64,000 nucleotides of DNA. Origin: Deltaproteobacteria bacterium. GTDB lineage: Bacteria > Desulfobacterota > Binatia > DP-6. Shown piece by piece: positions 1 to 64,000 of the stretch. The notes under the pieces are model-generated. The model was not told the DNA's origin, did not search any database, and saw only the letters and a list, made by a program, of their open reading frames with translations. Made by a program: the position numbers and the translations under genes. The DNA is taken from NCBI GenBank assembly GCA_005888095.1, contig VBKF01000104.1, forward strand, positions 1 to 64,000. The letters are read 5' to 3'. How positions within the stretch are numbered: position 1 is the first letter of the stretch; each line of letters starts with the position of its first letter.

Positions 1-510
1 CGCCGGGCGCCACCGACGCCGGTGCGGCGTCGCTCGACGTCCCGTCGCGCGCCGCGCGAGCCGCAGCGCCTGCCGCACCGCCGCGCCTGGCGTCCGCGCC
101 CGGACGACGCCGGGCAGGTCGCCCCACGCGCCGAGCACGACGACCGGACGCTCGAGCACGCGCGCCAGCGCCACCTCGGCGAGCGTCCCGTGGAGACCGG
201 GCAGCGCGATCACCGCGTCGCCCGCGGCCGCCACCAGCATGTTGCGTGCGTGACCGAGGCCGGTCGGCAGCCGCACGGTGAGGTGCGCGTTGCCGTCGGC
301 GTGGCGATAGGTCGGGAGGAGGCCCACCACCATGCCGCCCCGCCGGGCGGCGCCCCGTGCCGCGGCCTCCATCACGCCGCCCAGCCCGCCGCAGACGAGG
401 ATGGCGCCCGCGGCGGCGAGCTCCCTGCCGACGGCCTCCGCGAGCCGCGCCGTCCGCGCGCTGCACGTGCCGCCGCCGGCGACGCTGATCTGCGGGGGGC
501 GCGGGCTCAC
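1..510 (-). CDS. LOG/TIGR00725-like Rossmann protein (3' end cut by window edge)
   Basis: I translated this strand directly: GTG at 510 opens 170 codons with no stop to base 1. The protein begins ISVAGGGTCSARTARLAEAV, continues with ILVCGGLGGVMEAAARGA, and carries PGLHGTLAE where LOG-type lysine-decarboxylase-fold proteins have PGGxGTxxE. That family includes cytokinin riboside phosphate phosphoribohydrolases and uncharacterised TIGR00725 proteins; the second motif glycine is Leu here, so I name no reaction. Its GTG overlaps the TGA of the HAD gene (GTGA), making it the last visible gene of a four-gene operon. The Arg-rich tail near base 1 suggests that only a little of the C-terminus is missing. 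Confidence 0.72.
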   Translation of the reverse strand, partial: MSPRPPQISVAGGGTCSARTARLAEAVGRELAAAGAILVCGGLGGVMEAAARGAARRGGMVVGLLPTYRHADGNAHLTVRLPTGLGHARNMLVAAAGDAVIALPGLHGTLAEVALARVLERPVVVLGAWGDLPGVVRARTPGAAVRQALRLARRATGRRATPHRRRWRPA

Positions 511-1253
511 GGCCGCTCCAGGATGCGGCCGAGGTCGCTCAGCGCGCGCAGCACGTAGCGAGGCGGCGGCGCTCCGTCGGGCACGCCCGTTCCCGCGGCG
601 TCGATCCAGGCCGCGTCGGTCCCAGCGGCGGCCGCGCCCGCCACGTCGTCGGCGAACGTGTCGCCCACGAAGAGCACGTCGTGCGCCGGGAGGCCGAGGC
701 CCCGCAGCCCCGTGCGGACGAGGGCGGGATGCGGCTTGCGGAGGCCGAGCGCCTCCGAGACCACCACCGTGTCGAGGAGCGGAAGTACCCGGTGGCGCGC
801 CAGGATGTCGTAGGCGGCGCCGGTGTCGTCGAAGTTGCTGACCACGCCGAGGCGATGGGACGGGCGCAGCGCCGCGAGCAGCGCTGCATGCTCGGGAGGC
901 AGCACGGTGGCGTCTACGATCGCCGCCATGTGGGCTCGCGACAGGGTGACGGCGGCCTCGGCCCGGCAGTCGTCCGCGCAGCCCACCCGCTCGAGGGCGC
1001 GGCGGAACCGCTCGCGCGAGGGCAGCTCGATCAGCTGCTCGGTCCGGGCACGCGCCATCTCCTCGCTGACGGCGAGGAGCGCTCGCCAGAAGGCCTCCGG
1101 CGTCGTGCCGGGCACCCATGCCGCGAGCAACGCGCCGAGCACGCCCACGGTCGTGCGCACCCGTTCACCGGCGAGGTCCAGCGCCGGCAGTCGCCGGGCA
1201 TCGAAGTGGACGAGGGTCCCGAAGAGGTCGAACAGAACGCCGCGGTACGCCAT
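507..1253 (-). CDS. HAD-superfamily hydrolase
   Basis: A 248-residue HAD phosphatase-like enzyme. Motif I is FDLFGTLV near residue 7, a variant in which Leu-Phe replaces Asp-Gly as in several haloacid-dehalogenase-like subfamilies. Motif II is VVSNFDDT, the motif III lysine is in GLRKPHP, and motif IV is FVGDTFADD. The ATG at 1253 puts motif I where the family has it; the frame stays open further upstream but that stretch has no family similarity. It sits 10 bases after the DUF4149 gene and overlaps the LOG-like gene by four. Substrate cannot be read from sequence; a sugar phosphate or nucleotide is possible. Function class is well supported. Confidence 0.88.
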   Translation of the reverse strand: MAYRGVLFDLFGTLVHFDARRLPALDLAGERVRTTVGVLGALLAAWVPGTTPEAFWRALLAVSEEMARARTEQLIELPSRERFRRALERVGCADDCRAEAAVTLSRAHMAAIVDATVLPPEHAALLAALRPSHRLGVVSNFDDTGAAYDILARHRVLPLLDTVVVSEALGLRKPHPALVRTGLRGLGLPAHDVLFVGDTFADDVAGAAAAGTDAAWIDAAGTGVPDGAPPPRYVLRALSDLGRILERP

Positions 1254-1263
1254 GAGCCCGCGG

Positions 1264-1731
1264 CTAGTGGCGCAGCGCGGCCGCCGACAGACCGAGGCCG
1301 ACGACACCGGCGAGCAGCGCCGCCCCGTTCAGCGCGACCGCACGACCATGCAGCCGACGGAACTCGGCAGCCGCGGGCGAGTCGTCGCCGGCCGCCTCCA
1401 TCGCGGCCCTCAGGCGCCGCGCCCGGGGATGGACGACGGTCCCCGCCCACAGGGTGGCGGCCAGGCCGAGTGCGACCACGGCGACCGCTCCCGCCCACCA
1501 TCCGGGGCGGCTCGAGGTGCTCCGCAGCACCAGCCCGAGCCCGAACGCGGTCGCGGCAGTCACCGTGCCGAGCGCGTAGTAGCCGGGGAAGATCGCCGCC
1601 ACCACGTCGCCCGCGCCCGTCGGGCCGAGCGTACGGAACACGGCGGGCGCGACCAGGAACGAGAACGCCGCGATCTCCCCGATCCACAGGCCGAGGGCCA
1701 GCAGGTAGAGGAAGCGGACGAGCCCGATCAC
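1264..1731 (-). CDS. DUF4149-type four-helix membrane protein
   Basis: 155 residues with four hydrophobic segments: residues 2-26 (GLVRFLYLLALGLWIGEIAA), about 45-68, 75-98 and 128-152. The N-terminal pattern and the TVVHPRAR stretch before a short soluble loop fit DUF4149 membrane proteins, whose function is unknown. Start is GTG 1731, which overlaps the TGA of the DUF2203 gene by four bases, so translation is probably coupled. The frame is open far upstream on this strand, but that is an antisense shadow of lon. Acts in the inner membrane by inference. Confidence 0.75.
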   Translation of the reverse strand: MIGLVRFLYLLALGLWIGEIAAFSFLVAPAVFRTLGPTGAGDVVAAIFPGYYALGTVTAATAFGLGLVLRSTSSRPGWWAGAVAVVALGLAATLWAGTVVHPRARRLRAAMEAAGDDSPAAAEFRRLHGRAVALNGAALLAGVVGLGLSAAALRH

Positions 1732-2150
1732 TGCAGGGTGCGCGCCCGGGCGTTCCCGGGCAGGGGTTGGCGACCCGCGAAGCCCTCCTCCACACGATGC
1801 CAGAAGGCAACCTCGGGCTCGCCGAACTGCCAGCAGAGGTAGACCACCTCGCCGTCCTTCTCGGCCGGAAAGTCGACCAGGCCGAGCCGGATGTCCTTCA
1901 GGTGCGCGCCGCTCTCCGAGATCTCCCGCACGATCCCGTCGAGCTCCTCGACGAGCACGCGCGCCGCGGGCCGCTCGCGGAGGAGATCTGCCGTCGCGAT
2001 CGCCTCGAGCGCGACGCCACGCGCCGTCGCGAGCGCCCGCATCTCCGCCTCGAGCCGGAGCGCACCGCGCTGCAGACGCTCGATCCAGAATGCGAGCTGC
2101 GGCACGGCGGCATTCGCCTCCTGGATGCGAAAGAGCTTCTCCGGCTGCAC
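1728..2150 (-). CDS. DUF2203 family protein
   Basis: 140 residues, soluble. The N-terminal half is helical (AVPQLAFWIERLQ). The C-terminal half carries the family signature: GAHLKDIRLGLVDFP, then YLCWQFGEPEVAFWH, then EEGFAGRQPL. DUF2203 proteins are widespread and uncharacterised. The start is GTG 2150, and no Shine-Dalgarno site precedes it; instead a good -35/-10 pair ends nine bases upstream, so the mRNA is probably leaderless. It is the first gene of the operon DUF2203, DUF4149, HAD, LOG-like, divergent from lon. Family assignment is firm, role unknown. Confidence 0.85.
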   Translation of the reverse strand: MQPEKLFRIQEANAAVPQLAFWIERLQRGALRLEAEMRALATARGVALEAIATADLLRERPAARVLVEELDGIVREISESGAHLKDIRLGLVDFPAEKDGEVVYLCWQFGEPEVAFWHRVEEGFAGRQPLPGNARARTLQ

Positions 2151-2159
2151 GCGGAGGGG

Positions 2160-2188
2160 ATGCTAGCGGCTCGATCCCTCGCTGTCGA
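2160..2188 (-). promoter_or_regulatory. Promoter of the DUF2203 operon
   Basis: On the minus strand TCGACA (2183-2188) is followed after exactly 17 bases by TAGCAT (2160-2165). The -35 matches sigma70 consensus at 5/6 and the -10 at 4/6. The -10 ends nine bases before the GTG at 2150, so transcription should begin at or within a few bases of the start codon. Found by eye, not scored statistically. Confidence 0.5.
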
Positions 2189-2212
2189 GGGCAGCCGTGC
2201 GCTGCGACACCC

Positions 2213-2241
2213 TTGTGCGCCCGGGACCCGTGCGTTACATA
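2213..2241 (+). promoter_or_regulatory. Promoter upstream of lon
   Basis: TTGTGC (2213-2218), a 17-base spacer and TACATA (2236-2241), pointing to lon. The next in-frame GTG (2248) starts six bases after the -10, the same geometry as other putative leaderless starts in this window. I saw no sigma32-type heat-shock consensus here. The 2151-2439 spacer otherwise holds the divergent DUF2203 promoter and a small ORF. Confidence 0.45.
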
Positions 2242-2247
2242 CGACAG

Positions 2248-2436
2248 GTGGCGCGGAACGGCGCGCAGATGACCAAGCCGGGCGCGGAACCCTCGCTGCC
2301 GCGCGGGGTACCGGTCGAGCCGCTCCTGGAAGATTTCTTGAATCCTTCCCGCGGGGCCGGGGCGCGCTCGGGAACCGTCGCGCCGGTGCCGGGCAGGCGC
2401 GCTTCGGGGCGCGCGGACATCCGAGTGGAGGCGTAG
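2248..2436 (+). CDS. Possible 62-residue leader ORF of lon
   Basis: GTG 2248 to TAG 2434-2436 encodes 62 residues including GVPVEPLLEDFLNPSRG and a basic, Gly/Ala-rich tail. Support comes from position: the start lies where the upstream promoter should begin transcription, and the stop is three bases before the lon ATG (TAG-GAG-ATG), so termination could feed ribosomes to lon. About four fifths of third codon positions are G or C, only modestly above background here. I recognise no family. An alternative start is ATG 2269. It may be non-coding 5' leader. Confidence 0.4.
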   Translation: MARNGAQMTKPGAEPSLPRGVPVEPLLEDFLNPSRGAGARSGTVAPVPGRRASGRADIRVEA

Positions 2437-2439
2437 GAG

Positions 2440-4896
2440 ATGGCGGACGATCCCACCCGCGAAGACGCGCCGCAGCGCTTTTACGGCTTCGACGAGGACA
2501 TCAGCGGCGTCGCGGTGCCGAGCGAGCTGTCGATCCTCCCGCTGCGGGGCGTCGTCATCTTCCCTTCGGCGATCGTGCCGTTGTTGATCTCTCGCGGCCC
2601 GTCGCTGAGACTCGTGGAGGAGGCGCTCGGGGGAGACCGGATGCTCGGGCTGTTCTCGCAGAAGAACCCCGAGGAGGAGCACCCGGAGCCGGAGGGCCTG
2701 TACTCGCGCGGCACGGCCGGCCGCATCCTCAAGATGCTCAAGTATCCCGACGGGAGCGTCCGCATCCTCGTCCAGGGGCTCAAGCGCATCGAGGTGATCG
2801 GCTACACGCAGCGCGAGCCGTACTTCAGGGCGAAGGTCCGCGAGCTGCAGGACCACCACGAGCCCTCGAAGGAGCTCGAGGCGGTGCAGGTTCACATGGT
2901 GAACCAGTTCGCCAAGTTCGTCTCGATGATCCCCTACCTGCCGGACGAGCTGCAGGTGGTGGTGATGAACATCAAGGATGCGGGGAAGGCCTCGGATCTC
3001 ATCGCGTCCAACCTGAACATCTCGCTCGAGGAGAAGCAGGACCTGCTGTCGACGCTCGAGGTCCAGGACCGTTTGGAGAAGCTCTCCGCCATCCTCAACC
3101 GGGAGATCGAGCTCCTGGAGCTCGGCCACAAGATCCAGTCCCAGGTGCAGTCGGAGCTCAACAAGAACCAGAAGGAGTTCTACCTGCGCCAGCAGATGAA
3201 GGCGATCCAGAAGGAGCTCGGCGAGGGCGACGGCAAGGTCGCCGAGATCGAGGAGCTCCGCCGGCGCATCGAGGAGGCCAACATGCCTCCGGAGGCGCGC
3301 AAGGCCGCCGACCACGAGCTCGAGCGTCTCCGGCTGATCCCGCCCGAGTCCGCGGAGCACACGGTCGTCCGCACCTACCTCGAGTGGCTCGTGTCGCTGC
3401 CGTGGGCCGTCTCGACCGAGGACAACCTGGACCTGCATCATGCCCGGCAGGTGCTCGACGAGGACCACTTCGACCTCGAGAAGATCAAGGACCGGATCCT
3501 CGAGTACCTCGCGGTCCGGCGGCTGCGCCAGGACCCGAAGGGGCCGATCCTCTGCTTCGTCGGGCCGCCCGGCGTCGGCAAGACCTCGCTCGGGCGCTCG
3601 ATCGCGCGCGCCATGGGCCGGAAGTTCGTGCGCATCTCGCTCGGCGGCATCCGCGACGAGGCGGAGATCCGCGGCCACCGCCGCACCTACATCGGCGCGC
3701 TGCCGGGACGCATCGTCCAGAACATCCGCAACGGCGGCTCGAACAACCCGCTCTTCATGCTGGACGAGATCGACAAGCTCGGCATGGACTTCCGCGGGGA
3801 CCCGGCCTCGGCGCTGCTCGAGGTCCTCGATCCCGAGCAGAACAACACCTTCATGGACCACTACCTCGACGTCCCCTTCGACCTCTCGAAGGTCATGTTC
3901 GTCACCACGGCGAACGTGCTCGACACGATCCCGCCGCCGCTGCGCGACCGGATGGAGGTGATCGAGCTCGCCGGCTACACGGAGGAGGAGAAGCTCGAGA
4001 TCGCCCGGCGACACCTGATCCCCAAGCAGCTGCGCGAGAACGGGCTGACACCCGAGAACCTGCGCTTCGAGGACGACGCCCTGACCAAGATCATTCGCGC
4101 GTACACGCGCGAGGCGGGGCTCCGGAACTTCGAGCGCGAGATCGGCCGCGTCTGCCGGAAGGTCGCGCGGGCGATCACCGAGGGCCGCACGGAGCCCGTC
4201 GTGTGCACGGCGGCCAAGGCGCGCGAGTACCTGGGGGCGGAGCGGTTCTTCTCCGAGGTCGCGGAGCGGACCGAGGACCCGGGCGTGGCGGTGGGCCTCG
4301 CGTGGACGCCCAACGGCGGCGACATCCTCTTCGTCGAGTCGACGCGTATGGCGGGGAAGAAGAGCCTCACGCTCACCGGCAGCCTGGGCGACGTCATGAA
4401 GGAGTCGGCCCAGGCGGCGCTCAGCTACATCCGTTCGCGCGCCGACCGGCTCGGCATCGCGCCCGACTTCTACGAGAACGCCGATCTCCACGTCCACGTG
4501 CCGGCCGGCGCCATCCCGAAGGACGGGCCGTCAGCCGGGGTCACCATCGCCACCTCGCTCGCCTCGCTGCTGACCGGGCACCCGGTGCGTCCGAACGTCG
4601 CCATGACCGGCGAGATCACCTTGCGCGGCAAGGTCCTGCCGGTCGGCGGCATCAAGGAAAAGGTGCTCGCCGCCAGGCGCGCCGGCGTCGAGAGCGTGAT
4701 CCTGCCGCGGCGGAACGAGAAGGACCTCGAGGACATCCCCGAAGACGTGCGCCGATCCCTGCGCTTCACCTTCGTGGAGACGATGGACGAGGTCCTCGAC
4801 GCGGCGTTGGAACGCGCGGCGGCCGAGCGTGCGCCGTCGGCCGAGGAGACGCGCGAGGAGCGCGCCCGGCGTGAGCAGCACATCGCGAGGGCCTGA
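2440..4896 (+). CDS. lon: Lon ATP-dependent protease
   Basis: 818 residues, normal for bacterial LonA. The N-terminal substrate-binding domain starts at [13 protein letters not shown] (about residue 30), followed by a coiled region around [20 protein letters not shown]. The AAA+ module has Walker [10 protein letters not shown] (about 374) and Walker [10 protein letters not shown]. The peptidase domain has the catalytic serine in PKDGPSAG (about Ser698) and the lysine in GGIKEKV about 43 residues later. ATG 2440 follows GGAG. It degrades misfolded and regulatory proteins in the cytoplasm. The C-terminal tail (about 40 residues) is charged and non-conserved. The galT-like gene follows immediately. 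Confidence 0.98.
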
Positions 4897-4901
4897 GGCT
4901 C

Positions 4902-5900
4902 CTGCCCGAGCTGCGCAAGGACCCGATCGCCGGCCGCTGGGTGGTCGTCGCCACCGAGCGCGTGCGGCGCCCGGCGGACTTCGCCGTTCCGCACGGCCCC
5001 CGTCGGGACGCCTCGTGCCTGTTCTGCGGGGGACACGAGGACGAGACGCCCCCCGAGCTGCTCGCCTACCGGGACGCAGCGGACGCGCCTCCGAACTCGC
5101 CCGGCTGGCGCGTCCGGGTGGTTCCCAACCGGTTCCCCGCCCTGCGCGTCGAGGGCGACCTCGACCGACGCGGGGAAGGCCTGTACGACCTGATGAACGG
5201 GGTCGGCGCGGACGAGGTGCTGGTCGAGTCGGCGGATCACCACGTCAAGCTGGCCGACCTCGCGCCGGCCGCCGTCGAGGACGTGGTGCGGGCCCTCCAC
5301 GACCGCCTCGTCGCGCTCAAGCGCGACGCACGCCTCCGCGCCGCCCTCCTCTTCAAGCGACACGCCGCGGACGCCCCCGGCCGCCTCGGGCATCCGCACG
5401 CCCAGCTCCTCGCCACGCCGATCGTCCCACCAGAGGTGCTCGAGGAGCTGGATCGCGCGCGCGCTTACTACGACTACCGGGAGCGCTGCCTGTTCTGCGA
5501 CATCCTCCGCCAGGAGCTCGAGCAGCGCACTCGCCTGGTCGTCGACAGCGAGCACGTGCTCGCGCTGGCGCCCTTCGCCGCGCGCTTCCCGTTCGAGACC
5601 TGGCTCTTCCCCCGCCGCCATGCGGCTGGCTTCGAGCGCGCCGACGAGGCGGAGCAGCGGGACCTCGCCGGCGTGCTGCGCGCGGTGCTCCGCCGCCTGG
5701 ACCGGGCGATCGGCGACCCGCCCTTCACGCTCGTCATGCACAGCGCGCCGTTCCGGGAGGGAGAAAGCCCTTCCTACCACTGGCACGTCGAGATCATGCC
5801 GACGCTCTCGCACGCCGAGACGGCGTGGAGGGGGGGGCTTGCCGTGAACCCGGTGCCCCCCGAGGACGCCGCGCGCTTCCTTCGTGACACCCCCGAGTGA
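4902..5900 (+). CDS. galT: GalT-like nucleotidyltransferase (HIT fold), probable CTG start
   Basis: About 332 residues of the galactose-1-phosphate uridylyltransferase family. Zn-type CLFC motifs occur near residues 47 and 197. The active-site motif is [11 protein letters not shown], with the second His of HPH expected to carry the nucleotidyl group, and HWHVEIMP follows near the C-terminus. The conserved N-terminus [18 protein letters not shown] is encoded upstream of the first usual start (GTG 4941); the frame opens at 4875 and has no ATG, GTG or TTG before 4941, so CTG 4902 is the most plausible start. Its stop overlaps glgA. GalT homologues also include ADP-glucose phosphorylases, so with glgA next door the substrate could be an ADP-sugar. 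Confidence 0.85.
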
Positions 5901-7363
5901 TGCGCGTCGCGATGCTCGCGCCGGAGGCGCACCCGTACGCCAAGACGGGTGGGCTCGGTGACGTGCTCGGCGCCTTGCCGGGCGCGCTGGCCGCGGCCGG
6001 CGTGGAGGTGACGCTCTGCCTGCCCGCCTACCGCAGCGTGCTTCGCCGGCTGCCGTCGGCCGAGGCCACGCTCCGTCTGCTGGTGCCCGTCGCCAGCCGC
6101 ATGGAACCGGCCGAGATCGTGCCCGTGCCAGGCCCCACCGTGCCGACGGTGCTGGTCCGCGCGGACCGCTACTTCGACCGCGACGCCCTGTACGGCCCGC
6201 CGGGCGGCGACTACCCGGACAACGCCGAGCGGTTCGCGTTCTTCTGCCGGGCGGCCCTCGAGTGGCTGCGGCGGCTCGATCCGCCACCCGACGTCCTGCA
6301 CGTGCACGACTGGCAGGCGGCCCTGGCGCCCGCCTTCCTGCGCGGCACGGCGCCGCTCTATCCCGAGCTCGCCGCCGTTCGCACGCTCCTCACCGTGCAC
6401 AACCTCGCCTACCAGGGCCGCTTCGGGAGCGACGCCTGGCCGCTCCTGAACCTCGACCCGCGCTACTTCGCGCCCGACTGGCTCGAGTTCTACGGTCAGG
6501 TGAACTTCCTGAAGGCGGGGCTCGTGTTCAGCGAGGGGATCACGACGGTGAGCCCGCGCTACGCGGCGGAGATCCAGACACCCGACTTCGGCGAGGGCCT
6601 CGACGGCGTGCTCCGCGCGCGGGCGGGGCGCCTCGTCGGCATCCTGAACGGCGTCGACTACGACGTCTGGAACCCCGCGACCGACGCGTATCTCGCCGCG
6701 CGCTACGACGCAGCCGACCTGCGCGGCAAGGCGCGCTGCAAGGCTGCCCTGCAGGCGGAGCTCGGCCTTGCCGTGCGCGCCGACCTGCCGCTCCTCGCCA
6801 TCGTGTCGCGGCTCGCCGAGCAGAAGGGCTTCGAGGTGCTCGGCCACGCGCTCCCGCGGCTCCTGGCGACCGTCGAGGTGCAGCTCGCGATCCTCGGCTC
6901 CGGGGACGAACGCTACGAGACCCAGCTCCGGGCCCTCGCCGGCGCCTTCCCGCGACGCGTCGCCCTGCGCATCGAGTTCAACGAGCCGCTGGCCCACCGG
7001 ATCGAGGCGGGAGGGGACGTCTTCCTGATGCCATCACGCTTCGAGCCGTGTGGCCTCAACCAGCTCTACAGCCTGCGCTACGGGACCGTCCCCGTCGTGC
7101 ACGCCACCGGCGGTCTCGACGACACGGTGGTCGAGTTCGACCCGGCCGCCGGCACCGGAACCGGCTTCAAGTTCACACCCTACACCGTCGAGGCCTTCCT
7201 GGCCGCGGTCGGCCGCGCCCTTCGCCTGCATGCCGATCCGGCCGCATGGCAGCGTCTGATGCGCAACGGCATGGCGCAGGATTTCTCCTGGCATCGCGCC
7301 GCGCTGGCCTACGCGCGGCTGTATGCGGCGCTCCCGCCGCCCGAGCTGCCGCGGCTGCGTTGA
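5900..7363 (+). CDS. glgA: Glycogen synthase (ADP-glucose type, GT5)
   Basis: 487 residues. The N-terminal sugar-nucleotide motif KTGGLGDV is at residues 15-22, then [12 protein letters not shown], the GT-B linker [13 protein letters not shown], and the C-terminal motif [19 protein letters not shown] that holds the family's catalytic glutamate. Length and motifs match bacterial GlgA, which extends alpha-1,4-glucan from ADP-glucose (some take UDP-glucose). ATG 5900 shares a base with the galT stop (TGATG); GTG 5897 is an alternative. Coupling to a GalT-like gene suggests linked sugar-nucleotide metabolism. The branching enzyme is elsewhere (47023). Confidence 0.95.
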
Positions 7364-7370
7364 GGGCAGC

Positions 7371-8039
7371 TCAGCCGCGCTCGACGATCTCGACCAGCTC
7401 CGCCGGGTGCTCGATCATCCGTTCGGGGTCTGCGGCGGCGAGGCCTTCGGGGGTGAGGCCCCACGCGACACCGCAGAACGCCACCTGGGCGGCGCGGGCG
7501 GTGCGGACGTCGACGGCGGAGTCGCCGACCAGCAGCATCCGCTCGCGTGGCGTGCGGGTGAGGCCACGCAGGTGCTCGAGGCCGGCGGGATCGGGCTTGC
7601 GGGACGGCAGCGAGTTGCCGCCGATGATCCCGACGAAGCGGTGCGTGAGCCCGAGGCCGTCGAGGATCGACCGGCTCATCGCCTCCGGCTTGTTGGAGAG
7701 GACGGAGAGCGCGACCGCCCGCGTCTCGAGCACCGCGAGCGCCTCCACGATTCCCGGATAGGGGCGCGTCGCATCGAGCAGGTGCGCCGCGTAGTGCGCC
7801 ATGAAGAGTCCCACGGCCTCTTCGAGCCGATCCTCGTGGGCCGGACCGAGCGCCCGCTGGACGAGCATCCGGGCGCCCTCCCCGACGTAACCGTAGAGCG
7901 TCTCGGGCGGCCGGGCCGGCAATCCCAGCGTGCGCAGCACGTGGTTGACGGCGCCCGCGAGGTCGGCGCGCGAGTCGATGAGCGTCCCGTCCAGGTCGAA
8001 GGCGACGTGCTCGTACACCACGCCCGTGGGCGCGGTCAC
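7371..8039 (-). CDS. gph: Phosphoglycolate phosphatase-like HAD hydrolase
   Basis: 222 residues with all HAD motifs: FDLDGTLIDSRADL near the N-terminus, LSVLSNKPEAM, PSRKPDP with the motif III Lys, and LLVGDSAVDVRTA. The small helical cap inserted after motif I and the GYVGEGARMLV segment fit Gph and related phosphatases such as PpaX or mupP. I chose GTG 8039; a TTG at 8060 is in frame and would overlap the Fe-S carrier gene by 11 bases. It is convergent with glgA, seven bases away. Enzyme class is certain; 2-phosphoglycolate is the likeliest substrate but is not proven. Confidence 0.85.
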   Translation of the reverse strand: MTAPTGVVYEHVAFDLDGTLIDSRADLAGAVNHVLRTLGLPARPPETLYGYVGEGARMLVQRALGPAHEDRLEEAVGLFMAHYAAHLLDATRPYPGIVEALAVLETRAVALSVLSNKPEAMSRSILDGLGLTHRFVGIIGGNSLPSRKPDPAGLEHLRGLTRTPRERMLLVGDSAVDVRTARAAQVAFCGVAWGLTPEGLAAADPERMIEHPAELVEIVERG

Positions 8040-8049
8040 CGCCTGGGGG

Positions 8050-8412
8050 TCAGACGGCAAACGACGAGCCGCATCCGCACGTGTGGGTCGCCTTCGGGTT
8101 CGAGAACTTGAACCCGCCGCCGTGCAGGCTGCTCACGTAGTCGATCTCGGTGCCGGCCAGGTGCTCGGCGCTCGTCGTGTCCACGAGCACGCGCACTCCA
8201 TCGTACTCGAGGACGAGATCGTCCTCGCGCATCGTGTCGTCGAAGTCGAGCTGATAGCTGAAGCCGGAGCATCCGCCACCGACCACCGCGACACGCAGCG
8301 CGCGCGTGGGCGGCAGACCGTCGCGCGCGCGCAACTCCTTCACCCGCTCGATGGCGCGGGGGGTCAGGCCCAGCGGGGCCGCCGGGGTGCTCGTCGCCGC
8401 GTGCTCCGTCAC
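8050..8412 (-). CDS. erpA: A-type iron-sulfur carrier (ErpA/IscA family)
   Basis: 120 residues. After a short Ala/Pro leader the protein has LGLTPRAIERVKEL, then the three ligand cysteines of A-type carriers: VVGGGCSGF (Cys48) and the C-terminal CGCG (Cys112, Cys114). These proteins receive Fe-S clusters from scaffolds and pass them to apoproteins. GTG 8412 is chosen because a strong promoter ends six bases before it and upstream residues have no family similarity. The gph-like gene follows. ErpA versus IscA cannot be decided without phylogeny; no isc or suf genes are in the window. Confidence 0.9.
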   Translation of the reverse strand: MTEHAATSTPAAPLGLTPRAIERVKELRARDGLPPTRALRVAVVGGGCSGFSYQLDFDDTMREDDLVLEYDGVRVLVDTTSAEHLAGTEIDYVSSLHGGGFKFSNPKATHTCGCGSSFAV

Positions 8413-8418
8413 GCCTGC

Positions 8419-8447
8419 ACGATAGAGGCAGGTGGCGGAAAAGTCAA
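8419..8447 (-). promoter_or_regulatory. erpA promoter, leaderless geometry
   Basis: On the minus strand TTGACT (8442-8447; 5/6), a 17-base spacer and TATCGT (8419-8424; 4/6). The -10 ends six bases before the GTG at 8412, so initiation seven bases downstream would fall on the G of the start codon. No Shine-Dalgarno site exists upstream. This is one of the best-spaced promoters seen. Confidence 0.6.
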
Positions 8448-8555
8448 CAAAATGTGCGCTCTTGCACGATCGGGAGACGGGGCTTGCCGTTTCTCCGGTT
8501 CGTGCGCTTTTGCCCGGCGACGCCTCGCGGAGCTGCATGCGGGACGCGCAGGCGC

Positions 8556-10394
8556 ATGGCACATCCGTTGCTCGAGACAGCGCGCGCCGGACCCATGCGC
8601 CCCGTCTCGTTGCATCTCCCCTTCGGCGCGCGCCGCCACGGCCCGCGCGCCGCGCCGCTCGAGGCCTTCTCGCGCACCGAGAAGATCATCTCCTTCTGCC
8701 GGCTGCTGTTGACCATCTACACGCTGGCCGTCGTCACCATAGATCCGCAGCAGCCCTCGTTCAAGCCGAACTTCGCCGACGTCGTGCTCGGGGCGTACGT
8801 CGCCTACAGTGCCCTGCTCTTCTTCCTCGTGCGCGGCGCATACGTCTCCGCGCAACGCGTCGGCTTCTTCTCGGCCGCCACCGACGTCGCCTGGGTGAGC
8901 GTCATCGCACTGTTCACCGAAGGCGGAACGAGCCCGTTCTTTGCGCTCCACGTCTTCGTCATCTTGAGCGTCAGCGTGCGGTGGGGACTCGCCGCCACGC
9001 TGTTCGTCACGGTGCTGCTCGCCCTGCTCTATCCCGGCCTCGTCATCGGGGGCCGGTGGTTCGATTTCCACGAATCCGTGTTCCGGAGCATCCATCTGTT
9101 CCGGCCGATCTACCTGCTGGTCATCGGCTACCTGATCGGCTACCTGGGGGAGCACGAGCGGCGGGCGAAGCGGAAGCTCGGCTTCATGCTCGGGTTGCCG
9201 GCGGCCTTCCGGCGCAACCAGGCACCAGGCCGAGCGTTCACCCGGCTGGTGCGGCGCGCGCTCGACTACTTCAAGGCCGAGCGCGGCACGCTCGCGCTTC
9301 GCGATCCCGAGAGCGGCCGGTACTTCGTCTGGGACGTCGCCCGCCGGGGCGGCCGCACCCGCCTCTCGCTCCGCATCACCGAGGACGATCCCTTCCCCTT
9401 CCGCTTTGCGGGCCCGACCGAAGGCTTCATGGCCAACGATGTACGCCCGGCCGGCGGCACCGTGACCTGCTACGACGTGCTGACCGGCGTCATGGTGCGC
9501 AAGGCGATTCCCGCGGGCACCCCGCTGCCGGGCGGGGGCGCCGCCCAGGCGTTGCTGGTGGCACCCGTCCTCATCCAGCGCGAGCCACGCGGTCACGCCG
9601 CCGTCGTGCGCGAGACGCGGCGCAAGTTCACGCGCGACGACCTCGAGTTCCTGCTGCTCCTCGTCGGCCAGGCCGCCTCCGGCTTCGAGAACGTGCGGCT
9701 GCAGGACAAGGCGGAGGAGGTCGCGGTCCTCGAGGAGCGCGGCCGCATCGCACGCGACCTGCACGACGGGTTCATCCAGTCCCTCGCCGGGATCGACCTC
9801 CGGGTCGAGGCGTGCAAGCTGCTGCTCCGGCGCGACCCGTCCCGCATCCATCACGAGCTCGAGGAGCTGCACGAGGCCGTCAACCGCGGCTACCGGGAGG
9901 TGCGGCACTACCTCAGCATGCTGCGGGCGGCCAGCCGCCCAGCGGATGACCTGTGGTCCTCGCTCGACCGGCTGGCGGCGGAGTTCTCGATCCGCGAGCG
10001 GCTGCGCGTCCACGTGGAGCGTCCCGAGTGCAAGCCCGACCTGCCGACGTCGACGGCGTACGAGCTCACCCAGATCGTCCGGGAGGCGCTCCGAAACGCC
10101 ATCCGGCACGGTCGCGCGACCCAGGCCGTCGTCAAGGTCGCCACCCGCCCCTCGCACCTCTACCTCGTCGTGCGCGACAACGGCCGCGGCTTCCAGAACG
10201 GGCGCGGCGTCACCGACGCCGACGGCTTCCTCCCCCCGGGCGCCGCCCCCTGGTCCATCCGCGAGCGCTGCGCGGCGCTGGGCGGGACCCTGTGCGTGCG
10301 CACGGAGGCCGGCCGCGGCGCCGAGCTCTCCCTGACGATTCCCGCGGCGATTTCCGCCGCATCCCGCGACCCCGATCGGAGATTGGACGCATGA
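8556..10394 (+). CDS. Membrane sensor histidine kinase, NarL-system type
   Basis: About 612 residues. Five or so hydrophobic helices (about residues 45-180) form a membrane input domain. They are followed by a GAF-like region and a HisKA_3 dimerisation domain with phosphoacceptor His near residue 406 (RIARDLHDGFIQSLAG). The ATPase domain has an N-box EALRNAIRHG, VVRDNGRGF, and SIRERCAALGG before the C-terminus. HisKA_3 kinases pair with LuxR-type response regulators, and one follows with an ATGA overlap. Start is uncertain: ATG 8556 or ATG 8595, neither with a clear ribosome site. The gene is divergent from erpA. Signal unknown. Confidence 0.92.
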   Translation: MAHPLLETARAGPMRPVSLHLPFGARRHGPRAAPLEAFSRTEKIISFCRLLLTIYTLAVVTIDPQQPSFKPNFADVVLGAYVAYSALLFFLVRGAYVSAQRVGFFSAATDVAWVSVIALFTEGGTSPFFALHVFVILSVSVRWGLAATLFVTVLLALLYPGLVIGGRWFDFHESVFRSIHLFRPIYLLVIGYLIGYLGEHERRAKRKLGFMLGLPAAFRRNQAPGRAFTRLVRRALDYFKAERGTLALRDPESGRYFVWDVARRGGRTRLSLRITEDDPFPFRFAGPTEGFMANDVRPAGGTVTCYDVLTGVMVRKAIPAGTPLPGGGAAQALLVAPVLIQREPRGHAAVVRETRRKFTRDDLEFLLLLVGQAASGFENVRLQDKAEEVAVLEERGRIARDLHDGFIQSLAGIDLRVEACKLLLRRDPSRIHHELEELHEAVNRGYREVRHYLSMLRAASRPADDLWSSLDRLAAEFSIRERLRVHVERPECKPDLPTSTAYELTQIVREALRNAIRHGRATQAVVKVATRPSHLYLVVRDNGRGFQNGRGVTDADGFLPPGAAPWSIRERCAALGGTLCVRTEAGRGAELSLTIPAAISAASRDPDRRLDA

Positions 10395-11065
10395 TCGCTC
10401 AACCGAGAAGACTCCGCCTCGTCATCGTCGATGACCACACGCTGTTCCGCGAGGGCCTGCGCACGATCCTCGAGATGGAGGACGACATCCAGGTGGTCGC
10501 AGACGCCGAGAGCGCCGAGGACATCGTGGAGCTGGTTTGGCAGACCAAGCCCGACGTCCTGCTCCTCGACATCCGGATGCCACAGGGGAGCGGCCTCGAC
10601 GCGGTCCCCGCCGTCCTGCGCATCAGTCCGGGAACCCGCGTCCTCGTGCTCACCGCCTGTGACGAGAAGGAAGAGCACATGCGGGCCTTCAAGCTCGGCG
10701 CCAAGGGCGTCATCCTGAAGGACTCCGCACGCCAGACCCTCATGCAGGCCATCCACACCGTGTGCACGGGCCAGGTCTGGGTCGACCCGCGCATGACGGG
10801 CGCCCTCGTGGAGGAACTCTCCCACCTCGGGCCCGAGGGCGCGGCCTCGACCAGCCGCGACGAGAACGGCCTCACCGAGCGAGAGCGCGAGATCGTGCGC
10901 CTCGTCGCCTCCGGCCAGAAGAACAAGGAGGTGGGCGCGACGCTCACGATCAGCGAGCGCACCGTGAAGACACACCTCACCAACATCTTTCAGAAGCTCG
11001 GCGTGCGCGATCGGGTGGGGCTGGTCATGTACGCGCTGCGCCACGGGTTGACGCGAGCGGCTTAA
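10391..11065 (+). CDS. NarL/FixJ-family response regulator
   Basis: 224 residues. The receiver domain (about residues 8-125) has VIVDDHTLFREGL with the acidic pair and phospho-Asp in VLLLDIRMPQG; the switch residues are in LVLTACDEKEE and the conserved Lys is in GVILKDSA. The C-terminal LuxR helix-turn-helix is LTEREREIVRLVASGQKNKEV ending KTHLTNIFQKLGV. The ATG overlaps the kinase stop (ATGA), so the two are one operon and surely partners. Target genes are not evident. The receiver Lys is followed by Asp, as is common in NarL-type regulators. Confidence 0.95.
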   Translation: MIAQPRRLRLVIVDDHTLFREGLRTILEMEDDIQVVADAESAEDIVELVWQTKPDVLLLDIRMPQGSGLDAVPAVLRISPGTRVLVLTACDEKEEHMRAFKLGAKGVILKDSARQTLMQAIHTVCTGQVWVDPRMTGALVEELSHLGPEGAASTSRDENGLTEREREIVRLVASGQKNKEVGATLTISERTVKTHLTNIFQKLGVRDRVGLVMYALRHGLTRAA

Positions 11066-11233
11066 ATCCTCTGGGGGCCCGTGCGGTGCTCGGGCGCTGC
11101 GCGCCCTGCGGTCCAACGCCCGCGCGGCGTCCGCCGCGCGCCCCAGACCCCATGCCGGGCTCGGCAAAGCCTCGCCCGGCTTCGCGTTCTTGGGGAGGCT
11201 CCTGCGGCTCCGCTGCACTTTGGCGCTCGCGGC
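11066..11233. repeat. Hairpin-rich repeat between convergent genes (copy A)
   Basis: This 168-base spacer lies between the ends of the response regulator and comEC. It holds dense G/C inverted repeats: an 8-bp stem with loop GTCC (11121-11140), and a stem 11154-11160/11174-11180 whose loop contains a second small stem (GGC-AAA-GCC). The 13-base string GGGGGCCCGTGCG at 11073-11085 recurs inverted at 45833-45845, and the sequences around both copies align. No U-tract follows any hairpin. Probable bidirectional 3'-end element. I see no gene in it. Confidence 0.55.
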
Positions 11234-13627
11234 CTAATGACCCGGCGTGCTGTCGGGGCATGCGCAGCCGGGGCGTGCGGCGTGCACCACCAGGCGATTC
11301 CCGTCGGTCTCGACGGTGACGGCGCCGCAGCGGTCGGTGCGGAGCACACACGTCCCACGCGACCCATAGCGGCGCTCGACCTCGGGCGCCGGCAGTCGAT
11401 ACCGGTTGTCGGCGCCGACCGACATGACGGCCAGCAGGGGCGCGACGGCGGAGACGAACGCCGGGGTGCTCGAGGTCCGGCTCCCGTGATGCGGCACCTT
11501 CAAGACCGTGCTCGGCAGGAGATCGGGACGGGCGAGGAGGCGCTGCTCGGCGCGGGCCTCGATGTCGCCCGTGAGGAGGACACCGAAGCGCCCGCGGGCG
11601 ACCCGCAGCGCGAGCGATGAATCGTTGATCGACGTCTTCCCGAGCTCGGGCGGTGGATGGAGGACCGTGACGGAGTCGGCGACCGCCGTCGCGCTGTCGA
11701 GCCGCCGGATGCGGGCACCGCTCGCTTGGACGGCAGCCGCGAGCCGCTCCCATTCGACGCCGCTTCCGGGCACGCCGCTCCACCAGAACTCGCGCGGGTG
11801 AAAGTGCGCGAGCAGGTAGCCGATGCCTCCGAAGTGGTCGGGATGCGCGTGCGTCATGGCGACCGCGTCGAGCCGGAGGACCTTGCGCGTGAGCAGGAAC
11901 GGCGCGACGACGGCCGCGCCCGTGTCGAACTCGCCGCCGGGGAAACCGCCGGCGTCGACGACGACCACCCGCCCAGCCGGCAGCTCGAGCACGGCGGCGT
12001 CGCCCTGCCCCACATCGAGAAAGGTGGCACGCAGGCGGTCGTCGAACCGCTCGTGCACCCACCAGCCGGCGTCGGCGACGAGCCCCGCCAGCGCGATGGC
12101 CGCGAGCAGGCGTCCGACCCGCCCGGGCGTGAGCAGGAGCCCCGCGAGCGCGCCGTAGCAGAGCGCCAGCTCCACGACGCTCGGGATGGGGACGTCCACC
12201 GCCGCCCAGCCGGGCGCCGCCAGCCAGCGGACGACGGCGATGCCGGGCCGGAGGACGAGCCCGGCCAGCTGGAAGAGCGCGCGAGCGGCGGCCGGTGCAA
12301 AGGGCTCGACCAGAGCCCCCGCGAGCCCCACGACGACCACCAGCGAGCCGAAGATCGGCACGGCGATGGGGTTGGCGACGAGCCCGACGACCGAGACCTG
12401 ATGGAAGTGGAAGGCGGTGAGCGGGGCCGTCCCGGCGAGCGCCGACGGCGACACCAGCGCGGCCGCGCGCAGCCGCGCCCGCCAGCCGCCGCCCGGCGCC
12501 TGCGGGCCGAAGCGGCGCGCGCCGAGGACGATAGCCAGCACGGAGACGAAGGAGAGCTGGAAGGAGATCTCGAGCGGCGCCCCCGGCCACGCGAGCGCGA
12601 GCACCACGGCGGCCACGGCCAGGCTCCGCAGCACGTCGACCCGACGCCCCGCGAGGCCGGCGAGCACGGCGACCACGACCATGATGGTGGAGCGCAGCGT
12701 GGCGACCCCGAGACCCGCGAGGCCCGTATACAGCGCCACCGGCCCGAGGCTCGCCAGGGCCGCCACGCGCTCGACGTCGACCGCCAGCACGAGCCACTCG
12801 CTGCGGGACAGCAGCCAGCGGACCACCGCGAACCCCGCCGCCGCCACGAGGCCCACGTGCAGGCCGGAGATCGAGAGGATGTGGATCACGCCGGCGCGGC
12901 TGAAGGCGTCGCGCAGCTCGGCGTCGACCTCGCCCTCCTCGCCGACGATGAGCGCCTGCAGCACGGGCCCCGCGGGCGCCGCGACGGCGGCGCCGATGGC
13001 GGCGGCGAGCCGCGCCCGCCAGCGTTCCAGGCGATCGCGGACGCCGTTCCCGGCAGACGGCAAGCGCTCGAGGGCCGCGTCGCTCCAGACGAACGCGGTC
13101 ACGTGGACGCCGCGGCGGGCGAGGTGCGCCACGTAGTCGAAGCGGCCGGGGTTCTCGAAGTTGCGCGGCGTGCGCAGGATCGTGTCGACGCGGAGGCGAT
13201 CGCCATATCGCCAGCCCTGGGCCCGGCCGCGAACGCCGACCCGCACGAGGCCGCTCGCGTGCCGCCGTGCCGTCCCGCGGCCGAGCGCCTCGGCTTCGAC
13301 GAGGAGCACGGTCCGGCGATCGCGCCGTTCCGGGGCGGCCGCCACGCGACCCTCCAGCGTCGTCCGCAGCGGCCGGGTGAGCCGCGCCACGTGCTCGGGC
13401 GGGAAGATCGGGGCGCGGACACCAGACATGCGGTGCGCGCCCAGCGCCACCGCCGCGAGTGCCAGCGCCAACCACGCGGCCCACGTCCGCCGCCTGCGGC
13501 CGGCGAGCCAGAGGGCCGCGAGCGCAGCCGCGAAGACGAAGAGCAGTGGGGCTGAGCGCGCCGGCGCCGCGAGCTCGCCGGCCAGCACCCCTGCCATCGC
13601 CACCCCGAGCACCGCCCGCACCTCCAC
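11234..13627 (-). CDS. comEC: ComEC/Rec2 DNA-uptake channel
   Basis: 797 residues, typical length. An N-terminal hydrophobic region and soluble DUF4131-like domain (about residues 1-190) precede the membrane competence domain with the signature IHILSISGLHVGL. The C-terminal beta-lactamase-fold domain has FLDVGQGDA, a metal site MTHAHPDHFGG and LLTGDIEARAE. ComEC carries single-stranded DNA across the inner membrane during transformation. GTG 13627 has a GAGGAGG site seven bases upstream and lies 36 bases after uvrC, so the two are probably co-transcribed. No other competence gene is in the window. Confidence 0.95.
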   Translation of the reverse strand: MEVRAVLGVAMAGVLAGELAAPARSAPLLFVFAAALAALWLAGRRRRTWAAWLALALAAVALGAHRMSGVRAPIFPPEHVARLTRPLRTTLEGRVAAAPERRDRRTVLLVEAEALGRGTARRHASGLVRVGVRGRAQGWRYGDRLRVDTILRTPRNFENPGRFDYVAHLARRGVHVTAFVWSDAALERLPSAGNGVRDRLERWRARLAAAIGAAVAAPAGPVLQALIVGEEGEVDAELRDAFSRAGVIHILSISGLHVGLVAAAGFAVVRWLLSRSEWLVLAVDVERVAALASLGPVALYTGLAGLGVATLRSTIMVVVAVLAGLAGRRVDVLRSLAVAAVVLALAWPGAPLEISFQLSFVSVLAIVLGARRFGPQAPGGGWRARLRAAALVSPSALAGTAPLTAFHFHQVSVVGLVANPIAVPIFGSLVVVVGLAGALVEPFAPAAARALFQLAGLVLRPGIAVVRWLAAPGWAAVDVPIPSVVELALCYGALAGLLLTPGRVGRLLAAIALAGLVADAGWWVHERFDDRLRATFLDVGQGDAAVLELPAGRVVVVDAGGFPGGEFDTGAAVVAPFLLTRKVLRLDAVAMTHAHPDHFGGIGYLLAHFHPREFWWSGVPGSGVEWERLAAAVQASGARIRRLDSATAVADSVTVLHPPPELGKTSINDSSLALRVARGRFGVLLTGDIEARAEQRLLARPDLLPSTVLKVPHHGSRTSSTPAFVSAVAPLLAVMSVGADNRYRLPAPEVERRYGSRGTCVLRTDRCGAVTVETDGNRLVVHAARPGCACPDSTPGH

Positions 13628-13663
13628 CCCGGATCCTCCTCGGGCGGGGCGATGGGCAGCCGG

Positions 13664-15556
13664 TCACGCCCCGGCGAGCCGCTCCTTGATCTGCGCCGCG
13701 AGCGTCAGCGTGATGCCCGGGACGCTCGCCAGCTCCTCGGCCGTCGCCTCGCCGATCCGCTTGACGCTCCCGAAGCGCCGGAGCAGCGCCCGGCGGCGCC
13801 GCGGCCCGATGCCGGCCACCTGGTCGAGGGGCGAGGCGAGCCTGGCGCGCGCCCGGAGCTTGCGGTGGTAGGTGTTGGCGAAGCGGTGCGCCTCGTCGCG
13901 CACGCGCTGGAGCAGGAAGAGCGCGCTCGAGTTCGGCTTGAGTACCACCGGGTTCTTGCGACCGGGGAGGAAGACGCGCTCGGGGCGGCGGCGGATCTCG
14001 CTCGCCGTGGCATCGCGCTCGACCCGCTCCTTGGCGAGCGCCACGACGTCCAGCTCGGTGATGCCGAGGTCGTGCATCACGGCCGAGGCGGCCGAGAGCT
14101 GTCCCGGCCCGCCGTCGATGACCAGGAGGTCGGGGAGGTCACCGCGCTCCTTGGCGTCGCGGAAGCGCCGCTGGAGGACTTCCGCCATGGACGCGAAGTC
14201 ATCGGCCCCCTCGACGCTGCGGATGCGGAAGTGGCGGTATCCGGCCTTGGCGGGCATGCCCTCGTCGAAGGCCACGACCGAGCCGACCGAGAGCGTCCCC
14301 TGGATGTTCGCGATGTCGACGCACTCGATCCGCTTGGGGGCGTTGGCGAGGCGGAGCCGCTGCTGCAGCTCGGCCGCCATGCGCGCCGCCTGCTTGCCGG
14401 CGTCGCGCCGCTCGGCGAAGCTCTGGCGGGCGTTCTCGCGCGCCATGTCGACCAGCCGCAGCTTGTCGCCGCGCTGCGGGACGAGGATCGCCGCCTTCCT
14501 GCCGCGCCGCTCGCTCAGGTACTCGGCCCGGACCTCCGCGTCCGAGATCGGCGTCGGGAGCAGGATCTCGTCGGGCACGTCGCGCTCGGTCGCCTGGTAG
14601 AACTGCGTCAGCACCTCCTCGAGGACCTCGGCATCGGGGAACTCCCAGTCGTCGAACGCGTAGGTCTGGTTCGACACCAGCTTGCCGTCGCGTACGAAGA
14701 GCACCTGCACCTCGATCGAGCCGCCCTCCCGGTAGAGCCCGAACACGTCCTGATTCGCCCCCCAGTGCTCGACCACCTGCTGCGGCTCCTGGGTCTTCTC
14801 GATGGCGCGGAGCTGGTCGCGGAGCCGGGCGGCGTCCTCGAACCGCTCCCCCGCGGCCGCCTCTTCCATGCGGCCGCGCAGCGCGCTCACGACGTCGCGG
14901 TTCCGGCCCTCGAGCAGCAGCATGGCCTGGCGGAGGTGCTCCTCGTACACGGCCCGGTCGACCGGCAGCACGCAGGGCCCGAGGCAGCGCTTGATCTGGT
15001 ACTCGATGCACGGGCGGCTGCGGTTCTTGAAGACGGGGTCGCTGCAGGTGCGGAGCGGGAACACCTTGCGGATGGTGTCGAGCGTCTCCCGCACCGCCGA
15101 CGCGCTGGCGAAGGGCCCGAAGTAACGGCTGCCGTCCTTCACGATCTTGCGGGTGACCAGGACGCGCGGCCACGGGTCGTGCACGGCGACCTTCACGCTC
15201 ACGTAGCTCTTGTCGTCCTTCAGCCGGATGTTGTAGCGCGGCCGGTACTGCTTGATGAGGTTGTTCTCGAGGATGAGGGCTTCCTTGTCGCTGGCGGTGA
15301 CCAGGGTCTCGAACTCGGCCAGACGCTCGACCAGGAAGCGGACCTGGCTGCGCTCGTCGCCGCCGCGGAGATAGCTCCGCACGCGGCTGCGCAGGTTCGC
15401 TGCCTTGCCGATGTAGATGACCTTGCCGTGGCGGTCCTTCAAGAGATACACGCCCGGGCGCGGCGGCACCGCCGTCAGACGCTCCTCGAGCGCGCGCGCG
15501 TCGGGGGGTACGGCGACGCTCACCGCGGGCGGTGCAACCTGGTTCTCGGCGGTCAC
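13664..15556 (-). CDS. uvrC: UvrC excinuclease subunit
   Basis: 630 residues. The N-terminal GIY-YIG nuclease (GVYLLKDRHGKVIYIGKAA) makes the 3' incision. A cysteine cluster region includes CSDPVFKNRSRPCIEYQIKR, then the UVR motif for UvrB binding and the RNase H-like nuclease with DIANIQGTLSVGSVVAFDEG. The C-terminal tandem helix-hairpin-helix has VAGIGPRRRRALLRRFGS. GTG 15556 is chosen; a perfect TATAAT ends eight bases upstream, so this is a likely leaderless start. UvrA and UvrB are also in the window but not adjacent. Confidence 0.97.
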   Translation of the reverse strand: MTAENQVAPPAVSVAVPPDARALEERLTAVPPRPGVYLLKDRHGKVIYIGKAANLRSRVRSYLRGGDERSQVRFLVERLAEFETLVTASDKEALILENNLIKQYRPRYNIRLKDDKSYVSVKVAVHDPWPRVLVTRKIVKDGSRYFGPFASASAVRETLDTIRKVFPLRTCSDPVFKNRSRPCIEYQIKRCLGPCVLPVDRAVYEEHLRQAMLLLEGRNRDVVSALRGRMEEAAAGERFEDAARLRDQLRAIEKTQEPQQVVEHWGANQDVFGLYREGGSIEVQVLFVRDGKLVSNQTYAFDDWEFPDAEVLEEVLTQFYQATERDVPDEILLPTPISDAEVRAEYLSERRGRKAAILVPQRGDKLRLVDMARENARQSFAERRDAGKQAARMAAELQQRLRLANAPKRIECVDIANIQGTLSVGSVVAFDEGMPAKAGYRHFRIRSVEGADDFASMAEVLQRRFRDAKERGDLPDLLVIDGGPGQLSAASAVMHDLGITELDVVALAKERVERDATASEIRRRPERVFLPGRKNPVVLKPNSSALFLLQRVRDEAHRFANTYHRKLRARARLASPLDQVAGIGPRRRRALLRRFGSVKRIGEATAEELASVPGITLTLAAQIKERLAGA

Positions 15557-15564
15557 GATGACAG

Positions 15565-15570
15565 ATTATA
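15565..15570 (-). promoter_or_regulatory. uvrC -10 box (perfect TATAAT)
   Basis: Minus-strand TATAAT at 15565-15570 matches consensus exactly and ends eight bases before the uvrC GTG, leaving room for no leader or about two bases. A convincing -35 is not visible: GGTTAG sits at 17-base spacing. Confidence 0.5.
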
Positions 15571-15658
15571 GCGACACGCGGCGGGACCTAACCATGGGAG
15601 GCCGGGTGAGGCGAGTCAAGCGGCTGGGGCCGGCGCGCGCCGGTCGCGCGACGCGCGC

Positions 15659-16828
15659 TCAGAGCGCGCCGTACAGCGCGGCGACCACTCGCGCGGCACG
15701 GCTGTCTCCCGTCGTGCCGGGCGACATCTTGTTCATGACGTAGGCCCAGCTCACGCGTGCATCCGCGTCGGCGACGGCCAGCGATCCGCCCCATCCGCCG
15801 TGCCCGAAGGCGCGGCGGTTCGGCCCCATCGGCAAGCGGTCGCTGGCCAGCATGAAGCCGAGTCCCCAGCGCATCGGGAGGCCGAGCACGATGTCCGTGC
15901 CGTCGAACTGCGCCTCGATCGCGCGGCCGAGGGTCTCCCCGCGGAGCAGGCGCACGCCGTCGAGCACGCCGCCGCGGGCCAGGGCGGCCATGACGCGGGC
16001 GGCGGACCGCGCGTTGCCATGCCCGTTCGCCGCCGGGATCTCGGCGGCCCGCCAGGCGCGTTGATTGGCCAGGGCGGGCGTGAGCGGCGGGTTGCTCATG
16101 ACCTTGCCGAGCAGCGACTGCGGGTCCACCGCCGCGCTCGGCGCGGCGGCGGCCGTCTCCTCGGGAGTCGGCGGCACCATCTGGGCGACGCGGTGGTCCT
16201 CGCCCGCGGGCAAGCCGATGTGGAAATCGCAGCCGAGGGGCAGCGCGACCTCGTCCCGGAAGAACCTGCCCGGCGTCTTGCCGCTGACCCGCCGGATCAG
16301 CTCGCCGACGAGGTAGCCGAACGTCATGGCGTGGTAGCCGCTGGTGGTGCCGGGCTCCCACCACGGCGTCTCGGCGGCCAGCGCGCCGACCATCCGGTCC
16401 CAGTCGTAGAACGCCTCGGTCGGCAGCGGCTGCCGGATCGCGGCCAGGCCGGCGCGATGGCTGAGCAGGTAGTGCACGGGCAGCGCGCGCTTTCCATTCT
16501 GCGCGAACTCCGGCCAGTAGCGTGCCACGGGCGCGTCCAGGTCGAGAAGACCGCGGTCGACGAGCATGTGGGCGCAGAGGGCCGTCATCGCCTTCGTCGT
16601 CGAGAAGACGTTGACGATCGTGTCGCGCGTCCACGGCCGGGTGCGAGCCGCGTCGGCGTAACCGCCCCACAGGTCAACGACCAGCTCTCCGTCGACGGTC
16701 GCCGCGAACGACGCGCCAACCTCCACTCCCATGTCGAAGTTGGCGGCAAAGGTCGCCCGCACCGCAGCGAAGCGCGCTGCACACTCACCGTGGACGGAAG
16801 CCGACGTCAGGGCCTCTCTCGTTGTCAC
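15659..16828 (-). CDS. Serine beta-lactamase-like hydrolase (EstB type)
   Basis: 389 residues of the class C beta-lactamase/esterase fold. The catalytic SxxK is Ser76-Lys79 (NVFSTTKAM). The second motif is SGYHAMTFGYL with its Tyr, as in EstB-type esterases, and the third element is GHGGWGGSL. There is no signal peptide, so it is probably a cytoplasmic esterase or hydrolase and not a resistance enzyme. GTG 16828 is preferred because it overlaps the TGA of the aspartic-protease gene (GTGA); ATG 16843 is in frame. It is the third gene of a uvrB operon. Substrate unknown. Confidence 0.85.
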   Translation of the reverse strand: MTTREALTSASVHGECAARFAAVRATFAANFDMGVEVGASFAATVDGELVVDLWGGYADAARTRPWTRDTIVNVFSTTKAMTALCAHMLVDRGLLDLDAPVARYWPEFAQNGKRALPVHYLLSHRAGLAAIRQPLPTEAFYDWDRMVGALAAETPWWEPGTTSGYHAMTFGYLVGELIRRVSGKTPGRFFRDEVALPLGCDFHIGLPAGEDHRVAQMVPPTPEETAAAAPSAAVDPQSLLGKVMSNPPLTPALANQRAWRAAEIPAANGHGNARSAARVMAALARGGVLDGVRLLRGETLGRAIEAQFDGTDIVLGLPMRWGLGFMLASDRLPMGPNRRAFGHGGWGGSLAVADADARVSWAYVMNKMSPGTTGDSRAARVVAALYGAL

Positions 16829-17282
16829 GGAACGGCGGCCCATGGAGCGCTCGTGGCGAGCATGAGTTTCATCGGTAGGACCTCGCGCGTGAGCGGGTTC
16901 AGCATGAGACCCAGGGTCTCGAGCGTCACGACGCCGAGTATGGCGACGTCCTTGGCTTCGCCCAGGACGGCGGGAGAAGTCTCCGCCACACCCGCGATCG
17001 CGAAGGTGCAGCGGGAAACACGACGCTCGATGACCGTGCCGTCCGCGAGCGTGAACTCGGCACTGCGCGTCGGCCTGAGCCCCAGCCGCTTCCACGCCCG
17101 CTCGGGCAGCACGCTGTAGAGCGCACCCGAGTCAACCACGAAGCGGAGCCTGACCCCCGGACCGCGGCCGTCGGGCCGTGTGAGCTTTGCCGAGAGGTAG
17201 GTCATCCCCATCCCGCGCATCGTAGGGACGCGGCGGCCTACAGGCCAGCGCGGGAGAAGCATTCGATCGGAATAGTCCCCGC

Positions 17283-17286
<4 letters not shown>
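16825..17286 (-). CDS. Retropepsin-like aspartic protease domain protein
   Basis: 153 residues. After about 30 residues comes [16 protein letters not shown], the single-domain clan AA signature with DSGA where most members have DTGA. A flap-like [11 protein letters not shown] and the conserved C-terminal [17 protein letters not shown] follow. Such small proteins are predicted to work as homodimers; most bacterial members have unknown substrates. ATG 17286 overlaps the uvrB TGA (ATGA); later ATGs at 17220, 17211 and 17205 could also serve. No signal peptide or membrane segment. It sits between uvrB and a serine hydrolase, both joined by 4-base overlaps. Confidence 0.75.
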
Positions 17287-19304
<2,018 letters not shown>

Positions 19305-19313
19305 CGGCCGCCG

Positions 19314-19341
19314 ATCATACCAGCGGCGGCCGGCCGCTCAA
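19314..19341 (-). promoter_or_regulatory. uvrB promoter
   Basis: Minus-strand TTGAGC (19336-19341; 4/6), a 16-base spacer and TATGAT (19314-19319; 5/6). The -10 ends nine bases before the uvrB ATG, giving a predicted leader of two or three bases at most and no room for a Shine-Dalgarno site. Confidence 0.55.
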
Positions 19342-19406
19342 CGTTGCACTCCGTGTCGTGGTGTGGTTAGGGGCCGGTCAACCAGGATTCCCCAAGGAGG
19401 GCAGGC

Positions 19407-19781
19407 ATGCGTACCGTCGCGAGTGTGGTCGCGGGGCTCCTCTGTCTCGGCGCGGTCGTGGGCAGCGCGCGGGCGGAGGAAGCGGGTCCGGAGGCCGTCA
19501 ACATGACGATCGTCAACGTCGAGTACGAAGGCTCGAAGATCTGGGTGCCGAGCACCGTCACGGCCAAGAAGGGGGCCAAGGTGACGCTCAAGCTGATCAA
19601 CAGCGTCCCCTCCGAGCCGAACCAGCACGGCTTCGCCATCCCGGCCTACAAGATCGCGGAGGTCGTGACCCGCGGGGAGCCGAAGACGGTCGAGTTCACG
19701 GCGACCAAGGTCGGGGTGTTCTCGATCATCTGCCAGCTGCACCCGGCCCATGTGGGCGGGCAGCTCGTCGTCCTGCCGTAG
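19407..19781 (+). CDS. Secreted nitrosocyanin-like cupredoxin
   Basis: 124 residues with a signal peptide (cleavage near ARA-EE, residue 23) and one cupredoxin domain. The C-terminal copper loop is IICQLHPAHVGG, giving Cys109, His112 and His115, and an upstream loop has NQHGFAI with His74. The CQLHP string and preceding VGVFSI recall nitrosocyanin, whose site is Glu-Cys-His-His; here His replaces the Glu and the last His is two residues closer. Strong AAGGAGG site six bases before ATG. Stands alone between divergent uvrB and the convergent sigma operon. Predicted periplasmic copper protein for electron transfer or NO chemistry; function unproven. Confidence 0.85.
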   Translation: MRTVASVVAGLLCLGAVVGSARAEEAGPEAVNMTIVNVEYEGSKIWVPSTVTAKKGAKVTLKLINSVPSEPNQHGFAIPAYKIAEVVTRGEPKTVEFTATKVGVFSIICQLHPAHVGGQLVVLP

Positions 19782-19887
19782 GCGCGCGGGCGATACTGAC
19801 GTCGCTGCGGCTCGCCTCGAACGCCGAGGACGGGGGCGAGCGGAGCCTACCCGGCGCGAAGTGGCGCTTGGCCGGCGCCGGACATCG

Positions 19888-20217
19888 CTACCGGGATGCT
19901 GGCTGACCGGACTTCCAACGGCGGTACTTCTGGCCGAACTCCTGCCGCTGTCCAGGATCGAAGCCGCGGTAGGTCTCGTAGTTCTGCCGCAGCCGCTCCC
20001 GCTCCTGCGGCGGCAATGCCCGGAATCGCTGGTAGCGCTCTCCGAGCGACCGCTGCTTGTGCTCCGGGAGCTGCTGGTAGCGCTGGTAGTTCTCCCAGGC
20101 CCGTCGTTGCTCCTCCGGGCTGAGCTCCTGCCACGGACGACCCGCCGGCTGCTGCGCGAGGGCCGCCGCTCCGCCGAGGGCGGCCGCCAGGAGCAACACG
20201 ATGCCGAGCCGCTTCAT
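19888..20217 (-). CDS. DUF3106-type periplasmic protein
   Basis: 109 residues: a signal peptide (MKRLGIVLLLAAALGGAAALAQ), then charged, repeating helical segments such as LSPEEQRRAWENYQRYQQLP, GERYQRFRALPPQERERLRQ and RGFDPGQRQEFGQKYRRW. The repeated 'LxPEERxxxxxxYxxFxxLP' pattern is that of DUF3106, often found next to sigma/anti-sigma pairs. Its ATG overlaps the anti-sigma TGA (ATGA), so it is the third gene of that operon. Probably a small envelope protein linked to the sigma factor's signal; unproven. The 19782-19887 spacer to the cupredoxin has only a GCTCGCC/GGCGAGC inverted repeat. Confidence 0.78.
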   Translation of the reverse strand: MKRLGIVLLLAAALGGAAALAQQPAGRPWQELSPEEQRRAWENYQRYQQLPEHKQRSLGERYQRFRALPPQERERLRQNYETYRGFDPGQRQEFGQKYRRWKSGQPASR

Positions 20218-20819
20218 CCGTTCGACTGCTCGCCTCCGTCGTCGAGCGTCGTCGTGTCGATGGCCTCGAAGTGCTCGAGCTTCTCCATGTTGCGGAGGAT
20301 GGGCAGCTCGATGAAGAGATCGGGCGCGGCGGCGAGCTCCGGCGGCGGCTCCGCCGGGAGACTCTCGGCCACCTTCGGGGCCGGCCGCTCGCGGCTCGCG
20401 ACCACGCGCGGCTTGTCTCTTGCCGGCGCCTGCGCGACGGCGCGAGGGCCGCTCGGCGCCGCCCGCCTGTCGCCCGCCCCGCGCGTCAGCTCCACCGCGA
20501 CGATCGCAACGGCCGCCGTCGCGAAAGCCAGCGCCGGAATCCGAAAGCCGGCCCACCAGCGGCGCGCCACGCTGCCCTCCTCTTCGGCCGCCGCCAGCAG
20601 CCGGACGCGACGGAGGGTCGCCTGCTCCAGATGCGACGGGACCTCGCACCCGCTCCTCGCCAGGCCGGTGACGCCTGCGAGCACCGCCTCCGTCGCTGCC
20701 ACCTCGCGCCGGCACTCCGGGCAACCGGCCACGTGGCCCTCGAGCGTCCGACGGCGGCGGGGCGCGAGCTCCCCGTCCACGGCCGCCACCATCCAACGCT
20801 GCGCTCGTCGACACCGCAT
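20214..20819 (-). CDS. Zinc-finger anti-sigma factor
   Basis: 201 residues. The N-terminal ZAS motif is His29-x3-Cys33-x2-Cys36 (GHVAGCPECRREV). A single membrane helix (about residues 90-108) separates it from a periplasmic Ala/Pro-rich tail ending FEAIDTTTLDDGG. Such proteins hold an ECF sigma factor at the membrane until a signal releases it. ATG 20819 has a GGAGGA site; an upstream TTG is unlikely. It follows the sigma gene by 15 bases and overlaps the DUF3106 gene by four. The partner is clear from context, the signal is not. Confidence 0.88.
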   Translation of the reverse strand: MRCRRAQRWMVAAVDGELAPRRRRTLEGHVAGCPECRREVAATEAVLAGVTGLARSGCEVPSHLEQATLRRVRLLAAAEEEGSVARRWWAGFRIPALAFATAAVAIVAVELTRGAGDRRAAPSGPRAVAQAPARDKPRVVASRERPAPKVAESLPAEPPPELAAAPDLFIELPILRNMEKLEHFEAIDTTTLDDGGEQSNG

Positions 20820-20834
20820 GATCGCTTCCTCCAA

Positions 20835-21515
20835 TCAGAGATACTCGCGGAGGCCCCGCTTGAGAGTCTGCGTGGCGCGAAAGAGAAGCGCCTTCACCGC
20901 GCCTTCGGTCGAGCCGAGCGCCTCGGCCACGTCACGGTACGCCAGGCCGTCCATGCGTGACAGCAAGAGCGCCGCACGTTGCTTCGCGGGAAGCTCGGCC
21001 ACCAGCACCTCGAGCCGGCGCTCCAGCTGCCGGGCCGCGGCCCCTTGCTCGGGTGTGACGGCCGTGGGATCGGGCAGCGGCGGACCCTCCGCACGCTCCT
21101 CGCCGTCCCGGCGATTCCAGAGGTCGACGCGGAGGTGTCGCTCGGGACGGCGGACCTCGTTCAGGCAGAGGTTCGTGGCGATGGTGAACAGCCAGGTCGA
21201 GAAGCGGCTCTGCGGGCGGTACCGGTGCCGAAAGCGGAAGACCTGCACGAAGACATCCTGCGACAGCTCCTCGGCCTGGGCGTCGCTGCCGACGAACCGC
21301 CGCGCGAACTGGAGGACGCGCGGGCTGTACTTCCGGAAGAGGTCCTGGAATGCCGCCTCGTCGCCGGCCTGCAGGCGGAGCATCAACGCAACGTCGGGGT
21401 CGGCCGCCACGGCGGCGGGAGCGCTCCCTGCCTCCGGAAGGGCCTGGTGCGAGGCAGGGGGCTGGGCGGGGTCCGGGGGCATGGGCATCACCTCGCCGAC
21501 GCGGACGGGTGCCAT
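20835..21515 (-). CDS. ECF-family RNA polymerase sigma factor
   Basis: 226 residues. A Pro/Ala-rich N-terminal stretch of about 40 residues precedes sigma region 2 (DEAAFQDLFRKYSPRVLQFA, AEELSQDVFVQVF, STWLFTIATNLCLNE) and region 4 (LPAKQRAALLLSRMDGLAYRD, GSTEGAVKALLFRA). This is the group-4 layout of RpoE-like sigma factors. ATG 21515 is chosen because a TACAAT box ends ten bases upstream; ATG 21488 and 21482 are alternatives, the latter with GAGG eight bases ahead. It heads an operon with its anti-sigma factor and a DUF3106 protein. Confidence 0.92.
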   Translation of the reverse strand: MAPVRVGEVMPMPPDPAQPPASHQALPEAGSAPAAVAADPDVALMLRLQAGDEAAFQDLFRKYSPRVLQFARRFVGSDAQAEELSQDVFVQVFRFRHRYRPQSRFSTWLFTIATNLCLNEVRRPERHLRVDLWNRRDGEERAEGPPLPDPTAVTPEQGAAARQLERRLEVLVAELPAKQRAALLLSRMDGLAYRDVAEALGSTEGAVKALLFRATQTLKRGLREYL

Positions 21516-21525
21516 CGGTGGCCAG

Positions 21526-21554
21526 ATTGTAGGCGAACGGAGGGACGGTGCCCA
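21526..21554 (-). promoter_or_regulatory. Promoter of the ECF sigma operon
   Basis: Minus-strand TGGGCA (21549-21554; 4/6), a 17-base spacer and TACAAT (21526-21531; 5/6). The -10 ends ten bases before ATG 21515. It looks like a sigma70-type site; I cannot tell whether the sigma factor also drives its own operon. Confidence 0.45.
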
Positions 21555-21658
21555 GCTCGCCGCGGAGGCCGGCATGGCCGCTCAACACCAGAGAAGCTGC
21601 GAGGTTGCGGCCCCGGCGCGGCTGGCCTGGGCTCGGCGAAGCTGCTAAGCGCGGGGCC

Positions 21659-23245
21659 GTGAGCCACGGCGCCCTCGATCCGTCGCTGGCCCGTCACCTG
21701 GCGCGCATCGAGGCGTATGTCCGGCATTCGGGCCTCCAGCCGATCCCGCCCGGCCGCGCCGACCTGCGGCGTGCGCTGGCGGCCTTCATGGAGATGCGCA
21801 CGCCCGCGCTCCTCGACGCGTGGCTGGAGGACGTGGGCCCCGTGCTGGCCATCCCCGAGGCCGACTGGCCCGAGATCAAGGCCGACCAGACCGCCGCAGT
21901 GGTCCGGTGGGCCCGCCACGTCGCCGACCCGAGCAACATCGAGACCTACCTCTTCCTGCGCGCCCACACCCGCCGGGGCTTCATCGGCCGCTTCCCGGCC
22001 TCGCGCTTCCTCGCCGCACAGATGCGCTTCGTCGACCATCTCGCCGACGACATCCGGCGCGAGTACGCCGGCGACCCGCAGCGGACGGCCGAGCTGCTTT
22101 CCCTCCTCCGGCAGGAGTTCCAGGCGCGCGTGCTGCACATCACCGACTTCTTCGTCGAGGCCCGCGAGGAGGAGCTCCTCGAGCAGGAAGCGTCCTACCG
22201 GCGCGCGATCGACCGCGCGCCGGCCTGCATCCTGTGGGTCGATGCCGCCAGCGGTGTCATCTTCGACGCCAACCAGGTGGCGGAACGGCTGCTCGGATAC
22301 GGCCGCGCCATGCTGGTCGGCCGCGCCCTCGGCGAGCTTCATCCGCCCTCGGACCGGGCGCGCGCCACGGCCCTCTGGCAGGCGGCCCGCGAGCGCGGGC
22401 ACGCAAGCCGCGACGACCTGCATCTGCTCACGAGCCGGGGCGAGCCCATCCCCGTGTTCGCGAACGCCGGCTACATGGAGTACGGCCCGCGCCCGTGGGT
22501 GCAGCTGATCTGCGTCGACATCTCGGATCGGAAGCGGCTCGAGAGCCAGCTCATCCAGTCGGAGAAGATGGCCGCCATCGGGCTGCTCGCCGCGGGCATC
22601 GCGCACGAGCTGCGCAATCCGCTCGCCATCGTCATGAACGCGCTCTACGACCTGCGCCAGATCCTCGACGGTCAGAACCCGGAGGCGGTCGAGGATCTGC
22701 GCATCGCCGAGGAGGAGATCGAGCGCGCGCAGGCGATCATCAAGAACCTGCTCGAGTTCTCCCGCGAGTCGGGCGCGGAGCTCGAGCGCCTGGACGTCAA
22801 CGACCTCCTCTCGCGCACCCTGCAGCTCATGCAGAAGCACCTGCAGAACAACGGCGTGCGGGTCACCACCGAGCTCGGACCGATCCCGCCGTGCCTGGCC
22901 AACGTGAACGCCATGCGGCAGATCTTCCTGAACCTCATCACCAACGCCGTGCAGGCGATGCCCGAGGGCGGCGAGCTCATGCTGCGCACGGCGCTGGTCG
23001 GCGAGAACCGCATCCGGCTCGACGTCCGCGACACCGGGGTCGGGATCCCGCGCGAGCACCTGCAGGACATCTTCAACCCCTTCTACACGACGAAGGCGCC
23101 CGGCCAGGGCACCGGCCTCGGCCTCTCCGTCGTGCACTCGATCCTCCAGCGCTACCAGGGCGAGATCCAGGTGACGAGCGAGGTCGGGGCCGGCACCACC
23201 TTCACGATCGAGCTGCCGTGCCAGTGCCACTTCGAGGCAGACTGA
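21659..23245 (+). CDS. PAS-containing sensor histidine kinase, NtrB type
   Basis: 528 residues, no clear membrane helix, so a cytoplasmic sensor. The N-terminal 180 residues are a helical region (DLRRALAAFMEMRTPALLDA) resembling RsbR-N/globin-like sensory domains. A PAS domain (about 195-300) contains ILWVDAASGVIFDANQVAE, then HisKA with AGIAHELRNPLAIVMN, and an ATPase domain with LNLITNAVQAM, DVRDTGVGIP and GTGLGLSVVHSI. The next gene, one base on, is an NtrC-type regulator. GTG 21659 is chosen from the start of the conserved part; the frame stays open upstream to 21548. Signal unknown. Confidence 0.9.
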   Translation: MSHGALDPSLARHLARIEAYVRHSGLQPIPPGRADLRRALAAFMEMRTPALLDAWLEDVGPVLAIPEADWPEIKADQTAAVVRWARHVADPSNIETYLFLRAHTRRGFIGRFPASRFLAAQMRFVDHLADDIRREYAGDPQRTAELLSLLRQEFQARVLHITDFFVEAREEELLEQEASYRRAIDRAPACILWVDAASGVIFDANQVAERLLGYGRAMLVGRALGELHPPSDRARATALWQAARERGHASRDDLHLLTSRGEPIPVFANAGYMEYGPRPWVQLICVDISDRKRLESQLIQSEKMAAIGLLAAGIAHELRNPLAIVMNALYDLRQILDGQNPEAVEDLRIAEEEIERAQAIIKNLLEFSRESGAELERLDVNDLLSRTLQLMQKHLQNNGVRVTTELGPIPPCLANVNAMRQIFLNLITNAVQAMPEGGELMLRTALVGENRIRLDVRDTGVGIPREHLQDIFNPFYTTKAPGQGTGLGLSVVHSILQRYQGEIQVTSEVGAGTTFTIELPCQCHFEAD

Positions 23246-23246
23246 C

Positions 23247-24599
23247 ATGCGGGCCCGCATCCTCCTCGTCGAGGACGAGAACAACATGGCCCGCACGCTC
23301 GCCAAGAACCTGGAGCGCGCCGGGCACGAGGTGGAGCATGCGCCCCACGGCGAGGCCGCTCTCGCGCGCCTCGCCGAGACGAGCTTCGACGTCGTCCTGA
23401 CCGACCTCAAGATGCCGGTCATGGACGGCATGCAGCTCCTGCGCGCGATGCACGAGCGGGAGAGCGCGCCCGCGGCCGTCGTGCTGACCGGCTACGGGAC
23501 CATCGAGACCGCCGTCGAGGCCATGAAGCTCGGCGCCGCGGACTACCTGATCAAGGACGCGCGCCCGCAGGAGATCCTGCTCACCATCGAGCGTGTGCTC
23601 CGGCTCGACGCGCTCCGGCGCGAGAACGCCCAGCTCCGTCGCGTCGTGCGCAAGCTGCACGGCTTCGGCGAGCTGATCGGCGAGAGCGCGTCGATGCGAG
23701 AGGTCTACCGGGTGATCGGCGCGGTCAGCCAGAACAAGAGCACGGTGCTGGTGAGCGGCGAGAGCGGGACGGGCAAGGAGCTCGTGGCGCGGACGATCCA
23801 CCGGCGCGGACCGCTCGCCGAGGGCCCGTTCGTCGCGATCAACTGCGCCGGACTGTCAGAGACGCTCCTCGACAGCCAGCTCTTCGGCCACCGCCGCGGC
23901 GCCTTCACGGGCGCGGTGGCGGACCACGACGGCGTCTTCCGGGCCGCCGAGGGCGGTACGCTCTTCCTCGACGAGGTCTCGGAGATCCCGCTCGGGCTCC
24001 AGGCGAAGTTCCTGCGCGCCCTCCAGGACCGCGAGGTCACGCCGCTCGGCTCGAGCCGCCCGATCACGGTCGACGTCCGGCTGATCGCCGCCACCAACCG
24101 CGACCTCGAGGCCGAGACGCGCGCCGGGCGTTTCCGCTCCGATCTGTTCTACCGTCTGAATGTGGTGCACATCGGGCTCCCGCCGCTGCGGGCGCGCGCC
24201 GACGACGTCGTCCTGCTGATCGAGCACTTCATCCAGCACTTCAGCCGCGAGTACCAGGTGGCTCCCAAGCGCGTCGCCCCGGAGGCCATGGCGCGGCTGC
24301 GCGCGTATGCCTGGCCGGGGAACATCCGCGAGCTGCAGAACGCCATCGAGCGCGCCTTCGCGCTGTCGGGGGCCGACACGATCACTCTCAATGATCTGCC
24401 GGCGGCGCTGCGAGACGACGCCGCGCCGTCGCTCGACGCTCCCGACGGCGGGCCGCTCCCCACCCTCGGCGAGGCGGAGCGCCGCCTCATCGCTGCCGCG
24501 CTGAGGCACAGCGGCGGCAACAAGAACGAGGCGGCCCGCCTGCTCGGCATCGACCGGCAGCGCCTCTACCGCAAGATCGAGAAGTACGGCCTCACGTAA
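23247..24599 (+). CDS. NtrC-family sigma54-dependent response regulator
   Basis: 450 residues. The receiver has LLVEDENNMART, phospho-Asp in VVLTDLKMPVMDGM, and YLIKDARPQEI, where the usual Lys-Pro is Lys-Asp. The AAA+ domain has Walker A GESGTGKE, the sigma54-contact loop GAFTGA, Walker B GGTLFLDEV and the arginine region FYRLNVVHIGLPPLR. The Fis-type DNA-binding helix-turn-helix is NKNEAARLLGIDRQRLYRKI. It is one base after its kinase gene, so the two are one system. It should activate sigma54 promoters elsewhere; I saw none in the spacers here. Confidence 0.95.
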   Translation: MRARILLVEDENNMARTLAKNLERAGHEVEHAPHGEAALARLAETSFDVVLTDLKMPVMDGMQLLRAMHERESAPAAVVLTGYGTIETAVEAMKLGAADYLIKDARPQEILLTIERVLRLDALRRENAQLRRVVRKLHGFGELIGESASMREVYRVIGAVSQNKSTVLVSGESGTGKELVARTIHRRGPLAEGPFVAINCAGLSETLLDSQLFGHRRGAFTGAVADHDGVFRAAEGGTLFLDEVSEIPLGLQAKFLRALQDREVTPLGSSRPITVDVRLIAATNRDLEAETRAGRFRSDLFYRLNVVHIGLPPLRARADDVVLLIEHFIQHFSREYQVAPKRVAPEAMARLRAYAWPGNIRELQNAIERAFALSGADTITLNDLPAALRDDAAPSLDAPDGGPLPTLGEAERRLIAAALRHSGGNKNEAARLLGIDRQRLYRKIEKYGLT

Positions 24600-24602
24600 C
24601 GC

Positions 24603-25352
24603 TCAACCCTTTCCCGTGCCCGTGAAGAAGGGCCGGAGGATGTCGATGGGCACCGGGAAGATCGTCGTCGAGTTGTTCTCCGAGGCGATCTCCACGAGCG
24701 TCTGCAGGAAGCGGAGCTGGAGCGCGATCGGCTCACGCGCCATGATCGCCGACGCCTCCGCGAGCCGCTGCGCCGCCTGGAACTCCCCCTCGGCCGCGAT
24801 CACCTTGGCGCGGCGCTCGCGCTCGGCCTCGGCCTGACGGGCCATCGCGCGGCGCATCTCCTCGGGCAGGTCGATGAACTTGATCGCGACCTGCACCACC
24901 TTGATGCCCCAGGGCTCGGTGTGCTGGTCGATGATCGTCTGCAGGTGGGCGTTGATCTTCTCCCGCTCCGCGAGCAGCTGGTCCAGCTCGGCCTCACCGC
25001 ACACGCTGCGCAGCGTGGTCTGCGCGTTCTGCGAGGTGGCGAAGAGATAGTTCTCCACCTCGACGACGGCGCGGTTCGGGTCGACCACGCGGAAGTAGAG
25101 GACCGCGTTCACCTTGAGCGAGACGTTGTCCTTGGTGATGACGTCCTGGGAAGGGATGTCCATGGTGATCGTCCGGAGATCGATGCGCACCGCCTTCTCG
25201 ACCCCGGGGATGACATAGATGACCCCGGGGCCGCGCGCCCCGACCAGGCGTCCCAGCCGGAAGACGACCGCCCGCTCGTACTCGCGCAGCACCTTGAGCC
25301 CGCTCACCAGGAAGATGATCACGACCAGCAGCGCGGCCCACGCACCAGGCAT
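24603..25352 (-). CDS. Slipin (SPFH/band 7 membrane protein)
   Basis: 249 residues. One N-terminal membrane helix ([16 protein letters not shown]), then the SPFH domain: [39 protein letters not shown] and [14 protein letters not shown]. The helical tail is rich in Ala/Glu/Arg ([19 protein letters not shown]), as in prokaryotic stomatins that form oligomers at lipid domains. An AAAGGAGGT ribosome site precedes ATG 25352. It follows the NfeD gene by two bases; the NfeD-slipin pair is a conserved partnership in which the protease acts on stomatin. Convergent with ntrC. Confidence 0.93.
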
Positions 25353-25354
25353 GG

Positions 25355-26677
25355 CTACCTCCTTTCGACGGCTCGGGACCGGGCGCGGCGCACCCGGAGC
25401 CGGAGCCCCTCGACGGCCGTCACCTCGATCGGCTCGCCGGCGTCGACGACCTCGTCGCCGTCCGCCGTCCAGTACTCGCCCCGTACGAGCACGGTGCCCG
25501 CGGGCGCCAGGCGACTGCGCGCGACGCCGACCGCACCGACCATCCCCTCGGCGCCGACCACGGAAGGGCGCCGTTGCGAGCGGACGACGAGCACCGCGAT
25601 CGTCAGCATGAGGACGGCGAGCGTTCCGCCGACGCCGAAGACGAGGCTGCGCGCCACGGCGACGCCCGTGTCGGCCGTGTCGAAGAGGAAGAGCGAGCCG
25701 AGCAGAAACGCCGCGATGCCGCCCGCGCCGATGAGCCCGAAGGTGGGGAGGAACGCTTCGGCAACGAGGAGCGCCACCCCGAGCAGGAGGAGCGCCAGCC
25801 CCGACGTGTTGACCGGCAGGACGTGGAGGGCCGTGAGCCCGAGCACGAGACAGATGCCGCCCACCACCCCGGGGAACACGACGCCCGGGTGGGTCAGCTC
25901 GACGTAGAGGCCGAGGACCCCGGCCATCATCAGGAGGTAGGCGATGTTCGGATCGGCGAGGACGTTCAGCAGCCGCTGCGCCAGCCGCATCCCGTAGGTT
26001 CGCACCCGCACGTGGCCCTCGCTCCAGACCGTCGAGAGCTTGAGCTTCCGCTTCTCCCCGCCGACGTCCACCTCGCGCCCGTCGGTCTGCGCCACGACGT
26101 CCTCGAGGTCCTTCGCCACAAAGTCGACGACATGGATCTTCGCCGCCTCCTCCGCGGTGATCGACACGCTCTCGCGGACGGCCTTCACCGCCCACTCGAC
26201 GTTGCGCCCCCGCCGGTGCGCAATCGCCTCGCTGAACGACGCGGTGAAATTCTCGATCTTCTCTCCGAGGACTCCCTTGATCTCCTCCCCCTGCCCGCCC
26301 ACGGGGTGCGCGGCACCGATGTTCGTGCCGGGCGCCATGGCCGCAACGTGAGCCGCGAGCGTGATGAAGACGCCGGCCGAGCCCGCGCCCGCGCCGCTCG
26401 GGGCGACGTAGACGATCACCGGGACGGGCGCAGCGAGAATGTCCTTGACGATGGCCTTCATCGAGGGAAGCAGGCCGCCCGGTGTGTCGAGCTGGATCAC
26501 GAGCGCCGAGGCGTGGTCGGCCTCGGCCCGCGCGATCGCCTCGTGCACGAAGTCGGCGACCGCGGGATTGATCGTCCCGTCGATGACGATGCGGGACAGC
26601 GCCTCTTCGGCAACCGGCTCCGCCGCGAACACGACGGCGGCGAGCAGCGGGAGGGCGAGCGCGACGCCGCGCGTCAC
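25355..26677 (-). CDS. nfeD: NfeD/ClpP-class membrane serine protease (1510-N type)
   Basis: 440 residues. Signal peptide ([20 protein letters not shown]), a ClpP-like protease domain with IQLDTPGG and [15 protein letters not shown] carrying the nucleophile Ser, and a probable general-base Lys in [11 protein letters not shown]. Four or five membrane helices (about 240-370) follow, then a C-terminal OB-fold NfeD domain ([21 protein letters not shown]). Homologues cleave the C-terminal tail of partner stomatins, matching the slipin gene downstream. GTG 26677 overlaps the Udg4 stop (GTGA). The open frame continues upstream but is an antisense shadow. Confidence 0.93.
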
Positions 26678-27429
26678 GCGGACGCGCCCCCGATGCCGAG
26701 CGCGCCCATGACCTTGCGGATGTCTTCCCACACGAGCCGCTTGTCGCCCGGGTTGCGGAGGAGATAGGCGGGATGGAAGGTCGGCATCAGCCGGATGCCG
26801 TGATAGTCGAACCAGCGGCCGCGGAGCTGCGTGATCGGCGTCTTCGTCCGCAGCAGCGTCTGCGCCGCGAACTTGCCGAGCGCGACGATGACCTCGGGCG
26901 CGATCAGCTCGAGCTGGCGGACGAGAAAGGGCTCGCACGTCGCCACCTCGTCCGGCTCCGGGTTGCGGTTCTCCGGCGGCCGGCACTTGATGACGTTGGC
27001 AATGTACACGTCCTCTCGCCGGAGCCGCATCCCCTTGGTGATGATCTCGGTCAGCAGCTGCCCGGCGCGCCCGACGAACGGCTCGCCCTGGACGTCCTCG
27101 TCGCGACCCGGCGCCTCCCCGACGAACACCAGCCGCGCCCGGGGGTTGCCGACCCCGAACACGACGTGCGTGCGATGCGGCGCGAGCTTGCAGCGGTGGC
27201 AGTCGCCGATCGCCTCGCGCAGCTCGGCGAGGGTGCGCGCCTGTGCCACGCCGGCCTCGGTGAAGAGATCGCGCGGCGAGGCGTCGACCCGCACGGGACG
27301 CGGGTTCGGGGCGGTGGCCGGGTTGCTCCGCGGAAAGCCGAGCACTCCGAGCTCGCGCTGGTACTCGACGTACGTGGCGAGCGCGCGGGCTATTTGCGCC
27401 AGCCGGCCTTGAGAGGCAGGGGTCCCCAT
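26674..27429 (-). CDS. Family 4 uracil-DNA glycosylase (4Fe-4S)
   Basis: 251 residues. The Udg4 signature is present: a first cysteine pair in [20 protein letters not shown], then [23 protein letters not shown] (catalytic region; written as [12 protein letters not shown] and GEPFVGRAG), [18 protein letters not shown] and a fourth Cys in ATCEPF, then [11 protein letters not shown]. The four cysteines ligate a 4Fe-4S cluster. It removes uracil from DNA. ATG 27429 is taken; a start at 27471 would overlap the divergent PLC-like gene. Its N-terminal 60 residues are Pro-rich and poorly conserved. NfeD and slipin follow in the same operon. Confidence 0.93.
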
Positions 27430-27437
27430 TGTACGAT
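27409..27437 (+). promoter_or_regulatory. Promoter of the PLC-like gene
   Basis: TTGAGA (27409-27414; 5/6), a 17-base spacer and TACGAT (27432-27437; 4/6). The -10 ends nine bases before ATG 27447. The promoter lies inside the first codons and upstream edge of the divergent udg gene, so the two genes share 17 bases between start codons. Confidence 0.5.
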
Positions 27438-27446
27438 CAGCGGGCG

Positions 27447-28298
27447 ATGTGGCTTGCCGGCGCCGTGGCACTGCTCCTCCTCGCCTGGCCCAGCGAGGCC
27501 CACGCGTGGGGTCCCGTCACCCACCTCGTCCACGGCTCGCAAATTCTCGCCAGTCTTAGCACCCTGGCTCCGGCCCTTCAAGAAATCCTGCGCGCGCACC
27601 GGCTGCCGTACCTCTACGGCTGCATCGCCGCCGACATCGTGCAGGCCAAGAAGTACACGCGGAGCCTCTACACGCACTGCCACTGCTGGCCGGTCGGCTG
27701 GCAGCTCGTCGAGTCGGCACGCGGCGAGCGCGAGCAGGCGTTCGCGTACGGCTACCTGTCGCACCTGGCGGGCGACGTCTACTCGCACAACGAGTACGTG
27801 CCCGTGCAGCTCATCGTCAGCTATCGGGCGAGGACGCTCAAGCACATCTACTGGGAGGCCCGCTTCGATGCCGCCCAGGAGCGGGACCGCTGCCGGCTGA
27901 TCCGCACGGTGCTCGGCCACCGTTATCCGGACTGTGACCGGCTCGTCGAGCGGGTCGTCGAGCGCACGCTCTTCTCGTTCCGCACCAACAAGCGCATCTT
28001 CAACTCCGTGATGGCGCTGCAGCAGTACGGCCAGTGGCAGCGAATGATCCGGCGTCTCTCGGAGCGCTCGCGTTATCCGCTCCCGACGAGCGAAGTCGAA
28101 CGATTCAATACCGTCTGCGTCGACGCCATCCAGGATCTCCTGGTGCGCGGACAGGCGAGCGCGTGTCAGCTGTCCGACCCGACCGGGCGCGAAACCCTGT
28201 CGCGCGCCGAGTCCCTGCGGCGCAAGCTGCGGGCCCTCCGGCGTCGAGGGCGGATGACCGACGCGATCGACGCCGAGGTGCGGGCGCTGGTCGCTTGA
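27447..28298 (+). CDS. Zinc-dependent phospholipase C-like secreted protein
   Basis: 283 residues with a signal peptide (MWLAGAVALLLLAWPSEAHA) cut just before WGPVTHLVHG. The mature N-terminal Trp and metal-ligand pattern fit the Zn-dependent PLC/S1-P1 nuclease-like fold: WGPVTHLVHG, IAADIV, YTHCHCW and GYLSHLAGDVYSHNEYVP. In bacterial PLC the N-terminal Trp itself ligates zinc. The C-terminal third is basic and helical. Probable export and hydrolysis of a phosphoester; substrate unknown. Predicted leaderless, divergent from udg4 and convergent with the Cys-rich gene. Confidence 0.78.
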   Translation: MWLAGAVALLLLAWPSEAHAWGPVTHLVHGSQILASLSTLAPALQEILRAHRLPYLYGCIAADIVQAKKYTRSLYTHCHCWPVGWQLVESARGEREQAFAYGYLSHLAGDVYSHNEYVPVQLIVSYRARTLKHIYWEARFDAAQERDRCRLIRTVLGHRYPDCDRLVERVVERTLFSFRTNKRIFNSVMALQQYGQWQRMIRRLSERSRYPLPTSEVERFNTVCVDAIQDLLVRGQASACQLSDPTGRETLSRAESLRRKLRALRRRGRMTDAIDAEVRALVA

Positions 28299-28311
28299 CC
28301 TCGGGGACCGG

Positions 28312-29928
28312 CTACTGGAGCTGCGTCGTCCCCTGGAGCGCCGCCGCTCCCGGCCCCGGCAGGTCGGCCGCCGAGTCGACCAGCGCGTTGAAGGTGGGCG
28401 GGATGCAGAAGATGCTGACCAGGGTCTGCGGCTGGGCGGCGCCGCCGGTGGTTTGTGCGCCCGCCGGCGAGCCGGTCTCGATGATGGTCCGCGCCACGTC
28501 GGCCGAAGTGAAGGCGCCCGACGTGCGCTGGCCGCAGCTCGTGAAGCCCGTGAACGCCGCGCAGTCCGCGTTCGTGTTACATGCCACGGCCGGGTTCCGG
28601 AACGCATTCGTGACCTTGTTCTTGCAGAAGCCGCAGAAGACGTTCGCCTGATCGGGCAGGTCGACCGCCGTCTTCGTGATCGTGCCCGTGTCGAGCTTGA
28701 AGCCGATCGGCAGCGAGCCGATGCCGAGCGAGGTCGACGGCGGGCAGTCGTGGCTCGACGGGAAGTCGCCGTCGACGGGGGACGCTCCCGGCGTGCAGGT
28801 GAGGCCGTCGTTCGGGCCGCCGTTGCACGTGTTCGTGGTCGGCTCGCAGATCGGGCACGGCTGGATGAACGTCCGGCACTTGGCGCCGGCGCCCGGGCAG
28901 TCGGCGGTGGTGATGCACCCCTTGCCGTCGTTCGTCCCGCCCGCGCACGCGCCGGTCTCGCAGGTGGCCGCGACGCTGCAGTCCGAGTCCGAGCAGCAGG
29001 GCGCGCCGTTGTCCGTGCACCGGCCGGTGTCGTTGACGCACGTGCCGCCGCCCGCACACGCCGTCGTGGTTCCACAGGCGCCACCGCCCGTGCAGTTGGC
29101 GCCCGGCGTCGTGCCGCCCGAGCACCGCATCGCCATGAGGTCGCCCGCGAGGAACAGGGCGGAGTTGAGCGGCAGGTCGTAATTGGTCGTCGTCCCGGCG
29201 GCGCAGTCGCCCGTCCCCGCAGCATTGGCGGCGACCGTGTTGATGACGCAGGTGCTGGTGGCCGCTCCGCCGTGCGAGCCGTTCGGCACCGGCAGCGGCG
29301 GGCCGAACAGGCACCCGGCATTCGAGCACAGCAGGAACTTGCACGCGCCGCCCGGGCAGTCGGCGTTCGTCGTGCAGGCGTTGTGGTGGTTGGTGCCGCC
29401 CGAGCACCGGTTGCCGCCCGCCTCGGCCGGCGTCGTGCCGGTGAGCGCGAGCGCCGTCCCGTTGCACGCGACGTTGGCGATCGAGGTGCCCAGGTCCGGG
29501 ATGGTCGAGGGGAGCGGCACCCCCACGCCCGCGCCGCCGAAGTAGAGCCCGCCGCACGCGAGCGGGAAGAAGTTCGGGTTGCCGTCCGCGTCCAGGTGCC
29601 CGCAGCTCCCCGTGCCGACCCCGGTCGTGCTCGACTGCTTCGTCGGCGTCCCGCCGGCGCAGCTGCACCCGGACCCGGGCAGCGTGGTCGTCGTGGCACC
29701 GGGTACCGTGGTGGTGGTCGTGGTGCCGGCGGCGACCGTGGTGGTCGTACTCCCGAGCGGGATCGGGAGCGTCGGGATCGGGATCGTTGGGATCGGAACC
29801 TGGGCGAGCTGCACAAGCGTGTTGGCCACCGCCGGCGCACGGCCGAAGCTGTCGCCGCGGGCCGCGAAGCTCAGGGGCGCCGCGAGAAGGAGAACGAAGG
29901 CGGGGAGAACACGAATGGCGGACCTCAT
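28312..29928 (-). CDS. Secreted Cys-rich repeat protein with Thr-rich linker
   Basis: 538 residues. Signal peptide (LPAFVLLLAAPLSFAA), a Pro/Ile stretch, then a low-complexity linker STTTTVAAGTTTTTTVPG followed by ATTTTLPGSGC. The rest holds over 40 cysteines, many in loose repeats of the form C-x-GG-(T/P)N-x4-5-C-x-T-x-ADCPG-x-C (RCSGGTNHHNACTTNADCPG, ACAGGTNDGKGCITTADCPG). No catalytic motif or anchor is seen. AAGGAGG precedes ATG 29928. It resembles Thr-linker surface proteins of uncultured Binatota-like bacteria, as far as I recall. Function unknown, probably disulfide-stabilised and extracellular. The 29929-30151 spacer shows no gene. Confidence 0.7.
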   Translation of the reverse strand: MRSAIRVLPAFVLLLAAPLSFAARGDSFGRAPAVANTLVQLAQVPIPTIPIPTLPIPLGSTTTTVAAGTTTTTTVPGATTTTLPGSGCSCAGGTPTKQSSTTGVGTGSCGHLDADGNPNFFPLACGGLYFGGAGVGVPLPSTIPDLGTSIANVACNGTALALTGTTPAEAGGNRCSGGTNHHNACTTNADCPGGACKFLLCSNAGCLFGPPLPVPNGSHGGAATSTCVINTVAANAAGTGDCAAGTTTNYDLPLNSALFLAGDLMAMRCSGGTTPGANCTGGGACGTTTACAGGGTCVNDTGRCTDNGAPCCSDSDCSVAATCETGACAGGTNDGKGCITTADCPGAGAKCRTFIQPCPICEPTTNTCNGGPNDGLTCTPGASPVDGDFPSSHDCPPSTSLGIGSLPIGFKLDTGTITKTAVDLPDQANVFCGFCKNKVTNAFRNPAVACNTNADCAAFTGFTSCGQRTSGAFTSADVARTIIETGSPAGAQTTGGAAQPQTLVSIFCIPPTFNALVDSAADLPGPGAAALQGTTQLQ

Positions 29929-30151
29929 CGTGACGCCTCCTTGCCGTTCCGGCGACGTGCGGTGCCGACGCACGATCTTGCCGCCCCAAGGGCAGCTCGC
30001 AATACCCTCGTGTTGTGGCGTCGCCCTCGGCTGAAGGGGGGAGAGCGGATGAGCACCTCGCGCGCTCCACCGGCGCGCGATTTCGCCCACCAGCGAGGCG
30101 GGGGGAGCGCGACGCCGACGGCCACCCGGCCCGGCAAGGCGCTCGCCCGGC

Positions 30152-31393
30152 TCAGCCGCCTCTCGGGCTCCCGCCGCTCCGCCGCGCTGCGATCCTCCGA
30201 AGCCGTCGGTGAGCGACGACCCAATCGAGGATGCGCTCGGCGACCTCTTCCTTCGAGAGCACGGGGAGCGCCTCCTCGTGGCCGGAGGCGTCGATCAGGT
30301 GGACGACGTTCGTATCACCGCCGACCGCCGCGCCCGGCGCGGTGACGTCGTTGCCGACGATCAGATCGAGGCGCTTGGCGGCGAGCTTGCGACGCGCCTC
30401 GGCGACCACGTCGCGCGTCTCGGCAGCGAATCCGACCAGCAGCCGCCGGCCCTTGCGCGCGGCGAGCCGACGAAGGATGTCCGGGTTCGGTTCGAGCTCC
30501 AGGCGGAACGGCCGGCCGTCCTTCTTGAGCTTCTGGTCGAGCGTGCGGCTCGGCCGGTAGTCGGCCACGGCAGCAGCCATGACCACCGTGGTCGCATGCG
30601 GGAAGGCGGCCTCGACCGAGCGCGCCATCTCATCGGCCGTCGTCACCGGCACCGTTCGGACGCCGGGAGGGAGCGGCACCGCGGTCGGGCCCGCCACCAG
30701 CGTCACCTCGGCTCCCCGCCGCCGCGCCACGCGGGCGATCGCGCAGCCCATCTTGCCGCTCGAGCGGTTCGAGAGGTAACGGATCGGATCGATGGGCTCT
30801 TGCGTGGGCCCGGCCGAGACTAGCACACGCTCCCCCGCGAGGTCCTGCGGTGCCAGCACGCGCAGGATCTCCTCCGCGATGTCGTCCGGCTCGGCGAGCC
30901 GACCCGTACCCTCGTAGCCGCATGCCAGCCATCCGCTCGTCGGCGCCACGACATGCGCGCCGCGGGCGGCGAGGCGTGCGAGGTTCTCCTGGACGGTGGG
31001 GTGCTCCCACATGTGGACGTTCATGGCCGGAGCCAGCACGAGCGGCGCCCGGGTGGCGAGCAGCACCGTGGTCAGCAGATCGTCGGCGATACCGGCAGCG
31101 AGCTTCGCGATCACGTTGGCCGTCGCCGGCGCGATGGCGACGGCATCGGCCTCGTCGGCGAGCCGGATGTGTCCGATCTCCGACTCCTGGGTCAGGTCGA
31201 ACGTATCGGTCGCCACCGGCTGCCCGGCGAGGGTCTGGAAGGTGAGCGGGGTGACGAAGCGTTGCGCCGCCGCCGTCATGACCACGCGGACGCGGGCGCC
31301 GGCCGTCACGAGCAGCCGCACCACCTCGCACGCCTTGTAGCAGGCGATACCGCCGCTCACGCCGACGACCACGGTCTTGCCGTGCAGCCGCAT
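30152..31393 (-). CDS. coaBC: CoaBC: phosphopantothenoylcysteine decarboxylase / phosphopantothenate-cysteine ligase
   Basis: 413 residues. The N-terminal flavoprotein decarboxylase has VVVGVSGGIACYKACEVVRL with the catalytic His in EIGHIRLAD, the substrate clamp APAMNVHMWEHP and a conserved Cys in GWLACGYEGTGRL. The C-terminal ligase has LVSAGPTQEPIDPIRYLSN and SSGKMGCAIA, and PDILRRLAARKG. Together they make 4'-phosphopantetheine from 4'-phosphopantothenate, cysteine and CTP in CoA synthesis. ATG 31393 lies four bases after the flippase-like gene, so it ends the inositol-lipid operon. The C-terminus has a short Arg-rich extension. Confidence 0.96.
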   Translation of the reverse strand: MRLHGKTVVVGVSGGIACYKACEVVRLLVTAGARVRVVMTAAAQRFVTPLTFQTLAGQPVATDTFDLTQESEIGHIRLADEADAVAIAPATANVIAKLAAGIADDLLTTVLLATRAPLVLAPAMNVHMWEHPTVQENLARLAARGAHVVAPTSGWLACGYEGTGRLAEPDDIAEEILRVLAPQDLAGERVLVSAGPTQEPIDPIRYLSNRSSGKMGCAIARVARRRGAEVTLVAGPTAVPLPPGVRTVPVTTADEMARSVEAAFPHATTVVMAAAVADYRPSRTLDQKLKKDGRPFRLELEPNPDILRRLAARKGRRLLVGFAAETRDVVAEARRKLAAKRLDLIVGNDVTAPGAAVGGDTNVVHLIDASGHEEALPVLSKEEVAERILDWVVAHRRLRRIAARRSGGSPRGG

Positions 31394-31397
31394 CGCC

Positions 31398-32405
31398 TCA
31401 GCCCGCCTCGGCCGGCGGCGCCTCACGCTCGGCGAGCCGCACGAGCTGCGCGACCGACACGTCCTCGCGCGCCAGGAACACCCCGGCCGTACCGATGTTG
31501 ACGATCATCTGGATGACCCAGGTGAAGAGCGAGTAGCCGACCGCCGCGTCCTTCGGAACCGCGAAGAAGCTGAGCGCCAGCACGCAGCCCGCCTGCCACG
31601 TGCCGACGAAGCCGGGGGCCTGCGGCAGGAAGACGAACGCCGCGACCACCACGACGGCGGCGAGTGACGCGGCCACGAGCGGGACCTGGATGTCCAGCGC
31701 CAGGAACCCGAACATGAAGGTGAGCGCGATCACACCCCAGAGGTAGATGGAATAGGCGATCACCACCGCCACGGTCGCACCGTCGGCCAGGCCCGCGAGG
31801 CCGTTCAGGAAGGCGGTGCACACCGGAGCGAGCCCGCGTGCGGCCCGCGCCGGCAGCCAGCCGAGGAGCCAGCCGATCAGCCGGTCGGCGAGCGCGCGAT
31901 TGCGTTGCATGGCGAGCAACACCGCGAACCCGATCGCCGCGACCACCGCGAGCGCCCACGCTCCTTGCCGCATGGCGTGGGGGATCGGGTAGGCGAGCGC
32001 GACGCCGAGGAAGCAGCCGATCACGAGCAGCATGTCGAACAGCCGCTCGATGACGACGCTCGACAGGGCCGCGCTCATGCCGACCCCCGCGCGGCGACCG
32101 AGCAGCGCCGGGCGGAGCAACTCGCCCAGCCGGAAGGGCAGCACGGAGCTCGCCCCGAAGCCGATGGCCGTCGCCGCGAGGGCCGGATACAGCTCGACGT
32201 CGCCCACGGGGCGCAGCAGCACGCGCCAGCGCTGCGCGCGGATGTAGAGCGTCGCCACGCTGACCGCGACGAGGGCCGCCACCCAGCCGGGCCGGGCCCC
32301 GGCCAGCACCGCGCCGACCCGCTGCCAGTCCGTCCCGCGGGTCGCGAAGTACAGGCAGAGAAGCGAGACGGCAATGCCGACGAACGAGCGGAGCGCGGTG
32401 CGCAG
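31398..32405 (-). CDS. Flippase-like lysylphosphatidylglycerol synthase TM-family protein, probable CTG start
   Basis: 335 residues if started at CTG 32405. The UPF0104/LPG_synthase_TM family has 7-8 helices; here they begin at FVGIAVSLLCLYFAT. A conserved loop RAQRWRVLLRPVG, the motif GFGASSVLPFRLGELLRPALL and the C-terminal FLPQAPGFVGTWQAG follow. The usual first start in frame (GTG 32309) would delete helix 1. Upstream of it there is no ATG, GTG or TTG, but CTG 32405 has GGAGGG four bases ahead. It follows the ino1/CDP-alcohol transferase genes, so it may move or modify an inositol lipid or glycolipid. Function inferred only. Confidence 0.8.
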   Translation of the reverse strand: MRTALRSFVGIAVSLLCLYFATRGTDWQRVGAVLAGARPGWVAALVAVSVATLYIRAQRWRVLLRPVGDVELYPALAATAIGFGASSVLPFRLGELLRPALLGRRAGVGMSAALSSVVIERLFDMLLVIGCFLGVALAYPIPHAMRQGAWALAVVAAIGFAVLLAMQRNRALADRLIGWLLGWLPARAARGLAPVCTAFLNGLAGLADGATVAVVIAYSIYLWGVIALTFMFGFLALDIQVPLVAASLAAVVVVAAFVFLPQAPGFVGTWQAGCVLALSFFAVPKDAAVGYSLFTWVIQMIVNIGTAGVFLAREDVSVAQLVRLAEREAPPAEAG

Positions 32406-32441
32406 GCGTCCCTCCAGCGGCCCGGGCTGGGCCGCGCGGCA

Positions 32442-32645
32442 TTATTCCCCGGCTCGCCGCGGGACGAAAGCCTCGCGCGTCCGCGGGCGGACGAGCGCCC
32501 ACAGCCCGCTCGCCGCCGTCGCGGCGCCGGCCCCGATCAGGAGCCAGGCCACGACGTCCCAGCCGGAATCCATCCTGACGCCGAGCCCGAGGACCAGGAG
32601 CAGGAAGCCGAGCGGCCGCGACTTCCCGCCCGGAGCGGAGCTCAT
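32442..32645 (-). CDS. Small membrane protein
   Basis: 67 residues with two hydrophobic segments, PLGFLLLVLGLGV and VVAWLLIGAGAATAASGLWAL, and a basic C-terminal tail (RPRTREAFVPRRAGE). ATG 32645 overlaps the stop of the CDP-alcohol transferase (ATGA), and its TAA is 36 bases before the flippase CTG. The coupling and codon use support a real gene. I recognise no family. It may be an accessory subunit of the lipid enzymes beside it. Confidence 0.65.
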   Translation of the reverse strand: MSSAPGGKSRPLGFLLLVLGLGVRMDSGWDVVAWLLIGAGAATAASGLWALVRPRTREAFVPRRAGE

Positions 32646-33400
32646 GCAGCCCCGCCTCCGAGGGCCTGGAAGGCGAGGCGCGCCCGCGCGAGCGCCGTCC
32701 AGGCGGACAGGGCGGCCAGCAGCACCACCGCCGCGGCGAGCACGACGTGCGTCGGGTGACCGAGGACGGGGCACGCGAGATGCGCCACCAGACCGGAGAG
32801 CCAGGCGCCGAAGCCCAGCACGACGTAGCGCTCGGGCCGCTGGGCCCGGCCGGCGCTGAGCGCCACGCCCAGGGCCTCGGCCCGCGCCCGCGTGTAGCTC
32901 ACCATGAGGCTCGTGAACGCCGCCACCGCCACGGCCAGCAGCACCCAGCTGTCGCGGAAGAACGCCCCGAGGCCGAGGAAGGTCGCGAACTCGGCGTAAC
33001 GGTCGACGACGGAGTCGATGAGCGCCCCGCGAGGGCCGGCGGCGCCGTTCCGCCGCGCGACGCCGCCGTCGAGGATGTCGAGCGTGCCGGCGAGAATCGT
33101 GAGCCACCCCGCGACGAAGATCCAGCCGACCCAGAACGCCGCGCCGGCGAGCACGCTCACCCCGAGCTGCGCATAGGTGAGCAGATCGGGACGGACGCCC
33201 CAGGCGGCGAGCTGGTCTTCGAACGGCGCGAGGACGCCCTTGTACCAGGCGCGCACGCGCGGACCGAGCAGCGGCGGCGCCTCGTCCGCCGGCCGGGAGG
33301 CGCCCGCCGTCTGCGCGTAGCCCCTGAGCGCCAGAAACACCGCGACGCCGACGACAGCCGCGGCAGCGGCGGCGGTTCCCGGCCGGCAGGCCGGCGGCAC
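32642..33400 (-). CDS. CDP-alcohol phosphatidyltransferase, probable phosphatidylinositol(phosphate) synthase
   Basis: 252 residues, six membrane helices. The full CDP-alcohol motif D-x2-DG-x2-AR-x8-G-x3-D-x3-D is present in DILDGGVARRNG...GALIDSVVDRY, about residues 101-126. It begins at GTG 33400, two bases after the ino1 stop. Because ino1 makes inositol-1-phosphate, the likely reaction is transfer of CDP-diacylglycerol onto inositol phosphate, as in actinobacterial PIP synthases. Other CDP-alcohol enzymes, such as archaetidyl- or glycerophosphate transferases, share the motif, so the acceptor is inferred from context. An N-terminal extension of about 45 residues precedes the fold. Confidence 0.88.
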   Translation of the reverse strand: MPPACRPGTAAAAAAVVGVAVFLALRGYAQTAGASRPADEAPPLLGPRVRAWYKGVLAPFEDQLAAWGVRPDLLTYAQLGVSVLAGAAFWVGWIFVAGWLTILAGTLDILDGGVARRNGAAGPRGALIDSVVDRYAEFATFLGLGAFFRDSWVLLAVAVAAFTSLMVSYTRARAEALGVALSAGRAQRPERYVVLGFGAWLSGLVAHLACPVLGHPTHVVLAAAVVLLAALSAWTALARARLAFQALGGGAA

Positions 33401-33402
33401 GC

Positions 33403-34506
33403 CTAGCGCTCGATCTCCCCGCGGAGGAAGTGCTCGACCTGTTCCCTCGCGAGAGCGTCGGCGAGCTGCCGCGGCGGGTGTTTCATCAGGTACGCCGCCA
33501 CGCTGGTGAGCGGCCCCCCGATGTCCCGGTCGCGCGCCAGGCGGCAGCAGCGGATCGCGTCGATCACGCAGCCGGCGGAGTTGGGACTGTCCTCGACCGA
33601 CAGGCGGACCTCGAGCTCGATGGGCGCGTTGGCGAACCCGCGGCCCTCCATGCGGAGAAAGCAGACCTTGTTGTCGCGCTGCCATGGCACGTAGTCGCTG
33701 GGCCCGATGTGGATCGCGCCCCGCGGCAGCGGCTCGGGGAGCATGCTCTGCACGGCCTCGGTCTTGGAGCGCCGCTTCGCGCCCGTGCGCGCGCGGTTCA
33801 GCATGTTCAGGAAGTCGGTGTTGCCGCCCGTGTTCAGCTGATAGGTGCGGTCGAGGACGACGCCGCGATCGACGAAGAGCCGCGCCAGCATGCGGTGCAG
33901 GATGGTGGCGCCGAGCTGCGACTTGACGTCGTCCCCGACCAGCGGGATGCGACGCCGCTCGAACTCGGCCGCCCATTGCGGATCGGAGGCGATGAACACC
34001 GGGATGCAGTTGACGAACGACACGCCCGCCTCGAGGCAGGCGCGCGCGTAGTGCTCGGTCGCGGCCTGGCTGCCGACCGGGAGGTAGTTCACGACGATTT
34101 CCGCACCGCTCTGCTGGAGAACCTCGACCACGTCCATCGGCCGCCGCTCGGCGACGACGAAGGTCTCCTCCGGCGGGTACTCGCGCATGTGGTCCGAGAT
34201 GCCGTCGAGCACCGGGCCCATCTGCACGACGACCGACGAGCGGGGCAGCCTCGGATAGAGCGGCCGCGCGTTGTTGGGCGGCGCCATCGCCGCCACGTCG
34301 AGCGGCTGCCCGACCTTGCGCGCGTCGACGTCGAAGGCGCACACGACCTCGATGTCGCTCGCGCGGTACCCGCCGACCTCGTCGTGCATGAGGCCGACGG
34401 GGTGCCCGTCGGTGGCCGGGTCGGGGGCGCGGTAGAACTCGATGCCCTGCAGCAGGCTGCTGGCGCAGTTGCCCACGCCGACGATGCCGACAGCGATCTT
34501 TCTCAT
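33403..34506 (-). CDS. ino1: Myo-inositol-1-phosphate synthase
   Basis: 367 residues. NAD-binding start VGIVGVGNCASSLLQGIEFY, then FDVDARKVGQPL, VVVQMGPVLDGI, NYLPVGSQAATEHYA, PLVGDDVKSQLGATILHR, LNTGGNTDFLNML and ESPNSAG-like EDSPNSAGCVIDAIR. These match the short bacterial (mycobacterial-type) Ino1 that turns glucose-6-phosphate into inositol-1-phosphate. ATG 34506 lies about 45 bases downstream of a well-formed promoter. First gene of an operon with a CDP-alcohol transferase, small membrane protein, flippase-like protein and coaBC, pointing to inositol phospholipids. Confidence 0.95.
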   Translation of the reverse strand: MRKIAVGIVGVGNCASSLLQGIEFYRAPDPATDGHPVGLMHDEVGGYRASDIEVVCAFDVDARKVGQPLDVAAMAPPNNARPLYPRLPRSSVVVQMGPVLDGISDHMREYPPEETFVVAERRPMDVVEVLQQSGAEIVVNYLPVGSQAATEHYARACLEAGVSFVNCIPVFIASDPQWAAEFERRRIPLVGDDVKSQLGATILHRMLARLFVDRGVVLDRTYQLNTGGNTDFLNMLNRARTGAKRRSKTEAVQSMLPEPLPRGAIHIGPSDYVPWQRDNKVCFLRMEGRGFANAPIELEVRLSVEDSPNSAGCVIDAIRCCRLARDRDIGGPLTSVAAYLMKHPPRQLADALAREQVEHFLRGEIER

Positions 34507-34556
34507 GCGTGTGGCTCGTGCGGGTGGTCGGGAGCGTCCCCGCTCGGAGCGCGCCC

Positions 34557-34585
34557 CATATACTCAACGGCAGCAGGGCTGTAAA
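34557..34585 (-). promoter_or_regulatory. ino1 operon promoter
   Basis: Minus-strand TTTACA (34580-34585; 5/6), 17 bases, TATATG (34557-34562; 4/6). Predicted start near 34550 gives a leader of about 45 bases before ATG 34506. It is unlike the leaderless promoters elsewhere in the window; I see no strong ribosome site in the leader. Confidence 0.55.
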
Positions 34586-34610
34586 TGCCGCCGCCGCACA
34601 GCCGGCAAAC

Positions 34611-34946
34611 TTACTTCTTTCGGAACCGCGACGGGGAGTCGGGGGGGAATTCCTGATCGGGGTGAATGCGGCGCGCCTTGGTGAGCAGCTGCTCCTCGGT
34701 CTCGGGGTCGTCCGGGTTCGGCACGCAGCAGTCGACGGGGCAGACGGCGGCGCATTGCTCCTGATCGAAGAAGCCGACGCACTCGGTGCACTTCTCGGGC
34801 ACGATGTAGTAGACGTCCGCCGCCAGGGCCGGATGCGAGCCGCCGTCGCCGTTCCACGGCACGCCGCCCTCGTAGATGGCGGTGTTCGGGCATTCGGGCT
34901 CGCAGGCTCCGCAGTTGATGCACTCGGCGGTGATCATCGTCGACAT
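34611..34946 (-). CDS. 2[4Fe-4S] ferredoxin, YfhL/Alvin type
   Basis: 111 residues. The first cluster motif is C9-x2-C12-x2-C15-x3-C19P ([12 protein letters not shown]). The second has the inserted spacing of Alvin-type ferredoxins, C53-x2-C56-x8-C65-x3-C69P ([18 protein letters not shown]), with C73 and C74 close by. A hydrophilic tail of about 35 residues follows. It carries electrons at low potential in the cytoplasm; the partner is unknown. GAGGGAG site before ATG 34946 and a good promoter upstream. It ends 104 bases before ino1. Confidence 0.93.
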
Positions 34947-34972
34947 GGATCGGCTCCCTCGTTCAGGCCGGA

Positions 34973-35002
34973 ACTATACTGGCGGGCGGCCGCGTATGAC
35001 AA
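34973..35002 (-). promoter_or_regulatory. Ferredoxin promoter
   Basis: Minus-strand TTGTCA (34997-35002; 5/6), 18 bases, TATAGT (34973-34978; 5/6). Closest to sigma70 consensus of the complete promoters seen. Predicted leader of about 20 bases carries a GAGGGAG ribosome site, so this gene is leadered. Confidence 0.6.
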
Positions 35003-35015
35003 CCAAAGAAGAGGG

Positions 35016-36086
35016 TCAGGGCCGCGCGCCGGGAGGCGGCGCCGCAAGACGCCCGGCCTCGGCGGCCACGCGCTCGGCCAGGCCCCGGAAGAGCTCGCTG
35101 ACCGGGTGGGCCGGGGCGGCGACCACGATGGGCTGGCCGCGGTCACCGCCCTCGCGGACGGCCGGCACGAGCGGGATGCGGGCCAGCAGCGGAACCCGGA
35201 AGCGCTCGGCCAGGCCGGCGGCACCGCCCCGGCCGAAGAGCGGGTCCTCGGTGCCGCACTGCGGGCACACGTATCCGCTCATGTTCTCGACCACGCCGAG
35301 CACGGGCGTGCTCACCTGGGCGAACATCGCCATCGTCCGCCCGACGTCCAGGAGGGCAACGTCCTGCGGCGTGGTGACGATCACCCCACCCGTGACCGGT
35401 ACCTGCTGCACGAGCGTCAGCTGGGCGTCGCCCGTGCCGGGCGGCAGGTCGACGACGAGGAAGTCGGTGGGTCCCCAGTCGACGTCGCGCAGGAACTGCC
35501 GGACGATGCCCATGACGAGCGGGCCGCGCCAGATGACGGGCGACTGCTCGTCGAGGAAGAAGCCCATCGAGATGAGCCGGATGCCGTAGCGCTCGAGCGG
35601 CTGGATCCGCTTGGCCGCCGTCGCGTGCGGCCGCTCTGCGGTCCCGAACATGATGGGCAGGCTCGGCCCGTAGACGTCGGCGTCGATGAGCCCGACGCGG
35701 CCGAGCCGGGCGAGCGCCAGCGCGAGGTTCACCGCCACGGTGGACTTGCCGACGCCGCCCTTGGCGCTCGCCACGGCGATGATGTGCGCGACTCCGGGGA
35801 GCGCCGCGCGCTCGGCGAATGGGTCCTTGCCGCGCCCCTCGGCGGCACGCGCGATGTGGAGCTCGACCTTCCGGACTCCCGGCTCGCCGCCGAGCACGCG
35901 CTCGACGTCGGCCGCGAGCTGCCGGAGCACCTCGGGCCGGTCGGTGCCCGGGCGGAGATGCACCCGCACCGTGCCGTCCTCGAGCGCGAGGTCGGCCACC
36001 ATCCCGAGCCGCACGATGTCGCGATTGAAGCCGGGAAAGCGCACCGCGCGCAGCGCGTCCCGCAGCCGCTCGGCAGTGAGCGCCAT
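35016..36086 (-). CDS. apbC: Mrp/ApbC Fe-S cluster carrier ATPase
   Basis: 356 residues. An N-terminal DUF59/MIP18 domain (about 1-90) precedes the P-loop ATPase: deviant Walker A ASAKGGVGKSTVAVNLA, LIDADVYGPSLP, VVDLPPGTGDAQLTLVQ, and the cluster-ligand CxxC in SGYVCPQCGTED. These proteins assemble and hand over 4Fe-4S clusters in the cytosol. ATG 36086 has a -10 box ending six bases upstream, so probably leaderless. Upstream of the ferredoxin gene but that gene has its own promoter. Fits with erpA in Fe-S supply. Confidence 0.95.
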   Translation of the reverse strand: MALTAERLRDALRAVRFPGFNRDIVRLGMVADLALEDGTVRVHLRPGTDRPEVLRQLAADVERVLGGEPGVRKVELHIARAAEGRGKDPFAERAALPGVAHIIAVASAKGGVGKSTVAVNLALALARLGRVGLIDADVYGPSLPIMFGTAERPHATAAKRIQPLERYGIRLISMGFFLDEQSPVIWRGPLVMGIVRQFLRDVDWGPTDFLVVDLPPGTGDAQLTLVQQVPVTGGVIVTTPQDVALLDVGRTMAMFAQVSTPVLGVVENMSGYVCPQCGTEDPLFGRGGAAGLAERFRVPLLARIPLVPAVREGGDRGQPIVVAAPAHPVSELFRGLAERVAAEAGRLAAPPPGARP

Positions 36087-36092
36087 GGCCGG

Positions 36093-36121
36093 GACATAGC
36101 GGCGGGCCTCGGAAAAGGCAA
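36093..36121 (-). promoter_or_regulatory. mrp/apbC promoter, leaderless geometry
   Basis: Minus-strand TTGCCT (36116-36121; 4/6), 17 bases, TATGTC (36093-36098; 3/6). The -10 ends six bases before ATG 36086. Spacing is right but the -10 is weak. Confidence 0.42.
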
Positions 36122-36216
36122 CGTTGCGCGCCCGCGCGGTTCACCACGCGCTGCGCCCGTAGCCTGGCGTCCTTGACTTTGCCCTTCGCTTCGCAGTGGA
36201 ATCGGCCCCCTGCACC

Positions 36217-37203
36217 GTGGAGTCCCTCGCGCCCACCGCCGCGGCCGCCGCCTACCCACCCCCGATCGCCGAGGATCTCGCGCGCGTCGAGGAGCGGCTT
36301 GGCCAGGAGCTCGTGTCGCGCGAGAGCCGGCTCGCCGCGATCGCGACGCACCTCCTCGGCGCGGGCGGCAAGCGCATCCGCCCGACCGTCGTCCTGCTCG
36401 CGTTCCACGCGACCGGGAACGGCGCGGCGCGACGCGACGACGTCATCGAGGCGGCGGTGGCGCTCGAGCTCATCCACTCGGCGACGCTCCTGCACGACGA
36501 CATCATCGACGCGGGCGACGTCCGGCGCGGGCGACCGTCGGCGCTCCGGACCTTCGGCGTCGCCGACACGCTGGTCGCGGGCGATTTCCTCTTCAGCCGC
36601 GCGTTCGCGCTGTGCGCGCGCTTCGAGCCCGCCGTCATCCGTTGGGCCGCCGATGCGTGCGTGAGCCTGACCGAGGGCGAGATCATGCAAGGCCGCTTCC
36701 GGCACAATCCGGCGGTGACGGTCGCCGACTACCTGGAGATCATCCGGCGCAAGACCGCGTCGCTGTTTGCCGCCGGTGCACGCACCGCGGCGCACCTCGC
36801 GGGCGCCGGTCCGGATCTCGTCGAAGCCATGGCGGCGGGGGGCGAGCACATCGGCCTTGCGTTCCAGGTGAGCGACGACCTGCTCGACGTCGTCGGACAT
36901 CCGGCGCTCACCGGCAAGCCGCGCGGCATCGACCTGCGCGACGGCAACCCCTCGCTGCCGATCGTGCTCGCGCTCCGCAGCGATCCGGAGTTCGCGCGGC
37001 TCTTCGCCAGAGACGGCCTCGCCGGCGGCGACGTCGAGGCCGGTCTCGGCCGCATCCGGGAGAGCGGGGTCCTGACCGACGTCGCCGCTCGTGCACGGGC
37101 GCACGTCGGGGCGGCACTCGCCGCGCTCGGCCGTCTCCCGGCCTCCCCCTACCGCCGCGCCCTCGAGGGCCTCTCGCAGAGTCTCGGCGACCGCGCCGCC
37201 TGA
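36217..37203 (+). CDS. ispB: Trans-polyprenyl diphosphate synthase
   Basis: 328 residues. The first Asp-rich motif is LLHDDIIDAGDVRRG (DDxxD) and the second is FQVSDDLLDVVG. Around them are GGKRIRPTVVLLAF, the family's GKR, and EGEIMQG. These enzymes extend isoprenoid chains, for quinone side chains or similar lipids. I chose GTG 36217; GTG 36196 is in frame, but TTGACT (36173) with TGGAAT (36197) could be a promoter whose start lies between them. The stop overlaps moaA (TGATG). Chain length cannot be read reliably, so the symbol is tentative. Confidence 0.9.
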   Translation: MESLAPTAAAAAYPPPIAEDLARVEERLGQELVSRESRLAAIATHLLGAGGKRIRPTVVLLAFHATGNGAARRDDVIEAAVALELIHSATLLHDDIIDAGDVRRGRPSALRTFGVADTLVAGDFLFSRAFALCARFEPAVIRWAADACVSLTEGEIMQGRFRHNPAVTVADYLEIIRRKTASLFAAGARTAAHLAGAGPDLVEAMAAGGEHIGLAFQVSDDLLDVVGHPALTGKPRGIDLRDGNPSLPIVLALRSDPEFARLFARDGLAGGDVEAGLGRIRESGVLTDVAARARAHVGAALAALGRLPASPYRRALEGLSQSLGDRAA

Positions 37204-38297
37204 TGTGGAACGGACAGGACGCGTCCACCGGACACCCCGGCCAGCGGCGGGCCGCGCGACGCGCCACCCGCGTTGACTTGGCGCGCCGCGCGGCCGAATA
37301 TCCCCCCGTGCCGCGGGACGGATTCGGGCGCGAGATCGACTACCTGCGCATCTCCCTCACGGACCACTGCAACCTCCGCTGCGTCTACTGCATGCCGCTC
37401 GCGGGGAATCACTACGCGCCGTCGCCCGACCTCCTCACGGCGGCGGAGATCGAGGCGGTCGCCCGCGCCGCGGTGCGCGTCGGCTTCCGCAAGCTCAGGC
37501 TGACGGGCGGCGAGCCGACGCTGCGCGCCGACCTGATCGAGATCGTCGAGCGGCTCGCCGGCGTGCCGGGCCTGCGCGACCTCGCCATGACCACGAACGG
37601 GGTGCGGCTGGGGGGGCTGGCGTCGCGGCTCGCCGCCGCGGGCCTCAGGCGGATCAACGTTCACCTCGACAGCCTCGACGCCGACCGCCTCGCGCGCGTG
37701 ATGCGCTGGGGCACGCTCGCCGAGATCTGGGCCGGGATCGAGGCCGCGGAGGCGGCCGGCCTGCGTCCCATCAAGCTGAATGCGGTCGTCGTCCGCCGCT
37801 TCAACGAAGACGACGTGGTCCCGCTCGCCGCCCTGACCCTGGCGCGCGACTGGCACGTGCGCTTCATCGAGACGATGCCGCTCGGGCGCGGCGAGGTCGC
37901 CGCGGTGGCGCGCGCCGGCCTCGTACCGAGCGCGGAGACACGCGCGCGGATCGAGGCGGTGCTCGGACCGCTGCGGCCGCTCCCGGCCCACGACGCCGCG
38001 GACGAGTCCCGCAACTACCGTCTGCCGGACGCGCGCGGCGTGATCGGCTTCATCAGCCCCGTCTCCGAGCCGTACTGCGGCACCTGCAACCGGATGCGGC
38101 TCACCGCCGAGGGCCGCTTCCACCTCTGCCTGCTGCGCGACGACGAGCTCGACGTCCGCGGGGCGCTTCGTGCCGGCGCCGGCCTCGACGCGATCGCCCT
38201 CCTCCTGCTGCGCGCCGTGGGCTCCAAGCCGACCGGACACCGGCTCGACCTCGGGCGCTCGACCGAGGCGCGCGAGATGTACCAGATCGGCGGCTAG
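37203..38297 (+). CDS. moaA: GTP 3',8-cyclase MoaA (radical SAM)
   Basis: 364 residues from ATG 37203. The radical SAM motif is CNLRCVYC, preceded by FGREIDYLRISLTD. RKLRLTGGEPTLRADL follows, and the C-terminal second 4Fe-4S site is CGTCNRMR with HLCLL. The protein ends in Gly-Gly (MYQIGG), the tail MoaA inserts into its active site. It starts molybdopterin synthesis from GTP. The N-terminal 35 residues are unusual for the family, so GTG 37308 is a real alternative start. No other mo- genes are here. ATG overlaps the polyprenyl synthase stop. Confidence 0.93.
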   Translation: MWNGQDASTGHPGQRRAARRATRVDLARRAAEYPPVPRDGFGREIDYLRISLTDHCNLRCVYCMPLAGNHYAPSPDLLTAAEIEAVARAAVRVGFRKLRLTGGEPTLRADLIEIVERLAGVPGLRDLAMTTNGVRLGGLASRLAAAGLRRINVHLDSLDADRLARVMRWGTLAEIWAGIEAAEAAGLRPIKLNAVVVRRFNEDDVVPLAALTLARDWHVRFIETMPLGRGEVAAVARAGLVPSAETRARIEAVLGPLRPLPAHDAADESRNYRLPDARGVIGFISPVSEPYCGTCNRMRLTAEGRFHLCLLRDDELDVRGALRAGAGLDAIALLLLRAVGSKPTGHRLDLGRSTEAREMYQIGG

Positions 38298-38303
38298 CGC
38301 GGA

Positions 38304-38984
38304 ATGGAGATTCCCGGCCTCGAAGAGGCGTCGCGTCTGCTCGGCGGCGCGGTGCTGGGTCCCCGGGAGCTCACCGCGGCGCTCGGCTTCGATCCCCTCG
38401 CCGTCCTGCCCGAAGACGAGCGGCCGGCGGTTGCGCGCATCCCGTTCGGGGCCGCCGACCTCGAGCGGGCGCGGGCCGAGGGCGAGGTGCTCGTCCTCAG
38501 GCTCGCCCGGGACCCCGAGGGCCCGCTCACCATGCTCCGGCTTGCCGCCCGCCTCGACGGCGGCCTCGATCCGAAGGTCCACAAGGGCGTCGGCTACCTC
38601 CTGCGCGACGAGTGGACGATCGACGAGCAGCCCTTCGCGGCCGCGGAGACCTGCCGCACGGGCTGGTGGCTCGTCCGCCGCGAGCCGCTCGCGGGGACGC
38701 TCAACCGCACCTATCGCGAGCAGGACGCCGTGCTGGCGGCGCTCGGGCCCAGCCTGCCCGAGCGGCCGCGGCGGCGCAGCGCCGCGGAGATCGCCTTCGA
38801 TACGCTCTGCTGGCAGCGCGCGCACGGCGAGTACCTGCTGTCGCGGGCCTGGGACTGGTCGCGGAGCGAGACGATCGACCGGGGCTACGCTTCGCTCGGC
38901 GAGTTCGGCCCGGAGGGCCTGCGGGTGATCGCTTACTCGGCCGCGGTCCGCTTCGGGACGCTCGGCGTCTGCCCCCAGCGCTGA
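38304..38984 (+). CDS. Hypothetical protein (226 residues)
   Basis: Not recognised. ATG is six bases after moaA. The protein is soluble and acidic to neutral. Segments include LLGGAVLGPRELTAALGFDP, AVARIPFGAADLERARAEGE (a possible nucleotide or substrate loop is not evident), KVHKGVGYLLRDEWTIDEQP and a Trp/Tyr-rich C-terminal half (EIAFDTLCWQRAHGEYLLSR, AWDWSRSETIDRGYASLGEF). Codon use matches its neighbours. The order moaA, this gene, small unknown, two CoA-transferases suggests co-transcription, but the pair of transferases may be a separate unit. No function proposed. Confidence 0.75.
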   Translation: MEIPGLEEASRLLGGAVLGPRELTAALGFDPLAVLPEDERPAVARIPFGAADLERARAEGEVLVLRLARDPEGPLTMLRLAARLDGGLDPKVHKGVGYLLRDEWTIDEQPFAAAETCRTGWWLVRREPLAGTLNRTYREQDAVLAALGPSLPERPRRRSAAEIAFDTLCWQRAHGEYLLSRAWDWSRSETIDRGYASLGEFGPEGLRVIAYSAAVRFGTLGVCPQR

Positions 38985-39027
38985 CGCATTGCCACCCGCG
39001 CCCCGGGCCTGGTAGGAGACGCCTCCG

Positions 39028-39276
39028 GTGTATTTCGTCACCACCAAGCGCGCGGGCTATGCGCTCTTCTGTACGACGCCGAGCGAGCGCGCCGCGATCG
39101 GCGTCACCGAGGATCAGCAGCGCGTCCACCTGCTCGCGCGCACCGCCACCGGCTGGGACGTGCGTCACGACTGGCCGGTCGGGGAGCACTCGCACACCGA
39201 GCTCCTGACGCGGCTCGGCCCGCTCGAGGAGCCCGAGACGATCGAGGAGCTGATCCGGCTCGCGCTCGGCGAGTGA
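39028..39276 (+). CDS. Hypothetical small protein (82 residues)
   Basis: Not recognised. GTG 39028 has TAGGAG eight bases upstream. The protein starts MYFVTTKRAGYALFCTTPSE, contains DQQRVHLLARTATGWDVRHD and ends LEEPETIEELIRLALGE, a predicted beta-rich N-terminus and helical tail. Its TGA is followed two bases later by the ATG of the first CoA-transferase, so they are probably translated together. It could be a small accessory protein of the transferases. Confidence 0.7.
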   Translation: MYFVTTKRAGYALFCTTPSERAAIGVTEDQQRVHLLARTATGWDVRHDWPVGEHSHTELLTRLGPLEEPETIEELIRLALGE

Positions 39277-39278
39277 CG

Positions 39279-40466
39279 ATGCCGGGCGCGCTCGACGGCC
39301 TCCGCGTCCTCGAGGTCGGGGAGCTGGTGAGCGCCCCGTATGCGACCAAGCTGCTCGCCGACCTCGGTGCCGACGTGGTGAAGATCGAGCCGCCCGGCAT
39401 CGGCGACCGCGCGCGCCGGCGGGGACCGTTTCCCGGCGGCACGCCGCACCCGGAGAAGAGCGGTCTCTTCCTGTACCTGAACACGAACAAGCGGGGCATC
39501 ACGCTCGACCTCTCCACCGCGGCCGGGCGGGCGGCGCTCGAACGCCTGGTCGCCCGCGCCGACCTCCTCGTGCACAACGTCCACCCGCGCGACATGGCGG
39601 CATGGGGCCTCGACTACCCGCGCTTCGCCCGGCTGAACCCGCGGCTCGTGATGACCTCGATCGCGCCCTTCGGTCTCTCGGGCCCGCACGCCGGCTACCG
39701 CGGCCCCGACGTGGTCACGTGGAGCGCGGGCGGCGTCGCGGCGCTCAACGGCGCCCCCGGTGAGCCGGATCTGCCGCCCCTCAAGACCTTCGGCGACCAG
39801 TCGGGCTTCCAGGCGGCGCTCACCGCCGCCGTCGGCTCGCTCGGCGCGCTCCTCGCCCGCCTCGCCACGGGCCGGGGCGAGCACGTCGAGGTCTCGGCCC
39901 AGGAATGCGTCGCCGCCATCCTCGAGCTGACCTTCGAATTCTGGCCCTACACGGGCCTCGTCGCCTCGCGGCTCGGCCAGAAGCCGATCCAGCCGCTCTG
40001 CTTCATGGAGTGCCGCGACGGCTGGATCTTCCTCTGCGCGGTCGAGGAGCACCAGTGGGAGCGTTTCGTCGACCTCATGGGCAGGCCCGAATGGGCGGCT
40101 CTCGAGCTGTTCGGGAGCCGTCTGGCGCGCGGGGCGAACTTCGACGCCCTCCAGGTCTTCCTCCAGGAGTGGTGCCGCGAGCAGTCGGTCGAGGAGCTCT
40201 ACGAGGCCGCGCAGCGCCGTCGCATCCCGTTCGCGCCCGTCTCGACCATGGGCGACCTGCTCGCCTCGCCGCATCTCCGCGCGCGCGGCTTCTTCGTCAC
40301 CGTCGACCAGTCTGCGGCGGGGGCGGTCACCATGCCCGGGGCGCCCTACAAGCTCTCGGCCACGCCGTGGCAGATCCGCCGCCCTGCCCCCTGCCTCGGC
40401 CAGCACACGGCCGAGGTGCTGGCCGAGGTCGGCCTCGACGCGGCGGCGGCCGGCGGCGCCGGGTGA
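39279..40466 (+). CDS. CaiB/BaiF-family (class III) CoA-transferase 1
   Basis: 395 residues. N-terminal LRVLEVGELVSAPYATKLLADLGADVVKIEPP, then NTNKRGITLDL, and the catalytic Asp region KTFGDQSGFQAAL. The C-terminal RRPAPCLGQHTAEVL is typical. Class III transferases move CoA between carboxylic acids through an Asp-anhydride intermediate. GTG 39273 overlapping the previous stop is an alternative start. The second transferase follows with a TGATG overlap, so the two may act on the same pathway or form a heteromer. Substrate unknown. Confidence 0.92.
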   Translation: MPGALDGLRVLEVGELVSAPYATKLLADLGADVVKIEPPGIGDRARRRGPFPGGTPHPEKSGLFLYLNTNKRGITLDLSTAAGRAALERLVARADLLVHNVHPRDMAAWGLDYPRFARLNPRLVMTSIAPFGLSGPHAGYRGPDVVTWSAGGVAALNGAPGEPDLPPLKTFGDQSGFQAALTAAVGSLGALLARLATGRGEHVEVSAQECVAAILELTFEFWPYTGLVASRLGQKPIQPLCFMECRDGWIFLCAVEEHQWERFVDLMGRPEWAALELFGSRLARGANFDALQVFLQEWCREQSVEELYEAAQRRRIPFAPVSTMGDLLASPHLRARGFFVTVDQSAAGAVTMPGAPYKLSATPWQIRRPAPCLGQHTAEVLAEVGLDAAAAGGAG

Positions 40467-41686
40467 TGGTCCGGCGCGCGCCGCTGGCGGGCCTGCGGGT
40501 CGCCGACTTCACGTGGGTGTGGGCAGGCCCGTTCTGCACGCTCCAGCTCGCGCACCTCGGCGCCGAGGTGATCCGCATCGAGACGGCGACCCGGCTCTGC
40601 GTCACGCGCCTGCTCCCGCCCTACCCGCGCGACATGGAGCCCGGCCCGAACCGGAGCGGCTACTTCAACCAGTACAATCAGGGCAAGAAGAGCATCACGC
40701 TCGATCTCAAGCGCCCCGAGGCGGTGGCCGTGGCCAGGCGGCTGTGCGCCGCGAGCGACGTCGTGGTCGAGAACTTCGCGGCCGGGGTCATGGAGCGCAT
40801 GGGGCTCGGCTACGACGTGCTGCGCGCGCTCCGCCCCGACGTCGTCATGATCGCGCTGTCGGGCTACGGCGCGACGGGGCCCGACCGCGACAAGGTGTCG
40901 TACGGGCCGGCGCAGGTGCCGCTCTCCGGCCTCTCCTCGGTGACCGGCTACCGCGGCTGGCCGCCGATGCACGTCGGCATCTCGTACGGCGACCCGACGG
41001 GCGGCCTCCACGGCGCCGTCGCCATCCTCGCCGCCCTGCTCCATCGCGCCCGCACGGGCGAGGGGCAGTACATCGACCTCTCGCAGTGGGAGTCCTCGAT
41101 GACCGTCCTGCCCGAGGCCATCGTCTCGTGGACGATGAACGGCGTGGCGCCCCCGCGCGACGGCAACCGGGACCCGCACATGGCGCCCCACGGCATCTTC
41201 CGCGCCGCGGGCGACGATCGCTGGATCGCCGTCGCGATCGAGGACGACGCGGCGTGGGCGCGGTTCGCGCGCTGCCTCGGCCGTCCGGAGCTCGCCGACG
41301 ACGCGCGCTTCGCCACCCTGGTGGCACGCAAGCGCCACGAAGACGAGCTCGAGGCCCTGGTGACGGAGTGGACGGGGACGCGCACGCCCGAGGAGGCAAC
41401 GGTCCGGCTCCAGGAGGCGGGGATCGCCGCCTTCACGGCCGCCACCAACCGCGACGTCGCCGAAGACCCGCACCTCGCCGCCCGCGAATTCTTCGTGGAG
41501 CTCCCGCATCCCGAGGTCGGGGTGCGCCGGCACATCGGCGTGCCCTGGCGGATGGCGGCGAGCGACTGCCGCGTCCGCCGGCCGGCCCCGTGCCTCGGCG
41601 CCGACACCGACCAGGTGCTGCGCGAGGCGTGCGGCTGCTCGGAGGCCGAGATCGCCGACCTGAGAGCGCGCCAGGTCCTCGCCTGA
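40466..41686 (+). CDS. CaiB/BaiF-family (class III) CoA-transferase 2
   Basis: 406 residues. Motifs parallel the first copy: GLRVADFTWVWAGPFCTLQL, AEVIRIETATRLC, NQGKKSITLDLKRPE, and catalytic Asp in SYGDPTGGLHGAVA. The C-terminal RRPAPCLGADTDQVL closes the fold. It is about as long as its neighbour but clearly diverged, so this is an old tandem pair. ATG 40466 is the overlap start. Such pairs are common in bacteria degrading aromatic or terpenoid acids; the window's AtuA and carboxyltransferase genes would suit that lifestyle. Confidence 0.92.
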   Translation: MVRRAPLAGLRVADFTWVWAGPFCTLQLAHLGAEVIRIETATRLCVTRLLPPYPRDMEPGPNRSGYFNQYNQGKKSITLDLKRPEAVAVARRLCAASDVVVENFAAGVMERMGLGYDVLRALRPDVVMIALSGYGATGPDRDKVSYGPAQVPLSGLSSVTGYRGWPPMHVGISYGDPTGGLHGAVAILAALLHRARTGEGQYIDLSQWESSMTVLPEAIVSWTMNGVAPPRDGNRDPHMAPHGIFRAAGDDRWIAVAIEDDAAWARFARCLGRPELADDARFATLVARKRHEDELEALVTEWTGTRTPEEATVRLQEAGIAAFTAATNRDVAEDPHLAAREFFVELPHPEVGVRRHIGVPWRMAASDCRVRRPAPCLGADTDQVLREACGCSEAEIADLRARQVLA

Positions 41687-41689
41687 CTC

Positions 41690-42877
41690 CTATCGGGGAC
41701 GGCGCCGGAGCCGCGGCCGCGGGAGGAGGTCGCGCACGCCGGCGCGTGCCGTTCGGCTGAAGCACACGATCCCCGCCGCGAGCAGCAGGTAGAGGATCGA
41801 GTGCGTCCAGCGCGCCAGCGGCGAGGTCAGGAAGAGCTGCGGCACGAAGAGCGCGAACAGCACGAGCGCTTCCCCCCGGGTGAAGCGGAAGTTCGAGATG
41901 ACCACCAGCGCGAAGATCGACTGGGCGGAGGTGAGGAGGATCTCCTCGCGCTGGCGCCGGTCGAGGACCATGGGGGTGAGGTCGCCGTGCGACAGGGCGA
42001 AGGCCGCCGGCAGCGCGCCGACCAGCAGCGTCCACTGGTTCACCGTCGAGGAGGTGAGCGTGCCGATGCTCGCCGCTGCCGCGCCGCGCAGCGCGAACAG
42101 CACCGCAACGATGAATTCGGGCGATTCCGAGACGAGCGGGGCGAGCCACTGCACGAGGAGGAACTCCTCGATGTGGAACTGGCGCCCGACCGCGAGCAGG
42201 CTCTCGGCGAACGGCTCGGCGGCGGTGAAGATCGCGCCGCCGGCGAGCGCCATGATGCCGAGCGTCGCCGCGCGCCGGCCGATCTTCCCGGTGCGCGCGA
42301 TCAGCTCGGAGGGCCCCTCGAGGGTCGGCTCCTCGTGATGCGAGCGGCCGGCCGCGAGCATGTAGGCGAGGAACACGGCGAGGAGCACCACCGTGTCGAG
42401 GATGCTGAGCGTCCCCTTGAGCGGAATCAGGAACGAGTAGGCGGTCGCGAGCGCCAGGTAGTTGATCTCGACCGCCTGCTCCCGCGGCAGCGAGATGCCG
42501 CGCCGCCGGTGGCGGAGCCAGATGGTGAGGACGGAGGCCGCCCAGCCCACGCCGATGAGCAGGCGGTTGCCGCCCGTCATGTTGGCCGTCGCGTACGCCG
42601 TGTAGGCGGGATCCTGCCCCGCCCGCCAGGCGAAGTAGACGTCGACGGCGTACTCGGGGAGCACCGCGATCAGCGCGAGGACGGCGAGCGCCAGGGCGCG
42701 CGGCACGTCGAGCTGCGCCACCTCCGCGGTCCACGAGAGGAGGAAGCCGGCGCCGAAGATCGCGGCGCCCGAGGCGAAGGCGATCTGGACCGGCCCGTCA
42801 ACGGCGCCCGTGAAGTGCGCCGCGAACCACGCCGCCGGCAATGCGAGCGCGCCGGCCAGCCAGAGCGCCGACCGCAT
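41690..42877 (-). CDS. Sodium/calcium exchanger-type cation antiporter
   Basis: 395 residues, about ten membrane helices. The two inverted alpha-repeats of the CaCA superfamily are visible: ALIAVLPEYAVDVYFAW with TANMTGGNRLLIGVGW, and PLVSESPEFIVAVLFALRG with TLTSSTVNQWTLLVGALP. The Glu in each (LPEYAVD, ESPEFIVA) is the ion-binding residue. A hydrophilic loop lies between the halves (about residues 175-200). It exchanges Ca2+ or another divalent cation for Na+ or H+ in the inner membrane. ATG 42877 overlaps the pfkA TGA (TGATG); GTG 42880 is also possible. Confidence 0.9.
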   Translation of the reverse strand: MRSALWLAGALALPAAWFAAHFTGAVDGPVQIAFASGAAIFGAGFLLSWTAEVAQLDVPRALALAVLALIAVLPEYAVDVYFAWRAGQDPAYTAYATANMTGGNRLLIGVGWAASVLTIWLRHRRRGISLPREQAVEINYLALATAYSFLIPLKGTLSILDTVVLLAVFLAYMLAAGRSHHEEPTLEGPSELIARTGKIGRRAATLGIMALAGGAIFTAAEPFAESLLAVGRQFHIEEFLLVQWLAPLVSESPEFIVAVLFALRGAAAASIGTLTSSTVNQWTLLVGALPAAFALSHGDLTPMVLDRRQREEILLTSAQSIFALVVISNFRFTRGEALVLFALFVPQLFLTSPLARWTHSILYLLLAAGIVCFSRTARAGVRDLLPRPRLRRRPR

Positions 42878-43839
42878 CACGCGAGATCGCGCGCCACGGC
42901 CAGGAGGTCGACGCGCACGTCACGACGCTTCTGCCAGGCGTCCGCCAGGGGCACCCGCGTCACCTTGCCGCACACCTCCCCGGCCATCATGCCGCCGCCG
43001 TCGAGCAGCACGTCCACGGCTGCGGCGCCGAGCCGGCTGGCGAGGATCCGGTCGCGCGCCGTCGGCGTTCCACCGCGCTGGATGTGCCCGAGCACGCACA
43101 CGCGCGGCTCGAGCCCCGTGAGCTCGCGGACCTCGTCGGCGATGCGAAACACCCGGCCCTGCTCCCCGCTCTCTGCCACCACGATGATGCTCGACCGCTT
43201 GCCGCGCTGCCAGCTCTGGCGCAGCTCGTGCCCGAGCGCAATGAGGTCGGTGGGGATCTCGGGGATGAGGACGTCCTCGGCGCCGCCCGCCACGCCCACG
43301 CCGAGCGCGATGTCGCCGCTCGTGCGGCCCATCACCTCCACCAGGAAGAGCCGCTCGTGGGAGGCGGCGGTGTCGCGGATGCGGTCGATCGCCTCGAGGG
43401 CGGTGTTGATCGCCGTGTCGAAGCCGATCGTGAAATCGGTCCCGTAGACGTCGTTGTCGATCGTCCCGGGCACGCCCGCCACCCACACCCCATGCTCGGC
43501 GGCGAGCAGCGTGGCGCCGCGAAACGTCCCGTCCCCGCCGATGACGATCAGCCCTTCGATTCCCGCACCCTGCAGGACGGCGGCCGCGCGGGCGCGCCCC
43601 TTGGGATCGAGGAACTCCTCGCAGCGCGAGGTGCCGAGCACGGTGCCTCCGCGCTGGATGATGTTGGCCACCTCCGCGCGGGTGAGCGCGCGCATCTCGC
43701 CGGCCAGGAGTCCGGCGTATCCCCGGCGGATGCCGATCACCTCGAGTCCCTTGCCGAGGGCGTGGCGGACGGCGGCGCGGATGGCGGCGTTCATGCCGGG
43801 CGCGTCGCCGCCGCTCGTCAGGATGCCGATTCGGCGCAT
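42877..43839 (-). CDS. pfkA: ATP-dependent 6-phosphofructokinase
   Basis: 320 residues, exactly the bacterial PfkA length. N-terminal RRIGILTSGGDAPGMNAAIR, ATP site GGDGTFRGA, catalytic PGTIDNDVYGTDFTIGFDTA with the proton-abstracting Asp, MGRTSGDIAL and a C-terminal GHIQRGGTPTARDR. Gly in GGDGT rather than Asp favours ATP over PPi as phosphoryl donor. It commits fructose-6-phosphate to glycolysis. A TATCAT box ends six bases before ATG 43839. The exchanger gene is coupled downstream. Confidence 0.96.
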   Translation of the reverse strand: MRRIGILTSGGDAPGMNAAIRAAVRHALGKGLEVIGIRRGYAGLLAGEMRALTRAEVANIIQRGGTVLGTSRCEEFLDPKGRARAAAVLQGAGIEGLIVIGGDGTFRGATLLAAEHGVWVAGVPGTIDNDVYGTDFTIGFDTAINTALEAIDRIRDTAASHERLFLVEVMGRTSGDIALGVGVAGGAEDVLIPEIPTDLIALGHELRQSWQRGKRSSIIVVAESGEQGRVFRIADEVRELTGLEPRVCVLGHIQRGGTPTARDRILASRLGAAAVDVLLDGGGMMAGEVCGKVTRVPLADAWQKRRDVRVDLLAVARDLA

Positions 43840-43845
43840 CGGCCT

Positions 43846-43851
43846 ATGATA
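43846..43851 (-). promoter_or_regulatory. pfkA -10 box
   Basis: Minus-strand TATCAT (5/6) ends six bases before the pfkA ATG, so transcription would begin at the A of the start codon. No good -35 is seen at 16-19 bases. The 43852-43987 spacer holds G/C-rich inverted repeats and a GCTAGC-TC-GCTAGC motif near 43980. Confidence 0.4.
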
Positions 43852-43987
43852 GCAAGGTCGGGCGCGTTGCCCGACAGGCGGCGAGGGCCCCGGCGGGGAG
43901 GCGGGAAAGGGCGCCGCCTCCGCTCCGGTCCTCGCTCCGTCGTCGGCGCATCGTTCCTGCGGACGGCCTCGGTGCCGTGCTAGCTCG

Positions 43988-44620
43988 CTAGCGGCGGGCC
44001 GGGGGCACGCCGACGGTGCGGGCGAGGCGCTCGGCGGTCCGGGCAAGCGCCTGGTCGAGCAGCTCCTCGCGGGTCAGCCAGCGCCCTCCCCCCTCGACGA
44101 AGCGCGGCAGCTGGAGGAGGTTCTCGCTGAGCGCCTGCTGCACATACTCGAAGCGGTCGACGGCGAGCAGGGCGCCGTCGGGGGCGTGCACGAGCGCCGC
44201 CTCGTAGGTGACCGCCGCCGGCGACTCGACGGCCCAGGCCGTCCCCTGGCGCTCGTGGTAGCGCGACAGCGTGCCGAGGACCGCGAGGTTGGCGCCGACC
44301 TTGTCGGCGACGCGCGCCGCCAGCTGCGCGTCGTAGGCGCCGGTGTCGGCGAGCGACCACGCGCCGAGCACGCGATCCGGGTCGACGACGGCCATGCCGG
44401 CCTCAGCGAGATGGGCGCCGAGCATCCGCGCCGCCGCCGGGCCGGCGTCCGCCGGCACGGCCTCCGTGCCGGCGCCTGCTTCGCTGCCGGGCCCCGTGCG
44501 GAACGGCACGACCGCCACGCGGGCCGGCCCGGCAAGCGCGGCGACCGGCCGCGGCGGCCCGGGACGAGGGCAGGCGACCAGCGCGACGAGGGCGGTCGCC
44601 AGGAGTACCGGGCGGATCAT
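43988..44620 (-). CDS. Outer-membrane-type lipoprotein, LpoB/FlgO-like
   Basis: 210 residues. A lipoprotein signal ends at the lipobox LVAC (residues about 14-17), followed by a Pro/Gly/Ala spacer. The mature domain begins RVAVVPFRTGPG and continues with AARMLGAHLAEAGMAVVDPD, KVGANLAVLGTLSRY and LLAVDRFEYVQQA. This order (short-lived beta, 'NLAVLGTLSRY', then a helix) is that of LpoB, FlgO and CsgG-like periplasmic domains. Possible role in envelope assembly; unproven. A weak TTTCCA/TAGAAG promoter lies directly upstream of ATG 44620. Confidence 0.75.
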   Translation of the reverse strand: MIRPVLLATALVALVACPRPGPPRPVAALAGPARVAVVPFRTGPGSEAGAGTEAVPADAGPAAARMLGAHLAEAGMAVVDPDRVLGAWSLADTGAYDAQLAARVADKVGANLAVLGTLSRYHERQGTAWAVESPAAVTYEAALVHAPDGALLAVDRFEYVQQALSENLLQLPRFVEGGGRWLTREELLDQALARTAERLARTVGVPPARR

Positions 44621-44719
44621 ATTCCCTTCTACACCGGCGAACGATCGGCTGGAAAAGGCATCTCGCGTGCAGTATGCGGGACGGATGGCGAAGACCCGCG
44701 TCCCTCGGCGGCCCCCGGC

Positions 44720-45076
44720 ATGACGCGCGTGCTCGCGTTGGTCGTCGGCGTCGCGGGCGGAACGCTCGGCGGGCTCGTCGGCCTCGGCGGCGGCTTCATC
44801 ATGGTCCCGCTCATGGTGTACTTCCTCGGGATGCCGCAGCACGAGGCGCAGGGCACGTCGCTCGCCATCCTGCTGCCGCCGGTCGGCGTCCTCTCCGTGC
44901 TCCAGTACTGGAGGGCGGGGCACGTGAACATCGCGGTGGCCCTCTGGGCCGCGGTCGGCTTCCTCGCGGGCGGCTGGGTGGGAGGCACCATCGCCCAACT
45001 GATCGCCGGCCGCGTCCTCCGCCGGCTCTTCGCCCTTCTCCTCTTGGCCTTCGCGCTCGATCTCTTCCGCCGCTGA
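44720..45076 (+). CDS. Short TauE/SafE-type membrane transporter
   Basis: 118 residues with four hydrophobic helices. The N-terminal GTLGGLVGLGGGFIMVPLMV is the TSUP/TauE signature, followed by QGTSLAILLPPVGVLSVLQYW and WVGGTIAQLIAGRVLRRLFA. Full-length TauE/SafE proteins have two such repeats (about 250 residues); this is a natural single-repeat form that presumably dimerises. It would export a sulfonate-related or other small organic anion; substrate unknown. ATG 44720 lacks a clear ribosome site. The EIIA gene starts ten bases after its stop. Confidence 0.85.
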   Translation: MTRVLALVVGVAGGTLGGLVGLGGGFIMVPLMVYFLGMPQHEAQGTSLAILLPPVGVLSVLQYWRAGHVNIAVALWAAVGFLAGGWVGGTIAQLIAGRVLRRLFALLLLAFALDLFRR

Positions 45077-45086
45077 GGGCGGTCCC

Positions 45087-45563
45087 GTGAGCTTTGTCGC
45101 CCGGCTGCGTCCCGAGCTGATCCACGTCGCGCCTCCGTGGCGGACGTTCGGGGAGACCGTGCACGGACTCGTGGAGAGCCTGGTCGCCGCCGGCACGCTC
45201 GACCGTGGGGCGAGCGAGCCTGCCGTGCGTGCCGTCATCGCGCGCGAGCAGGAGGCGTCGACGGCGCTCCTCGACATCGGGGTGGGCGTGCCGCATGCGC
45301 GCCTCGTGGGTCTCGGGCAGGCCGTGGTCGCGCTCGCGGTCTCGCGTGCCGGCCTCTACGAGCCGGTCCCCACGGTGGCGGTCGCAACCGTCGCGCTCGT
45401 GCTCTCACCGCCCAGCGCCACGGCCGACCACCTGCACATCCTGACCGAGATCGCCACGCTCCTGCGCTCGGCCGACCTGCGCGCGGCGCTGCTGGCAGCT
45501 CCGGATGCGCGTGCCGCGCTCGCAGCACTCGGCACGCACGCCCGCTCGCTCCCCAGCCGCTAG
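45087..45563 (+). CDS. PTS EIIA type-2 (PtsN/fructose-like) domain protein
   Basis: 158 residues of the mannitol/fructose EIIA fold. The phosphorylated His is His70 in LLDIGVGVPHARLVGL; the helix IAREQEASTALL before it and VALVLSPPSATADHLHILTEIATLLR after it are diagnostic. No EIIB/EIIC domain is attached and none is nearby, so a regulatory role of the PTS-Ntr kind is more likely than sugar uptake. GTG 45087. A perfect 11-bp hairpin begins six bases after its stop. Confidence 0.85.
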   Translation: MSFVARLRPELIHVAPPWRTFGETVHGLVESLVAAGTLDRGASEPAVRAVIAREQEASTALLDIGVGVPHARLVGLGQAVVALAVSRAGLYEPVPTVAVATVALVLSPPSATADHLHILTEIATLLRSADLRAALLAAPDARAALAALGTHARSLPSR

Positions 45564-45568
45564 GAAAG

Positions 45569-45594
45569 CGACCCGAGACTCATGTCTCGGGTCG
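45569..45594 (+). terminator. Perfect 11-bp hairpin after the EIIA gene
   Basis: CGACCCGAGAC, loop TCAT, GTCTCGGGTCG, a perfect 11-bp stem six bases after the TAG. No U-run follows, so it may stop transcription with Rho or protect the 3' end. Confidence 0.5.
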
Positions 45595-45863
45595 GAGTCA
45601 GACGCGAGCGTGAAAGGGTAGTACCACGCGCGACCGGCGTGCCGCGGCTGGCGAAGCCAGCGCGGCATGCGCGGTACGCGCGAGACCGCGATCTATCCGT
45701 ACCCGCAGGGGCCAGCCTCTAGTCCGAGGGAGATTGTCGGAGAGCTGGTCGGAGCCGGGCGCGGCTTCGCCGCGCCCGAGCGACGGGGTCCGGGGGCATC
45801 GGAGCAGCGCAGCGCGCGGAGCGCGCGAGCAGCGCACGGGCCCCCGGATGTTAATTGACCAAA
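45595..45863. repeat. Hairpin-rich repeat between convergent genes (copy B)
   Basis: No gene is seen. Hairpins found: GCTGGC-GAA-GCCAGC (45647-45661) extended by TGCCGC/GCGGCA with one bulge; GGGCGCGGC-TTC-GCCGCGCCC (45757-45777); and a 9-bp stem TCCGGGGGC (45789-45797) with GCCCCCGGA (45840-45848) enclosing more G/C repeats. Read on the minus strand, about 45754-45850 aligns with copy A at 11070-11182, sharing GGGGGCCCGTGCG. An AT-rich patch (45849-45865) separates it from the next gene. Confidence 0.55.
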
Positions 45864-46079
45864 TCAAACCTCCCAGGCGACGTACTCGTCGAGCGCTTCG
45901 CCGCCGATCTCGATGCGATACGGCCCGGCCAGGCGGTACTGCCCGCCGTTCGCCGGGGTGAGCCCCAGGCGGCGGCGGTCGGCCCGGATCGCGGCGCGGA
46001 TGGACTCGTCGGCAGGTGCCGCGGCACCGCGCGGAACGCGCAGCAACACGAGCGCCTTGGGGGCCGCCGGGCTCGTCAC
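45864..46079 (-). CDS. Hypothetical small protein (71 residues)
   Basis: Not recognised. From GTG 46079: a hydrophobic start KALVLLRVPRGAA, then DESIRAAIRADRRRLGLTPA and the C-terminus YRLAGPYRIEIGGEALDEYV. Third codon positions are nearly all G or C, which favours coding. Lacks a clear promoter or ribosome site; the frame continues open to 46271, antisense to the DUF4912 gene. Convergent with the EIIA gene. Confidence 0.4.
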   Translation of the reverse strand: MTSPAAPKALVLLRVPRGAAAPADESIRAAIRADRRRLGLTPANGGQYRLAGPYRIEIGGEALDEYVAWEV

Positions 46080-46140
46080 GCCGGCCTCAGCTTTGATGGC
46101 CCCGACCGGTTTTGCAAGCTCTCGCGCCGCGCGGCGCTCA

Positions 46141-46169
46141 TTGCCGCAACGCGTCTTCCGCGGTAGCAT
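46141..46169 (+). promoter_or_regulatory. Promoter of the DUF4912-branching enzyme operon
   Basis: TTGCCG (46141-46146; 4/6), 17 bases, TAGCAT (46164-46169; 4/6). The -10 ends ten bases before ATG 46180, giving a predicted leader of about four bases. Confidence 0.45.
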
Positions 46170-46179
46170 CCCCGCCGCG

Positions 46180-47001
46180 ATGATCGGCAGGGCAGTGGGG
46201 GCCGGTTGGAACCTCGTCGGCGAATGGCTCGGTTCCGCCTGCGGCCTAGTGACGCGCATTCGAGAGCACACCGACCCACTCGTGCGTGTCCTCGGGCTGG
46301 GCCCCGGGCGATCCCATCCCCCGACCCCTCCCGTCTCGCAACCACCGTCGCCGAGGCCCGAGGAGCAAGCCAGGGAGGCGAAGTATTACCTCGGCACCGA
46401 GCGGCTCGCGGTGCCGGCGCCCTCGCCGCGGGCAACCGTCCCCGTCACCCTCGTCGACCGGGAACCCGGAGACCTCCCGCGCGCCTATGGGCGCGACCGC
46501 CTCGTGCTGCTCGTGCGCGATCCGTGGTGGCTGTTCGCCTACTGGGAGCTCACGCCGACCAGCCGTATCGAGACGCTGCGCAACCTCGGCGCCGAGGCCG
46601 AAGGCGCGGTCGAGGTTTTGCGTGTCTACGACGTGACCTTCATCGACTTCACCGGTGACAACGCCTGGACCTCGATCGACATCGAGCCGACGCCCGGAGC
46701 CGAGAGCTGGTACATCAACGTCTGGAAGCCCGCGGCGTCGTACTGCGCCGAGATAGGTGTTCGGACGCGGGCGGGAGGGTTCGTTCCGATCATGCGTTCG
46801 AACACGGTGACGACCTCCCGACCGCAGCCGTCACCCGATACCACGGTGCGCTGGGTCGTGCTGCGTCCGCGCGGGCTCACGGTCGAGGGTGGCGAGAGCT
46901 GGGACGGCGCCCGCGTCGAGCACCCCGGCCGCTCCGACGGCCATTCGCCCGCGCCGCCGGGCTCGAGCGACCTCCACGCGCCGCGGCCGCCGGCCCGCTG
47001 A
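46180..47001 (+). CDS. DUF4912 protein upstream of a GH57 branching enzyme
   Basis: 273 residues. N-terminal third is Pro-rich and variable. The DUF4912 core begins DLPRAYGRDRLVLLVRDPWW, LFAYWELTP, then VEVLRVYDVTFIDFTGDN and a C-terminal VWKPAASYCAEIGVRT. The family often lies next to GH57 branching enzymes and is thought to help bind or process glucan, but no activity is known. The GH57 gene follows by 21 bases. The tail after residue 215 is again Pro/Gly-rich. Confidence 0.85.
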   Translation: MIGRAVGAGWNLVGEWLGSACGLVTRIREHTDPLVRVLGLGPGRSHPPTPPVSQPPSPRPEEQAREAKYYLGTERLAVPAPSPRATVPVTLVDREPGDLPRAYGRDRLVLLVRDPWWLFAYWELTPTSRIETLRNLGAEAEGAVEVLRVYDVTFIDFTGDNAWTSIDIEPTPGAESWYINVWKPAASYCAEIGVRTRAGGFVPIMRSNTVTTSRPQPSPDTTVRWVVLRPRGLTVEGGESWDGARVEHPGRSDGHSPAPPGSSDLHAPRPPAR

Positions 47002-47022
47002 GCCGGCCCGCGTCGCACCCGC

Positions 47023-48600
47023 ATGGCGCGCGGAAGCCTCGCCCTCGTCCTGCACGCGCACCTGCCGTTCGTGCGCCACCCGGAGCACGAGGACTTCCTC
47101 GAGGAACGGTGGTTCTACGAGGCGGTGACCGAGACCTACGTCCCGCTGCTGGAGATGCTCGAGGGGCTCGACCGCGACCGCGTTCCCTGCCGCCTCACCA
47201 TCTCGCTCAGCCCGACCCTCCTCGGCATGCTGGCCGATCGGCTGCTGCGCGCGCGTTACCTGCGCCATCTCGACCGGCTCGTCGAGCTGGCGGAGAAGGA
47301 AGAGCGGCGGACGCGCGGCGACGGCCAGTTCCACCGCATTGCCGAGCTGTACCTCGCCCGCTTCTACCGCGTGCGGGCGATCTTCCTCGACGAGTGGCAG
47401 CAGGATCTCGTCGCCGCCTTCCGGACCTACCAGGAGCACGGCCTGATCGACGTCATCACCTGCGCGGCGACGCACGGTTTTCTCCCGCTGCTGGCGGTGA
47501 ATCCGGCCGCCGTACGCGCCCAGGTGGAGGTGGCGGCGGCCGAGTACCGCCGCTTCTTCGGCCGCTCGGCCGAGGGCTTCTGGCTGCCCGAATGCGCCTA
47601 CGAACCCGGCCTCGATGCCGAGCTCGCGCGCGCCGGATTCCGCTACTTCTTCGTCGACACCCACGGCATCGCGCATGCCAGTCCCCGCCCGGTCTACGGC
47701 GTGTACGCGCCGATCGCGTGCGACTCCGGCGTGGCCGCCTTCGGTCGCGACCCCGACAGCTCCAAGCAGGTGTGGAGCGCCGAGGAAGGCTATCCGGGCG
47801 ACTTCTGGTATCGCGATTTCTATCGCGACATCGGCTTCGACCTCGACTACGAGTACGTGCGCCCCTACCTGCCCCCTACCGGCCAGCGCATTCACACCGG
47901 CCTCAAGTATCACCGCATCACGGGCAAGACGGATCAGAAGGAGCCGTACGACCCCGAGCGGGCCCGGGTCCGTGCCCAGGCCCACGCCGAACACTTCGTC
48001 GACACCCGGATCGGGCAGGTGGACTGGCTGGCGCGCCACATGGAGCGTCCCCCCATCATCGTCTGCCCCTATGACGCCGAGCTGTTCGGCCACTGGTGGT
48101 TCGAAGGACCGCTGTGGCTCGGGCTGGTCCTGCGGCGGCTCGCCGGGACGCCTGACCTCGAGGCGGTGACGCCCGGCGACGACCTGACGCGCCACCCGAC
48201 CCTCCAGCGCGCCACGCCGGCCGCGTCGACGTGGGGCTGGAAGGGCTACAACGAGGTCTGGCTCTCCGGCCAGAACGACTGGATCTACCGCCACCTGCAC
48301 GCCAGCGCCGACCGGCTGCACGCGCTCTGCCGGCGCTACCCGAGCGCCGACGAGCGGACGCGGCGCGCGCTCAGCCAGGCGCTGCGGGAGCTGCTGCTCG
48401 GGCAGGCGAGCGACTGGGCCTTCATGATGTCGCGCGACACGACCGTCGAGTACGCCGTGCGCCGCACGAAGGACCACCTGCTGCGCTGCCAGCGTCTGTG
48501 CGCCGAGGTCGAGCAGGGCGCCATCGACGAGCTCCGGCTCGCCGCGCTCGAGGACACCGACAACCTCTTTCCGGCGCTCGACTACCGCGTCCTCCTCTAA
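47023..48600 (+). CDS. GH57-type 1,4-alpha-glucan branching enzyme
   Basis: 525 residues, the usual length. The family signs are LVLHAHLPFVRHPE at the start, GFWLPECAYEPG with the catalytic nucleophile Glu (near residue 190), and ICPYDAELFGHWWFEGP-like VCPYDAELFGHWWFEG with the acid/base Asp (near 355), then a C-terminal domain WGWKGYNEVWLSGQNDWIYR. GH57 branching enzymes make alpha-1,6 branches in glycogen. It partners glgA at 5900. It is followed by an unknown membrane protein. ATG 47023 lacks a clear ribosome site. Confidence 0.95.
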   Translation: MARGSLALVLHAHLPFVRHPEHEDFLEERWFYEAVTETYVPLLEMLEGLDRDRVPCRLTISLSPTLLGMLADRLLRARYLRHLDRLVELAEKEERRTRGDGQFHRIAELYLARFYRVRAIFLDEWQQDLVAAFRTYQEHGLIDVITCAATHGFLPLLAVNPAAVRAQVEVAAAEYRRFFGRSAEGFWLPECAYEPGLDAELARAGFRYFFVDTHGIAHASPRPVYGVYAPIACDSGVAAFGRDPDSSKQVWSAEEGYPGDFWYRDFYRDIGFDLDYEYVRPYLPPTGQRIHTGLKYHRITGKTDQKEPYDPERARVRAQAHAEHFVDTRIGQVDWLARHMERPPIIVCPYDAELFGHWWFEGPLWLGLVLRRLAGTPDLEAVTPGDDLTRHPTLQRATPAASTWGWKGYNEVWLSGQNDWIYRHLHASADRLHALCRRYPSADERTRRALSQALRELLLGQASDWAFMMSRDTTVEYAVRRTKDHLLRCQRLCAEVEQGAIDELRLAALEDTDNLFPALDYRVLL

Positions 48601-48608
48601 AACACGGC

Positions 48609-48637
48609 TTGTCTCGCCGCGGGCCTTGCCCTAGAGT
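48609..48637 (+). promoter_or_regulatory. Promoter of the 48650 gene
   Basis: TTGTCT (48609-48614; 4/6), 17 bases, TAGAGT (48632-48637; 4/6). The -10 ends 12 bases before ATG 48650, so the leader would be about six bases. Confidence 0.42.
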
Positions 48638-48649
48638 CGAGTCGCCCGG

Positions 48650-49195
48650 ATGTCGACCGTCCTCGTCGCGCTCGTGCTGCTCCCGGTGGCCGTCGTGCTC
48701 GTCGTCGGTCTGGTCGCGCTGCTCGCGCGTCCGCTCGTGGCCCCGGCCGTCGCGGGGCTCGAGCGCGCGCGCTTCCGGCGCTGTCTCGCGCATGCCGCCC
48801 GTGGCGACGCCCATTTGAAGGCGCAACAGCTGCCCGCCGCGCTGAGCGCCTTCGAGGCTGCTTTCTGCCTGATCACCGTGCGTGCCGATCCGCGGCTGCC
48901 CGAGCTGATCGCCCGCCATCACACGGGCCTCCTCTCGCGCCTGCTCTCCGTGGCCGACGATCTCCCCCAGCATGGCGTGCGACTCCTCGCCCTCGCCAAG
49001 GTCGACCGGCTCCTCGAGCGCCGCCGCGAGATGCAGCGCGCGTACCTCCAGCTCCAGACGCGTCCGTTGCGGGACGCGCGGCGGCTGCAGCTGGAGCGCG
49101 AGCTGCATCGCAACTCACGTGCCGCCCGCGCTGCCGTGCGCGAGCTGGTCGCCGACCTCCAGCTGCTCTCGGGTCGCAAGGTCGCCTATCAGTGA
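48650..49195 (+). CDS. Hypothetical membrane-anchored helical protein
   Basis: 181 residues. One long N-terminal membrane helix (VLVALVLLPVAVVLVVGLVALLA) and a cytoplasmic-type helical domain that looks TPR-like: DAHLKAQQLPAALSAFEAAF, RLLALAKVDRLLERRREMQ and LERELHRNSRAARAAVREL. No enzymatic motif. It ends with a canonical-looking terminator, so it is a single-gene unit between glycogen branching and the divergent DnaA. Function unknown. Confidence 0.7.
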   Translation: MSTVLVALVLLPVAVVLVVGLVALLARPLVAPAVAGLERARFRRCLAHAARGDAHLKAQQLPAALSAFEAAFCLITVRADPRLPELIARHHTGLLSRLLSVADDLPQHGVRLLALAKVDRLLERRREMQRAYLQLQTRPLRDARRLQLERELHRNSRAARAAVRELVADLQLLSGRKVAYQ

Positions 49196-49201
49196 GCCGC
49201 G

Positions 49202-49236
49202 CACGGGTCCGCCGCCGTGCCCCGTGATTTTTTTCT
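49202..49236 (+). terminator. Rho-independent terminator
   Basis: CACGGG (49202-49207) pairs with CCCGTG (49221-49226), directly followed by ATTTTTTT. A competing stem GCACGG/CCGTGC lies inside. It is the only hairpin plus T-run I found in the window. Confidence 0.65.
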
Positions 49237-49462
49237 TGTAATTCCGTTGCGACTGGTCTAAGGGTCGGAGCGGTGTCGGCCCAGGCCGCGGCCGACCGAG
49301 AGCACCAAGAACGTCCCGGCTCGGCCGGGACATCCTCGGAATGAATGGCGCGCACGCAAGAGTGGGGTCCCCACCCGACGTGCGTCCGCCGCATCGGGGC
49401 GGGACGGCGATGGGTCACCGGAAGTTGAAAGCGGCGTCTTCCCGAGACGATGCACCGCTCCT

Positions 49463-49474
49463 CCACAGCTGTGG
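49463..49474. promoter_or_regulatory. Palindrome upstream of the DnaA-like gene
   Basis: CCACAGCTGTGG is a perfect 12-base palindrome 12 bases before ATG 49487. The left arm reads TCCTCCACA, matching the DnaA-box consensus TTATCCACA at 7/9 positions. It could be an autoregulatory site. No consensus DnaA box or AT-rich unwinding region is in the 49237-49486 spacer, which otherwise shows nothing else. Confidence 0.35.
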
Positions 49475-49486
49475 GCGTCGCCACGC

Positions 49487-50785
49487 ATGAGCAGCACAGC
49501 GGTCATGACGGACCCGGCGACGATGTGGGCGCAGGCGTGTGAGACCGTGCGCGCTCGCGTTGGCGACCGGAACTTCGCCGCGTGGATCGTGCCGCTGCGC
49601 TGCACCTGGCTCGAAGACGAGATCACCCTCGAGGCGCCCGACCGCCTGACGCGCGAGCTCGTGGCACGACACTTCGCCGGGGTGATCGCCGACGCGGTCG
49701 CCGCCGTCGCCGGCCACCGGTGTTCGCTTCGACTCGATCTGCCGGCGCCGCCACCGTCGCTGCCGATCCGGGCGACGCCGCCGCTGCCCGATCACACCTT
49801 CGACACGTTCGTGGTCGGGGAGAGCAACACGCGTGCCTTCGACGCGGCCCGCGCGCTCGCCCGGCAGGAGACCGCGGCGCCCGTCTTCCTCCACGGGCCG
49901 GCAGGCGTCGGGAAGACACACCTCCTCCACGCGATCGCGCACGCACTCGAGGCCCGGAGACTCGCGGTGGCCTGCCTGCCGGCGGCGAGGCTGATCGAGG
50001 AGCTGGTCGCCGCCATCGGCGAGCATCGCCAGGAGGCCTTCTGGCGGGAGCTGCGGGCGCTCGACGTCCTCCTGCTCGATGACGTCCACTCGCTCGCCGG
50101 CCGGGAGCAGATGCAGGAGGAGCTGATCGACGGGCTCGCGGCGTGGGCCGCGGACGGGCGTCCCCTGGCGCTCACGTCGGATCGGGCGCCCGATGAGATG
50201 CCCGAGTTCGCGGCACGGGTCCGCGAAGGCTTCCGGAACGGGGTGATCGCCGGCATCGAACCGCCCGAGCCACGGCTCTGCCTCGAGCTGGTGCACTACA
50301 AGGCTCGAGCGCTCGGGCTCGTCCTCGACGCGGGACTCGCCGCCAGGCTCGCCGCCACCGTCTCCGGCAACGTGCGCCGGCTCGAAGGCGCGCTCCGCAG
50401 CCTGCTGGCCCACGCGCATCTGCGCGGTCGTGCGATCGACGCGGCGCTGGCGCTCGAGATCCTCCCTGCCCTCCAGCGGATCCCCGCCGCGCCCCCCGCC
50501 CTCGATCGGATCGTCGAGGCGACGGCGCGCGCCTTCGGCGTGGCAGCGCGCAGCCTCCGTGGACGCAGCCGCCGGCGGGAACTCGTACTCCCGCGGCACG
50601 TCGCGATGTACCTGGCGCGGAAGCTCTGCCAGTGGTCGGCCGCCGAGCTCGCCCGGGAATTCGGGCGCAATCACACGACCGTCCTGAACGGGTGCCGGTC
50701 GGTCGCGGCCAAGCTCGGGGTGGATCGTAAGCTCGCCGCCCTCCTCGCCGAGATCGAGCGCCGCCTCGCCAGTGACCGGCTCTGA
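49487..50785 (+). CDS. Divergent DnaA-family protein lacking the arginine finger
   Basis: 432 residues with DnaA domain I (about 5-75), a very short linker and the AAA+ domain: [20 protein letters not shown], Walker [15 protein letters not shown], Walker [19 protein letters not shown], sensor 2 [14 protein letters not shown]. Domain IV is [13 protein letters not shown] and [16 protein letters not shown] gapless alignment puts Gly248 ([10 protein letters not shown]) where E. coli has the Arg285 finger (DRLKSRFGWG), and Asn where Asp433 contacts DNA. Typical DnaA lies beside dnaN; here neighbours are a hypothetical gene and a GlgC-like gene. It may be a DnaA paralogue or an unusual sole initiator. 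No clear ribosome site; ATG 49505 is an alternative start. Confidence 0.85.
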
Positions 50786-50808
50786 AGGAGGGGACGAAGG
50801 AGGATCCG

Positions 50809-52014
50809 ATGGACGGACGGCTGCTCGGGGTCGTGGTGGCGGGGGGTGGGAGCGCCAGTCTCGATCCTCTCGTCTCACCCGGCGACGCGGCGCTCACGCC
50901 GTTCGCCGGCCAGTACCGCTTCATCGACTTCGCCCTCGCCACGCTCGCGAACTCGGGCGTCCGCGACGTGTGCGTGTTCGCGCCGGTGACGGACGCGGCG
51001 CTCGGCGCACACGTGGTGCGCGCGGGCGGCGCGGCAGCAGCGGAGCGCCGCGCCCTCCGGTCGCTGCCCGGCATGCAGGCGACGGGTACGCCCGCCCGGC
51101 GCCTCGTCGAGGCGCTCCAGGCGTGCCGCGATCTCCTCGGCGCTCACCGGCCGGACGCGATCGTCGTGCTGTCGGCCGACCACATCCTGCAGCTCGACCT
51201 GCGGCCGCTGGCCGCGGCGCATGCCGCGTTCGGGGCCGACGTGACGCTCGTCGCGTTGCCGCTGCCTGCGAGCGAGGCCCCGGGCCGCGCCGTGCTACGG
51301 ATCGGCGGCGACGGCCGGGTCCGTCACGCCGAGCGTGCGCCCATCGCTCCCGCGCCGTCGACCGCAACGGGCGGCTTCGCGCTCGGCTGGGCCGGCGACT
51401 TCATCGTCCGCGCCGACGCCCTTCCCGCCGTCCTGGCTGCGCTTGCGCCGGACGACGTGGGCGACGAGGCGCGGTTCCTCGCAGCCCTCGCCGCTCGCCT
51501 CCGGATGACGGCCTACGACCTGCTCGACCGCCACCTCCCCGGAGCGTCACAGGGCGCGTACTGGCCCGAGCCCATCACGCTCGAAGCGTACTACGACGCG
51601 CAGATGAACCTGTGCACGCCGCGGCCATTCCTCGACCTCTACAACCCGGCGTGGCCCGTGCGCGCCGCCGCTGCGGGACTCGCGCCCGCGAAGGTCGTGG
51701 CGGACAGCGCCGGCCGTGCCGGGCAGGCGCTCAACTCGCTGGTCTCCGAGGGCTCGGTGATCCGCGGCGGCCTCGTCGTCAACTCGGTCCTCGGCCACGG
51801 CGTCGTCGTCGAGGGCGGCGCAGAGGTCGAGGACAGCGTGCTGCTCGACGGCTGCCGCATCGGCCGCGGCGCGCTCGTCCGCCGCGCGCTCGTGGGACCT
51901 GGCGCGGTGATCGCGGAGGGGGAGGAGATCGGCTACGGGGCGGCGCCGAACGCCCCGGGCCGCCTCGCGCCCTCGGGGCTGACGCTCGTGGTCGCGCCGC
52001 CAGCGTGCGCGTGA
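50809..52014 (+). CDS. GlgC/GlgD-like protein with degraded active site
   Basis: 401 residues, aligned over its length to ADP-glucose pyrophosphorylase: [58 protein letters not shown] and left-handed helix repeats [20 protein letters not shown]. Catalytic elements are lost: GGRGTRL is GGGSASL, the Lys of RAKPAV is absent (GDAALT), FVEKP is HAERA and YWRDVGT is YWPEPIT. This pattern resembles GlgD, the non-catalytic regulatory partner of GlgC in Firmicutes, though no GlgC is in the window. Good ribosome site (GAAGGAGG). It is 23 bases after the DnaA-like gene. Confidence 0.85.
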
Positions 52015-52065
52015 CTCGAGACGGGGGACGCCGGGGAGCGGTCTTTCCCGGGCGTGACGGGCGCG

Positions 52066-52071
52066 TATACT
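52066..52071 (+). promoter_or_regulatory. uvrA -10 box
   Basis: TATACT (5/6) 53 bases before the uvrA ATG. No alternative start codon lies nearer, so uvrA would have a leader of about 47 bases. The -35 is poor (CTTTCC at 17 bases). No LexA-type operator was found nearby. Confidence 0.4.
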
Positions 52072-52124
52072 CGACGGTTCGGCGGCGCGCCAAACCGCCC
52101 ACGCCCTGCGCCGCGACGTCCACG

Positions 52125-55100
52125 ATGAGCTCGCCCGCCATCGAGATCCTCGGCGCCCGCGAACACAACTTGCGGGGCATCGACGTCCGCGTGCCGCTCG
52201 GGGCGTTGACCGTCATCACGGGCGTGTCGGGATCGGGGAAGTCGAGCCTCGCCTTCGACGTGCTCTACGCCGAAGGGCAGCGGCGCTACGTCGAGAGCTT
52301 CTCCACCTATGCCCGCCAGTTCCTCGATCGCATGGACAAGCCGCGTGTCGACCGCATCGACGGCATCCTGCCCGCGATCGCGATCGATCAGAGCCGCCCG
52401 GTCAAGACGTCGCGCTCGACGGTGGGCACGATGACCGAGCTGCACGACCACCTGAAGCTCCTGTTCGCCAAGGTCGGCGTTCCCCATTGCCGCAGCTGCG
52501 GCCGGATGGTCCAGCGGGACTCCGCCGAGAGCACCGCCGAAGCCCTCATCAGCGCGCACGACGGTGCCCGAGCGCTCGTCACCTTCGCGCTCACGCCGCC
52601 CGCCGCGCTCCCATGGTCCGACGTCCGCGCGGGCCTCCTCCAGGCGGGCTTCGTGCGGGCGCTCGGCCCGAACGGCATCGTGGGGCTCGAGGAGCTCGAG
52701 ACGCCACCGCTCGTCGACGGCGCGCTGACCGTGGTGCAGGACCGGCTGCGGCTGCGGGCGGCGGAGCGCGGGCGGCTGGTCGAGTCGTTCGAGCAGGCCT
52801 TCGCGCACGGGCGCGGGCGGGCGGCGGCCGTGCTGGCCGACGGTGGGGAGACCATCCGCTTCTCGACCGCGCTCGAGTGCGCCGCGTGCGGTTTCGCGGT
52901 GCGCGACCCCGTGCCCAACCTGTTCTCCTTCAACAGCCCGCTCGGCGCGTGCGAGGCTTGCCGCGGCTTCGGGCGCGTGATCGACCTGGACCTCGACCTC
53001 GTCGTCCCCGACCCCCGCCGCACGCTCGCCGCCGGCGCCCTCAAACCGTGGTCGACGAAGGCCACCGCCTGGGAGCGCGGCGAGCTCGCCAAGTTCTGCC
53101 GCCGTCGCGGCATCCCGACCGACGTGCCGTGGGGGGAGCTCGATCCTGCCCAGCGGGAGCTCGTGCTCGAAGGCGATGGCCGCGGCCACTATCCGGGCGT
53201 GCGCGGCTGGTTCCGCTGGCTCGAGGGTAGGACGTATCGCATGCACGTGCGCGTCTTCCTCTCGCGCTTCCGGAGCTACCGCCTCTGCCCCGCGTGCGCG
53301 GGCGCGCGCGTCAAGCCCGAGGCGCTCGACTTCCGCGTCGGCGGCCGGACGATCGCGGAGGTGAACCGCATGCCGATCGGAGAGGCGGCGGTGTTCTTCG
53401 GCGACCTCCGGCTGCCGTCGGCGCAGGCCGAGGCCGTCGCCGGCCTGATCCTCGCCGAGGTCCGCAGCCGCCTTCGCTACCTCGTGGAGGCGGGGCTCGA
53501 GTACCTGACGCTCGACCGGCAGTCGCGCACGCTCTCGGGCGGGGAGCTCGAGCGCGTCGACCTGACCACCGCCATCGGCTCGTCGCTGGTGAACACGCTC
53601 TACGTCCTCGACGAGCCCTCGATCGGGCTGCACGCGCGCGATACGGAGCGTCTCGTCCGTACCCTGCACCGGCTGCGCGACCAGGGGAACGCCGTGGTCG
53701 TCGTCGAGCACGACCCCGCGATCATCCGCGCCGCCGATCACGCGATCGACCTCGGCCCCGGCGCGGGCGAGCGCGGAGGCGACCTCATCTTCGCGGGCCC
53801 GCCCGCCGAGCTGGCCGGCGCGCGCGCCTCGGTCACGGGCGCCTTCCTCGGCGGGCGGCGCGAGATTCCCGTGCCCCGCAAGCGGCGGCGGCCGCTCCCG
53901 CATCTCAGCCTCCGCGTGCGCGGCGCGTCGGCCAACAACCTCGAGGACCTCGATGTCGACGTCCCGCTCGGCTGCTTCGTCGCGGTGACCGGCGTTTCGG
54001 GCTCCGGCAAGTCGACGCTGGTCGAGGAGGTCCTCTACCGCGGCCTCAAGAAGCGCCGCGGGGAGCCGGTCGGCATCCCGGGTGCGTGCCGCGAGATCAG
54101 CGGCGCCGAGCGCATCGCCGACGTCGTGCTCGTCGACCAGGCGCCCATCGGCTCGACGCCGCGGGCGAATCCGGTCACCTACCTGCGCGCCTTCGACCTG
54201 ATCCGGACCTGCTTCGCGGCGACCGAGGCGGCGCGCCTGCGCGGCTACACGGCGGCGACGTTCTCCTTCAACGTCCCCGGCGGGCGCTGCGAGACGTGCA
54301 CCGGCCAGGGCTTCGAGAAGGTCGAGATGCAGTTCCTCTCCGACGTTTACGTCCCCTGCGCGGAGTGCGGCGGAGCGCGCTTCGGGCCCGAGGTGCTGGA
54401 GGTGTGCTCGCACGGGCGCAACATCCGCGAGGTCCTCGACCTCACCGTCGCCCAGGCCGTCGAGGTCTTCGCCGACGTCCCCGACATCGCCCGGCGCCTC
54501 CGCCCCCTGGTCGACGTCGGGCTCGACTACCTGCGGCTCGGCCAGCCGCTGTCGACGCTCTCGGGCGGCGAGGCCCAGCGCGTGAAGCTCGCCGCGCATC
54601 TCGGGCGGGAGGGCAAGGCGCACACGCTCTTCATCTTCGACGAGCCGACCACCGGGCTGCACCTCGCCGACATCGAGCGGCTGCTCGGCTGCTTCGCGCG
54701 GCTCGTCGAGCGCGGCCACTCGCTCATCGTGATCGAGCACAACCTCGAGGTGGTGAAGTGCGCCGACTGGGTGATCGACCTCGGACCCGAGGGCGGCGAC
54801 GCCGGCGGCCGCCTGGTCGCCGCCGGGCCGCCGGAGGCGATCGCGGGCACGCCCGGCTCGCACACCGGCCGCTACCTGGCCGAGGTCCTCGGCGACGGCC
54901 GGGGGGCGCGGGCCGCGTTCGCCACCGAGGTGCACGACGCGCCGGCGGCGGGCGGCGGAAACGGCTGCATCCGTATCGTCGGCGCCCGCGAGCACAACCT
55001 GAAGGACGTGAGCCTCGAGCTGCCGCGCGACCGCCTGATCGTGATGACCGGGCTTTCCGGCTCGGGCAAGTCCTCGCTCGCCTTCGACGTCCTCTACGCC

Positions 55101-57686
55101 GAGGGGCAGCGCCGGTACATCGACAGCCTGTCGGCCTACGCGCGCCAGTTCCTGCACGTCATGGCGAAGCCCGACGTCGACCTGCTGCTCGGTCTGCCTC
55201 CCACGGTGGCGATCGAGCAGCGGCTGTCCCGCGGCGGGCGGAACTCCACGGTCGCCACGGTCACCGAGGTGGCGCACTACCTCCGGCTCCTGTTCGCCAA
55301 GCTCGGCGTGCAGCACTGTCCCGCGTGCGACGCCCCCATCCGCCCGCAGACGCGACGGCAGATCCTGGAGCGCCTGCGGGCCGAGTTCGGCGGCGCGCGC
55401 CTCACGCTGCTGGCGCCCGTCGTGCGCGGCCGGAAGGGCTATCACAAGGAAGTCCTCATCGGGGCACGCAAGCTCCGGCTCAAGGAAGCGCGCATCGACG
55501 GCCGGCGGCTGGCGCTCGCCCAGGTGCCGCTGCTCGACCGCTATCGCGAGCACGACATCGACCTCGTGGTGGCCACGCTGGCGGCGGACGCGGCGGCGTT
55601 CGAGGAGTCGCTCGACCGGGCGCTCCGCCTGGGCGGCGGTACCGTGGTCGCGCTCGCCGATGGGACCGAGCGCCTGTACTCCGAGCGGCTCTTCTGCCCC
55701 GCCTGCGACACGGGCTTTCCGCCCCTCGACCCGCGGCTCTTCTCGTTCAACAGCCGCCAGGGCGCCTGTCCCGCCTGCGACGGCGCCGGCGTGCGCGAGG
55801 AGCTCGACCCGGCGGCGATGCTCGACCAGCGCCGCTCCCTCGAGGGCGGCGCCCTCCTCCCCCTCGAGCGCCCCGAGCTGCGCGCCGAGAAGCGACGCCT
55901 CCTCCGCACGCTCGCCGCCGCGGGCGTACCGCTCGACCGCCCGGTCGCCAAGCTCGGCGCCCGCCAGCGCCGCGCGATCCTCGACGGCAACGATCGGGCT
56001 CTCGCCGTCCTCCGCCAGCGCCTCGAGGCGGGCGACGGCGGCGACCTCGGCGCCTTCACGACCGAGCGGCCGTGCGAGGCCTGCGGCGGCGAGCGGCTGA
56101 ACCCGCGCGCGCGGGCCGTCCGCTTGAACGGCCACCGGATCGCGGAGTTCACGCGCCTGGCCGTCACCGACGCCGAACGCGCGGTGCGCGCGCTGCGTTT
56201 CGGCACCCGCGACGCGGCGATCGCCGAGGGCGCACTCAAGGAGATCCTCCCGCGTCTCGGCTTCCTCGGCCGGGTGGGGCTCGGCTACCTGACGCTCGAC
56301 CGGCGCGCCGACACGCTCTCGGGCGGCGAGGCGCAGCGCATCCGCCTGGCGGCGCAGCTCGGGTCGAACCTGCGCGGCGTCTGCTACATCCTGGACGAGC
56401 CGACGATCGGCCTCCACCCGCGCGACGGGAGCATGCTCCTCGACACTCTCGAGACGCTCCGCGCCCGCGGCAACACCGTGATCGTCGTCGAGCACGACGA
56501 GGCGACGATCCGGCGCGCCGATCTGGTCGTCGACCTCGGCCCGGGGGCGGGCGTGCACGGCGGCCGGGTGGTGGCCGTGGCGCCCCCCGCGACACTGGCC
56601 GCCATGCCGGACTCGCCGACCGGCCGCTATCTCGCGGCGGCACACCCGCGCCTGGGCCCCGCCCGCTCGCTCGACGGCCTGGCACGCCTCACGGTGCACG
56701 GCGCTTCCCAGCACAACCTCAAGGCCATCGACGTCAGCGTGCCGCTCGGCGCCTGGACCTGCGTGACCGGCGTCTCCGGCTCCGGGAAGTCGACGCTCGT
56801 GCGCGACGTCCTGTATGCGGGCGTGCGCCGCGTCCTCGGCCTCCAGGCCGGCAGCGTCGGCGCCCACCGCGCCCTCACCGGCGTCGAGCACCTGGCACGC
56901 GCCGTCGAGGTGGACCAGAGCCCCATCGGGCGGACGCCGCGCTCGACGCCGGCCTCCTACATCGGCTTCTTCGACGACATCCGGCGCCTCTTCGCCATGG
57001 TTCCCGAGGCGCGCCTGCGCGGCTACGGCGCCGGGCGGTTCTCGTTCAACGTCGCCGGCGGGCGGTGCGACGCGTGCGCCGGCCAGGGCCGGCTACGCAT
57101 GGAGATGAGCTTCCTGCCCGACGTGTGGGTGGACTGCGAGGCCTGCGGCGGCCGGCGCTTCACGGAGGAGACGCTCGCCATCCGCTACGGCGGCCGCTCG
57201 ATCGCCGACGTGCTCGCGATGACGGTCGAGGAGGCGGCGGATTTCTTCGCCCCGCACCCGGGCGTGGCCCGGAGCCTCAGGCTGCTCTGCGACATCGGCC
57301 TCGGCTACCTGACGCTCGGCCAGCCGAGCCACACGCTCTCGGGGGGCGAGGCGCAGCGCGTGAAGCTCGCCTTCGAGCTCGCCAAGGAATCGCGCGGCCG
57401 GACGCTCTACGTGCTCGACGAGCCCACGACGGGCCTCCACTTCGCGGACACCGACCGACTGATCGCGGTGCTCCACCGCCTGGTCGAGCGCGGCCACACC
57501 GTGATCACGATCGAGCACAACCTCGACATCGTGAAGGAGGCCGACTGGATCGTCGACCTCGGACCCGAGGGCGGCGCCGCGGGCGGGTACGTGGTCGCCT
57601 CCGGCCCGCCTGCCGCGGTCGCCCGGGTGAGCGCCTCGCACACCGCGCGCTGCTTGCGCCGCTTCCTCGCCTCGCCGGCCGCCTAA
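52125..57686 (+). CDS. uvrA: Tandem-fused (dimeric-form) UvrA
   Basis: 1853 residues, about twice UvrA, made of two complete UvrA units. Unit 1 (1 to about 925) has Walker [16 protein letters not shown], signature [12 protein letters not shown] (Leu instead of the usual Ala-Gln), a second Walker [16 protein letters not shown] and zinc module CETCTGQG...CAECGG. Unit 2 (about 947-1853) starts [17 protein letters not shown] and repeats the order with [42 protein letters not shown] and CDACAGQG...CEACGG. The four ATPase sites would form a UvrA dimer within one chain. It recognises DNA damage and loads UvrB. Such fusions are known in some bacteria. A single-unit uvrA could exist elsewhere. Confidence 0.95.
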
Positions 57687-57821
57687 GCGCCAGCGCCAGA
57701 TACCTAGGTAGGCGACTCGCACGATCTCCGCGCGCGCAGCGCGCGGCCGAGCGAAGCGAGCGGGGAGTGAGGACCCGGCGGGCTTCGCCCGCCGGGGCGA
57801 GGGGCGGAGCCCCTCGCTGAT
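57687..57821. repeat. Hairpin array between convergent genes (copy C)
   Basis: Three perfect trinucleotide-loop hairpins lie in 135 bases between the ends of uvrA and the basic protein: CCGCGCGC-GCA-GCGCGCGG (57728-57746), CCGGCGGGC-TTC-GCCCGCCGG (57775-57795) and CGAGGGGC-GGA-GCCCCTCG (57798-57816), plus the palindrome TACCTAGGTA. The layout matches copies A and B, but the sequence is not closely alike. Likely 3'-end stabilisers or bidirectional terminators. Confidence 0.55.
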
Positions 57822-58076
57822 TTAATACTCGGGCGGCGGCACCTCGTCGGGCGGCATGCCGCCGACGCCCGAAGGCCGATCGCCGAGCTCGGCCCGCAGC
57901 CGATCGACCTCGGCGCGCAGCCGGCGGTTCTCGGCCTCGAGCTCCGCCACGCGCTTGTTGGCGGCCGGCGCCGCCTTGCGGGCGGGCCGCGGCGTCGCCT
58001 TCCGCTTGGGGGCGGGGCGCTTGCCCGCCGTCTTCGTCTTCTTGCTCACCGACCTGCGTGCCTTCCGCTGGGCCAT
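57822..58076 (-). CDS. Small basic coiled-coil protein (histone H1-like tail)
   Basis: 84 residues in two parts. Residues 1-40 are Lys/Arg/Ala/Pro-rich (KKTKTAGKRPAPKRKATPRP), like H1-type or HU-tail DNA-binding segments. Residues 40-66 form a heptad coiled coil (KRVAELEAENRRLRAEVDRL), followed by a Pro-rich acidic tail. No catalytic motif. It may bind DNA or RNA as a dimer; function unproven. It is 15 bases after the cold-shock gene, same strand, and convergent with uvrA. Confidence 0.65.
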   Translation of the reverse strand: MAQRKARRSVSKKTKTAGKRPAPKRKATPRPARKAAPAANKRVAELEAENRRLRAEVDRLRAELGDRPSGVGGMPPDEVPPPEY

Positions 58077-58091
58077 GCTCGCCTCCGCGCT

Positions 58092-58295
58092 CTATCGGGG
58101 CTTCACGTTGAACGCCTGCGGTCCCTTCTCACCCGGCCGCGTCTGGAACTCGACCTCGTCGCCCTCGCGAAGCTCCTCGAACTCGATGCGCGGGCCGAGA
58201 CGCGAGCGATGGAAGAACACGTCGTCCGACCCGTCATCCGGCGTGATGAAGCCGAAGCCTTTGTCCCGCACGATGCGCTTGATCGTCCCGGTCAC
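58092..58295 (-). CDS. Cold-shock domain protein
   Basis: 67 residues. RNA-binding motif 1 is DKGFGFITPDD and motif 2 is DDVFFHRSRLG, both with the expected aromatic residues. The C-terminus GDEVEFQTRPGEKGPQAFNV completes the five-strand barrel. It binds single-stranded RNA or DNA and acts as an RNA chaperone; whether it is cold-induced is unknown. GTG 58295 with GAGGGG ahead. The basic protein gene follows by 15 bases. Confidence 0.93.
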   Translation of the reverse strand: MTGTIKRIVRDKGFGFITPDDGSDDVFFHRSRLGPRIEFEELREGDEVEFQTRPGEKGPQAFNVKPR

Positions 58296-58314
58296 GGCAC
58301 CCCTCGTCGGCCGG

Positions 58315-58344
58315 CTTCTAGCCAGCGCCTGGCACCTTTGGCAA
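58315..58344 (-). promoter_or_regulatory. Cold-shock gene promoter
   Basis: Minus-strand TTGCCA (58339-58344; 5/6), 18 bases, TAGAAG (58315-58320; 4/6). Predicted leader of about 12 bases carries the ribosome site. The rest of the 58296-58544 spacer shows nothing certain; a TAGTAT at 58479 faces the ntrC-like gene. Confidence 0.42.
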
Positions 58345-58544
58345 GCGCCGCTCCCCGGGGCTGCGCGTCCCATCCCCTCTGCCCATCCGGTCACGGCCAT
58401 TGTCTCCCGTGGCACCAGCCGCGCAGCGTTCGTGTCCATCCGCAAGAGAAGGAGGGGCTAGCAGCTTCACGTTCGGTGTAGTATTTCGCGACACAAGGCC
58501 TCGGGCCGACGAACAAAGCGACGGTCCAGGACGGAGGGGCAGCC

Positions 58545-59927
58545 ATGACCGCCAAGGCGAGAATCCTCGTCGTCGATGACGACGCCACCATGCGCGAGGC
58601 GTTGCGCGACACGCTGGGCGCCGAGGGCTACGGCGTGGTTGCCGTCGCCAACGCCATCCACGCGATCGCGGAGCTCGAGAGGCAGGAGACCGACCTGGTG
58701 CTCGCCGACCTCACCCTGCCGCGCGTCAGCGGGCTCGAGCTGCTCGACAGCGTTCGCCGCCAGTGGCCCGGCATCGAGGTCATCGTGATCACCGGGCAGG
58801 GCAGCATCGAGACCGCGGTCGACGCCATCAAGCGGGGCGCCTACCACTACGTCACCAAGCCGTTCACGCCGGACGAGATCCTGCACCTCGTCGGGCAGGC
58901 ACTCGAGCGCCGCCGGCTCGTCCACCGCAAGGAGCGGCTGGAGGAGGAGCTGTCGCTCGTGCGCGGCATGCACCAGCTCGTCGGCCACAGCGAGCCCATG
59001 CGCCGCATCCACGAGATCATCCAGACCGCGGCCGGGAGCGACGCGACCGTCCTCATCCAGGGCGAGAGCGGCACGGGCAAGGAGATCATCGCCAACGCCA
59101 TCCACGCGCAGAGCCGGCGGAGCCGCGGCCCGCTGGTCAAGATGAACTGCGCCGCGGTGCCCGAGACGCTCCTCGAAAGCGAGCTGTTCGGCCACGAGAA
59201 GGGTGCGTTCACGGGCGCCGACCGCCGCCGCATCGGGCGCTTCGAGCAGGCCGACGGCGGGACGCTCTTCCTCGACGAGGTGTGCGAGATGCACCCGCGC
59301 CTGCAGGCGAAGTTCCTGCGCGGGCTCCAGGAGCGGGAGATCGAGCGGGTCGGCGGCTCCGGCACCATCCCGGTCGACGTCCGCATCATCGCCGCCACCA
59401 ACCGCGACCTCCAGAAGGCGCTCGAGGAAGGCATGCTGCGCGAGGATCTCTACTACCGCCTGAACGTCATCCTGCTCCGCGTGCCGCCGCTGCGCGAGCG
59501 GATGGACGACGTCCAGATGCTCGCCATGCACTTCCTCCGCAAGTATGCCGCCCGCGAGCACTCCTCGATGTCGGCCATCTCCGACGAGGCGAAGGAGGTG
59601 CTGATCAGCTATTCGTGGCCCGGCAACGTACGCGAGCTCGAGAACGCCATCGAGCGCGCCGTCGTGCTCGGCAAGGGCGAGCAGCTCCGGGCGCAGGACC
59701 TTCCGCCGCAGCTCCACCGCCGGGGCGATGAGGAGCGGCCGCTCATCCCGGCGCACCTGACCCTCGAGGAGATCGAGAAGCTCGCCATCGCCCAGGCCCT
59801 GCGGCTGACGGGCGGCAACAAGAGCGAGGCCGCCGAGCGGCTCGGCATCCACCGCACCAGCATCTACGACAAGATGCGGCGCTACGGGATCGAGTGGACC
59901 CCGCAGCCGGAGGACGTCGGCCAGTAG
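58545..59927 (+). CDS. Orphan NtrC-family sigma54-dependent regulator
   Basis: 460 residues. Receiver with VVDDDATMREAL, phospho-Asp in VLADLTLPRVSGLELL and the Lys-Pro of YVTKPFTPDEI. AAA+ domain with GESGTGKEI, ELFGHEKGAFTGAD (sigma54 contact), GGTLFLDEVCEM and DLYYRLNVILLRVPPLRER. C-terminal Fis helix-turn-helix NKSEAAERLGIHRTSIYDKM. GGAGG site seven bases before ATG. No kinase gene adjoins it, so its partner is elsewhere. It differs from the first NtrC here in the receiver motif and is convergent with the carboxyltransferase gene. Confidence 0.95.
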   Translation: MTAKARILVVDDDATMREALRDTLGAEGYGVVAVANAIHAIAELERQETDLVLADLTLPRVSGLELLDSVRRQWPGIEVIVITGQGSIETAVDAIKRGAYHYVTKPFTPDEILHLVGQALERRRLVHRKERLEEELSLVRGMHQLVGHSEPMRRIHEIIQTAAGSDATVLIQGESGTGKEIIANAIHAQSRRSRGPLVKMNCAAVPETLLESELFGHEKGAFTGADRRRIGRFEQADGGTLFLDEVCEMHPRLQAKFLRGLQEREIERVGGSGTIPVDVRIIAATNRDLQKALEEGMLREDLYYRLNVILLRVPPLRERMDDVQMLAMHFLRKYAAREHSSMSAISDEAKEVLISYSWPGNVRELENAIERAVVLGKGEQLRAQDLPPQLHRRGDEERPLIPAHLTLEEIEKLAIAQALRLTGGNKSEAAERLGIHRTSIYDKMRRYGIEWTPQPEDVGQ

Positions 59928-59931
59928 CGGC

Positions 59932-61524
59932 TCACATGCGGAAGACCCCGTGCCGCGGCGCGGGCACGGGCGGGCGCAGCGCCACCGCCAGCGCCAGGCC
60001 GAGGACGTCGCGCGTCTGGGCGGGGTCGATGATGCCGTCGTCCCACAGCCGCGCGGTGGCGTAGAAGGCGTTCGACTCCTCCTCGTACTTGGCGAGGATC
60101 GGCGCCGTCAGCGCCGCCTCCGCCTCGGCCGTGAGCGCCTGGCCCTCGGCGGCGAGCTGCTGGCGCTTGACGGCGAGCAGCGTCGCCGCCGCCTGCTCCC
60201 CACCCATCACCGAGATGCGCGCGTTCGGCCAGGTGAAGAGGAACCGCGGCCCGTAGGAGCGCCCGCACATCGCGTAGTTCCCCGCGCCGTGCGACGCGCC
60301 GATGATGACGGTCAGCTTCGGCACCTGCGCGGTGGCGACGGCGTGCACCATCTTGGCGCCGTCCTTCGTGATGCCCCCGTGCTCGTACTGCTTGCCCACC
60401 ATGAAGCCGGTGATGTTCTGCAGGAAGAGGAGCGGCACGCGGCGCTGGCAGGCGAGCGTGATGAAGTGCGTGCCCTTCAGCGCGGCCTCCGAGAGGAGGA
60501 CGCCGTTGTTGGCGAGGATGCCGACCTCGTAGCCGTGCAGGCGGGCGAACCCGGTGACCAGCGTCGTGCCGTACAGCGGCTTGAACTCGTGGAAGCGGCT
60601 GCCGTCGACCAGGCGCGCGATCACCTCCCGAACCTCGTACGGCCGGCGCGGATCGCGCGGCAGGATGCCGTAGAGGTCGGCGGGCTCCTCCGCGGGCGGC
60701 TCGACCGGCCCGGGCTCGATGGCGGGTACCAGCCGCGGCACCTGGGCGAGCGCCTGGCGCGCGAGCAGCAGGCCGTGCGCGTCGTCGGCGGCGAGGTGAT
60801 CCGAGACGCCCGAGATACGGGTGTGCACGTCGCCGCCGCCGAGCTCCTCCGCGGTCACCTCCTCGCCGGTGGCGGCGCGTACGAGCGGGGGGCCGCCGAG
60901 GTAGATCGCGCCCTGGTTGCGCACGATGATGTTCTCGTCGCACATCGCGGGCACGTACGCTCCGCCCGCGGTCGACGGGCCATGCACGACGGCGATCTGC
61001 GGGATGCCCGCCGCCGACATGACCGCCTCGTTGAAGAAGATGCGCCCGCCGGGCGTGAAGATCTCCGCCTGCAGCGGGAGGAAGGCGCCGCCCGAGTCGA
61101 CGAGGTAGACGCAGGGGAGGCGGTTCTCGAGCGCGATCTGCTGCGCGCGGAGCTGCTTCTGCACCGTGATCGGGTAGAGCGTCCCGCCCTTCACGGTCAC
61201 GTCGTTGGCGAGCACCATCGCCTGGTGCCCCGCGACCGTCCCGATCCCCGTCACCAGCCCGCCCGCCGGCGTCGGCCCGTCATAGCAGCCCTCGGCGGCG
61301 AACGGCATGAGCTCGAGGAACGGCGTGTCGGGGTCGAGGAGACGCGCGATCCGCTCGCGCACGAGCAGCCGGCCGCGCGCCGTGTGCCGCTCGCGCGCCT
61401 TCGACGGTCCCCCCTCCCGCGTGGCCTCGAGACGGGCGCGCAGGTCGGCCGCGAGCGCGCGGTGGTGACGCGCATTCTCCTCGAACTCCGCGTCGCGACG
61501 GAGGTGCGAGGCGAGGCGCCGCAC
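59932..61524 (-). CDS. Acyl-CoA carboxylase carboxyltransferase (MccB/AtuC-like)
   Basis: 530 residues. The carboxyltransferase halves show [66 protein letters not shown] and, in the second half, [36 protein letters not shown] and [11 protein letters not shown]. This is the beta-subunit type of methylcrotonyl- and geranyl-CoA carboxylase. The biotin carboxylase subunit is not beside it. GTG 61524 shares a base with the atuA stop (TAGTG). Next to AtuA it points to branched or terpenoid acyl-CoA breakdown. Confidence 0.92.
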
Positions 61525-63332
61525 TACCCTTCTCCGTCGGGCGGGGTGGCGGCCAGCACCGCCTCCGGCACGTCGAGCGCGAGCGTGAGGAGTCCTTGCG
61601 CGAGGGTCTTGCCCTGATGATCCGCGCGGAGCGACACGGTGCCCCCACCCCCGAGCGCGTGGCGGAGAACGAAGTTGAGGGCCCGGAGCCCGGGCAGCTC
61701 GTAGCGCTCGACCGGTCCGCCACAGCGGTCCCCGAAGTGACCGCGTATCCGGTCGGCGTCGAGCACGGCGCGCAGGAACGCGAAGGCCGCCGGCGATCTG
61801 GCCGCCACCCCGATGTTGGCATGATCGCCCTTGTCCCCGGAGCGGGCATACGCGATCCGCCGCAGCGGCACGCGGCGGCGCGGGCCCGCCGCAATCGCCG
61901 CGGCAGCGGCGGGCTCGCCCCGCGTCTCCCGCTCTCCGCCGACTGACGTCGCACCGTCGGGCGGTGCTGCCGGCAGCTGGTCGACGACGCGCGCGTCGCC
62001 ACGCACGATCTCGACGCGCGGGCGGACGAGGTCGCGCGGCACCAGCGCCGGCCAGTAGGCGTAGGCCTCCTGCACCTCGGGCCGGCCGCCGAACACGCCG
62101 AGCCCGGGCGGTCCCTGGAGCGCGAAGCCGAGCAGCGTGTGCGCGAAGCGCTCGACCTTCGTCCGGTCCGGGTCGCGCACCGCGGCCCGGAAGATGCCCT
62201 CGTTCGGCTCGACGTCGGGAGCCGCCGCGCCCCAGCAGCTCCGGTAGCCGACGAGCTCCGCTCGCCGGTCGGTGAAGTCGGTCCCGAGCCGGTGCCACAG
62301 CATGGCGGCGAGGCGCTCGGCCTTGGCGAGGATGTCGGGCCCGGAGAGCAACGCGTAGCCGACTGCGCGCCAGCCGTCGCGATAGACGACCGTGACCTTG
62401 AGCGTGTCGGTCGGCGGCCGGCCGCGTGCCCCGCTCACGATGACGCGATCGGCGCCGGCGGCCCGCACGTCGAGGTGGCGAAAATCGGCGCTCACGTCCG
62501 GGGTCAGATAGGCGGCCGGGTCGGCGATCTCGTAAAGGAGCTGCTCGGTCACGGTGGCACGCGACACGCGCCCGCCGCTGCCCGCCGGCTTGGTGACCAC
62601 GAAGCCGCCGTCCGCCGCAACCTCGGCCACCGGGTACCCCACGTCGAGCGGCGCCGTCCGCTGCCAGTCGGTCAGGTTGCCGCCCGTCGCCTGGGCGCCG
62701 CACTCGAGCACGTGGCCGGCCACCGTGCCGGCCGCCAGCCGGTCCCAGTCGTTCGACGCCCAGCCGAGCTCGTGCACGAGCGGGCCGAGGGTGAGGGCCG
62801 CGTCCGTCGTCCGCCCGGTCACCACGATGTCCGCCCCGGCCGCGAGCGCCTGCGCGATCGGGCGCGCGCCGAGGTACGCGTTGGCCGCGACCACCCGGTC
62901 GCGAACCGTGGCGAGCGGCCGGCCGTCGTCCAGGTGGGCGAGCGGCACACCGGCGGCGAGGAGCTCGTCCACGCGCGCCAGCAGGTCGTCGCCGCACACG
63001 ATGGCGATCGCCGGCGCGAGTCCCTGCTCGCGGCAGACGGCGGCGATGCGGTCCCGGCATGCTTCCACGTGCACGCCGCCGGCGTTGGCGACGATCCGGA
63101 TCCGGCCGTGCACGACGTCGGCGAGCACCGGCGCCAGCATCTCGACGAAGTCGTAGGCGTAGCCGAGGCTCGGGTTGCGAGCGCGCTGGCGCTGGAGGAT
63201 CACCATGGTGATCTCGGCCAGGAAATCGAGCGTCACGTAGTCGACCGTGCCGCTGCGGACCTGTCGCGCGAGCGCCTCCGGGTCGTCGCCCCAGTAGCCG
63301 CTGGCGTTGGCGATCCGAACCCGGTCCCCCAT
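61524..63332 (-). CDS. atuA: AtuA/DUF1446 protein (acyclic terpene utilisation)
   Basis: 602 residues, full length. The AtuA core begins [18 protein letters not shown] and has [51 protein letters not shown] and [18 protein letters not shown]. The C-terminal ferredoxin-fold-like domain is [20 protein letters not shown], fused here as in many homologues. Required for citronellol/geraniol use in Pseudomonas, but its reaction is unknown. ATG 63332; the upstream spacer 63333-63519 holds nothing I can name. Coupled to the carboxyltransferase by a TAGTG overlap. Confidence 0.92.
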
Positions 63333-63519
63333 CCCCGCGCGCGATCGTACGTCGGAGGCTCGGCTCGCCGCAACCTCGCCCCGTCCGCGGTTCGGGCATC
63401 CCCGAAGCGGCTTGCGGCCGTGCACGAAAGGGGCGTCCCTGCGGGCCGCTTCGGCCGCTTGGCATTCTTGTTCGCGGGCATACCCCTTGCTCTTTGCCGT
63501 CCGCGGGGGAAGCGACAGC

Positions 63520-64000
63520 GTGCGCATCGTGCTCGCTCTGACCGTCGGTGTGACGGGGGTCCTCGCGGCCCTGCCCGCGCTCGCCCAGCAGGCACCGCCT
63601 TCCCCGAACGCGGGCGTGCAAGCCACCGCGGAGATCTGCGGCAACTGTGTCGACGACGACGGCGACGGCCTCACGGACTTCGAGGATCCCGCCTGCTGTG
63701 CCGACCGCCAGATCTTCCCGATGGCCATCGACCGGGGTCGCATCCACCCGCACGGGCAGACGAGCCGCCTCGGCCTCGAGTCGCTGCTCGCGGCCCAGGG
63801 CCTCGCGGACGTGAACCCGCGCCGCGAGGACGTCTTCCTCCAGATCCGCGCCGAGCGTGGCGACGAGGTCTTCTGCGCGAGCGTTCCCGCCGGTCGCTTC
63901 GTCGCGAAGAGGCCCGGCGTGTTCAGGTTCCGTGACCACAACCACAGCGTGGGAACCGCCGGGGGCATCGATCGTCTCGCGGTCAGGATCGCGGGCGACG
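63520..64000 (+). CDS. Secreted protein with DxDxDG motif (3' end beyond window)
   Basis: The first 160 residues are in the window. Signal peptide ([20 protein letters not shown]) is followed by [20 protein letters not shown], a calcium-loop-like motif common in secreted proteins of Myxococcota and related lineages, then paired Cys (PACC) and a soluble region ending in [21 protein letters not shown] read this frame directly from GTG 63520. No family is recognised. Probably an extracellular structural or binding protein; nothing can be said of the rest. Confidence 0.7.

Follow-up and report, generated by a model that had tools for sequence, protein, structure and literature searches.

The dnaA3 Locus

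The window, which is the whole stretch of 64,000 nucleotides analysed here, carries a third paralogue of dnaA (dnaA3), an inverted pair of DnaA-box cores in the leader of this gene, and a set of neighboring genes (Table 1), in the order DUF4912, GH57 branching enzyme, 181-aa protein, dnaA3, glgC-like gene, and double-length uvrA. The left side of the locus is common to all five of the genomes in which dnaA3 is found, and uvrA lies to the right wherever the contig reaches. The glgC-like gene is found beside dnaA3 in four of these five genomes, and is missing in G004. This gene falls far short of both the GlgC and GlgD cut-offs, its N-terminal sugar-nucleotide motifs are altered, and its rate of evolution matches that of dnaA3. 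The gene may represent a non-catalytic relative of GlgC, and is perhaps co-transcribed with dnaA3.

Table 1. Features of the dnaA3 locus, with positions in the window.
Feature	Positions	Strand	Evidence
GH57 1,4-alpha-glucan branching enzyme, conserved synteny marker	47023..48600	+	
181-aa protein, no Pfam match, left neighbor of dnaA3 in 5/5 genomes	48650..49195	+	
Two DnaA-box cores in inverted orientation, TCCACAGCTGTGGG, 11 bp upstream of the ATG at 49487	49462..49475	.	Leader comparison, pattern search
dnaA3, third DnaA paralogue, 432 aa	49487..50785	+	ORF, Pfam, alignment, orthologues
Domain I, Pfam DnaA_N, residues 12-72	49520..49702	+	Pfam match
AAA+ domain III: Walker A (137-145), Walker B LLLDD (195-199), sensor 2 Arg297	49790..50461	+	Pfam, alignment
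Gly248 codon GGC, arginine-finger position (E. coli Arg285)	50228..50230	+	Alignment
Domain IV, DNA-binding HTH, Pfam Bac_DnaA_C, residues 340-406	50504..50704	+	Pfam match
Asn395 codon AAT, E. coli Asp433 position	50669..50671	+	Alignment
glgC-like gene, 23 bp downstream of dnaA3	50809..52014	+	
Double-length UvrA, 1853 aa, conserved right-hand synteny marker	52125..57686	+	

The initial annotation described a DnaA homologue in which all of the DnaA domains are present, and the three folded domains do, in fact, exceed the Pfam cut-offs for PF11638 (DnaA_N), PF00308 (Bac_DnaA, the AAA+ domain, with 130 bits versus a cut-off of 23), and PF08299 (Bac_DnaA_C). An alternative in-frame ATG at position 49505 is better conserved than that at 49487. 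The residues were numbered by aligning DnaA3 with the DnaA of E. coli MG1655, and this alignment agrees with the original description in the retention of Walker A, Walker B, and sensor 2 (Arg334), and in the replacement of both Arg285 (by Gly248) and Asp433 (by Asn395). Sensor 1 and the box VII Arg281 are also kept. The protein thus described is of ordinary fold, with an unusual interface.

On the TIGR00362 DnaA equivalog model, DnaA3 scores 302.4 bits, which is below the cut-off of 343.9, whereas the other two DnaA proteins of the same genome, DnaA1 (490.0) and DnaA2 (434.2), are above it. The score on the Hda model (TIGR03420) is only 89.9 bits, against a cut-off of 194.8, and DnaA3, unlike Hda, has a domain IV. 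A sequencing error behind Gly248 was ruled out, given that the same column is Gly in genome G001 and Glu in G002. The arginine two residues past this position (Arg250) was considered as a substitute finger, and was not adopted, as it is present in G001, but not in G002. A structure prediction of DnaA3 from a two-row alignment returned a poor model (mean pLDDT of 57), which was set aside.

The Other DnaA Genes of the Genome

The genome that contains the window (G000) comprises 5.46 Mb in 271 contigs, is listed as 100% complete, and has three Bac_DnaA matches, that is, DnaA1, DnaA2, and DnaA3. The dnaA1 gene is found on another contig (C116), where it is followed by dnaN, gyrB, and gyrA, and, as the initial annotation had stated, dnaA3 is not beside dnaN. 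The arginine finger of DnaA1 is intact (RNRF) and every motif is present, as in the DnaA1 proteins of all the relatives examined, in which Arg285 is likewise found. In DnaA2 (L002/L005:6968-8299, contig C177 of G000), the arginine finger is present and the box VII Arg281 is missing. The search for a second dnaA with Arg285, which the initial annotation had proposed as a check, thus recovered two finger-bearing genes in the same genome.

DnaA2 is a paralogue found throughout the family, which lacks the box VII Arg281 and keeps the finger in all seven of the genomes that represent it. Its most conserved part is domain IV.

Distribution and Descent of DnaA3

Orthologues of DnaA3 are found in two congeners, at 80% and 72% identity, and in two further genera of the family, at 58% and 52%; one of these orthologues sits on VBLA01000067.1. 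When 145 genomes of the class were searched with the DnaA3 profile, the five genomes with DnaA3 scored at least 725 bits, and none of the others exceeded 331. No DnaA3 was recovered beyond G000 in a sample of 395 genomes of the phylum, from which the other four DnaA3 genomes are absent.

The five DnaA3 proteins form a single clade in the maximum-likelihood tree (support 100/100), the exact branching of which among the other DnaA groups is poorly supported. The close homologues of DnaA3 lie away from dnaN, and each of the genomes that contain them also has finger-bearing DnaA proteins, so that the altered residue is not a variant of a sole initiator.

In two sister genera, represented by G003 and G005, the locus is present without dnaA3: the 181-aa protein is followed directly by uvrA in G003, and by the glgC-like gene and uvrA in G005. 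This pattern implies one of two histories: a single acquisition of dnaA3 by part of the family, or its loss on the sister branch.

Contacts Kept and Lost at the Subunit Interface

The residues of the ATP site (K178, D235, D236, R281, and R334) do not vary among the five DnaA3 proteins. In E. coli, functional contacts between subunits require Arg285, Arg227, Leu290, and Arg281 (PMC5742627), while in B. subtilis strand separation fails in the R264A variant of the finger, and growth is severely impaired by alanine substitution of N187, R202, or E228 (PMC10721633). These positions were compared with those of 44 other DnaA proteins of the class, with two very divergent sequences being left out. At the positions of Arg285, Arg227, Leu290, and Glu249 (B. 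subtilis E228), the named residue is found in 44/44 of the other proteins, versus G,G,E,R,R, then R,R,R,A,T, then V,T,V,E,V, and finally E,Q,H,R,R in the five DnaA3. At the B. subtilis R202 position, all five have W, where the others have K, R, or H, and the N187 position reads E,E,E,S,A. In the DnaA3 of the window, the N187, R202, and E228 positions are occupied by E, W, and E, that is, two of the three single-strand-capture residues are altered. Erosion of the contacts used in filament growth and in single-strand capture is seen in each of the five DnaA3 proteins.

Loss of the finger is confined to the genus of the window (Gly, Gly, and Glu), and the DnaA3 proteins of G004 and G006 retain Arg285 and have lost Arg227. 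Two invariant residues, Trp186 and Arg298, are specific to the clade. In domain I, the positions of Glu21 and Phe46 are changed, although Phe46 is also missing from DnaA1.

In the DNA-binding domain, D433 makes contact with the DnaA box at its seventh base (PMC8235120), and the recognition residues D433, H434, and T435 drift within the genus, as NHT, NPA, and NYT. The Asn at Asp433 is undiagnostic on its own, because it is shared by three other DnaA proteins of the class that have the finger.

Selection on dnaA3

The dN/dS values between congeners, which are pairwise counting estimates and are rough at the appreciable synonymous divergence involved, are 0.22-0.26 for dnaA3, 0.23-0.28 for dnaA2, and 0.11 for dnaA1. 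Those of the neighboring genes tested range from 0.04 to 0.14, except for the glgC-like gene (0.25-0.33). By these estimates, dnaA3 is under purifying selection. Within DnaA3, domain III is the tightest (0.19-0.22) and domain IV the loosest (0.33-0.37), while in DnaA2 the tightest is domain IV (0.16-0.17). The domain-wise values thus indicate that DnaA3 is a constrained, faster-evolving protein, in which the ATPase domain would matter more than the exact recognition of the DNA.

The Probable Leader Operator

The dnaA3 leader, of approximately 290 bp, has diverged between genera apart from a single block around TCCACAGCTGTGG, and the inverted pair of box cores found here is probably an operator bound by DnaA, as predicted from its sequence. 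The exact pattern TCCACAGSTGTGG has a single site in the 5.46-Mb genome, at position 49462. When a longer pattern is searched with one mismatch, the sole other site in G000 lies directly before dnaA1, and a comparable site is found before dnaA1 in G002. The leader of dnaA2 carries TCCAGAGCTGTGGA, and the TCCACAGCTGTGG of dnaA3 differs from the versions in the dnaA1 and dnaA2 leaders by one or two bases.

Most of the dnaA genes of the class carry a palindrome of this kind, some of them as TTATCCACAGCTGTGGATAA, at a matching distance of approximately 430-560 bp before the Walker A codon (L009 and L010, for example), whereas the best match in shuffled leaders usually has 3-5 mismatches. The dnaA3 gene therefore retains an ancestral element of the dnaA leader. 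In E. coli, DnaA controls the transcription of its own gene (PMC5742627), and the retained element points, by analogy, to the control of dnaA3 by a DnaA protein.

No cluster of DnaA boxes was found near dnaA3, with one TCCACA core within 4.5 kb, and an origin beside the gene was rejected on the basis of this single core.

Comparison with Known DnaA Systems

DnaA3 resembles the DnaA initiator (TIGR00362) in its domain order (I-III-IV), Walker A and B, sensors 1 and 2, box VII Arg281, helix-turn-helix, and the DnaA boxes of the leader. It differs in the Gly at the finger, the altered Leu290, single-strand-capture, and Asp433 positions, a score under the equivalog cut-off, and a location away from dnaN. 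The DnaA2 of the same family is also full-length, its gene has a comparable operator in the leader, and its overall evolutionary rate is similar, but it keeps the finger, is missing Arg281, and has its tightest constraint on domain IV, which is the reverse of the pattern in DnaA3.

Hda is, like DnaA3, an AAA+ paralogue of the DnaA family, and acts on DnaA. It has no domain IV and works through its own arginine finger and its binding of the clamp, whereas DnaA3 has domain IV, lacks the finger, and is far under the Hda cut-off. Other bacteria also have second DnaA copies, as in the Chlamydiales, with two dnaA genes (PMC2878342), and these resemble dnaA3 in being full-length extra copies in the same chromosome; G000 differs in having three copies, one of them fingerless. 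The closest counterparts in the missing residue are the laboratory variants R285A of E. coli and R264A of B. subtilis, in which the ATP pocket is intact and the function of the DnaA oligomer is crippled (PMC5742627, PMC10721633). Those variants were engineered, whereas the loss in DnaA3 is natural, and is found in a spare copy with further changes. The literature searched, the coverage of which was partial, yielded no description of a DnaA paralogue without the finger.

The Possible Role of DnaA3

DnaA3 is very probably a regulatory paralogue, rather than an initiator, and the best reading of the data is that of an ATP-binding protein which would be co-regulated with DnaA, and would either limit the DnaA filaments or regulate genes. 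Of the functions suggested in the initial annotation, that of a regulator is the most plausible. The best overall explanation, in which DnaA3 is a regulatory, non-initiator DnaA restricted to the family, and may limit the DnaA1 filament, can be given about an even chance.

The way in which DnaA3 might do so can be outlined as follows. The leader operator would be bound by DnaA or DnaA3, so that the dose of DnaA3 tracks that of DnaA. DnaA3 would bind ATP, and its ATP face would still be open to the arginine finger of DnaA1, if the two proteins do interact, as is assumed here. Without a finger for the next subunit, and presumably unable to hold single strands, DnaA3 would end or poison the DnaA1 filament between the DnaA boxes and the melting region, which would, in turn, delay or limit initiation. 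In B. subtilis, the DnaA fingers are directed from the boxes to the single-stranded region (PMC10721633), and it is this direction of growth that a subunit lacking the finger would block. This specific filament-ending mechanism is tentative, with somewhat less than an even chance, and is more doubtful than the regulatory role itself. It is weakened by the DnaA3 of G004 and G006, in which Arg285 is retained, given that the loss of the finger cannot have been the original function of the clade. The changes at Glu21 and Phe46 in domain I also count against it.

A narrower version, in which the fingerless DnaA is a dedicated filament terminator, that is, a dominant-negative subunit selected to limit the spread of the filament into the melting region, is rather unlikely.

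The main rival to the filament-ending mechanism is a transcriptional role, in which DnaA3 would regulate its own operon (the glgC-like gene, and perhaps uvrA), as well as other genes, and leave the firing of the origin untouched. This alternative, which is possible, if somewhat unlikely, is favored by the inverted-box operator, unique in the genome, before dnaA3, the close spacing of the glgC-like gene, a domain IV above the Pfam cut-off, and the precedent of autoregulation in E. coli (PMC5742627). Domain IV is, however, the least constrained part of the protein (0.33-0.37), its D433, H434, and T435 recognition residues drift within the genus, and the operator also precedes dnaA1 and dnaA2, and is not, then, specific to DnaA3.

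It is improbable that DnaA3 is merely a decaying duplicate, of little function and heading for loss, even though it evolves faster than most of its neighbors, has lost otherwise invariant residues here and there, and is not found in G003 or G005. The reading frame is open in all five genomes, from three genera, with a dN/dS far under 1. The ATP site, Trp186, and Arg298 are invariant across the clade, and the operator was retained as the leader around it diverged.

The idea that DnaA3 might be a second initiator, which would serve another origin or replicon, such as an integrated plasmid or a secondary chromosomal origin, is very improbable, despite the full-length DnaA architecture and the box pair in the leader. 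The surroundings lack a cluster of boxes, the neighbors are chromosomal genes of ordinary metabolism, in vertical synteny, none of those scanned being a plasmid gene, and the residues needed for filament growth and for holding single strands are changed across the whole of the DnaA3 clade. The suggestion that the lineage starts replication in another way, and dispenses with the finger, derives solely from the missing finger of this one protein, and is not supported, given that a normal DnaA1 beside dnaN, in the dnaA-dnaN-gyrB-gyrA order, makes it unnecessary.

If DnaA3 does block filaments, R285A would have a counterpart in nature, and initiation a new type of brake; as a filament terminator, DnaA3 would regulate initiation negatively and would differ from Hda, SeqA, datA, Soj, and YabA. 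One textbook initiator and two diverging copies, one without the box VII Arg281 and one losing the finger, and all three with a box pair in the leader, represent natural variants of the DnaA subunit interface.

Additional DnaA Copies in the Class

Additional copies of dnaA are frequent in the class: roughly one in four of the 145 genomes has at least two DnaA matches at an E-value of 1e-20. Two very divergent proteins have the DnaA ATPase domain: one (L039, on contig C91 of G001) is an open frame of 857 aa with no domain IV match, and the other (L041, on contig C6 of G011) has 521 aa, with a domain IV and no recognizable finger. The second DnaA copies L053, L054, and L055, from two other families (f4 and f10), have Asn at the Asp433 position and keep the finger.
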